In this document: positions 1-34,150 of the stretch, in pieces
Numbering within the stretch: position 1 is the stretch's first letter
Layout: each line of letters opens with the position of its first letter
Source of the DNA: Parcubacteria group bacterium GW2011_GWB1_45_10
Lineage (GTDB): Bacteria; Patescibacteriota; Minisyncoccia; UBA6257; Brennerbacteraceae
Assembly (NCBI GenBank): GCA_001001185.1
Contig: LCKC01000004.1
Location: 1-34,150, forward strand
Direction of reading: 5' to 3'
DNA: 34,150 bases
Notes under the pieces: model-generated
Seen by the model: the letters and a program-made list of their open reading frames with translations, nothing else
The model's database searches: none
What the model was told of the DNA's origin: nothing
Position numbers and translations under genes: made by a program

Positions 1-344
1 CACCGCCATCCTTTTCCGCCAGTTGGCGGATTCGGAATAGCAACGGCAGAGGTTTAGAGAAGGATTTTAAGGAGGGGCGGAAAAGTAATCCGAAGTTTTA
101 ACGAAGGGTACTCGCCCTCTCCGCAGCAACGAAGTTGCGAGGATGGGAGAGTCCCGCAACTGCTTGCGGGACGTCGGGATTCGAAAGGCGGAGCAGTGTC
201 CCGAGCCCACGAGGGACTGTGAGCCAGGGTCGTGAAATTTTGCGAGCGGCGGCAAGCAAAATATTCCTGACCGAATCTCGCCCTCTCCGTCAGACCTGCG
301 CGGCGATTAAGCAAGGTCGGCTAATTAATTTCAAAAAAACTTTT

Positions 345-473
345 ATGATGCCATATGGTTATAACTGGAGCATGATGTCGGGTTTTGGTTTTTTCTGTTT
401 CATCACCTGGCTGGTGGTGATTGTTGATCTGGTTCTTTTGGGCGCCTGGCTTTGGAAGCAGATAAAGAAATAA
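345..473 (+). CDS. Small Met/aromatic-rich single-pass membrane protein (MMPYGYNWSMMSGFGFFCF...WKQIKK)
   Basis: In-frame ATG at 345 within ORF 135..473; one hydrophobic TM segment; followed by a strong terminator hairpin at 501-526. Confidence 0.6.
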   Translation: MMPYGYNWSMMSGFGFFCFITWLVVIVDLVLLGAWLWKQIKK

Positions 474-500
474 AGCCAAAGTGTTTTGGTTTTGGAAATA

Positions 501-526
501 AAAACCTCCCGCATTGCGGGAGGTTT
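501..526 (+). terminator. Terminator-like perfect hairpin aaaacctcccgc-att-gcgggaggtttt
   Basis: 12-bp perfect inverted repeat ending in a T run. Confidence 0.7.
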
Positions 527-808
527 TCGCCTGATAAAGGCATAAAAAGAGCAAAGCAACGGACGATTCTTGGGACGCAGCCGAGCGAAAACCCTGACTT
601 ATCGGCGGTCTTTCTGATTTAGCGCGCCCTCTTGGCGGGGCGCGATGTTCGGTCAAACATCTTCAGCTGGGCGGGCGGCCCAGCCAGTCACCAGTTATGG
701 AGAATACTTATGGAGTGGGCCGCGGCCCAAACCCATCCGTTGCTGATAAAAATATAACTCTTGTTTTCGGATTTTACAAGCGCCTGGTTTTGTCGGTTGT
801 TTTCCGCT

Positions 809-835
809 GTCAATACCCCCACTGGGGGTATTGAC
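809..835. promoter_or_regulatory. Candidate CsoR operator GTCAATACCCCC-ACT-GGGGGTATTGAC
   Basis: Perfect 12-bp inverted repeat with the ATACCCC...GGGGTAT core typical of CsoR boxes; lies upstream of a csoR-like gene. Confidence 0.7.
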
Positions 836-858
836 TTTCCGGCAAAGGAAGCGATAAT
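831..858 (+). promoter_or_regulatory. Sigma70-like promoter TTGACT-N16-GATAAT overlapping the candidate CsoR operator
   Basis: -35 at 831-836 lies in the right arm of the palindrome; -10 at 853-858. Confidence 0.55.
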
Positions 859-1036
859 GAAAAGATGACCCCGCAGTGAATTTTTGACAGCCTGCCTGTG
901 GCAGACAGGCTTCTCAGTATTTTTTGCTGCCTTGAAGCTGCGGGATAATGATGCTTTAAGCAAGTTTGCACCATATAGAGATAATCAAGTTTATTAACAT
1001 TCGAAGCTAAAAATTAATGAAAAACCTACTGCGGGG

Positions 1037-1318
1037 ATGAAACAAAATCCTTCAACAAAAAAACAAACTTTGATTGCTTTAAGAAAAGCCCAGTCATTGG
1101 TCAAAAAAATCATTCAGATGATTGACGAAGGTGTTTATTGCGTCAGGATTATGGAACAGAACCTGGCGGTTGTTGGGCTGTTGCGTTCGGCCCACGAAAA
1201 ACTTTTGGAAAATCACCTGAATACTTGTTTTCGCGAAGCCATTGGTTCGCGCGACGAAAAACGCAAACAAGAAATGATTAAAGAGATTCTTAAAGTCGTT
1301 AAATTAGCCAATAAATGA
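1037..1318 (+). CDS. csoR: CsoR/RcnR-family metal-sensing transcriptional repressor (DUF156)
   Basis: 93-aa all-helical protein with a Cys...His...Cys arrangement (VYCVRIMEQ..., HLNTCF) as in copper-type CsoR. Confidence 0.85.
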   Translation: MKQNPSTKKQTLIALRKAQSLVKKIIQMIDEGVYCVRIMEQNLAVVGLLRSAHEKLLENHLNTCFREAIGSRDEKRKQEMIKEILKVVKLANK

Positions 1319-2217
1319 TTATGCTGAATAAACTGAAACAAAATTTTTGGCCGCTGGTCGGTGTTTTGAGCATTTTGGGTTTTGCGTTTTGGGGTTATTT
1401 TACTGATTTTGAATCTTTGAAATACAACCTTGACAAAAACAGCGGTGAAAAAGTCGCGGCGCTTGACTTCAAATCTTTGGACGAAGTTCTGCCAGAAGAA
1501 ACAGTGATTCCGGTTAACTGGAATAATCTTGGCAAGCAAATGGTGGAAAACGGCGTCATTGACAAAGCCAAGTTTGAAGAGATTTATCAGAGCCGCGGCG
1601 GTTTGACTGACGAGCAAAAAAACATTTTATTTGCCGGGGATAACAGTTACATTAAAATGACTCAGGAAAATTCGGGTTTCTGGCTGAATGTTTTGTGGGG
1701 ATTTGGCTTGGCGAACAAAAACGAAATTTTGGAAAACGGTCCGATGTCTGAGCGGGGTTCCACCGGTAATTTCGCGTCAACCGGCGGCTGGAGTTTGGCG
1801 AAGGACAAAGCCATGAATCATTACAGCAAGCACCAAATGGTTGTTTTGACGCCGGAACAGCAGAAAAGAGTGGTTAATGTTTCCCAAGGGATTTATCGGC
1901 CCTGCTGTGGCAACTCGACTTATTTTCCGGACTGCAACCACGGCATGGCGATGCTCGGTCTATTGGAGATTTTGGCGGCAAATGATTTTTCCGAAGAACA
2001 GATGTTCCAGGTGGCGCTGAAAGTCAATGCTTACTGGTTTCCGGATACATATCTGACGATTGCCAAGTATTTCAAGGAAAAAGAGAACCTTTCCTGGAGC
2101 CAGGTTGACCCGAAGCTCGCTTTGGGTGAAAGCTTTTCTTCAAGTTTTGGTTATACGAACATTCTTAAACAGGTTGAGCCGGCCGAGTTTAAAAGCGGCG
2201 GCAGCTGCGGAGTTTAA
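1315..2217 (+). CDS. Membrane-anchored protein of unknown function with cysteine motif PCCGNSTYFPDCNHGMAMLG and C-terminal GGSCGV
   Basis: Full-length ORF (alternative start 1321) overlapping the csoR stop; N-terminal TM segment; Cys/His motif. Confidence 0.8.
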   Translation: MIMLNKLKQNFWPLVGVLSILGFAFWGYFTDFESLKYNLDKNSGEKVAALDFKSLDEVLPEETVIPVNWNNLGKQMVENGVIDKAKFEEIYQSRGGLTDEQKNILFAGDNSYIKMTQENSGFWLNVLWGFGLANKNEILENGPMSERGSTGNFASTGGWSLAKDKAMNHYSKHQMVVLTPEQQKRVVNVSQGIYRPCCGNSTYFPDCNHGMAMLGLLEILAANDFSEEQMFQVALKVNAYWFPDTYLTIAKYFKEKENLSWSQVDPKLALGESFSSSFGYTNILKQVEPAEFKSGGSCGV

Positions 2218-2260
2218 TCTGTTCCTGGCGGATAAAACAAATTAAAAGTAAAATAAAAGC

Positions 2261-2755
2261 ATGAAAATCAGCAACAACGCGATTGTCATTGGCCTGGCCG
2301 CAGTTTTGCTTGGCGGATTGTTTTATTGGCAAAGTAAAGCCAGCCCGTTGCCGGTAAACGCCAATAATCAGCAAGCCCAGGTTGTTCTGGACAGGTTTGT
2401 CGTTGACCTTGGCGAGATGAAGGTTGACGAAGTGAAAACCGGCGAGTTTATTTTGAAAAACAAAGGTGATGGGGCTGTGGTTTTGACTAACTTTGAAACC
2501 AGTTGTAACTGCACTTACGGAAGAGTTGTTTTTGGCGAAGCGGTTTCGCCGACATTCAATATGCGGGCGCATATGGCCCCGGGCGATTTTTGGTGGCGGC
2601 AAGAGTTGAACCCGGGCGAAGAAGTAAAGATTCAGGTGATTTACAAGCCGTCGGTCATGCCGGTTTATGGTAGCGTTGAAAGGTCTTTGCTTTTTAAAAC
2701 TTCCGATCCGAAAATGCCGAGCGTTGAGTTGAAAGTCAAAGCTTTTGTCAAATAA
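2261..2755 (+). CDS. DUF1573-type (HYDIN/Ig-like) exported domain protein
   Basis: N-terminal anchor; FVVDLGEMKVDEVKTGEFILKNKGDGAVVLTNFETSCNCTYG; basic/hydrophobic Ig-like C-terminus. Confidence 0.75.
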   Translation: MKISNNAIVIGLAAVLLGGLFYWQSKASPLPVNANNQQAQVVLDRFVVDLGEMKVDEVKTGEFILKNKGDGAVVLTNFETSCNCTYGRVVFGEAVSPTFNMRAHMAPGDFWWRQELNPGEEVKIQVIYKPSVMPVYGSVERSLLFKTSDPKMPSVELKVKAFVK

Positions 2756-2758
2756 CTG

Positions 2759-3607
2759 ATGGAGATTTCGATTTTGCTCATTCCTTCAATTGTCGTCGCT
2801 TTTGTTTCCGGCGTGATTGCTTTATTTGCGCCCTGCTGCATCTCTTTTTTGCTGCCGGCGTATCTTTCACAGCTTTTTCAAAGAAGAATTAAAGTGGTTT
2901 TGGGGACGCTGTTTTTTTCTTTGGGCATTGCCGTAGTCATGCTGCCTGTCGCCCTGGGCATCAGAACGATTGTTTTTTGGTTTAATATCTGGCATACCCA
3001 GACTTATGTTGTTGGCGGGCTGATTATGATAATTGCCGGCATCTTATTTCTGGGAAAGTTCAAGCTGCCGATGCCTGCCTGGTCGCCGAAACTTTCTTTG
3101 GGCGATTCAGCCGGCTATGGCTCAATCTTTAGTTTGGGCGTGGTTTCCGGTTTGGCGAGTTCCTGCTGCGCGCCGGTTTTGGCCGGCGCGTTGACAGTGG
3201 TGTCTTTGTCGCCGTCGCTGTTCCAGGCAGTTCTGGTGGCTTTAAGCTATGTTTTGGGCATGGTCTCACCTTTGTTTATCGCGGCGCTGCTGATGAAAAC
3301 AAACTGGCTTTCCGGTTTCAGCCGGGCTCTTGATAAAAACATCAAAGGCGTCAGGCTTGGTGATTTAATCGGCGGCCTGACCATGATTGTTTTCGGCGCT
3401 TTGATAATTTTTTTGGCTTTGACTGGCAAAGTGGTCGTGCCGGAAAAAGGCATGGAGATCGGCCAGAACATTTATTTTTGGGCCATGAACCTGAACCGGT
3501 TTTTGGCCGGAGCTTTCTGGCGCGAAGCAGTTTTTGTTGTTTTTCTTATTGGCTTTGTCTGGTGGCTGGTTTTAATGGTTAAAAAAGAAATAAATAAAGA
3601 AAAATGA
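2759..3607 (+). CDS. CcdA/DsbD-family transmembrane thiol-redox protein
   Basis: Polytopic; paired motifs FAPCCISFLLPAYL and SSCCAPVL. Confidence 0.75.
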   Translation: MEISILLIPSIVVAFVSGVIALFAPCCISFLLPAYLSQLFQRRIKVVLGTLFFSLGIAVVMLPVALGIRTIVFWFNIWHTQTYVVGGLIMIIAGILFLGKFKLPMPAWSPKLSLGDSAGYGSIFSLGVVSGLASSCCAPVLAGALTVVSLSPSLFQAVLVALSYVLGMVSPLFIAALLMKTNWLSGFSRALDKNIKGVRLGDLIGGLTMIVFGALIIFLALTGKVVVPEKGMEIGQNIYFWAMNLNRFLAGAFWREAVFVVFLIGFVWWLVLMVKKEINKEK

Positions 3608-5772
3608 ACACTCGTTCTGAACATCAGGAAAAAAGCCTAACAGCCGGAAATCACGGCGAAAATCTTTACGCCTGCCCGATGCATCCGGAAATAAAATCGG
3701 ATATGCCCGGCAAGTGTCGGCTTTGCGGCATGGTTTTAGTCCGAAATCAGATATCAGATATCCGATATCCGAAATCCGACAAGCACGCGGGACATTCTTT
3801 GGAGATGTTCATTAAAAAATTCTGGCTGAGCCTGGCCTTGACCCTGCCAGTGGTTTTTGTTTCTGACGTGGTCCAGGAATTTTTTGGTTTTAGCGTTGAC
3901 AAAAATGTTTCCCAGATTGTTTCCTTGATTCTCGGTTCCGTCGTGTTTTTTTACGGCGGCAGTATTTTTATTAAAGGCGCAATCTCCGAACTTAAATCAA
4001 AGCTGCCGGGCATGATGAGTCTGATTGCCCTGGCAATCAGCGCTGCGTACATTTTCAGTGTTTTTGCGGTTTTGCTGAAAAGCGGCGAGTCGCTTTTTTG
4101 GGAGCTGACGACCCTGATTACGATTATGCTTTTGGGCCATTGGCTGGAGATGAGAGCGGTTAAAGGCGTTCAGGACGCGCTGAAAGAGCTGTCAAAGCTT
4201 TTGCCGGACAAAGCCGAGCTGGTTTTAAGCAACGAACTGTCAAAAGGAACCAATATTAAAACAAAACTGGTCAATATTTCTGAGTTAAAGGTTGGCGACG
4301 TGATTTTGGTTAAGCCGGGAGAAAAAATTGCTGCTGACGGCAGGGTGGCGCAGGGAAACTCTGAAGTTGACGAGTCAATGGTGACTGGCGAATCTCGTCC
4401 GGTCAAAAAGCAGGAATCAAGCGAGGTTATCGCCGGCACGATTAACGGCGACGGCAGTTTGCTGGTCAAGATTGAAAAAATCGGCGAAAACACTTTTTTA
4501 GCCGGAGTGATGAAGCTGGTGGCTGAAGCTCAAGCGTCAAAATCAAAGCTTCAGGTTTTGTCTGACAAGGCGGCTTTTGTTTTGACCTTAACGGCTTTGG
4601 GCGTTGGCAGTCTGGCGTTCGGCGCCTGGCTGTTTTTGAAAGCCGGGTTTAATTTTGCTTTGGAAAGATTAGTTTCGGTTTTAGTGATTGCCTGTCCGCA
4701 CGCTCTGGGTTTGGCGGTGCCCTTGGTGGCCTCAATCTCCACGACCAAAGCCGCGCAAAACGGTTTTTTGGTCAAGCAAAGACTGGCTTTGGAATCTGCC
4801 CGAAATATAGAGATTGTCTTGTTTGATAAAACCGGCACGCTGACCCAGGGAAGTTTTGGCGTGGCGGGCATTATTCAAAACCCGGAAAGCAAAACCCGGA
4901 TTGACGAAAACTCAATCCTGCAGCTGGCGGCTTCACTTGATTTTTATTCCGAGCATCCGGCCGCCAAAGCGCTGGTTGCTGAAGCGCGAAAAAGAAATCT
5001 TGAGCTCTTGAAAGTTGATAATTTTCAGCGTTTGCCGGGCAAAGGCGTAAAAGGGAACGTCAATGGCAAAGAACTTTTGGTCGGCGGTGAAGAAATTACC
5101 GGCAGTGTTTCAAACAGCAACTTTCAAACAACCAGTGAAGTTAAAAAACTTTCAGCACAGGGGAAAACCGTTATTTTTGTTATTTCGGCAAATGAAGTTC
5201 TTGGCGCGATTGTTTTGACGGATATGATTCGTGATGAATCAAAACAAGCGGTTCACGAACTGAAACAAATGGGAATAAAAACCGCGATGATTACCGGCGA
5301 TTCAGTTGAAGTCGCCCAATGGGTGGCCCGGGAAATCGGCATTGACGAATTCTTTGCCAGAGTTTTGCCCGAACAGAAATCAACAAAAGTCAAAGAGCTG
5401 CAGTCCCGCGGTTTGAAAGTGGCCATGGTCGGCGACGGCATTAATGACGCGCCGGCCCTGACTCAGGCTGACCTGGGCGTGGCCATTGGCGCCGGCACGA
5501 ATGTCGCGATTGAATCAGCCGGAATTATTCTGGTGAAAAACGATCCGCGCGACATCGTGAAGATTATCAAACTGTCCCGGATGACTTATAAAAAAATGAT
5601 GGAAAATCTGTTCTGGGCGACTGGCTATAATGTCGTGGCCATGCCTTTGGCCGCCGGAGTTCTGGTTTTTAAAGGGATTTTGCTTCAGCCGGCGCTGGCG
5701 GCAGTCTTGATGTCTTTGAGCACGGTTATTGTCGCTTTTAACGCTTTGCTTTTGAAAAGGGCGAAACTCTAA
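3604..5772 (+). CDS. copB: P1B-type heavy-metal (copper-type) translocating ATPase with N-terminal heavy-metal-binding domain
   Basis: YACPMHPEIKSDMPGKCRLCGM, VIACPHALGLAVP (CPH), DKTGTLTQG and GDGINDAPAL motifs; ATGA overlap with the upstream gene. Confidence 0.92.
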   Translation: MNTRSEHQEKSLTAGNHGENLYACPMHPEIKSDMPGKCRLCGMVLVRNQISDIRYPKSDKHAGHSLEMFIKKFWLSLALTLPVVFVSDVVQEFFGFSVDKNVSQIVSLILGSVVFFYGGSIFIKGAISELKSKLPGMMSLIALAISAAYIFSVFAVLLKSGESLFWELTTLITIMLLGHWLEMRAVKGVQDALKELSKLLPDKAELVLSNELSKGTNIKTKLVNISELKVGDVILVKPGEKIAADGRVAQGNSEVDESMVTGESRPVKKQESSEVIAGTINGDGSLLVKIEKIGENTFLAGVMKLVAEAQASKSKLQVLSDKAAFVLTLTALGVGSLAFGAWLFLKAGFNFALERLVSVLVIACPHALGLAVPLVASISTTKAAQNGFLVKQRLALESARNIEIVLFDKTGTLTQGSFGVAGIIQNPESKTRIDENSILQLAASLDFYSEHPAAKALVAEARKRNLELLKVDNFQRLPGKGVKGNVNGKELLVGGEEITGSVSNSNFQTTSEVKKLSAQGKTVIFVISANEVLGAIVLTDMIRDESKQAVHELKQMGIKTAMITGDSVEVAQWVAREIGIDEFFARVLPEQKSTKVKELQSRGLKVAMVGDGINDAPALTQADLGVAIGAGTNVAIESAGIILVKNDPRDIVKIIKLSRMTYKKMMENLFWATGYNVVAMPLAAGVLVFKGILLQPALAAVLMSLSTVIVAFNALLLKRAKL

Positions 5773-5777
5773 ACTTT

Positions 5778-6080
5778 TTGGTCGAAATAATTAAAGCTTT
5801 ATATAAACTTATGCTTTCTTTAAAACGTTATGGTTGGTTGTGTGTTCTGGGAGGCGAGATTGCTTACTGGGCTTGCGTCTTGGGTGGTTATCTGCCCTGG
5901 CGTACGCAAAGGGGAGTGGAACTGCACCATGCTTTATTTGAAACGATTCCCGGATTTGTTTGGGGCAGCTGGTTAAGCTATTTCTGGGGTGCGGCCTTGG
6001 TGTTTGTTTTTGCCTGGGTGTTCGCGTGGTATATGGTTTGGATGCACAACACCAGCTTGGAGAGTTCCGAAAACAGGTGA
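5778..6080 (+). CDS. Small two/three-TM membrane protein of unknown function (alternative start 5811)
   Basis: Last ORF before the strong terminator at 6105; hydrophobic. Confidence 0.65.
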   Translation: MVEIIKALYKLMLSLKRYGWLCVLGGEIAYWACVLGGYLPWRTQRGVELHHALFETIPGFVWGSWLSYFWGAALVFVFAWVFAWYMVWMHNTSLESSENR

Positions 6081-6104
6081 ATCCTGTTCGGATAATTTCT
6101 TGAT

Positions 6105-6135
6105 AACAAACCCCCGCCTTTGGCGGGGGTTTGTT
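6105..6135 (+). terminator. Strong terminator aacaaacccccgcc-ttt-ggcgggggtttgtt closing the copper operon
   Basis: 14-bp perfect stem with 3-nt loop. Confidence 0.75.
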
Positions 6136-6147
6136 ATAATTGGTTTG

Positions 6148-6618
6148 ATGAAACCTTTGAATAAACAAAAAATAATCAATTTAGTTTTACAAGAGCTTGA
6201 CAAAAAGAAGCTTGAGCTGAACAAAAGCGTTGAAGATTTAAGAAAATCAGCCAGCGAGTCTTCCAAAAGCATGGAGTCCTGGTCTGATTCTTCAAGGACG
6301 CAGTTTAACATGATGGCTGGCGCGCTTAACCGGGAAGTCGCGACCCTTGATTCAGCCGCGAGTTTTTTGAAAAACCTTGGCGGAAAGTCGGGGCTGACGG
6401 CCGCCCCTGGGTCTTTGGTTGTTGTTAAAGAAAGCGGCAAAGAGAAAAGTTTTTTCCTGGTTCCCGAGGGCAGCGGCGGATTTACAGTTAAAGTTGACGG
6501 CATTGAAGTTTTAGTCGTTGCCCTCACCTCACCAATAGGAGATATTCTGTCTGACAAAAGAATCGGCGAAACCGTGGCTTTTAACGAACTGAGTTTTGAG
6601 ATTGTTTCTTTTGAATAA
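6148..6618 (+). CDS. Protein with GreA/GreB-like C-terminal (FKBP-fold) domain and a non-Gre N-terminal helical region
   Basis: C-terminal SPIGDILSDKRIGETVAFNELSFEIVSFE resembles the GreA C-terminus; ATG at 6148. Confidence 0.6.
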   Translation: MKPLNKQKIINLVLQELDKKKLELNKSVEDLRKSASESSKSMESWSDSSRTQFNMMAGALNREVATLDSAASFLKNLGGKSGLTAAPGSLVVVKESGKEKSFFLVPEGSGGFTVKVDGIEVLVVALTSPIGDILSDKRIGETVAFNELSFEIVSFE

Positions 6619-6685
6619 AGTTTCAAGGATTTACAAAACAGAGTTAAGGGTATATATTCCCGTAATGGCGACATAAGGAGGCCGT

Positions 6686-6892
6686 ATGTTCCAGGCTTTA
6701 GCAAGATTCAAGGCTTCCTTTCCGGTCCCAACCCGGATTCGGAAATATTCTTCAGTCGCCGAAGATGGCTTTCGCCCGATGACGCCTCGTGGTCTTTGGG
6801 TGATTCACATCTCCAGGCCTTTGTCCTGTGAGCTAAAATTGCTTCGTTGGGAGACGCTCGTTGTCTTGAAGTGCTCGCAGGACATAAGTTAA
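6686..6892 (+). CDS. Candidate small protein (68 aa) with strong Shine-Dalgarno
   Basis: AAGGAGG 7 nt before ATG; terminator immediately downstream; no recognised family. Confidence 0.4.
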   Translation: MFQALARFKASFPVPTRIRKYSSVAEDGFRPMTPRGLWVIHISRPLSCELKLLRWETLVVLKCSQDIS

Positions 6893-6896
6893 TACA

Positions 6897-6920
6897 GCCG
6901 CAGGCAACTGCGGCTTTTTT
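6897..6920 (+). terminator. Terminator gccgcag-gcaa-ctgcggc-TTTTTT
   Basis: Hairpin plus T6. Confidence 0.75.
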
Positions 6921-6943
6921 GTTTGTAGTGATAAGATAAAAGC

Positions 6944-9130
6944 ATGGCAGAGTCTTTGTTAGACAAATCGCTTGAGTCCTTGAAAGGCATCGGGCCCTAT
7001 TACCAGAAAAAGCTGGTTAAACTGCGGTTGAAAACCGTCCGCGATTTGCTGCGTCATTTTCCGTCGCGCTACGAAGATTTTTCGCACTTGAAAAAAATCA
7101 GTGAAGTCAGTTCTGGCGAAGTTTGTTCGGTTTTCGGGAAAATCGAAAAATTAAAGACCAGAAAATCTTTTAAAAAACGTTTGTTTATCACGGAAGCGGT
7201 TTTGCAGGATGAAACCGGGAGCATCGGCATTGTCTGGTTCGGCCAGCCGTTTTTAATGAGAAGCTTGAAAAAAGGAATTTTGGTGATTGTTTCCGGAAAA
7301 CTCGCGGAAAGGGACAAAAAGATATTTTTCCAGTCGCCGGTTTTTGAAGTCATTTCCCGAAACGCGTCAGAGATTGAAGAAACCGAGATTCATTTTGAAA
7401 AATTGAAACATACGGCGGGTTTGATTCCGGTCTATCCGGAGACCAAAGGTCTGACTTCGCGCGGCTTGAGGTTTTTGCTCAAGCCGGCGATTGACGTCGG
7501 CAAAAACCTGCCGGATTTTCTGCCGCGTTCCGTGATTGAACAAGCAGGACTGATTGATTTTAAAACCGCGATTCAGGAAGTTCATTTTCCGAGTTCTTTA
7601 GAAATGGCTTCAATCGCCAGACAGCGTTTTGCGTTTGAAGAGATTTTTCTGACTCAGTTTCTGCTTTTGGAAGCCAGAAGCAAGAACGCTTCTTTCAAAG
7701 CTCCGGAAATTGCCATGGATATTGAGTTTGTCAAAAGCATTTTGGCGGAGCTGGGCTTTGAGCTGACCCAGACGCAAAAACAGGCTTTGTGGGAGATTAT
7801 CAAAGACCTGAACAAGAATTATCCGATGAACCGGCTTTTGAACGGCGACGTTGGTTCGGGCAAAACGATTGTGGTTTTGATTGCTTTGGCTTTAGTCGCC
7901 AAATCCGGTTGGCAGGGTGTGTTGATGGCGCCGACCGAGATTTTGTCGCGTCAGCATTTTCAGACGGCAAGCAGGGTTTTGAAAAATATAAACATTGAGA
8001 TTGCTCTGCTGGTGGCCAAGCAGGCGAAGATTTTTTCGGAAGACATGGAAGGCGAGTTAGCCAAGCCGAGCCTGAAAAAAATCATTGCTTCAGGTAAGCC
8101 GATTATTGTTATCGGCACTCAAGCCGTGCTCCAAAAAGACATTGATTTTCCAAAACTTGGCCTGGTGGTGGTTGACGAACAGCACCGTTTTGGCGTCAAA
8201 CAAAGGCAGCAATTGCTTGTGAATAATGAATCAGGAATAAAGAATAATGAGAAAGACAAACCCGTAACTCACAACTCACAACTCTTAATTCCTCATTTCC
8301 TAAGTATGTCAGCGACGCCGATTCCAAGGACTCTGGCTTTGGGCTTGTGGGGGGATTTGGATATTTCCATAATTTCTGAGATGCCGAAAAACCGGAAAAG
8401 AATTGAAACAAAATTGATGGCGCCGGATAAAAGGCAAGAGCTTTATCGGTTTATCCGCGAACGGGTCAGTCAAGGCGAACAGGTTTTTGTTATCTGTCCG
8501 AGAATTGAAAAACCGGAGCTTGAACTGGATTACCAGAGATTTTTGAATTTAGACGCCAAAGCTGTCAAAGAAGAGTATGAAAAACTGAAAAATGAAATTT
8601 TTCCGGATTTAAGCCTTGGGCTTTTGCATGGAAAAATGAAGCCGAGCGAAAAAGAAAAAGTGATGTTTGAATTTTCCGAAAACAAACTCAACATCCTGGT
8701 CTCCACCTCAGTGATTGAGGTTGGCATTGACGTGCCGAACGCGACGGTCATGGTCATTGAAGGCGCGGAACATTTCGGTTTGGCGCAGCTGCACCAGTTC
8801 CGGGGCCGGGTCGGCCGAGGCGAAAAACAATCTTATTGCTTTTTGCTGACTGAATCAGAGTCCCAAACCAGCCAAAAAAGACTGGAAGCGTTCAGTGAAT
8901 TTTTTGACGGTTTCAGTCTGGCTGAAGAAGATCTGAAGCTTCGCGGTCCGGGCCAGTTTTTCGGCGTTCAGCAGTCGGGCATTCCGGACATGGCGACAAA
9001 CGCGTTGAAAGATTTGAAGCTGGTGATTTTGGCAAGAAAACTGGCCGAAGCGTGTCTGCCAAAGCTTGACCAGTTGTCGCTGTTAAAAAACGAACTCGAA
9101 AGTTTCCGGCAAAGAGTTCACCTTGAATAA
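6944..9130 (+). CDS. recG: ATP-dependent DNA helicase RecG
   Basis: LNGDVGSGKTIV, VVVDEQHRFGVKQRQQL, LSMSATPIPRTLALG, QFRGRVGRG motifs. Confidence 0.97.
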   Translation: MAESLLDKSLESLKGIGPYYQKKLVKLRLKTVRDLLRHFPSRYEDFSHLKKISEVSSGEVCSVFGKIEKLKTRKSFKKRLFITEAVLQDETGSIGIVWFGQPFLMRSLKKGILVIVSGKLAERDKKIFFQSPVFEVISRNASEIEETEIHFEKLKHTAGLIPVYPETKGLTSRGLRFLLKPAIDVGKNLPDFLPRSVIEQAGLIDFKTAIQEVHFPSSLEMASIARQRFAFEEIFLTQFLLLEARSKNASFKAPEIAMDIEFVKSILAELGFELTQTQKQALWEIIKDLNKNYPMNRLLNGDVGSGKTIVVLIALALVAKSGWQGVLMAPTEILSRQHFQTASRVLKNINIEIALLVAKQAKIFSEDMEGELAKPSLKKIIASGKPIIVIGTQAVLQKDIDFPKLGLVVVDEQHRFGVKQRQQLLVNNESGIKNNEKDKPVTHNSQLLIPHFLSMSATPIPRTLALGLWGDLDISIISEMPKNRKRIETKLMAPDKRQELYRFIRERVSQGEQVFVICPRIEKPELELDYQRFLNLDAKAVKEEYEKLKNEIFPDLSLGLLHGKMKPSEKEKVMFEFSENKLNILVSTSVIEVGIDVPNATVMVIEGAEHFGLAQLHQFRGRVGRGEKQSYCFLLTESESQTSQKRLEAFSEFFDGFSLAEEDLKLRGPGQFFGVQQSGIPDMATNALKDLKLVILARKLAEACLPKLDQLSLLKNELESFRQRVHLE

Positions 9131-9212
9131 TTTTCAATTGCCAATTTACAATTTTCAATGAAGATTTAAGCTCGCTTGTATTTTGGGGAAAAAGTTTTTA
9201 TACTGGTTTCAC

Positions 9213-9284
9213 GCCGGAGTAGCTCAGTGGTAGAGCGTTGGTCTGAAGAACCAAGCGTCGGTGGTCCGATTCCGCCCTCCGGCA
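9213..9284 (+). tRNA. tRNA-Phe(GAA)
   Basis: Full cloverleaf; anticodon loop CTGAAGA in stem TTGGT/ACCAA. Confidence 0.95.
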
Positions 9285-9312
9285 CTTCGACAAGCTCAGT
9301 GCGAGCACAAAA

Positions 9313-9951
9313 ATGAAAACTAAAAATTTTAAGACTAATCCTTTCGTTAAGGAGTATGTCTTGTCGCTGGAAAAGCCTAAAAAGAGGATTCAGCCGCAGG
9401 TCATCATTGTTCCTTATGGTCCGTCATGCGTCGGCAAGACCACGGTCATGAAAGTTTTTGCCAAAAAACTGCCATTGGTCAGGATCGCCAATGACGAGCT
9501 GAGAATTCTATTGAGGAGGCGCGGCTTCGATGTCGATTTTATTGAAGCCTTGCTGGAAAGGCGTCATTTGCTGGAAAAAGTCGCAGTTTATCTTTTGAAA
9601 CAAAAACTCAGCCTGGTTATTGATGCGAACTTCGCTTCAAGCTCTGAACACTTGGCGTGGGCGAAAAAACTGATTAAGAAGTTTAACCTCAGGTTGTTTT
9701 TGATTCGTGTGGTCGCGCCGAAAAAATTCGTCATCACCAAATTGAATAACAAAAAATGGTTGTCTCTGAAAAGAGGCGGCTTGTTGGCGACGAGGCAAGA
9801 AGCGGTTGAGCATTTTTTGAGATCTTCAAAGCAATACAACTATGAACGATTAATGCCACAAACTTTTTTAGTGGTAGATTCTTCAAAGCCGATTGCCAAA
9901 CAAGTTAAAAAACTCGTTGAGAAAATAAGAAAAGAATTTACTTTTTATTGA
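9313..9951 (+). CDS. P-loop kinase/ATPase (zeta-toxin/polynucleotide-kinase-like)
   Basis: PYGPSCVGKTTVMK Walker A; LVIDANFAS; adjacent to tRNA-Phe. Confidence 0.7.
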   Translation: MKTKNFKTNPFVKEYVLSLEKPKKRIQPQVIIVPYGPSCVGKTTVMKVFAKKLPLVRIANDELRILLRRRGFDVDFIEALLERRHLLEKVAVYLLKQKLSLVIDANFASSSEHLAWAKKLIKKFNLRLFLIRVVAPKKFVITKLNNKKWLSLKRGGLLATRQEAVEHFLRSSKQYNYERLMPQTFLVVDSSKPIAKQVKKLVEKIRKEFTFY

Positions 9952-10576
9952 GTTTTTTCAGAAAAGTTTTGCGATGGACCGGCGATAAGCCGTGTTTTTT
10001 TATTTTTTTGAAATGAAGCTTGGTGCCGTAGCCTTTGTGAATCTCAAATCCGTACTGCGGATATTTTTTCGCCAGACGAATCATGATTTTGTCGCGCGCC
10101 ACCTTGGCGACGATTGAAGCGCAAGCCAAAGAAAATATTTTGGCGTCGCCCTTGACAAACGTAAACTGTTTTTGCAAAAGGTTCGGAATTTTGTCATTGC
10201 CGTCGACGAAAACCGAAAAACTTTTTTGTTTCAATTCCAGTTTTTTAATCGCTTTTTTCATCGCCAAAAAGTTCGCTTGGCGGATGTTTATTTTATCAAT
10301 GGTTCTGTGATTGCTTGAACCGACTGCCCAGTCGAAGTTTTTTTGCTGTTTCAGCCAGGCAAACAAAACCTCTCTTTGGTTTGGCGAGAGCTGTTTTGAG
10401 TCTTTGATCTTTATCGGCGGCTTGAGCGGTTTTGAATTGACCTTTTTGATGAAAAATGCTCCGGCGACAACCGGACCGGCCAAAGATCCGCGGCCGGCCT
10501 CATCAACAGCAATGATGAGCTTTTTTTGATATTGCCAAACTTTTCTTTCTTGTTTAAAATCAGGACTGATAATCAT
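9938..10576 (-). CDS. rnhB: Ribonuclease HII
   Basis: IIAVDEAGRGSLAGPVVAGAFF; KDSKQLSP; SIVAKVARDKIM; start chosen as MIISPDF (ORF is open to 10612). Confidence 0.93.
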   Translation of the reverse strand: MIISPDFKQERKVWQYQKKLIIAVDEAGRGSLAGPVVAGAFFIKKVNSKPLKPPIKIKDSKQLSPNQREVLFAWLKQQKNFDWAVGSSNHRTIDKINIRQANFLAMKKAIKKLELKQKSFSVFVDGNDKIPNLLQKQFTFVKGDAKIFSLACASIVAKVARDKIMIRLAKKYPQYGFEIHKGYGTKLHFKKIKKHGLSPVHRKTFLKKLNKK

Positions 10577-10585
10577 CTTCTTACC

Positions 10586-13500
10586 ATGGAATTCACACAC
10601 CTTCATCTTCACTCACACTACTCGCTTCTCGATGGCATGTCAAAAATTGATGACATCATAAAAAGAGTGAAGAGTCTGGGAATGACCTCGGTTGCTTTGA
10701 CCGACCACGGGGTGATGTACGGCGCGGTTGAGTTTTATAAAAAATCTCTGGAGGCCGGCTTGAAACCGATTGTCGGCTGTGAAATGTATCTGGCGTCGCG
10801 AACGATGCATGACAAAGAGCCCCAGCTTGACCGGGGATATTTTCACTTTTTGGCGTTCGCCAAAAATCTGACCGGCTACAAAAATCTGATGAAGCTGGTC
10901 TCGAAGGCCCACCTTGAAGGTTTTTATTACAAACCGAGAATTGATAAAAATATTTTGCGCCAGTACTCGGAAGGTTTGATCGTTACTTCCGGCTGTTTGT
11001 CCGGCGAGATTCCGCGGGCGATTCTGCGCGGCCGGAAACATGATGTCCCGAGGCTGATGGAAGAGTATCTTTCAATCTTCGGTAAAGAAAATTTTTATCT
11101 GGAGCTTCAGCATCATCCGGAAATTCCGGAACAGGAAACCGTCAATCAAGAAATCAGAAAATTGGCGAAAGAGTACGGTTTGCCGATGATTATCACCGCG
11201 GACTCGCACTATCCGTACCCCGAAGACCGCGAAGCCCACGATGTTTTTCTTTCAATCCAAACCAACTCCGAGATTGACGACAAAGAGAGAATGTCAATGA
11301 AGATGGCGGATTTTTCCATTAAAGATCCGGAAGTTATCTGGGAGTATGTCAAAAATGACGCTGATATGGTTTGCGCGTTTGAAAATACAAACAAACTTGC
11401 GCAGCAGTGCGATTTAAAGATAGAGATCGGCAAACCTTTTTTGCCGATCTTTCCTTTGCCCGAAGGCGAAACTTCGGAAAGTTTTTTGAGAAAACTTGTT
11501 TATGAGGGTCTGGCAAAAAGGTATCCGGAAATCAGCCAGGAAATCAAAGACCGGACCGAATACGAACTCGAAGTGATTATCGGCAAAGGATACGCTGATT
11601 ATTTTTTGATTGTCCAGGATTTTGTCAACTGGTCAAGATCGCAGGGAATCGTTGTTGGTCCGGGCCGGGGCTCGGCCGCCGGCTGCGTCGTGTCTTACGC
11701 CGTCGGCATCACGGACATTGACCCGATTAAATACAATCTGATTTTTGAGCGGTTTTTGAACTCTGAACGGAACGACCTGCCGGATATTGACCTTGATTTC
11801 CAGGATAACCGCCGGGACGAGGTGATTAAGTACATTGAACAAAAATACGGCGAAAATAAAGTCGCCCAGATTTTGACTTTCGGCGTCATGAAAGCCAGGT
11901 TGGCGGTCAGGGACGTTGCCCGCGCCTTGGGCAAGCCTTACAGTCTGGGAGACCAGATTTCCAAATTGATTCCGTTTAACTTCACGATTGACCAGGCGTT
12001 GGAATCGTCCAGAGAACTCAAAGAACTTTACGACTCAAACTCCGAGGCCAAAGACGTCATGGACCTGGCGAAAAGATTTGAAGGCGTGGTCAGACATGCT
12101 TCAACTCATGCCGCCGGCATTGTCATTGCTCAAAGCGAGCTGACTGAGTTCACGCCCTTGCAGTTTGCCGCCCGGGGTGACAAAAACATCTGCACCCAGT
12201 ATGAAATGCATTCAATTCAGGACGTTGGTTTGGTCAAAATCGACATTTTGGGCCTGGCAAACCTGACAACCGTCAAAAACGCCCTGAGAATCATCAAAAA
12301 AATCCACGGCCAGGAAATTGATTTCAACAGCGTTCCCGACGACGACAAAAAAACCTTTGCCATGCTCTCCAAAGGCCAGACAATTGGCTTGTTTCAGGTT
12401 GAGTCTTCCGGTATCCAGAGGTATTTGAGAGAGTTGAAGCCGACAAGCTTCGAGGACATTCTTTCCATGATTGCGCTTTATCGCCCCGGCCCGATGGACT
12501 CAATCCCGGATTTCATCGCCGCCAAGCACGGCAAAAAAGAAGTCAGGTATCTCCATCCGGATTTGAAGCCGATTTTGGAAAAAACTTACGGCGTGATTGT
12601 CACCCAAGACCAGGTGCTGGAAATCACGCGGAAGTTCGCCGGATTTTCTTATGCGCAGGCCGACATTTTGAGAAAAGCCGTCGGCAAGAAAATCAAATCT
12701 TTGCTTGACGAGCAAAAAGACAAGTTTATTTCGGGGGCGATGAAAACGAGCAATGTTTCTTTGGAGTTGGCGACAAAAGTCTGGGAGTTTATTGAGCCGT
12801 TCGCCAGGTATGGCTTTAACCGCGCCCACTCGGCTTGCTACGCCCAGATTGTTTATCAAACCGCTTATCTGAAAGCCAACTATCCGAACATTTTCATGGC
12901 GGCGCTTTTAACGACTGATTTCGGCAACCTTGATCGCGTGGCCATGGAAGTCAACGAATGTTATCGCCTGGGCATTAAAATCACGCCGCCGAACATCAAC
13001 AAGTCTTTCGTTGAGTTTGGCGTCGTGCCGGAAACCGGGGAAGTTGTGTTTTCTCTGGCCGCGATTAAGGGCGTTGGTGTCGGTGTCACCGAAGCGGTTC
13101 AAGACGAGCGGAAAAACAACGGTCCGTTTTTGTCTTTAACTAACTTTGTCGAACGGATGCCGAAAAACATCATCAACAAAAAAACCATGGAAAGCCTGAT
13201 TAAGGCCGGCGCCTTTGATGAGTTTGCCGAAAGAGCCCAGCTTCTGGCGGGCCTGGATGAGATTTTAAGATTTGCTTCGGGCTTTTCAAAAAACAGCAAT
13301 CAAAATCAAATGGGGCTGTTCGGTTTGGGCGCGGCAAAATCAGTCATCAGGCTGCCGCAAGTTGAGCCGGCTTCAAAAAAAGAAAGACTGGCTTGGGAGA
13401 AAGAATATCTTGGGCTGTATCTTTCGGACAATCCTCTGTCCGGCTACCAGAATATTTTTGCCAAACTGGCGACGCCTCTGGCCGGAGTGGTTTCAAACAA

Positions 13501-13771
13501 CAAAAACTTTTCCGGAAGAAGAATGAAGATCGGCGGCGTGATTGCTTCGTGCCAGAGGATTTTGACGAAAACCGGCAAGCCAATGCTTTTTTCCAAAGTC
13601 GACGATTACTCAAACACCAGAATTGAGGTGGTTGTTTTCCCGAGCACGCTTGAAAAAAGTCCCCATGTTTGGCAGGAAGACAACGTTATTTTGATTGAAG
13701 GCAAGCTTGATTCCCAGCACGGCGAACTGAAGTTCATCTGCGAAAAAGCCGAGCTGGTGGAGAGCGTCTAG
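10586..13771 (+). CDS. dnaE: DNA polymerase III alpha subunit
   Basis: PHP start MEFTHLHLHSHYSLLDGMSKI; PDIDLDFQDNRRDEV; GPGRGSAAGCVVSY; start trimmed from 10526. Confidence 0.97.
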   Translation: MEFTHLHLHSHYSLLDGMSKIDDIIKRVKSLGMTSVALTDHGVMYGAVEFYKKSLEAGLKPIVGCEMYLASRTMHDKEPQLDRGYFHFLAFAKNLTGYKNLMKLVSKAHLEGFYYKPRIDKNILRQYSEGLIVTSGCLSGEIPRAILRGRKHDVPRLMEEYLSIFGKENFYLELQHHPEIPEQETVNQEIRKLAKEYGLPMIITADSHYPYPEDREAHDVFLSIQTNSEIDDKERMSMKMADFSIKDPEVIWEYVKNDADMVCAFENTNKLAQQCDLKIEIGKPFLPIFPLPEGETSESFLRKLVYEGLAKRYPEISQEIKDRTEYELEVIIGKGYADYFLIVQDFVNWSRSQGIVVGPGRGSAAGCVVSYAVGITDIDPIKYNLIFERFLNSERNDLPDIDLDFQDNRRDEVIKYIEQKYGENKVAQILTFGVMKARLAVRDVARALGKPYSLGDQISKLIPFNFTIDQALESSRELKELYDSNSEAKDVMDLAKRFEGVVRHASTHAAGIVIAQSELTEFTPLQFAARGDKNICTQYEMHSIQDVGLVKIDILGLANLTTVKNALRIIKKIHGQEIDFNSVPDDDKKTFAMLSKGQTIGLFQVESSGIQRYLRELKPTSFEDILSMIALYRPGPMDSIPDFIAAKHGKKEVRYLHPDLKPILEKTYGVIVTQDQVLEITRKFAGFSYAQADILRKAVGKKIKSLLDEQKDKFISGAMKTSNVSLELATKVWEFIEPFARYGFNRAHSACYAQIVYQTAYLKANYPNIFMAALLTTDFGNLDRVAMEVNECYRLGIKITPPNINKSFVEFGVVPETGEVVFSLAAIKGVGVGVTEAVQDERKNNGPFLSLTNFVERMPKNIINKKTMESLIKAGAFDEFAERAQLLAGLDEILRFASGFSKNSNQNQMGLFGLGAAKSVIRLPQVEPASKKERLAWEKEYLGLYLSDNPLSGYQNIFAKLATPLAGVVSNNKNFSGRRMKIGGVIASCQRILTKTGKPMLFSKVDDYSNTRIEVVVFPSTLEKSPHVWQEDNVILIEGKLDSQHGELKFICEKAELVESV

Positions 13772-13810
13772 GGCGACGTGATTTTGAATATTTAAACAGA
13801 GTAATAGAGT

Positions 13811-13839
13811 TTGGAAAAACTCGTCTTTTAAGATATAAT
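13811..13839 (+). promoter_or_regulatory. ftsH promoter TTGGAA-N17-TATAAT
   Basis: -35 at 13811-13816, -10 at 13834-13839. Confidence 0.65.
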
Positions 13840-13859
13840 GTTAATTCTATGACCCCGCG

Positions 13860-15710
13860 ATGAAAATTTTAAACACTTTTTTCAAAAACCTGTTTTCCGC
13901 GCTTTTGATTCTGATGCTTTTGTCATTGGTTTTTTCTTTTTTTACCGGGTCAAAAACCCAAAGCCCGGAAAAAATCTCTTTGTCGGAACTGGCCAGAAAA
14001 ATCCAGCTGGAAGAAGTCGCCAAAATCAAAGTCAGCGACGACACTCTTTTAATCACGGACAAGCAGGGTAAAGAGTTTAACTCGGAAAAAGAAAAAGAAG
14101 CGTCTTTGACCGAAACCCTGGCGAATTACGGCATTCAGCCGAAAGAAATCGCCAAAGTCGAGATTGAGATGAGCTCAAACATTTTTGGCGGGCTTTTCTG
14201 GCTTTCAATCCTGGTTCAGGTGGTTCTGCCGTTTTTGCTGATTTTTGGAATCTTTTGGTACATGTCGCGTCAGGCGCAAAAAGGCATGAGTCAGAACTTC
14301 AGTTTTTCGCGCGCCAATATCAGGCTTTTCGCCAACCCGAAAGAAAAAATCAATTTTAAAGACGTTGCCGGATTGAAAGAAGCCAAAGAAGAGCTGAGAG
14401 AAGTGGTTGATTTTCTGAAAAATCCGCAAAAATTCCTTGACGTCGGCGCCCGGATTCCGCGCGGCGTGCTGTTGATGGGTTCTCCAGGCACGGGCAAAAC
14501 TCTTTTGGCCAGGGCCGTGGCTGGTGAAGCCCAGGCGCCGTTTTTCCATATTTCCGGTTCGGAGTTTGTTGAGCTTTTTGTCGGCGTCGGCGCCAGCCGG
14601 GTGAGAGATTTGTTTAACACCGCGAAAAAAGCTTCGCCGTCAATCATTTTCATTGATGAGATTGACGCTGTCGGCCGGCAAAGAGGCTCTGGCCTTGGCG
14701 GCGGCCATGACGAAAGAGAACAGACTTTGAATCAGATTTTGGTTGAGATGGACGGTTTTGACCGGGAAACAAACATTATTGTCATTGCCGCGACTAACCG
14801 GCCGGACGTTTTAGACCCGGCTTTGCTGAGGCCGGGCAGATTTGACCGCCGGGTGATTCTTGATCTGCCGGATGTCAAAGAAAGGGAAGAGATTTTGCAG
14901 ATTCACATGGCAAATAAAAAATCCGGGCAAAACATCAACATTAAAAGAATTGCCGAACGGACCCCGGGTTTTTCCGGAGCGGATCTGGCCAATCTGGTTA
15001 ATGAAGCGGCTATCTGGGCGGCCAGGAAAAACCGGAAAGAGATTTTTCACGAAGACATGATGGAAGCCATGGAAAAAGTCATTCTTGGACCGGAACGGAA
15101 AAGCCATATTTTGACCCAGAAAGAAAAAGAAATCACGGCTTTTCATGAAGCTGGTCACGCTCTGCTTGCCGGTTTTTTGCCGAACACTGATTCGGTTCAT
15201 AAAATCTCAATTGTTTCGCGCGGACGGGCCGCCGGCTACACTTTGAAGCTTCCGGTTGAAGACACGCATCTTTATTCACAAAAGCATTTATTGGATGAGC
15301 TGGCAGTGATGCTCGGCGGCTACGCCGCGGAAAAAATTGTTTTCAAAGATCTGACGACCGGCGCCAGCAATGATTTGAAAGAAGTTTCCGAACAAGCCAG
15401 GAAATTGGTGATGCATTACGGCATGTCGGAAAAAATCGGTCCGCAGTCTTTCGGCAGGTCGGACGAACTGGTGTTTTTGGGCCGGGATCTGGTGATGGAG
15501 AAAAATTATTCCGAAAAAGTCGCCGAAGAGATTGACGGCGAGGTCAAACGTTTGATTAACGACGCTTTCGTCAAAGCGAAAAAAATCATTTTGCGAAAAA
15601 GAAAGTTTTTGGACAAGCTCGCCAAACGCTTGATTGAAAAGGAAACAGTTGAAAAAGAAGAGTTTGAAGAGATGATGAGGAAAGAAAAAAAGAGAACCAC
15701 TCGTCAGTAA
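13860..15710 (+). CDS. ftsH: ATP-dependent zinc metalloprotease FtsH
   Basis: [29 protein letters not shown] zinc motif, N-terminal TM segments. Confidence 0.97.
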
Positions 15711-15718
15711 ACTGTGAT

Positions 15719-15754
15719 AAAATAATCCCGATGCTAAGCCTTCGGGATTATTTT
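15719..15754 (+). terminator. ftsH terminator aaaataatcccga...tcgggattatttt
   Basis: 13-bp inverted repeat followed by T-rich sequence. Confidence 0.7.
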
Positions 15755-15759
15755 ATTTT

Positions 15760-15831
15760 GGGCATGTAGCTCAACGGCAGAGCAATCGTCTTATACACGA
15801 TTGGTTCCAGGTTCGAGTCCTGGCATGCCCA
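15760..15831 (+). tRNA. tRNA-Ile(UAU)
   Basis: 72-nt cloverleaf; anticodon stem ATCGT/ACGAT with 7-nt loop CTTATAC, anticodon TAT. Confidence 0.85.
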
Positions 15832-15858
15832 CTGTCTGTTATGGTGAGGCCGGGGGTT

Positions 15859-15886
15859 GTTGGGATATCCATGAGGATATCCCAAC
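15859..15886. repeat. Perfect 12-4-12 palindrome GTTGGGATATCC-ATGA-GGATATCCCAAC
   Basis: Exact inverted repeat read from sequence. Confidence 0.9.
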
Positions 15887-15918
15887 TCCTCCAGACGCAC
15901 ATGGTTAAGCGGGTAGAC

Positions 15919-15978
15919 ATACGATTGGTTCTTGGTTGTTTAATTACCCGTGAGGGTAATTAAACTCTGGCATGCCCA
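15919..15978 (+). repeat. Degenerate tRNA-Ile(UAU) 3' half copy with perfect 12-4-12 palindrome GTTTAATTACCC-GTGA-GGGTAATTAAAC at the T-loop position
   Basis: ACGATTGGTTC and TGGCATGCCCACT match the tRNA tail; palindrome at 15938-15965. Confidence 0.8.
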
Positions 15979-16036
15979 CTTTGATTAAGAACGAATTTTA
16001 TGACTGATGCCTTTTTGATTAGATTATTTTTGTGAG

Positions 16037-16900
16037 ATGATCCAAGAACTGCGCTTGAACAATCATTTGTATCCGGCATTGCTCAAAGAGATTAATGATC
16101 CGCCGGAAAAGATTTTTTTGCGCGGCGAGCTGAAAGCTGATGAGCCGTGTTTTGCGATTGTCGGCACCAGAAAGCCCTCGGCTTACGGCATTGAAGCCGC
16201 CAAATATTTCGCCCGCGGCTTGTGTGAAGCCGGATTCACGATTGTTTCCGGTTTGGCTTTGGGCATTGACGCGGTCGTCCATCAGGAGGTTTTGTCCTGT
16301 AAAAAAAGGACGATTGCGGTTTTGGGTTCTGGTATTGATTCGATTACGCCGATGACCAACCGGAAAATCGGCGAAGAAATCCTGAAAACTGGCGCGATTA
16401 TTTCCGAGTTTCCGGAAAACTACCCGGCGATGAAGCAGAACTTTCCCCAGCGGGACAGAATTATGAGCGGCTTGAGCTACGGCGTTTTGGTGATTGAGGC
16501 CCAGCTTCGGTCGGGCGCTTTGATTACCGCCCGGCTCGGGCTTGAACAGGGCCGTGAAGTTTTTGCCGTTCCCGGAGAGATTTTTTCTTTGAACTCCAAA
16601 GGCGCGAATCATTTGATTCAGGAAGGCGCCAAGCTCGCGGCCTCAATTGAAGACATTTTGGAGGAGTTTCAAAACATTCCCGAGATTCAAAAAATGATTT
16701 TAAAGCAAAACAATCTTTTTGATTTGGATGAAAAACATAAGCGCGTTTTGGAGTTTTTGTCCGAGCCCAGGACCATTGAAGAGCTTTGTGAGATGACCAA
16801 GATGTCTTCAAACGAACTTGGCTCCTTGTTGACAATTCTTGAATTAAAAAATATATTAAAGCGCAGGCAGGACGGAAGGTTTCAGAGAAACAATTCCTAA
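16037..16900 (+). CDS. dprA: DNA processing protein DprA
   Basis: IVSGLALGIDAVVHQ, LGSGID, PQRDRIMSGLSYGVLVIEA motifs. Confidence 0.95.
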   Translation: MIQELRLNNHLYPALLKEINDPPEKIFLRGELKADEPCFAIVGTRKPSAYGIEAAKYFARGLCEAGFTIVSGLALGIDAVVHQEVLSCKKRTIAVLGSGIDSITPMTNRKIGEEILKTGAIISEFPENYPAMKQNFPQRDRIMSGLSYGVLVIEAQLRSGALITARLGLEQGREVFAVPGEIFSLNSKGANHLIQEGAKLAASIEDILEEFQNIPEIQKMILKQNNLFDLDEKHKRVLEFLSEPRTIEELCEMTKMSSNELGSLLTILELKNILKRRQDGRFQRNNS

Positions 16901-16903
16901 TTA

Positions 16904-16955
16904 CCAATATCTGTCTCTTTGGGGCATCTCCCGAAGGGAGATAATTTCTAAACAA
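16904..16955. repeat. Heptad plus 15-nt hairpin repeat element (TGTCTCTTTGGGGCA, TCTCCCGAAGGGAGA)
   Basis: 6-3-6 hairpins flanked by AAT-rich 7-nt units between dprA and topA. Confidence 0.65.
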
Positions 16956-16968
16956 AAATCCAATTTAA

Positions 16969-18972
16969 GTGACGAAAAAATCAGAGAAAACTTTAATCAT
17001 TGTTGAGTCGCCAACAAAAGCCCGGACCATCTCGGGTTTTCTTGGTTCCGGATTTGAGATTCAGTCTTCTTTCGGTCATGTCCGGGATTTGCCGAAATCA
17101 AAGCTTGGGATTGAGATTGAAAACAATTTTGAACCGGTTTACGTGGTTTCTCCGAAAGCCAAAGAAAATCTCGCCAAACTTCAAAAACTTTCGCAAAACT
17201 CAAAAGCCGTGATTCTGGCGACTGATGAAGACCGGGAAGGCGAAGCGATTGCGTTTCATTTGGCTCAGGCTTTGAATCTGAAAGACAACTACCAGCGGAT
17301 TGCGTTCCATGAAATCACCAAGCCGGCGATAGAAGAGGCTTTGAAAACTCCAAGGAAAATAAACATGGATTTGGTCAACGCCCAGCAGGCCCGCCGGATT
17401 TTAGACCGCTTGGTCGGGTATGAGCTTTCGCCGTTTCTTTGGAAAAAAATCAAATACGGCTTGTCTGCCGGCCGGGTCCAGTCAGCGGCTTTACGGCTTT
17501 TGGTTGAGCGTGAAAAAGAGATTCAGGCCTTTAACCCGGAAAAATATTTCACGATTAAAGCCGAGTTTTCGCGTTTGAAAAGCAAGCCTGAAAGTTTTAA
17601 AGCCGAGCTTTTTAAAATCAATCAAGAAACAATTAAAGAGCCGGGGATTGAGTCTGAAGAAAAATCTCAAGCGATTTTAAAAGATCTTTTTTCGTCAACC
17701 TCTTCCGTCTTTGAAATAAACAAAAAAGAGCTGAAAAAATCTCCCCAAGCGCCGTATACCACCAGCACCCTGCAGCAAGACTCTTTTGCCCGGCTGCGCT
17801 ATTCAGCCAAACAAACGATGATGCTTGCCCAGCGGCTTTATGAAAAAGGCTTTATCACTTACATGAGGACTGATTCAGTCAATCTCTCAAAAGACTCGGT
17901 TCTTCAGGCAAGGAGCTTTGTTCAGCAAAGTTTCGGCAAAGACTATCTTCCGGAAACTCCGAATTTTTACAAAACCAAAAGCAAAATGGCGCAGGAAGCC
18001 CACGAAGCCGTCAGGCCGACAAACGCCTTTTTGAATCCGGAAGAGTTTAAACTGAAAAACGACGAAGCAAAAGAAGCAAAACTTTACGAGCTTGTCTGGA
18101 GGAGGTTTATTGCTTGTCAGATGGCAAAAGCCGTGATTGTCCAGGAAGCCGCGGTGGTTGAGTCAAAATCCGGGAAAAACAATTATTATTTCAAAGCCAA
18201 CGGCCAAAAAATCGTTTTTGACGGGTTCTTGAAAGTTTCCAATAACTCCGCCAAAGAATTGATTTTGCCAAGGCTTGAACCCGGCGAAGCTCTGGAAATC
18301 AGAGAGCCGGAATCGGAAGAACACTTCACCCAGCCGCCAGCAAGGTTTAACGACGCGTCTTTAGTGAAAACTTTGGAACTGCTCGGCATTGGCCGGCCGT
18401 CAACTTACGCTTCAATCATCAGCACTTTGGTTTTGCGCGATTATGTTTCCCGGACCGAATCAAAGTCTTTACAGGCAACCAGCCTTGGATTTTTGGTGAC
18501 CGAGCTCTTGGTCAGCCATTTTAATGACATTGTTGATTATCAGTTCACCGCCAAGATTGAAGATGAGTTTGATGAGATTGCCGAAAAAGGCACAAACTGG
18601 CAAAAAATGATAAAGAACTTTTACGAGCCGTTTCATGAAAATCTGGTGAAAAAAGAAACTGAAGTCACTCGCGCCCAGGCGACAGAACGGCCGTCAGAAG
18701 AAATCTGCGACAAATGCGGCAGCCCGATGGTGGTGAAATACGGTCGGTTCGGCGAGTTTTTGGGTTGTTCAAAATACCCTGAATGTTCAAACATCAAAAA
18801 ACTGCCGAAGCAAAACCATGACCTTGGAATTTTATGCCCCGAGTGCGGCGCGAAAGAAGGCGGCAAAGTCGTTCTGCGTCGGACCAAAGCCAAGAAAAGG
18901 GTTTTTTACGGCTGTTCCCGCTGGCCGGCGTGTAATTTTATGAGTTGGAAAAAACCAGCTGACGACGAGTAA
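16969..18972 (+). CDS. topA: DNA topoisomerase I (GTG start)
   Basis: LIIVESPTKARTI; ATDEDREGEAIAFH; YMRTDS; two C-terminal Cys4 zinc fingers. Confidence 0.96.
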   Translation: MTKKSEKTLIIVESPTKARTISGFLGSGFEIQSSFGHVRDLPKSKLGIEIENNFEPVYVVSPKAKENLAKLQKLSQNSKAVILATDEDREGEAIAFHLAQALNLKDNYQRIAFHEITKPAIEEALKTPRKINMDLVNAQQARRILDRLVGYELSPFLWKKIKYGLSAGRVQSAALRLLVEREKEIQAFNPEKYFTIKAEFSRLKSKPESFKAELFKINQETIKEPGIESEEKSQAILKDLFSSTSSVFEINKKELKKSPQAPYTTSTLQQDSFARLRYSAKQTMMLAQRLYEKGFITYMRTDSVNLSKDSVLQARSFVQQSFGKDYLPETPNFYKTKSKMAQEAHEAVRPTNAFLNPEEFKLKNDEAKEAKLYELVWRRFIACQMAKAVIVQEAAVVESKSGKNNYYFKANGQKIVFDGFLKVSNNSAKELILPRLEPGEALEIREPESEEHFTQPPARFNDASLVKTLELLGIGRPSTYASIISTLVLRDYVSRTESKSLQATSLGFLVTELLVSHFNDIVDYQFTAKIEDEFDEIAEKGTNWQKMIKNFYEPFHENLVKKETEVTRAQATERPSEEICDKCGSPMVVKYGRFGEFLGCSKYPECSNIKKLPKQNHDLGILCPECGAKEGGKVVLRRTKAKKRVFYGCSRWPACNFMSWKKPADDE

Positions 18973-18999
18973 TGTTTGGCGAGTAAGCTTTAAAAACTC

Positions 19000-19917
19000 T
19001 TAAATAACGAACGGCTGACCGTTTTCCTCTTTTTCTTTCAGAGACGGTTCTTCGGCCGGTTTTTGATTTTCGTCGAAATTGAAGTCAAAATCGTTTTCAA
19101 CGCAGATTTTTTTGATGATATTTTCCAGCTCTTCCTGGGAGTTGAAGTTAATGGCAATAATTCCTTTGGCGCCTTTTTTCCGGAGCATCACCTTGGCGTT
19201 TAATGTTTCTTCAAGCTTGTTTTCCATTTCTTTCAACTCAAGCTCGCTCGTCAGGCCAAACTCATTTTTCGGCGCGTTGAAGCTGGTTTCTTTCATCAAC
19301 TCTTTTCCGGCAATCTCCGCCTGCCTGACCGTCAGGCCGTAAGAAAGAATCCGTCCCAAAAGCATTCTTTGTTTGTCAGAACCCGGCAGAGACAAAATAA
19401 TTCTGGCGTGGCCTTCACTGATTTTCTTTTCTTCCAGCGCTTTTTGGATTTCCGAAGGCAGCTGTAAAAGTCTCAGGGTGTTGGCGACGGCTTCACGCGA
19501 GTTGCCGACGCGGAAAGCGACCTCTCTTTGAGTCAGGCCGAACTGATCCATTAAGCCGGCAAAGCCTTTGGCTTTTTCAATCGGATTCAGGTCTTCTCTT
19601 TGAATGTTTTCAATTAAAGCAATCTCAAGTCTTTCCTGGTCCTGAATGTTTTCTTTGATGATTGCCGGCACGGTTGAAAGCCCGACGAGTTTGGCGGCCA
19701 TTAACCGGCGTTCGCCGGCCAGAAGCTGGTACTCGACGTTTCGGCCGGATTCGGTTTCCGATTCTTTGCGCGTGACGATTAACGGTTCAAGAACGCCGAA
19801 CTCACGGATGGTGTCCGCCAGTTCTTTTAAAGATTCTTGGTCGAACTCGCGCCGCGGCTGAAAAGGATTCGGCTTGATTTTTTCGGTTTCCAGATAAAAA
19901 ATTGAGCTTGATTGCAT
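19000..19917 (-). CDS. parB: Chromosome partitioning protein ParB
   Basis: PNPFQPRREFDQESLKELADTIREFGVLEPLIV; LLAGERRLMAAKL; ALIENIQREDLNPIEKA. Confidence 0.95.
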   Translation of the reverse strand: MQSSSIFYLETEKIKPNPFQPRREFDQESLKELADTIREFGVLEPLIVTRKESETESGRNVEYQLLAGERRLMAAKLVGLSTVPAIIKENIQDQERLEIALIENIQREDLNPIEKAKGFAGLMDQFGLTQREVAFRVGNSREAVANTLRLLQLPSEIQKALEEKKISEGHARIILSLPGSDKQRMLLGRILSYGLTVRQAEIAGKELMKETSFNAPKNEFGLTSELELKEMENKLEETLNAKVMLRKKGAKGIIAINFNSQEELENIIKKICVENDFDFNFDENQKPAEEPSLKEKEENGQPFVI

Positions 19918-19996
19918 AAACAGATTATATCACGCCAATCAGGGACCCAAATTGTTGAGTTTTTTCCAAGAAGAAGCTAAAATGAAATCACATTTT

Positions 19997-20078
19997 GCCT
20001 AGGTGGCGGAATTGGTTTACGCGCACGACTCAAAATCGTGTGCCGCAAGGCATGTGGGTTCGAGTCCCACCCTAGGCA
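19997..20078 (+). tRNA. tRNA-Leu(CAA)
   Basis: 82-nt class II tRNA; anticodon loop CTCAAAA. Confidence 0.95.
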
Positions 20079-20088
20079 CTTATTTTTA

Positions 20089-20685
20089 ATGGACAAAAGA
20101 AATCGTCCCAAAACAATCAGTCTCGATCCGGCGCTTCGCGCCTATGTTGTGGGAGTTGCTCTCGGCGACGGCAATCTTTCCAATCCCAACGGTCGAGCTG
20201 TCAGGTTGCGGATAACCTGTGATACGGCTTACCTAAGATTAATAGAATCTATTTGCGCGGCGTTGAGAAAACTGCTTCCGGAAAATAAGATTTCTGTCCA
20301 TAATCAGAAAGGTAACTGTGTTTACGTAAGCTGTTATTCAAATCACTGGGAAAAATTATTGGGATGGAGGGCGTCCGGTGGCAGTAAGGCGAAACAAAAA
20401 ATTCGCGTGCCGCACTGGGTCATGAATCGTAGAAACACCATGATTTCTTGTTTAAAGGGTTTAGTGGAAACAGACGGCCCTGTGTATTTTGACAGGGGTT
20501 ATCAGATGGTGAATTTTACGAGCAATGTTAAATATTTAATCAATGACGTTTACTCTTTGTTTTCGGAATTAGGTTATCAACCCAATTTGTATTCAAGAAG
20601 GATTAGAACTGGCACAAAGTATACAATCCGATTGTCAAAAAACGTTCCTGATTTTTTGGCGGAATTTAAGCCATTAAAACAGTGA
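20089..20685 (+). CDS. Free-standing LAGLIDADG-type homing endonuclease-like protein
   Basis: Two LAGLIDADG-like motifs: AYVVGVALGDGNLS and CLKGLVETDGPVYF; start trimmed to the ATG downstream of tRNA-Leu. Confidence 0.8.
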   Translation: MDKRNRPKTISLDPALRAYVVGVALGDGNLSNPNGRAVRLRITCDTAYLRLIESICAALRKLLPENKISVHNQKGNCVYVSCYSNHWEKLLGWRASGGSKAKQKIRVPHWVMNRRNTMISCLKGLVETDGPVYFDRGYQMVNFTSNVKYLINDVYSLFSELGYQPNLYSRRIRTGTKYTIRLSKNVPDFLAEFKPLKQ

Positions 20686-20726
20686 TTGGGGATTTTCTAA
20701 TTCTCTGTTAAAATACGGGTATATCC

Positions 20727-21254
20727 ATGTTGTCACAAATAGATTTTAAAAAAGATCTCAAAAAACAGCTTTTTATCGGCGGCTCAATCAGCCTGCTTCT
20801 GGTCGGGATTTTGATTTTTCTGTTTTTCCAATTGAACAGCCTGGCCAAAGAGATTGCTTCTCTGGAAGAAGAGATTTCCCGCAACCAGCAGATGTTCGCT
20901 AATTTTTCGATTTTGAAGATTCAAAAAAAGCAGGTTCTTCCGATTCAGGAAAAGATTTTTAAAATGCTGCCGTCAAAAGATGAAGTTCTGGCGATTGTCG
21001 GCTCAATCGGCGATTGGGCCAGGGAGTTCGGTCTGAAGCAGTCATTCGCGTTCGGTTCGGAGCACGAAGACAAAGAAACCGGCCTGAACAGCATTGGCTT
21101 CAACCTGACTTTGAACGGTAGCCTTGATTCTTTTTCCGGTTTTTTGAGAAAACTGGAAAGCGCGCCGCAGTTCATTCAGATCAGCTCCGTGGAAATCATC
21201 AGAGCGGAATCCGGTTATCAAATTAACTCCAGCGGCAAAATTTACAAAAAGTAG
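20727..21254 (+). CDS. PilO-like type IV pilus assembly protein
   Basis: N-terminal TM, coiled coil, ferredoxin-like C-terminus with FSGFLRKLESAPQFIQISSVEI. Confidence 0.65.
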   Translation: MLSQIDFKKDLKKQLFIGGSISLLLVGILIFLFFQLNSLAKEIASLEEEISRNQQMFANFSILKIQKKQVLPIQEKIFKMLPSKDEVLAIVGSIGDWAREFGLKQSFAFGSEHEDKETGLNSIGFNLTLNGSLDSFSGFLRKLESAPQFIQISSVEIIRAESGYQINSSGKIYKK

Positions 21255-21302
21255 TTCGGCTGGCCTCACCATAAATAATTCAGTAAAACTCACATAAACA
21301 AT

Positions 21303-21617
21303 ATGCAAAAAACCGGCGGCTTCAAATTGGCAGTTGAAAAAACAAGGAATTATTATTTTGAGATTTCAGCCGTGGTCATCAGCCTGCTTTTGCTGAGCCT
21401 GGTGGTTTATTCAATATTTTTCATTACCGGAATAATCGCCAAAGTGTTTTCCAACAAAGAAAATATTTATTCTCCGGACACGGCTTACAATCTGGAGAAA
21501 GCCGCAAGTTTAAGAAAAGTCAAAGACGCTTCAATTTTTGCCTCTCCGGTTCCGACGCCCTCACCCTCGCCGGTTTTTCAAACCTCTCCGAGCCCGAAAG
21601 TTTCGCCAAAGCCCTGA
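21303..21617 (+). CDS. Membrane protein with Pro/Ser-rich tail, unknown function
   Basis: Single TM; PVPTPSPSPVFQTSPSPKVSPKP tail; follows pilO-like gene. Confidence 0.6.
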   Translation: MQKTGGFKLAVEKTRNYYFEISAVVISLLLLSLVVYSIFFITGIIAKVFSNKENIYSPDTAYNLEKAASLRKVKDASIFASPVPTPSPSPVFQTSPSPKVSPKP

Positions 21618-21656
21618 TTGATTTTTGAGGTTGTTTGAAATAGAATGGGTCTTATT

Positions 21657-21728
21657 GGGCGACTAGTTCAGCGGTAGAACGCTTCTCTGATAAAGAAGAG
21701 GTGGAAGGTCCGACTCCTTCGTCGCCCA
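21657..21728 (+). tRNA. tRNA-Ile(GAU)
   Basis: Cloverleaf; anticodon loop CTGATAA. Confidence 0.95.
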
Positions 21729-21744
21729 CAAAAGGTTTGTCAAG

Positions 21745-21773
21745 AAAAACACGCCCAAAACGGCGTGTTTTTC
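21745..21773 (+). terminator. Terminator aaaaacacgcc-caaaa-cggcgtgttttt
   Basis: Strong hairpin with flanking A/T runs downstream of tRNA-Ile. Confidence 0.6.
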
Positions 21774-21781
21774 TTTTTCAG

Positions 21782-21853
21782 TACCCCCAGCAAGAATCGA
21801 ACTCGCATCTACTCCTTAGAAGGGAGTCGTTCTGTCCATTGAACTATGGGGGC
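21782..21853 (-). tRNA. tRNA-Arg(UCU)
   Basis: Cloverleaf on minus strand; anticodon loop CTTCTAA. Confidence 0.93.
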
Positions 21854-21862
21854 GAAATGCCT

Positions 21863-21890
21863 GCGAAAAATAAACTGCTTTATTTTTCGC
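21863..21890. repeat. Perfect 12-4-12 palindrome GCGAAAAATAAA-CTGC-TTTATTTTTCGC
   Basis: Exact inverted repeat. Confidence 0.9.
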
Positions 21891-21900
21891 ATGCCTTTCG

Positions 21901-21941
21901 CGCGTTTTGTTTGTCTCGTTTGGCGAGACAAACAAAACGCG
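21901..21941. repeat. Perfect 18-5-18 palindrome CGCGTTTTGTTTGTCTCG-TTTGG-CGAGACAAACAAAACGCG
   Basis: Exact inverted repeat. Confidence 0.92.
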
Positions 21942-22018
21942 GGTGAATCTTTGCCCGGCTTCTATTGTTTCGCTTTACAGAACCAGAAACGATGGGCCTA
22001 TTTTAATAGTAAGACCAG

Positions 22019-22089
22019 TCGGGCTGCCGAGATTTGAACTCGGACTAAATCTTCCCAAAAGACTCGTGCTGCCATTACACTACAGCCCG
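22019..22089 (-). tRNA. tRNA-Pro(UGG)
   Basis: Cloverleaf on minus strand; anticodon loop TTTGGGA. Confidence 0.92.
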
Positions 22090-22159
22090 TTTTTCAGCCG
22101 CAACAGCGAATAAAAGTCCGCAATGGACTCATCTTAACATCTTTCTTTAAAAGTTAAAC

Positions 22160-22855
22160 CTATTCAATCACCGTGCCGACAAACTTTTCTTTGTTCAAAA
22201 ACTTTTTGAGATTGTCGAAATTACGGCCGTTTAAAATCGTGACGCGAAGCTTGAGTTTTTCCGCCAACTTTGAAGCAATCGGGTCAAACGGTGCGTTCAT
22301 GCCCGGTCGCCACTGGTTGCCGACGATTTTTCTGAAGTTTTTCCAGGAAATCCTGTCGATTGGTTTGGCGCGGCGATTTTTTTTCGGGTCTTTGGTGTAA
22401 GCGCGGTCAATCACTGAAAGATTAATCACGTTTTTGGCGCCGTAGTCCTGGGCCAGCAAAACTGCGCAGTAATCCGTTGACCAGCCTGGTTTCCAGCCGC
22501 TGGCGACAACAATCGGCTCTTTTACTTTTCTGATAATCTCGTAGTGTTTGATGATAAAAGGGTGGGCTTTGTCCCGAAAAATTGTTCTGATTAAATGAGC
22601 GTTGAGCCTGGTGGCGTGGATGCCAAGCCAGTCAAGGTCGTCTTTTGTCAGTTCGTGTTTGAGGATTTTTCTGCCGGCGTCGCGGTAGTGGCGGGCAAGT
22701 GTGCCGCCGCCGACAACAATAAAAAACTGCCGGTTTTTGTCCGACAGCTGTTTTCTGATAAAAAGATTGAATTGTCTCAAAAACAAAACATCAATCTCGC
22801 CGTTCGGCACAATCAGCGAACCGCCGAGGGAGATGATTGTTTTTTCAGTATTCAT
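22160..22855 (-). CDS. Amino-acid-kinase family protein, UMP kinase-like
   Basis: IISLGGSLIVPNGEID; VVGGGTLARHYR; NLSVIDRAYTKDPKKNRRAKPID. Confidence 0.75.
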   Translation of the reverse strand: MNTEKTIISLGGSLIVPNGEIDVLFLRQFNLFIRKQLSDKNRQFFIVVGGGTLARHYRDAGRKILKHELTKDDLDWLGIHATRLNAHLIRTIFRDKAHPFIIKHYEIIRKVKEPIVVASGWKPGWSTDYCAVLLAQDYGAKNVINLSVIDRAYTKDPKKNRRAKPIDRISWKNFRKIVGNQWRPGMNAPFDPIASKLAEKLKLRVTILNGRNFDNLKKFLNKEKFVGTVIE

Positions 22856-22965
22856 ATGGCGTTGCTCTATTTTTCCATATTTTTTCCGGAAGTCAAACCT
22901 GATTTTTGTCCGGCGCGATTTGAGCTATAATAAAGCAGTTGATATTCTTCAAATTTTTGCGGAAA

Positions 22966-23973
22966 ATGGTCAAAAAAAGCAGAAAAATCGTTGCCGTCAT
23001 GGGCGGCGGCACTGGCACCTATACGGTGCTGTCTTCGCTGAAACAGTACTCAAACTTTGATTTGAAAGCGATTGTCGCCATGACTGACGACGGCGGTTCA
23101 ACCGGAGTTTTGCGCGACGAGCTTGGCGTTCTGCCGCCGGGAGACATCAGGCAATGCCTGGTGGCGCTTTCAGAGTCGCCCCGCCTGATTCGGGAACTGA
23201 TGAACTATCGTTTTGAAAACGGCGTCTTGAAAGGCCACAGCTTCGGCAACTTGTTTTTGTCGGCGCTGGAAAAAGTTTCCGGGTCTTTTGATCGGGCGCT
23301 TGAACAGGTTTCGGAAATCATCAAAATCAAGGGCGAAGTGGTTCCGGTGACTTTGCACGACGTCACGCTGGAAATGGTTTTGAACAACGGTTCGGTTTTG
23401 AAAGGCGAAAAAACCATCACGCCTTCGGAAGTGATTAAAGCCATTGGCATCAAAAAATACACTGTCAGGCCGGAAGCGAGAATCAACTTTAAAGCCCAAA
23501 AAGCGATTATTGAAGCTGATTACGTGGTCATTGGGCCGGGCAATCTTTACACCAGCATTATTCCGCTGTTTTTGATTAAAGGCGTCAAAGAAGCCCTGGC
23601 TTATTCAAAAGCCAGGAAAATTCTGATTGTCAATCTGGTGACGCGGTTCGGGCAGAACGACAGCTCGTCAATCTTTGATTTTGTGGACGAGGTGGAAAAA
23701 TATCTCGGCAAAAATGTCATCAACAGCGTGGTTTTTAACCGCGAAGACCCGCCACGGTATTTGAAGCACCGCTACTGGTTTTATCAGAAAGCCAGGCCGA
23801 TTATTTACAAACAGAAAGAAAAGTTTGTTTTTGACGGCAAAAAGTTTTTCGGCGGCAATTTCATTGATTTAAAAATTTCCAAACAGTCCAAAAACGACTC
23901 TTTGATAAAACGCAACCTTATCCGGCACCATCCGGAAAAGCTGGCAAAGTTTTTAATCAAATTGATGAGGTAG
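22966..23973 (+). CDS. yvcK: YvcK/gluconeogenesis factor family protein
   Basis: VAVMGGGTGTYTVLSSLK; MTDDGGSTGVLRDELGVLPPGDIRQCLVAL; alternative TTG start at 22939. Confidence 0.92.
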   Translation: MVKKSRKIVAVMGGGTGTYTVLSSLKQYSNFDLKAIVAMTDDGGSTGVLRDELGVLPPGDIRQCLVALSESPRLIRELMNYRFENGVLKGHSFGNLFLSALEKVSGSFDRALEQVSEIIKIKGEVVPVTLHDVTLEMVLNNGSVLKGEKTITPSEVIKAIGIKKYTVRPEARINFKAQKAIIEADYVVIGPGNLYTSIIPLFLIKGVKEALAYSKARKILIVNLVTRFGQNDSSSIFDFVDEVEKYLGKNVINSVVFNREDPPRYLKHRYWFYQKARPIIYKQKEKFVFDGKKFFGGNFIDLKISKQSKNDSLIKRNLIRHHPEKLAKFLIKLMR

Positions 23974-24012
23974 CCGGTTGTAAAAACAAGCCTTGGGGTT
24001 TATATTTGATAA

Positions 24013-24750
24013 ATGCCGACCATTCTGCCAAAACACGTAGCAATCATGCTTGACGGCAACCGCCGCTGGGCAAAGAAAAGAAAACTGCCTTCATTCCGCG
24101 GGCATTACCAGGGAGCCAAAACCCTTGAGTCTTTGATTGAAAACGCGGAAAAACTTGAGATTCCCTTTTTGACTTTTTGGGGCGGTTCAGCCGGCAACCT
24201 TTCAAAAAGGCCGGCCAGAGAAGTCAAAGCGCTGTTTGACGTTTACGGTACGTATTTCAAAAAGCTTTTGCGGCGCAAAGAAATTTTTGAAGAAAAAATT
24301 CGGGTGAGAATCATCGGCAGATGGGAGAACATGGTGCCTCAAAACGTCAAAAAGATTTTCCGCGAAGCGATTGAAAAAACGAAAAACCACAAAAAATATA
24401 ACCTGACGTTTTTAATCGCTTACGACGGTAAAGAAGAGATGCTAAGCGCTATCACTAAAATCTCCGCCAGAGGCGGATCTGCCGTAGGCAGAAAAAATCA
24501 GAAATCAAAAGCCAAAATTACCGAAGCCGAGCTTAAGCAAAATCTCTGGACCGGGGAGCTGCCGCCGGTTGATTTAATGGTTAGGACTGGCGTAGAAAAC
24601 GATCCGCACTGGTCAGCCGGATTTATGATGTGGCATTGCGCTGATACGCAGTTTTATTTCAGCAAAACTTTGTGGCCGGATTTCACGGTGAAAGAGTTTA
24701 AAAAAGCCTTGAAAAACTACGCCAAAACCCAGAGGCGGTTCGGAGGATAA
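24013..24750 (+). CDS. uppS: Isoprenyl (undecaprenyl) diphosphate synthase
   Basis: HVAIMLDGNRRWAKKR; DLMVRTGVENDPHWSAGFMMWHCADTQFYFS. Confidence 0.93.
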   Translation: MPTILPKHVAIMLDGNRRWAKKRKLPSFRGHYQGAKTLESLIENAEKLEIPFLTFWGGSAGNLSKRPAREVKALFDVYGTYFKKLLRRKEIFEEKIRVRIIGRWENMVPQNVKKIFREAIEKTKNHKKYNLTFLIAYDGKEEMLSAITKISARGGSAVGRKNQKSKAKITEAELKQNLWTGELPPVDLMVRTGVENDPHWSAGFMMWHCADTQFYFSKTLWPDFTVKEFKKALKNYAKTQRRFGG

Positions 24751-24847
24751 GCTTTCCCCCTGATTATCCCGACGTTCTTTCGGAGAGCCGACAGCTACGT
24801 CGGCTTCGGGACTCCGACCGCAAGCGTCGGAGCTGATGACTGTTTTA

Positions 24848-24918
24848 GGGCCTATAGTTAAGTGGTATAACAGCACATTCGCATTGTGCAGTCGGCGGTC
24901 CGACTCCGCCTAGGTCCA
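24848..24918 (+). tRNA. tRNA-Ala(CGC)
   Basis: Cloverleaf; anticodon loop TTCGCAT in stem GCACA/TGTGC. Confidence 0.88.
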
Positions 24919-24947
24919 CTTCAATTTATTTAAAACGTGCCATATTT

Positions 24948-25265
24948 ATGACTATTAAAGAACTTCAGAACAAAATCGCGGCATTTTCAAAAGAGCATCA
25001 TCTTGATTCTGCTCCGGAATATAAAATTCTTGATGCGGTTTCCGAACTGGGGGAAGTCGCAAAAGAAATGCTTAAAATGACGGATTACGGCAAAAGCGGG
25101 ATGAAATTCAGGGAAGAAATAAAATCAGAGCTTGGCGATTTGCTTTATTCCGTCACCACCATTGCCAACTCGCTGGATATTGATTTGGAAGAAGCGGTTA
25201 ACAGTGTTTTGGTCAAATACGAGAAGCGGCTGAAAAAAGGCGGCGCTGGTTCGGAAAACGATTAA
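24948..25265 (+). CDS. MazG-like nucleotide pyrophosphohydrolase
   Basis: AVSELGEVAKEMLK...KSELGDLLYSVTTIANSLDIDLEEAVNSVLVKYEKR. Confidence 0.8.
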   Translation: MTIKELQNKIAAFSKEHHLDSAPEYKILDAVSELGEVAKEMLKMTDYGKSGMKFREEIKSELGDLLYSVTTIANSLDIDLEEAVNSVLVKYEKRLKKGGAGSEND

Positions 25266-25289
25266 CCCGGTTGGTTGGTTCAATAAGTC

Positions 25290-27485
25290 ATGCGCATTCT
25301 TTACATCACTGGTTCGTATTTGCCGTATCTGAGCGGTGTGACCATTTCTATCAGGGATTTTAAGCAAGAGCTGGAAAAGCTCGGGCATGAAGTTGTTTTG
25401 CTGGCGCCGTTCGCTCCCGGCTACAAAGACATTGAACCCGGCGTTGTCCGCTACCCATCTTTGCCTTTGCCGTTTTTCCCCGATCTTTCAATTCCTTTGC
25501 CGTTTTTGTCGTCCTGGATTTTGCGGCGGCTGTTTAAAGAAAAGTTTGACCTGGTTCACGTTCACCATCCGTTTTACATCGGTTCCTTTGCCGCGTTTGT
25601 CGCTTCCTTGAAAAAAATTCCTTTGGTTTACAGCTTTCACACCCGCTACGACTCGGAGTTCTTGGGATTTTTCCGCTGGCGGTTCGTCAAAAAATTCATT
25701 GTCAACTGGGTGAACCGGTTTTGCCGCCGCGCCGAACTGATTATTGCCAACTCCAAGTTCACGGAAAAATACTTGAGGGAAAAAGACAAAAGTTTGAGCC
25801 TGGTGGTGATTCCGAACGGCATTAAAAAGCTGGCGCCGTCAAAACTTTCCAAAAAAGATTTTTTGAAAAATCACGACCTGCCGGAAAACGCGGTTGTTTG
25901 TTTGTCGGTCAGCCGGCTGTCTCGGGAGAAAAATCTTGAACTGGCGATTAAAGCGTTTTCCCTGCTTCCGGAAAATTATTTTTTGCTGATTATCGGCAGC
26001 GGTTTTCACGAAAAAAAACTCAAAGAGCTGGCAGAACACTTGAAACTGGCTTCAAGAATCAAGTTTCTGGGCAAGCAGTCGCACGAAGAGCTGAACCAGT
26101 CGTACCAGAACGCCGATGTTTTTGTTTATCCGTCTTATTCAGAAACCCAGGGTTTGGTGGTGTTTGAAGCCGGCAGTTTCGGCCTGCCGATTGTCACGGT
26201 TGATTCTGATTTATGCGGTGAGGTTTTTTGCCCCGAAATAAAAGATTTGGCAAGTTTTGATTTCACTGGTTTCGCCAAAGCCATAGAAAAAGCCAGCTTA
26301 ATCAGCAAGGAAAACTCCAACGCCATCAAGCTTTGGGCGGAACGCTTCACCACGGAAAGTTTGGCGAAAAAACTTTTGCAGGAATACCGAAAAACCGTTG
26401 AGATTTACGATTTGAATCGGACTGGCTGGCAGTCTTGGAGCGTTGCCCAGGATTCTTGGCTGCGGTTTCCGAAAAACCGGTTTAACCCGCTTTCAAGGAA
26501 CAATTACGAGCTGGCGATTAAAAACATTCCGCCGCAAAAAAAGAAAATCACCGGCTGGAACTCCTGGAACGCTTTTGGCTTTGATGTTTCCGAAGAAAAA
26601 ATCATTAAGCAGGCTGATTGGATAAAACAAAACCAAGAACATCTGTCTTTGGAATACGTCGTCATTGACGACGGCTGGACCAGGTGGGGCGATTGGCTGG
26701 CGGAAGACCGGAAAAAATTCCCGCAGGGTTTGAAAAAGGTTGTTGAGGAAATAAAACAAAAAAACCTGAAGCCGGGCATTTGGCTGGCGCCGTTTTTGGT
26801 TGAGGAGAAATCAGAGCTTTTCCAGCGCCGTCAGCTTTGGCTGGCAAAATACAAAGACGGCCCGATTTCCGGGTTGCAGATGGTGCCGATTGTTGAGTCT
26901 TTGTCTTTGTTCATGCCGGAGATCGGCCGGTATTTGGCGGATATTAAAAAGATTGAGGTCTGGAACTATATCTTCAAATCGGTTGATTATTTGCTTTCTG
27001 ACCTTGGCTTTGAGTTGATTAAGCTTGATTTTCTGTTCAGCCCTTATTTTTATCCCGGCATCAATTCCCGCGAAGCTTCAAAAGCCGTCAGAAAGCTTTT
27101 GACATACATTAAAGAAAAATATCCTAAAGTTTTTGTCATTGGCTGCGGCTGTCCTTTGGGCGACGGCATTGGTTTGGTTGACGCCATGAGAATCGGCCCC
27201 GATGTTCTGGCGGGTCCGTTTTTCAACAGATTTACTTTTCCGATTAACCGCTGGAAAGTCAAAAAAATCGCGGAAAACATCGCCAAAAGAAAATGGACAA
27301 AAAAATTCTGGCTGCTTGACCCGGACGCTTTCGTCTGCCGCCGCGGCGTTGGTTTGACGGAGCGCGAGATTCTGTCGTTGCAGAATTCAATTAAAGAAGC
27401 CGACGGCCTGGTTTTCCTTGGCGACGATCTGACCCAACTCAAGCAAAAAGAGATTGAAAAGTTCATCAAGCCGCTTTTCAGATGA
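25290..27485 (+). CDS. Fusion: GT4 glycosyltransferase (N-terminal) plus GH36/melibiase-like alpha-galactosidase domain (C-terminal)
   Basis: GT4: YLPYLSGVTISI, VHVHHPFYIG, YPSYSETQGLVVFEAGSFGLP. GH36-like: GWQSWS, GWNSWNAFG, VVIDDGW, LIKLDFLF, GCGCPLG, MRIGPDV. Confidence 0.85.
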   Translation: MRILYITGSYLPYLSGVTISIRDFKQELEKLGHEVVLLAPFAPGYKDIEPGVVRYPSLPLPFFPDLSIPLPFLSSWILRRLFKEKFDLVHVHHPFYIGSFAAFVASLKKIPLVYSFHTRYDSEFLGFFRWRFVKKFIVNWVNRFCRRAELIIANSKFTEKYLREKDKSLSLVVIPNGIKKLAPSKLSKKDFLKNHDLPENAVVCLSVSRLSREKNLELAIKAFSLLPENYFLLIIGSGFHEKKLKELAEHLKLASRIKFLGKQSHEELNQSYQNADVFVYPSYSETQGLVVFEAGSFGLPIVTVDSDLCGEVFCPEIKDLASFDFTGFAKAIEKASLISKENSNAIKLWAERFTTESLAKKLLQEYRKTVEIYDLNRTGWQSWSVAQDSWLRFPKNRFNPLSRNNYELAIKNIPPQKKKITGWNSWNAFGFDVSEEKIIKQADWIKQNQEHLSLEYVVIDDGWTRWGDWLAEDRKKFPQGLKKVVEEIKQKNLKPGIWLAPFLVEEKSELFQRRQLWLAKYKDGPISGLQMVPIVESLSLFMPEIGRYLADIKKIEVWNYIFKSVDYLLSDLGFELIKLDFLFSPYFYPGINSREASKAVRKLLTYIKEKYPKVFVIGCGCPLGDGIGLVDAMRIGPDVLAGPFFNRFTFPINRWKVKKIAENIAKRKWTKKFWLLDPDAFVCRRGVGLTEREILSLQNSIKEADGLVFLGDDLTQLKQKEIEKFIKPLFR

Positions 27486-27566
27486 TTTTTTGTTATACTA
27501 TCCAGTAGTTGGTTTTTGTTTTCAGGGAATGGGTCGGTTCTCTGATTAATTAATCTTACTAATCGT

Positions 27567-27902
27567 ATGAGTTTAAATCTTAAAATCGGTTTGGCTCTGG
27601 GAGTTTTGGCCTTGATTTTGGGCGTGGGTTTTGGTTATCTGCAGCTGACAAAAAACAACGGTCAGTTGGTTTTAATCCCGACGCCGGCGCTAAGTGCGCA
27701 GCCTTCGCCAAGCGTCCCGGTCCAACCCCAACCTCAACAGCAACTCAGTTCCGTGGACCAGCTGGTTGATTCCCTGCTGTCTGACGCTGTTTTTGAAAGC
27801 AGTCTGTCCAGCCAGGAATCCGGCAGTCTTGACCAGAGTTTGACCACTGACTCTCAAGCGATTAGCAATCTTGGAAAAAGCTATGACCCAAGCGAACTTT
27901 AA
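27567..27902 (+). CDS. Membrane-anchored Pro/Gln-rich extracytoplasmic protein, unknown
   Basis: N-terminal anchor, low-complexity tail; TATACT at 27494. Confidence 0.6.
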   Translation: MSLNLKIGLALGVLALILGVGFGYLQLTKNNGQLVLIPTPALSAQPSPSVPVQPQPQQQLSSVDQLVDSLLSDAVFESSLSSQESGSLDQSLTTDSQAISNLGKSYDPSEL

Positions 27903-28674
27903 AAGAATCATTGTTTCCGCGATAATCTTTGGCTTTTTGGGGTCAAATATTTCTTTGGCCGCGACCTCAACTCCGGGTTTTGCCGGACAGAACGTCTGCG
28001 ACCGCTTGACTGGCTTTATCTCAAAAATGGAGACCAGGGTTGCTGAACGAGAACAGAAAATAACTTCGCGCAAGCAGGAGAAACAGGAAAAATGGTCTGA
28101 CAAAGCTGTTCAATGGGATGAAAAAAGAGAAGAAAAAAGACAGCAAGCCGAGACCAGGCAATCTGAGTTTTTGACAAGGCTGGAAAATCAGGCCCAGACA
28201 GAAGCTCAAAAGCAGGCTGTGGTGAATTTCAGGACAGCGGTTCAGGCCGCGATTGAGGCAAGAAAAAAAGCGGTTGACGACGCCATCAAAGCGTTCCGCA
28301 GTGGCGTTGACCAAATGCTTCAGGCAAGGAAAACTTCGACTGATGCTTTGGTCACGGTTTTTAAAGCCGCCCAGAAATCCGCTTTTGACAAAGCTAAATC
28401 AAGTTGTGGCTCAGGCATTGAGCCGAAAACAATTTTGGAGACGCTGAAAACCGAGCTCAAAGCGGCGCAGGACAAGTTCCAGTCTGACCGCCAGGCAATT
28501 GAAAAAGCCGCGGAGCAAGTAAAAACTTTGAATCAGACGAAAAAGAACGCTTTTGAAAAAGCGCATCAAGATTTCAAAACCGCTTTGGAAAAAGCCAAAG
28601 CTGATCTGAAAGCTGCTTTTCCTCAGCCAACCCCGGGCATTAGCTCAGCTCCGGTAGCGACTCCGACTCCGTAG
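27883..28674 (+). CDS. Exported Lys/Glu/Ala-rich coiled-coil protein, unknown
   Basis: Signal peptide MTQANFKRIIVSAIIFGFLGSNISLAA; long charged helix; C-terminal PTPGISSAPVATPTP; start trimmed from 27871. Confidence 0.65.
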   Translation: MTQANFKRIIVSAIIFGFLGSNISLAATSTPGFAGQNVCDRLTGFISKMETRVAEREQKITSRKQEKQEKWSDKAVQWDEKREEKRQQAETRQSEFLTRLENQAQTEAQKQAVVNFRTAVQAAIEARKKAVDDAIKAFRSGVDQMLQARKTSTDALVTVFKAAQKSAFDKAKSSCGSGIEPKTILETLKTELKAAQDKFQSDRQAIEKAAEQVKTLNQTKKNAFEKAHQDFKTALEKAKADLKAAFPQPTPGISSAPVATPTP

Positions 28675-28694
28675 TCAATCGGCATTTTTAAACA

Positions 28695-28728
28695 AAGAAC
28701 CCCTGACTTTCATCAGGAGTTCTTTGTG
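28695..28728 (+). terminator. Terminator caaagaacccctga-ctttca-tcaggagttctttg
   Basis: Long stem loop between convergent genes. Confidence 0.65.
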
Positions 28729-28729
28729 T

Positions 28730-28958
28730 TTAAAAAACCGCGTCTTCCGGTTTTGGCGGCCGTGAGCCGGTGAGTTTCGTGTCCGGCGAGCCCTTGCCTT
28801 TCATCTCAAAAGCGGCGTTTTTCTTCACCGAAAAAGGCTTGGTTTCAAAAGTGTCTTCCTGGCCCTCTTTGCGCAGTATTTTTGCCTGGGGTTTTTTCTT
28901 TTTCTTTTTTTTTCTGTTGCTCTTCCAGGTACTTTTCGGCGTTAAAATCAAAAGCCAT
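28730..28958 (-). CDS. Small charged protein apparently split by a frameshift at an A9 tract (MAFDFNAEKYLEEQQKKK / ...KPQAKILRKEGQEDTFETKPFSVKKNAAFEMKGKGSPDTKLTGSRPPKPEDAVF)
   Basis: Plausible N-terminus from ATG at 28958 in one frame; C-terminus in the frame of ORF 28730..28951; joined at T9 (plus strand) 28905-28913. Confidence 0.45.
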
Positions 28959-28974
28959 AGTTTTTGTTTAATTC

Positions 28975-29059
28975 TGGTGCCCGGGAGAGGATTTGAACCT
29001 CCACGCCTTGCGGCACTACCACCTCAAGGTAGCGTGTATGCCAGTTTCACCACCCGGGC
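28975..29059 (-). tRNA. tRNA-Leu(GAG), CCA encoded
   Basis: Class II tRNA; anticodon loop TTGAGGT; genomic CCA. Confidence 0.93.
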
Positions 29060-29100
29060 ATTTCTGGCGTTTTAATTATAGATAAAATTAAGCTTGTTTT

Positions 29101-29129
29101 CAAACCCCCCGCTGGTAGCGGAGGGTTTG
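29101..29129 (-). terminator. rplS terminator caaaccccccgctggtagcggagggtttg
   Basis: Stem-loop directly downstream of rplS on minus strand. Confidence 0.6.
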
Positions 29130-29138
29130 ATGTTTGGT

Positions 29139-29531
29139 TTACTGCTCCTCAACAGCTTCAACTTCTTTCTTTTTTGGGGTTGTTTTCAGTTTTGCCCGGA
29201 CCTGTTTTCTTGACCGTTCGCGCAGGTAATAAACTTTGGCGCGTCTGACTTTCGGCTTTTGCAAAACCTGAATCTTGTCAATAATCGGCGAATGCAAAGG
29301 CCAGGTCATTTCCACGCCGATATTGTCAACCGCGATTTTTCTGACCGTGAAAGTGCTGTTCAAAGTTTTTTGGCCGTGTTTGACTGAAATGACAATGCCT
29401 TCAAAAAAAGTCGTTCGCCACTTTTCGTTTTCTTTGATTTTGTACCAGACTTTGACCTTCATACCCGATTTAATCTCCGGCAGTTCGGTTTTCGCCAGGC
29501 TTTTGTGAATTTCCAGTATTTTTGAGTCCAT
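29139..29531 (-). CDS. rplS: 50S ribosomal protein L19
   Basis: FEGIVISVKHGQKTLNSTFTVRKIAVDNIGVEMTWPLHSPIIDKIQVLQKPKVRRAKVYYLRE. Confidence 0.95.
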   Translation of the reverse strand: MDSKILEIHKSLAKTELPEIKSGMKVKVWYKIKENEKWRTTFFEGIVISVKHGQKTLNSTFTVRKIAVDNIGVEMTWPLHSPIIDKIQVLQKPKVRRAKVYYLRERSRKQVRAKLKTTPKKKEVEAVEEQ

Positions 29532-29558
29532 GTTTAAAGTATTTGGAATATAGCATAA

Positions 29559-30404
29559 TCACTCGCTGATTTCAACGAGCGAGCTTAAAAACCCTGTAAG
29601 CTCTTTTGGCGTTTCCGCTTCAAAAGCATAATCCGTGTCGCCGTACCTAAACTCCAAAGATTTGGCGTGCAGAAAAATTCTTGGCAAGTCGTTTCTGAAA
29701 GACTTGGTCGTTTTTCTGCCATAAAGGTAATCACCCAAAACCGGATGGCCAATCGCCGCCAAATGAACCCTGATTTGGTGGGTGCGGCCGGTTTTTGGCT
29801 CAAGCTCAAGCAAGGAAAAAAAGTTTCCGTTTTTGTCTTTAAAGGTTTTTAAAAGCCTCCATAAAGTCCGGGCTTCCGAGTTTTTCTGCCCGGGCCTGAC
29901 CCTGGTGGTTCTTTTGGTTGAGGTTTTTGCTTTGGCAATCGCCAGGTTTATTTCGCCAAAGTTTTTGTTCATTTTTCCCAGAACCAAAGCCAGATAAGTT
30001 TTTTTAATCTCGCGGTTTTTAAAGATGTTTTTCAAAATCTCGAAAGCCTCCTGGGTTTTGGCGACAATCATGACGCCGGAAGTTTCTTTGTCCAAACGAT
30101 GGACAATTCCCGGACGGATCTCGGGATCGTCTCCGACAGATAATATCCCCGGGTATCTTTGCTTTAACCAGTCAACCAATGTGGAAGATTCCGGATTTAA
30201 GATTTTAGATTCAGGATTTTCATTGGAAATTGTCTCCCTTCGGGAGATCTGGCGTAGCCAGAAAAATTGTCCGCCAAGGGCGGATCCGCCTTTGGCGGAA
30301 GAATTGGAAATTCCTGTTGACGGAGAGTGCGTCAACAGGTTCGCTGGTTTTGAAATAACCAAAAACTCAGGGTTTTCAAAAATAACTTTTATGCTGGCGT
30401 CCAT
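29559..30404 (-). CDS. RluD/RluA-family pseudouridine synthase
   Basis: VIFENPEFLVISKPANLLTH; RPGIVHRLDKETSGVMIVAKT; EPKTGRTHQIRVHLAAIGHPVLGDYLYG. Confidence 0.92.
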   Translation of the reverse strand: MDASIKVIFENPEFLVISKPANLLTHSPSTGISNSSAKGGSALGGQFFWLRQISRRETISNENPESKILNPESSTLVDWLKQRYPGILSVGDDPEIRPGIVHRLDKETSGVMIVAKTQEAFEILKNIFKNREIKKTYLALVLGKMNKNFGEINLAIAKAKTSTKRTTRVRPGQKNSEARTLWRLLKTFKDKNGNFFSLLELEPKTGRTHQIRVHLAAIGHPVLGDYLYGRKTTKSFRNDLPRIFLHAKSLEFRYGDTDYAFEAETPKELTGFLSSLVEISE

Positions 30405-30510
30405 TTTCAGGTTGTTGTATAATTAACTCCGGGCCAAAAACAAGAGTTTTTAGGCTTTATTTATTTTATCCGCCTTCGCTAGTAACTACAATTGCTTCGG
30501 CGGGACGAGT

Positions 30511-32331
30511 ATGGAAACCGAGAAAAAAGAAAAATTCAGCATAAAAGGGTTTAGGGAGATGTTTGAAAACTCATTCCGACTGAGCCGGATAATCTGGGCC
30601 GAAAGAAAACCTCTTATTTTTTCTTTTCTGGCAGTTTCTTTTGTTTCTTCAATTTTTCCGATTTTAAGCTCGGCTGTCAGGGGTGGATTAATCAACGAAC
30701 TTGTCCAAGCGGCTCAGCTTAAGGTATTTTCAAATCCACTGGTCATTTTTGTAATCCTTAATCTTTCTTTGATTTTTGTTCGTTCGCTTGTTGGTAGCCT
30801 TGATCAGTATCTAGACAAAGTTTTTTATATGTATCTTGAAGAAAAATCGCAGTTCATGATGCTCGAAAAGTTCGGCAGTCTTGATATTGATTCGTTTGAA
30901 AACCCCAAGCATCAAAACTTGATTCAAAAAGTAAAAGAAAGCGGCACCTGGAGAATCCAAAACTTTGCCGAAAAGCAGTTTTATCTTTTCAGGAGACTGA
31001 TCGAGCTTATTTCAGCGATTATAGCGTTAAGTTTTGCTGAATGGTGGATTTTCATTATTGTTATCATTGGCGTTGTCCCGAACTTGATTGTTGAGTTGAG
31101 ATACGGCAGAAGGGCTTGGACAATCCATGATTCAAAAGCGGAAACAAAAAGGAGGTACTGGCATTTAAGCAACAAGCTTTCAAACATTAATTCCGCGGTT
31201 GAACTGAAGATTTTTCAGAACACCGCCAAGTTTATTTCTTTGGTTAAAGACCTTTTTTCCGGGTTTCAAAAAGATCAGTTTACCATTGATAAAAAGCACC
31301 TAAAGGAAGAAACTCTGGCTTCCGCGTTTGGCCAGATTGCTTCGGGAATCATTTATGTCTATCTTGTTAGGAAAGTGATTTTTGAAGGTTTACAGATTGG
31401 CAGCTTCACTTTTTTTGTCGGCGCGGTCGGAACCTTGGAAGGTGCGCTTTCAGGGTTGTTCTGGATCCTGGGAAGGAATTATCAGGACAGTCTTTTCGTA
31501 ACCGACGTTTTCAAGTTTTTGGATATCAAGCAGGTGGTTAGTAAGCCGGTTGAAGGAAAGGCTCTTGATCCAACGAAGACTCCCAAAATCGTTTTTGAAA
31601 ACGTTTCTTTTTCTTATCCGGACTCAAAAGAACGGGTTTTGAAAAATATTAACCTGGAAATTAATCCCGGCGAAAAAGTCGCTTTGGTCGGCGTTAACGG
31701 CGCCGGCAAAACCACGCTCATTAAGCTTTTGTGCCGGTTTTACGACCCGGTCAAAGGCAGAATCCTGATTGACGGCCAGGATCTGAAAGAGATTGATTTG
31801 GAAAGTTATTATTCTTTGCTCGGCGCGCTGTTTCAGGAATATTCAAACTACAGGTTTTTGGTTAAAGAAGCGATCGGCATTGGCCGAACTTCGGAGGAGC
31901 TGAGTTCCAGCAAAGTCGGCCAGTCTGCCAGAAAAAGCGACTCCGATGACTTCATTGAGAGATGGAAAGACAAATACAGCCAGCAGCTCGGCAAAGAGTT
32001 TACCGGCGGCGTTGAGCCGTCAATCGGCCAGTGGCAAAAACTGGCTTTGGCCAGGGCGTTTTATCGCGACCCGAAGATTTATATTCTTGACGAACCGACT
32101 TCGTCAATCGACGCTCAGGCTGAAGCCAAGATTTTTGAGAAACTCGGCAAACTGCCGAAAGACAGAACCGTGGTTTTGATTTCTCATCGTTTTTCCACGG
32201 TCAGAAAAGCCAACCGGATTATTGTCATTGAAAACGGAAAAATTACGGAAAACGGCTCTCACGAACGGCTGCTGAAAAACAACAAAACTTACGCCAAACT
32301 CTTCAAGCTTCAGGCAAAGGGCTACCAGTAA
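30511..32331 (+). CDS. ABC transporter, fused permease and ATP-binding domains
   Basis: VGVNGAGKTTLIKLL; GQWQKLALARAFYRDPKIYILDEPTSSID; N-terminal 6-TM region. Confidence 0.92.
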   Translation: METEKKEKFSIKGFREMFENSFRLSRIIWAERKPLIFSFLAVSFVSSIFPILSSAVRGGLINELVQAAQLKVFSNPLVIFVILNLSLIFVRSLVGSLDQYLDKVFYMYLEEKSQFMMLEKFGSLDIDSFENPKHQNLIQKVKESGTWRIQNFAEKQFYLFRRLIELISAIIALSFAEWWIFIIVIIGVVPNLIVELRYGRRAWTIHDSKAETKRRYWHLSNKLSNINSAVELKIFQNTAKFISLVKDLFSGFQKDQFTIDKKHLKEETLASAFGQIASGIIYVYLVRKVIFEGLQIGSFTFFVGAVGTLEGALSGLFWILGRNYQDSLFVTDVFKFLDIKQVVSKPVEGKALDPTKTPKIVFENVSFSYPDSKERVLKNINLEINPGEKVALVGVNGAGKTTLIKLLCRFYDPVKGRILIDGQDLKEIDLESYYSLLGALFQEYSNYRFLVKEAIGIGRTSEELSSSKVGQSARKSDSDDFIERWKDKYSQQLGKEFTGGVEPSIGQWQKLALARAFYRDPKIYILDEPTSSIDAQAEAKIFEKLGKLPKDRTVVLISHRFSTVRKANRIIVIENGKITENGSHERLLKNNKTYAKLFKLQAKGYQ

Positions 32332-32342
32332 GCCGGAGGCTT

Positions 32343-32400
32343 ACAATTATCAATTTTTCTGGTTACGTCAGATCTCGCACAGCGAGACAATTTTCAATTA
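32343..32400. repeat. Heptad plus 15-nt hairpin repeat element
   Basis: TCTGGTTACGTCAGA and TCTCGCACAGCGAGA in tandem, flanked by CAATTNN units. Confidence 0.6.
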
Positions 32401-32450
32401 AACCAAAAAAGTTGAGATTTTGGTTTTGGATTGATATAATCCGGTTATTC

Positions 32451-32524
32451 GGACGATTAGCTCAGTTGGTTAGAGCGCGTCATTGACATTGACGAGGCCA
32501 CAGGTTCGAGTCCTGTATCGTCCA
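32451..32524 (+). tRNA. tRNA-Val(GAC)
   Basis: Cloverleaf; anticodon loop TTGACAT. Confidence 0.94.
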
Positions 32525-32600
32525 CCGCCACGATTTTAACGTTTGTTTTACGCTGAAAATTGAGATTTGGAAATTGGAAATTTGCCGCAAGGCGGCTCAT

Positions 32601-32676
32601 GGTGGCTGTAGCTCAGTCTGGTTAGAGCGCCAGGTTGTGGCCCTGGAGGCCGGGGGTTCGAATCCCCTCAGTCACC
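32601..32676 (+). tRNA. tRNA-His(GUG)
   Basis: Cloverleaf; anticodon loop TTGTGGC; G-1:C73 pair typical of tRNA-His. Confidence 0.94.
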
Positions 32677-32682
32677 CATTAT

Positions 32683-32708
32683 AAAACGCAAACTGCTTTG
32701 CGTTTTTT
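32683..32708 (+). terminator. Hairpin aaaacgcaaa-ctgc-tttgcgtttt plus T run
   Basis: 10-bp perfect stem directly after tRNA-His. Confidence 0.65.
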
Positions 32709-32799
32709 GAGGGGATTCGAAAGACGGAGCTTGTCCCGAAGGGACGCGAGGCGGGGTCGCGAGTTGCGAAGCAAACTTGTGACCGAATCCCCTCAGTCA
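32709..32799 (+). repeat. Element bounded by inverted GAGGGGATTCG / CGAATCCCCTC and ending in a second copy of the tRNA-His 3' tail
   Basis: CGAATCCCCTCAGTCACCC repeated exactly after the tRNA; related element at about 176-290. Confidence 0.75.
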
Positions 32800-32836
32800 C
32801 CCTTCGACAAGCTCAGGGTTTACTGAGTTTTGAAAT

Positions 32837-33109
32837 ATGAAATGGTTTGTTTACATACTTCTTTGTGATGAAAAAGCTTATTACGTAGGTCTAACTTCTG
32901 ATATTGAACAGAGATTAAAATCACATCATGCAGGTTACAACTTGGGGACTAAAGAATTTTCTAAAGTTCAATTGTTATATACTGAACAATATCAGAAGCG
33001 AATAGATGCAGAAAAACGTGAGAAACAGATAAAAGGCTGGGGCAGGAAAAAGAAAGAAGCTCTGATAATGCACGATTTGGAAAGCTTGAAAAAACTCAGT
33101 AAATCTTGA
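32837..33109 (+). CDS. GIY-YIG endonuclease superfamily protein
   Basis: WFVYILLCDEKAYYVGLTSDIEQRLKSHHAG. Confidence 0.9.
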   Translation: MKWFVYILLCDEKAYYVGLTSDIEQRLKSHHAGYNLGTKEFSKVQLLYTEQYQKRIDAEKREKQIKGWGRKKKEALIMHDLESLKKLSKS

Positions 33110-33226
33110 GCTGGCGACGCGACGAGGGGAATAATAGTGAGCCTGTCGAACCTATCCCCTCAGTCACCCAAGTTGTAAAAGTAAACTAGTTGTGGTTTAA
33201 TTGTGGCAGCTTGAAAGGAGGCGCGA

Positions 33227-33541
33227 ATGGAACCGCTTACAATACATTTCTGGGATAACCTTGCCAGCATTCTGACTATTTTTGCTTTTTCGTTTACTAC
33301 AACTTCATGGTTGAACGAAAAACGAGATAAGGGAACAGCAAGAAAATTAGAAATAATTGCTGCCGGCATCTTGCTTGCGGCACTGGCAATTACGACGCTG
33401 GTCGTAAGAGATTATTCTTTCTGGACAGTGGTTGAGGCGGGGATTTGCCTGATAATCCTTGTCGGTCTCAACAACATGAAATCCTTTGTTCGCTGGCTGA
33501 AGAAAACGCTCTTTAGTCTGACTGAAATGAATACAGATTAA
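33227..33541 (+). CDS. Small membrane protein of unknown function
   Basis: Strong SD GAAAGGAGG upstream; three hydrophobic segments; terminator downstream. Confidence 0.65.
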   Translation: MEPLTIHFWDNLASILTIFAFSFTTTSWLNEKRDKGTARKLEIIAAGILLAALAITTLVVRDYSFWTVVEAGICLIILVGLNNMKSFVRWLKKTLFSLTEMNTD

Positions 33542-33544
33542 CAC

Positions 33545-33572
33545 AAATGACCGCCATAACTGGCGGTCATTT
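33545..33572 (+). terminator. Terminator aaatgaccgcc-ataac-tggcggtcattt
   Basis: Perfect stem after ORF 33227..33541. Confidence 0.65.
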
Positions 33573-33614
33573 CTCCTATGGTTTACAACATGCCGCAGAC
33601 GTATTCAAATAAAA

Positions 33615-33645
33615 GAAAAAGGTCGGCTTTGCGCCGACCTTTTTC
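33615..33645. terminator. Bidirectional-type terminator gaaaaaggtcggc-tttgc-gccgacctttttc
   Basis: 13-bp perfect stem with A5/T5 flanks. Confidence 0.7.
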
Positions 33646-34027
33646 AGTCGTTGATTTTCATTCCGCATTTCTTCGCGCAGATTTTCCAGAAATACTCAAA
33701 GCATTGAATAAAGTGATTCTGAGAAGCAGATCTGCGATAAGGGAAGTCATTGGGTATCGTATCCAGGAGGATATTCATGCTTTCGGTGAAAGCCAGAACA
33801 TCATCGTCCATAGCCTCAATGAACTCCAGCATTGGCATTCGGGCGACCCTCATCATTTCTGCCAAGATGAGTTGTCCGGATTGAAAATATATATCCTTTG
33901 GATCAACGGGGTCTTGGGATAACTCCTCTTTAACCCCACTCAATCGGCTCTCCTTATCTGTCTTTGCGTAAGCAGCGGAAAGCATGCCATGAATCCTTTG
34001 TTTTAATTGATCCTCTGAGCTTGTCAT
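33644..34027 (-). CDS. Hypothetical acidic protein
   Basis: SD AAAGGAGG upstream of ATG on minus strand; full ORF; terminator at its 3' end. Confidence 0.6.
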   Translation of the reverse strand: MTSSEDQLKQRIHGMLSAAYAKTDKESRLSGVKEELSQDPVDPKDIYFQSGQLILAEMMRVARMPMLEFIEAMDDDVLAFTESMNILLDTIPNDFPYRRSASQNHFIQCFEYFWKICAKKCGMKIND

Positions 34028-34150
34028 CTCTGCCTCCTTTCAAGGATTTGATTACTGGAACAAACCATATCACACAACCTTGCGAGAATCAATCTGTTGT
34101 GGTATGGTCTAGCCAGCAACTATATTTTCAAATCTGAAAAGGAGGTTCGT

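Follow-up and report, generated by a model that had tools for sequence, protein, structure and literature searches.

Small structured elements behind tRNA genes, joined at the T-loop, in a Parcubacteria bacterium and its relatives

Behind tRNA genes lies a family of small structured elements whose junction point is the T-loop, and the interpretation first given to this DNA, in which palindromes are inserted site-specifically into the T-loop of two tRNA-tail fragments, needs to be widened to take in that family. Few mobile elements are known from Patescibacteria, whose genomes are very small. We analysed a stretch of 34,150 nucleotides (the window) from Parcubacteria group bacterium GW2011_GWB1_45_10 (contig LCKC01000004.1, positions 1 to 34,150), which holds two perfect palindromes, A and B, behind a tRNA-Ile(UAU) gene and a well-formed element behind a tRNA-His gene (Table 1). 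Going by sequence, we favour with moderate confidence a reading in which gene-less elements enter the T-loop at T55/C56 and are moved in trans, A, B and a third hairpin, C, being hairpins of this kind at the T-loop position in shortened or divergent copies.

Results

Palindromes behind tRNA-Ile(UAU)

The locus is bordered by the tRNA-Ile(UAU) gene on one side and a dprA-like open reading frame (16037-16900) on the other, with an ftsH-like frame upstream; both names come from reading the translations. Palindrome A (GTTGGGATATCC-ATGA-GGATATCCCAAC) and palindrome B (GTTTAATTACCC-GTGA-GGGTAATTAAAC) each have perfect 12-bp arms around a 4-nt loop, 28 nt in all, and the preliminary description had their coordinates and letters right. 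It also matched fragment B, in which the second palindrome lies, to the tail of the adjacent tRNA-Ile, and this is indeed a genuine copy of its 3' half, identical over 14 nt (CTGGCATGCCCACT) and agreeing at 15 of 17 positions in ACGATTGGTTCYWGGTT. The match proposed between fragment A and tRNA-His holds for the segment AGGCCGGGGGTT and fails on the 3' side, where TCCTCCAGACGCA differs from tRNA-His and the sister species G001, of the same genus, has GGCCGGGGGTTCGAATCCCTCCAGATGCACCA; the letters thus point to the 3' half of another, decayed tRNA and not simply to a tRNA-His tail. As for the point of insertion, the inserts had been placed where the CGA of TTCGA would be. The T-loop position is correct, and both palindromes begin where C56 would stand; what is replaced in both fragments, however, is the six nucleotides CGARTC of the T-arm, by 28 nt plus a T, and C56-C61 are absent from the tail copies at tRNA-Ile.

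Table 1. Features of the window, and two related hairpins elsewhere in the same genome
Feature	Position	Strand	Evidence	Remark
tRNA-Ile(UAU) gene, intact	15760..15832	+	ARAGORN; Rfam RF00005, 73 bits	Upstream of fragments A and B
Fragment A, 5' T-stem-like strand AGGCCGGGGGTT	15847..15858	+	Sequence; aligned to copy GGCCGGGGGTTCGAATCCCTCC in G001	
Palindrome A, 12-4-12, loop ATGA	15859..15886	+	Hairpin scan; palindrome-free counterpart in G001	T-loop position
Fragment A, 3' T-stem/acceptor-like strand TCCTCCAGACGCA	15887..15899	+	Aligned to TCCCTCCAGATGCA in G001	
Fragment B, copy of tRNA-Ile anticodon-stem/variable/T-stem segment	15921..15937	+	Direct repeat D1, 88%	
Palindrome B, 12-4-12, loop GTGA	15938..15965	+	Hairpin scan	T-loop position
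Fragment B, copy of tRNA-Ile 3' end (TCTGGCATGCCCACT)	15966..15980	+	Direct repeat D6, 14/14	
tRNA-His(GUG) gene, intact	32602..32677	+	ARAGORN; empty site in G001:C18	Bears the well-formed element
H1 hairpin AAAACGCAAACTGCTTTGCGTTTT of tRNA-His element	32683..32706	+	Same motif in many relatives	
Anti-T strand (TGAGGGGATTCGAA)	32708..32721	+	Score 14 with own tRNA, 10 with best other tRNA	Reverse complement of own tRNA T-loop/T-stem
Three-way-junction core P1/P2/P3	32710..32794	+	Model R2, 87.5 bits, E 8e-20	Among the model's 13 sequences
P3 hairpin, 28 nt	32756..32783	+	Same place as palindromes A and B	Directly before tail copy
19-nt direct repeat, tRNA-His C56 to 3' end (CGAATCCCCTCAGTCACCC)	32784..32802	+	Repeat scan; G001 comparison	
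Second element core, tail like tRNA-Ser 3' end	174..282	+	Model R2, 55.3 bits, E 2.4e-11	Outside the model; tRNA would lie off the contig
Hairpin C	Contig 20 (C20), 4511-4538			Tail copy of tRNA-Thr(GGU)
Hairpin D, imperfect/decayed	C6:17194-17221		Relaxed scan	Behind a tRNA-Met

Related hairpins in the genome and in a sister species

The preliminary description had proposed a search of the genome for further palindromes at T-loop positions and a comparison with sister strains, and both gave a positive result. The 496-kb genome, scanned for perfect hairpins with arms of at least 11 nt and loops of 3-8 nt, contains 87 of them, ten of the 12-4 type, and exactly three lie in the T-loop of a tRNA-tail copy, which argues that the tRNA-tail position noted for A and B is not due to chance. 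The third, hairpin C, stands behind tRNA-Thr(GGU) between groEL and an rpmG-like frame, in the context GGTCGTGAGTCCG-28 nt-TACCTTCGGCT. A 34-nt stretch of C, with AGTCCG of the tRNA-Thr T-arm inside it, has a counterpart in hairpin D (score 48; the best of 300 random segments reached 33); judged by this repeat, D is a copy of C that has taken the tRNA-Thr flank along to a different locus. The centre common to A, B, C and D is YCC-RTRA-GGR or a decayed form of it. Repeats of a tRNA's own 3' end follow the genes for Ile (13 nt), His (19), Asp (12), Ala (13) and Thr (10) in this genome.

In G001 the same tRNA-Thr locus bears an anti-T strand, AGAATCGGAC, and a hairpin, AGCATTAATACCC-GTGA-GGGTATTAATGCT, followed by TTTCGGCT; its arms are entirely different from those of C and the hairpin persists, implying that it has been kept through compensating changes. 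Behind tRNA-Ile(UAU), G001 has the A sequence without its palindrome and with TTCGAAT intact (GGCCGGGGGTTCGAATCCCTCCAGATGCAC), so that palindrome A was either gained or lost within the genus. Degenerate tRNA copies that lack a palindrome also occur behind tRNA-Ile(UAU) in several families (loci L012 in G023, L020 in G034 and L003 in G001).

The A/B/C type of hairpin is clear in only two genomes of one genus: the exact pattern GTTN9RTGAN9AACTC gave A and B as its only palindromic matches in 61 genomes, and the sole clearly related match of model R1, made from A, B and C, in 244 genomes was the sister's tRNA-Thr hairpin, its matches in G016 and G039 adjoining no detected tRNA. A contig scan with an over-long pattern returned 5 records, and both of those with a group name were Patescibacteria/Parcubacteria. 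Transcription terminators were considered for A, B and C and ruled out, as each hairpin lacks a following T-run.

A well-formed element behind tRNA-His

The insert behind tRNA-His(GUG) comprises 106 nt plus the 19-nt repeat, and the sister species provides its exact empty site (G000:C4, the window's contig, is occupied and G001:C18 is empty). The other tRNA-His of G001 is occupied, and the counterpart of that gene in this genome is without a tail repeat. Relatives of the insert are found in many genomes behind tRNA-His, Lys, Leu, Arg, Ala, Gln, Ser, Gly, Val and Asp as well as behind tmRNA. Near the second element core of the window, a tail-like TACTCGCCCTCTCCGC at about 110-125, before the core, resembles a tandem arrangement at an off-contig tRNA-Ser.

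Elements of this family are gene-less and about 105-185 nt long, which leaves no room for an integrase gene inside them. A well-formed copy has this order: intact gene, leader, anti-acceptor remnant, H1 hairpin (GCAAACTGCTTTGC), anti-T strand, GYCGGAG, P2, CGAGRCGGGG, P3 and tail copy. Read as its reverse complement, the anti-T strand gives the T-loop and 3' T-stem of the gene that it follows; it pairs with the tail copy as P1, which together with the internal hairpin P2 and with P3 makes a three-way junction; P3 directly precedes the tail copy and so stands in the T-loop's place. Covariation was counted in 13 hand-picked copies, where 90% of the cells pair and there are 18 double-changed pairs (9.4 in shuffles) and 52 double-changed cells (15 in shuffles), and in 57 distinct copies, where 87.5% pair and there are 330 double-changed cells against 97 in shuffled and 43-74 in slid alignments, the alignment itself being fitted to the model and leaning towards it. 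The match of an anti-T strand to its own gene exceeds its match to other tRNAs (mean 10.1 against 7.0, p 6e-7, for 36 cases among which the copies are non-independent), and does so at tmRNA too.

Target point and spread

Within the order the core model R2 matches 55 of 244 genomes, and among genomes drawn from the phylum 38 of 333 (E 1e-4), with up to 11 copies per genome. Most of the fetched core matches (23 of 30) lie behind a tRNA or tmRNA, as do 6 of 10 further loci, most of the others being near a contig end; one tRNA-Arg carries a tandem triple copy. The target point is narrow: of 20 core-bearing elements with a tRNA context, 14 have a direct repeat beginning at C56, 4 have one beginning at R57 and 2 have one that begins five bases further on. 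The repeat copies 19-21 bases of the gene end, finishes at or just past that end and includes CCA where it is encoded. The target is the 3' end of topA in a pair of related genomes, where most differences between the gene ends TIPERCSNKACPNHNPHKLNKK and TIPERCSNKACPHHNPHKLKK are synonymous; one end looks as though it had come in with the element, which would resemble integrative elements that bring their own version of a gene end. At these loci (L207 and L208, in G193 and G197) a reverse transcriptase resembling a diversity-generating retroelement stands a few hundred bases away from the topA-end element.

With this family A, B and C share a place directly behind GGTT and a tail copy, and A and B have the 28-nt length of the tRNA-His P3. 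H1, P2 and the anti-T strand were looked for at the tRNA-Ile locus and none was found, and R2 gives no match to A, B or C even at E 5. Because H1 and P2 are missing, C56-C61 are lost and the core model does not match, we call them a related or parallel type; they are probably derived from or parallel to the three-way-junction family and not members of it. At the loci examined Rfam 15 returns nothing besides tRNA at gathering score and at E up to 5, and it has no family for the element; nor did we find such elements described in the literature searched, which covered few subscription journals and preprints.

Candidate enzymes and carriers

Among the 244 genomes the Y1 transposase (PF01797) shows no association with the elements (15 of 55 element genomes, 55 of the 189 others, p 0.87), and it is absent from this genome and its sister. 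Reverse transcriptase (PF00078), also absent from both, occurs in 30 of 55 against 77 of 189 (p 0.09), a weak trend and no clear association. For LAGLIDADG_3, counted by hand, the figures are about 20 of 55 against 92 of 189, with no positive association, and XerC/D-type recombinases are too widespread for an association based on presence. Viral contigs, phages and plasmids searched for a carrier yielded no match. The window contains a LAGLIDADG_3 homing-endonuclease-like frame (20080-20685; PF14528, E 1e-8) directly behind tRNA-Leu(CAA), with no tRNA-Leu tail repeat within 4 kb after it.

Discussion

These results keep one half of the proposal that palindromes are inserted site-specifically at the T-loop. 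The T-loop is a preferred and precise position, as seen in hairpin C, in the tRNA-Thr hairpin of G001 and in element repeats that start at C56 or R57. Working tRNA genes, however, are not interrupted: an intact tRNA always lies upstream, and the hairpin sits within an extra copy of its 3' end. We infer the movement of the elements from static genomes, with one clean pair of empty and occupied sites. A small non-autonomous mobile element would insert at T55/C56 of the T-loop and, by bringing in the downstream gene end or duplicating it, would leave the host tRNA whole. The enzyme that moves it would come from elsewhere and may be a site-specific recombinase that works on the folded strand; this is the mechanism that we favour as the most likely, a candidate for which no enzyme was found among those searched. 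Since the hairpin is only one arm, P3, of the structure in well-formed copies, the moving unit is probably the whole element together with its tRNA tail. The arms of A, B and C would drift while each hairpin is kept or re-made perfect. Any of three routes may have given rise to A and B, namely insertion of a palindrome by itself, its growth inside a decayed copy, or the decay of a larger element, and sequence alone does not separate a role as RNA from one as single-stranded DNA.

Several of the same observations could be explained by mutation, if A and B had no relation to the structured elements and were tandem tRNA copies in decay, their palindromes made by template switching or quasi-palindrome correction at a hairpin-forming T-arm. 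Palindrome-free decayed tRNA-Ile copies do stand behind tRNA-Ile(UAU) in other families (G023 and G034), the sister has A without its palindrome, the core model finds neither A nor B, and perfect arms with a drifting sequence are what hairpin correction is expected to leave. Such a process would nevertheless have to arrive independently, three to five times, at a hairpin of one length, one loop type (RTRA) and one position; D, which takes C and its tRNA-Thr flank to another locus, requires copying; and mutation in place leaves unexplained why P3 of the element family stands at the corresponding position. We regard mutation as unlikely.

We give distinctly less credence to the idea that the fragments are small RNAs with an extended T-arm, a T-stem plus a 12-bp hairpin under a GNRA-like cap, which might be kept for what they do in the cell, perhaps in the processing of tRNAs or by acting as decoys of tRNA enzymes. 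In favour are the good folding of fragment A (z -4.5), the GNRA-type loops of B and C, a P1 that mimics an acceptor/T-stem minihelix, and the persistence of the tRNA-Thr hairpin in the sister with all arms changed; presence is nevertheless patchy even between sister species, the tRNA types are many and there are triple tandem copies, all of which suit a mobile element more than a host gene. Chance hairpins, or an artefact of assembly, are hardly credible: the genome is a draft of 25 contigs, yet the arrangement recurs with other sequences in an independent sister and in many further genomes, hairpins of this kind number just 87 in 496 kb, and at the level of the family chance is already refuted.

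Several known systems resemble the elements in part. Repeats of the tRNA 3' end occur in E. coli at tyrT, behind the tRNA-Tyr gene, where each repeat (RtT RNA, RF00391) has about 19 bp of that end. This is the nearest likeness known to us, yet there it is a single locus, whereas here there are many tRNA types, a conserved three-way junction and an anti-T strand; the RF00391 covariance model gave no match at two loci at gathering score or at E up to 5. Phages, islands, ICEs and P4-like satellites that target tRNA genes use the 3' half as their target, restore the gene and leave a direct repeat of the 3' end with an edge at the T-loop. The elements are like them in the 3'-end repeat flanking the insert, the intact tRNA and the empty site in a close relative, and unlike them in being about 105-185 nt long, without an integrase and folded over the whole insert. 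They share with MITEs, and with REP/BIME sequences and their RAYT (Y1), that they are short, palindromic, gene-less, multi-copy and presumably moved in trans; they differ in that the target is a gene 3' end with a 19-21-nt repeat and that Y1 is not associated. The likeness to integron attC sites is functional only, in that a single strand, folded and with some bases left unpaired, might serve as a substrate for recombination; no cassette genes were seen between the repeats and no GTTRRRY core was recognised by eye.

It is possible, and we offer it tentatively as the less probable case, that these elements are an undescribed gene-less, structured mobile class that homes to tRNA T-loops across Patescibacteria and carries a guide-like, target-matched strand together with a gene-end copy by which the target stays functional, with A and B as minimal forms that hold hardly anything beyond the hairpin at the target point. 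If true, a gene-less element spanning the phylum, with an exact tRNA target point and a fold that is conserved, would be a genome parasite or recombination substrate of a new kind, and the target-matched strand raises the testable question of nucleic-acid-guided insertion. For annotation, such inserts yield false tRNA tails and false open reading frames in draft genomes.

Other repeats

Both tRNA-Asp loci, C6:17590 in this genome and C10:28280 in G001, have an 86-nt insert plus a 12-nt tail repeat edged by TTCGACAAGCTCA-type repeats, an insert type different from the three-way-junction elements. An inverted repeat, AATCCCGTTAGAARTARTC...TTCTAACGGGAT, recurs in contigs 5, 6 and 2 of this genome, behind tRNA-Gly-UCC, tRNA-Arg-CCG and tRNA-Met. 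The palindrome AATATGTCTTAWCTAACGATCGTTAGWTAAGACATATT has four dispersed copies (L054:4536-4575, L056:3789-3828, L056:4458-4497 and L066:8862-8897), and contig 17 of G001 holds three close GCCnnTTnTCCC-AATT-GGGAnAAnnGGC palindromes (L085:7553, 8114 and 8845), which may be protein-binding sites.

Follow-up and report, generated by a model that had tools for sequence, protein, structure and literature searches.

Stem-loop-bounded GIY-YIG nuclease genes with duplicated tRNA parts in Patescibacteria: a candidate minimal mobile element

A tRNA-His gene, its tail copies and a small nuclease ORF

Within the window, by which we mean the whole 34,150-nucleotide stretch analysed here, the 3′ tail of an intact tRNA-His gene recurs twice downstream, and tail copies 2 and 3 lie directly outside two stem-loops that in turn enclose an ORF for a small GIY-YIG nuclease (Table 1). 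In particular, the 16-mer ATCCCCTCAGTCACCC is found exactly at 32662–32677, 32787–32802 and 33154–33169, with no further site of up to 3 mismatches in the whole window, and because three copies were obtained in 0 of 100 dinucleotide shuffles we reject a chance repeat. Copies 1 and 2 have 19 nt in common, 17 of which are matched in copy 3. An initial annotation of this DNA had described the three copies, the ORF between the second and third of them, and units of about 120 and 370 bp, and each of these stands (the copies are spaced 125 nt and 367 nt from start to start); it had also placed copy 2 at about 32784–32799, where a copy does exist, but with its 16-mer 3 nt farther on. The stem-loop ends, the start of the copied tail within the T-loop, the lack of an ORF in the first unit and a second class of loci on the 5′ side of the tRNA (see below) are additional to that description. 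The genome from which the window derives has two different tRNA-His genes, the second being located elsewhere in the genome.

Table 1 Features of the tRNA-His locus (positions in the window)
Feature	Position	Strand	Basis or remark
tRNA-His (gtg), intact, presumed target	32602–32677	+	ARAGORN; Rfam tRNA 66.9 bits
Tail copy 1, the tRNA 3′ end, starting within the T-loop	32659–32677	+	Repeat comparison
Spacer without ORF; degenerate end-like stretch at 32726–32745	32678–32783	+	Absent in congener G004
Tail copy 2, 19/19 nt identical to the tRNA tail	32784–32802	+	Repeat comparison
Left end stem-loop, ACCCT-TCGACAAGCTC-AGGGT; 5′ stem supplied by the tRNA tail	32799–32819	+	
GIY-YIG nuclease ORF, 90 aa	32837–33109	+	Pfam GIY-YIG E 4.6e-16
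Right end stem-loop, same loop inverted (GAGCCTGTCGA on the + strand); stem imperfect, one bulge	33134–33155	-	
Tail copy 3, 16 nt exact	33154–33169	+	Repeat comparison

Between tail copies 1 and 2 no ORF of at least 80 aa is listed, and this first unit of about 120 nt may be the remnant of an earlier insertion that has decayed. In Ca. Brennerbacteria RIFOXYC1_FULL_41_11 (G004), a member of the Patescibacteria from the same genus as the window genome, an element with the same ends and the same tail copy, and with a protein 78% identical to that of the window, adjoins tRNA-His directly; its outer flanks look different from those in the window. The neighbours that we scanned at the window locus are an ABC transporter upstream and two unknown ORFs downstream. 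The initial annotation had noted no integrase, and we recognise no tyrosine or serine integrase among these three proteins (the contig ends at 34150, 981 bp past tail copy 3), which sets the locus apart from a tRNA-targeting genomic island.

The 90-aa protein was modelled by AlphaFold2 with a mean pLDDT of 91.4. Its closest solved structures are the UPF0213 proteins 1zg2 and 1ywl, both uncharacterised, followed by Slx1; the match to 1zg2 has an E value of 2.8e-12 by sequence and 4.8e-6 by fold. Residues Y6, Y16, G18, R26 and E62 are invariant in an alignment of 11 sequences, and we take these to have catalytic roles by analogy with I-TevI. With its single domain and conserved Tyr, Tyr, Arg and Glu, the protein belongs with the UPF0213-type small GIY-YIG nucleases. 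In NCBIfam the matches, all to group I intron endonucleases, fell below threshold, and a search of viral contigs returned no relative.

Linkage of related ORFs to tRNA genes

In the genome of the window there are 7 GIY-YIG matches, two of which are apparently one gene split by two contig ends; the ORFs include that of the window, one upstream of tRNA-Cys, one upstream of tRNA-Glu and one behind the tmRNA gene. An order-wide search gave a match in 134 of 200 genomes. From the best matches in these 134 genomes (E up to about 1.1e-9), together with weaker matches and second ORFs in the same loci, we assembled a set of 173 ORFs, in which identical ORF sequences were merged and from which L014 and L110–L121 were excluded. 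Among these listed matches, a tRNA or tmRNA gene lies no more than 350 nt away from 86 of the 173 ORFs, the other 87 having none within that distance. The linkage is close and directional: 93 t(m)RNA genes fall into the six 125-nt bins that adjoin the ORF, as compared with 16 in the fourteen bins farther away, and 91 of the 93 t(m)RNA genes within 325 nt are co-directional with it. Of the 87 genomes that contribute ORFs, 55 have a linked one, as do 18 of 23 families. Among named records from all phyla, by contrast, 17 of 82 matches are tRNA-linked, with 0 of 27 in Pseudomonadota and 0 of 17 in Bacteroidota, indicating that linkage is mainly a trait of Patescibacteria and not of the whole protein family.

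Of the 85 loci that lack a tRNA close by, 80 were scanned with Rfam. A small number of related ORFs adjoin RNase P RNA (L084 and L135), 16S (L099) or 23S (L107) sequence, and on these grounds we reject targeting of tRNA genes only or of tmRNA genes only. (Note that L084 and L135 form one clade, with support 98, and that the RNase P RNA matches adjoining them are sub-threshold.)

The ends of the element can be described from the core TCGRCARGCTC, which occurs at 224 distinct places in the loci that we fetched. The four bases flanking it on either side pair in 97, 96, 95 and 85% of cases, as against 86, 66, 41 and 39% expected, and no such pairing is seen when the partners are shifted; the third stem pair is Watson-Crick in 95% of the 224 sites, against 41% expected. 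Judged by this covariation, the end is a predicted stem-loop with a constant loop and a covarying stem. The dispersed repeat CTTCGRCARGCTCAG is present in 101 of 200 genomes, whereas the reversed control pattern has one match among the genomes listed. Of solo copies of the end motif in the fetched stretches, 2 of 50 lie at tRNA 3′ ends. The motif occurs no more than 250 nt upstream of 17 of the 173 GIY-YIG ORFs, against a background of 0.0047 per 250 nt, and these 17 concentrate in the clade of the window and in one sister clade, the latter mostly without tRNA linkage. Counting matches of at least 70 bits, we also found it close to GIY-YIG genes in other phyla, among them 9 of 27 in Pseudomonadota, where it lies upstream. 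An exact-string search of the literature for the end motif found none.

Two further observations concern solo repeats. In the window, tRNA-Phe has a solo end, GCACT-TCGACAAGCTC-AGTGC, at its 3′ end (9282–9302), with no accompanying GIY-YIG ORF; the next ORF matches AAA_33 and, weakly, Zeta_toxin. Elsewhere (L258–L307), some solo CTTCGRCARGCTCAG repeats seem to lie within coding sequence, where they could add a Pro-Ser-Thr-Ser-Ser-Gly-Gln-like peptide.

Duplicated tRNA parts, empty sites and protein clades

The window belongs to a class of loci (class A) that reads, in order, intact tRNA, left stem-loop, ORF, right stem-loop, and a copy of the tRNA tail that starts inside the T-loop (position 57 or 59), and not at the end of the gene. 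We found 16 distinct class A loci in the window's clade, at genes for tRNA-His, Gln, Ser, Asp, Glu and Asn. At 13 of the 16 the tail copy is exact across the aligned 16–18 nt, and at all 16 it matches its own tRNA more closely than it matches the tail of the closest relative whose tail differs; indeed, class A elements whose proteins are 60–83% identical occupy tRNAs with different tails. The copied tail is thus of local origin. In a general test, tail copies scored above the control threshold for 12 of 42 ORFs 3′ of a tRNA, as compared with 23 of 821 swapped controls.

In a second class (class B), a copy of the 5′ part of a tRNA, interrupted by hairpins at one of its loops or arms, precedes the ORF, which is itself followed by an intact tRNA. 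This arrangement is seen at 23 of 39 loci but in only 5 of 456 controls, and at 8 of the 39 the remaining 3′ part of the split tRNA is found on the far side of the intact one (swap controls, 11 of 759). At tRNA-Pro in L011 and at tRNA-Gln in L037, for instance, the insert within the split gene contains the ORF plus a whole tRNA. Double-hairpin repeats (2 × 15 nt) lie within the class B tRNA copies and are also dispersed, at 11 sites in G000, 6 in G003 and 1 in G002, with none in G004. In the window, 30-nt double hairpins of two 15-nt palindromes head to tail, which are a dispersed repeat of the genome, occur at 24463, 30233, 30270 and 32358. At L095, L069, L090 and L114 the tRNA copies contain inserts with the ends TCCCG.../...CGGGA, possibly another small element family.

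A search for GIY-YIG genes flanked by tRNA tails in relatives, as the initial annotation had proposed, thus ties these genes strongly both to tRNA genes and to duplicated tRNA parts. Tail copies in the absence of the ORF, which that annotation had named as evidence against an association, do occur; however, they are far rarer, partial tRNA copies being found at 36 of 84 tRNAs with a nearby GIY-YIG ORF and at 5 of 51 without one (Fisher p 3.8e-5). Among the ORF-less cases, tRNA-Cys in G005 has 5′ copies that end at G34 and its 3′ half downstream, and tRNA-Ser in G155 has broken copies on both sides. In the window itself, a broken partial copy of tRNA-Ile(tat) without an ORF lies behind the intact gene (15856–15979); the T-loop of the copy contains a palindrome of 28 nt, and a second palindrome precedes the copy.

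Occupied and empty sites can be compared between species. The tRNA-Glu site is filled in G150, where the broken copy is located at the native upstream region, and is empty in G163, G080 and G169 of the same genus; the tRNA-Cys site is filled in G000 and G002 and is empty in G003, where the gene ahead of it is presumably rbfA. Other endonucleases were also seen at tRNA genes. In G003, with its empty tRNA-Cys site, an HNH endonuclease ORF (L115, 2046–2507) lies just before tRNA-Leu(taa). In the window, a second homing-endonuclease family directly adjoins a tRNA, in that a LAGLIDADG_3 ORF of 198 aa (20089–20685, E 9.9e-9) starts 10 nt behind tRNA-Leu(caa) (19997–20079).

The protein clades track both the tRNA isotype and the side of the tRNA on which the ORF lies. 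On a tree built by FastTree from 172 rows and 87 columns (one ORF shorter than 60 aa was excluded), which is weakly resolved, with 78 of 169 inner branches below support 80, isotype changes 31 times as compared with 51.9 expected (minimum 47), and side (whether the ORF lies 3′ or 5′ of its tRNA) 7 times as compared with 28.9 in shuffles. Neither value was reached in any of 1000 shuffles, which take the hosts as unrelated.

A candidate mobile element and its relation to known systems

We lean toward the reading that a minimal mobile element, about 350 bp long, resides at these loci; it would target tRNA genes yet leave the tRNA working. For this reading speak the anatomy of the locus, its recurrence on many isotypes, the locally copied tails, the covarying end stems and the sites that are empty in some species. 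The initial annotation had suggested a minimal endonuclease-driven tRNA-tail element; the association with tRNA genes and the duplicated tRNA parts support this in part, but the copy starts in the T-loop and not at the gene end. As we picture it, the element would be made up of a single GIY-YIG nuclease gene between two inverted stem-loop ends, and would enter a tRNA gene at the T-loop or, in relatives, also at the anticodon loop. The GIY-YIG protein would cut the tRNA gene and/or the stem-loop ends, and the tail duplication would arise at insertion through a staggered cut and repair; the tRNA ahead of the element would thereby remain whole, and the ORF could be expressed by read-through transcription from the tRNA promoter. 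At the class A loci, and in the comparison of empty and filled tRNA-Glu sites, the restored tRNA is unchanged by insertion; since it therefore has the uninvaded sequence, a double-strand DNA nuclease that reads the tRNA would cut its own site. It is plausible that the protein needs single strands or stem-loops, because single-strand GIY-YIG nucleases (Ssn) are known, or else a neighbouring copy may repair repeated cuts. Against this reading count the 87 unlinked ORFs, the modest share of downstream ORFs with tail copies (12 of 42), the scarcity of solo ends at tRNA 3′ ends, the lack of tRNA linkage in Pseudomonadota and Bacteroidota and the ORF-less partial copies; excision or insertion at the level of a population was not seen. 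A more specific proposal, which we put forward only tentatively, is a transposable element with GIY-YIG as its sole enzyme: the 90-aa nuclease would recognise stem-loop ends adapted to the target, cut tRNA loops and leave a regenerated or replacement tRNA, making a natural cleave-and-rescue element on many isotypes of Patescibacteria, with one class inserting nuclease and whole tRNA inside a split copy.

Several of the same observations can be read in other ways. They might, though we doubt it, reflect a free-standing homing endonuclease cassette, in which the enzyme cuts the uninvaded tRNA loop and break repair copies in the ORF along with a piece of tRNA that travels with it (tail, 5′ part or an entire replacement tRNA) and preserves tRNA function. 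The fidelity of clades to isotype, the class B loci at which the 3′ rest of the outer, split tRNA lies beyond the intact one, and the tRNA-linked free-standing GIY-YIG homing endonuclease SegB of phages (PMC13096335) all argue for such a cassette; however, elements of the window's clade on different isotypes carry the local tail, so that a carried tail would need gene conversion, and the presumed cut site would survive insertion.

Improbable, in our judgement, is that slippage or recombination at palindromic repeats duplicates tRNA parts, the GIY-YIG gene doing no more than occupy a place where it is tolerated. The dispersed hairpin repeats, and the ORF-less partial copies with hairpins at tRNA-Ile in the window, tRNA-Ser in G155 and tRNA-Cys in G005, would fit such a passenger, but it is at GIY-YIG ORFs that the proximity to tRNA genes, the strand bias and the partial copies concentrate, and the protein clades track isotype and side. 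Nor do we put much weight at all on a host or RNA-level function, whereby the protein would have the adjoining tRNA or its transcript as substrate and the linkage would reflect co-expression: although co-directional linkage is near-constant and some ORFs end within the tRNA gene (L005 and L017), presence is sporadic within a genus, many isotypes are involved, tRNA parts are duplicated or split, and GIY-YIG proteins are a family of DNA nucleases, the closest structures here being the uncharacterised UPF0213 proteins.

The candidate element combines traits of several known systems. With its inverted ends and direct repeats of 16–19 nt copied from the local tRNA, it has the structure of a classical transposon; like free-standing homing endonuclease genes, the ORF lies outside introns and inteins and is sporadic at occupied and empty sites. 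The 15 tRNA-linked loci that we examined for introns (L001 included) contained none of group I or group II, and a group I intron with a GIY-YIG ORF is rejected for want of catalytic intron RNA at these loci. Stem-loop ends with conserved unpaired bases and dispersed solo repeats are shared with REP/RAYT and IS200/IS605, which differ in that their enzyme is Y1/HUH and not GIY-YIG and in that 16–19 nt direct repeats flank the element here; an IS200/IS605 or RAYT element is rejected, the sole ORF of at least 80 aa inside the element being that for GIY-YIG. The Ssn family comprises small, site-specific, single-strand GIY-YIG nucleases that act on the NTS repeats of Neisseria and modulate transformation. 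Our protein resembles them, on sequence alone, in being a small GIY-YIG nuclease with dispersed hairpin-like repeats around its gene, and differs from them in its presumed insertion into tRNA genes. The att sites of tyrosine integrases in tRNA genes likewise have break points in the anticodon loop or T-loop, with tRNA parts duplicated and function kept; here we see the same break points and duplication, but recognise no integrase in an element of about 350 bp.

According to a study of phages, SegB-type free-standing GIY-YIG homing endonucleases are enriched beside tRNA genes of many isotypes, with no isotype preference, and are linked to tandem amplification of tRNA regions (PMC13096335). Like SegB as portrayed there, the genes described here lie outside introns and adjoin tRNAs of many isotypes; unlike SegB, they reside on bacterial chromosomes, encode a 90-aa protein with little beyond the nuclease domain, have stem-loop ends, occur with tRNA parts that are duplicated or split at fixed loops, and form clades that follow isotype. 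Insertions in rRNA genes of the CPR, as described in another study, encode mostly LAGLIDADG enzymes and lie at the top or base of rRNA stem-loops, GIY-YIG being sparse among them and probably not spread by homing (PMC11270868). The bacterial radiation, the use of conserved RNA genes as sites and the presence of GIY-YIG among the enzymes are common to both; those insertions, however, sit inside the rRNA genes, whereas no group I intron accompanies the ORFs at the 15 tRNA loci examined. The best reading, by analogy, is that the element would work like phage SegB and the hairpin-repeat nuclease systems. The present combination was not found in the openly licensed papers that we searched.

If the mobile-element reading is correct, these elements would be among the smallest mobile elements known, and their home would be tRNA genes, which are essential and strongly conserved, in a bacterial radiation that is difficult to cultivate. 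They would illustrate how a GIY-YIG domain on its own gains access to many sites, would join integration at tRNA genes with free-standing homing endonucleases and with dispersed hairpin repeats that have a nuclease of their own, and would account for part of the repeat clutter near tRNA genes in these genomes.
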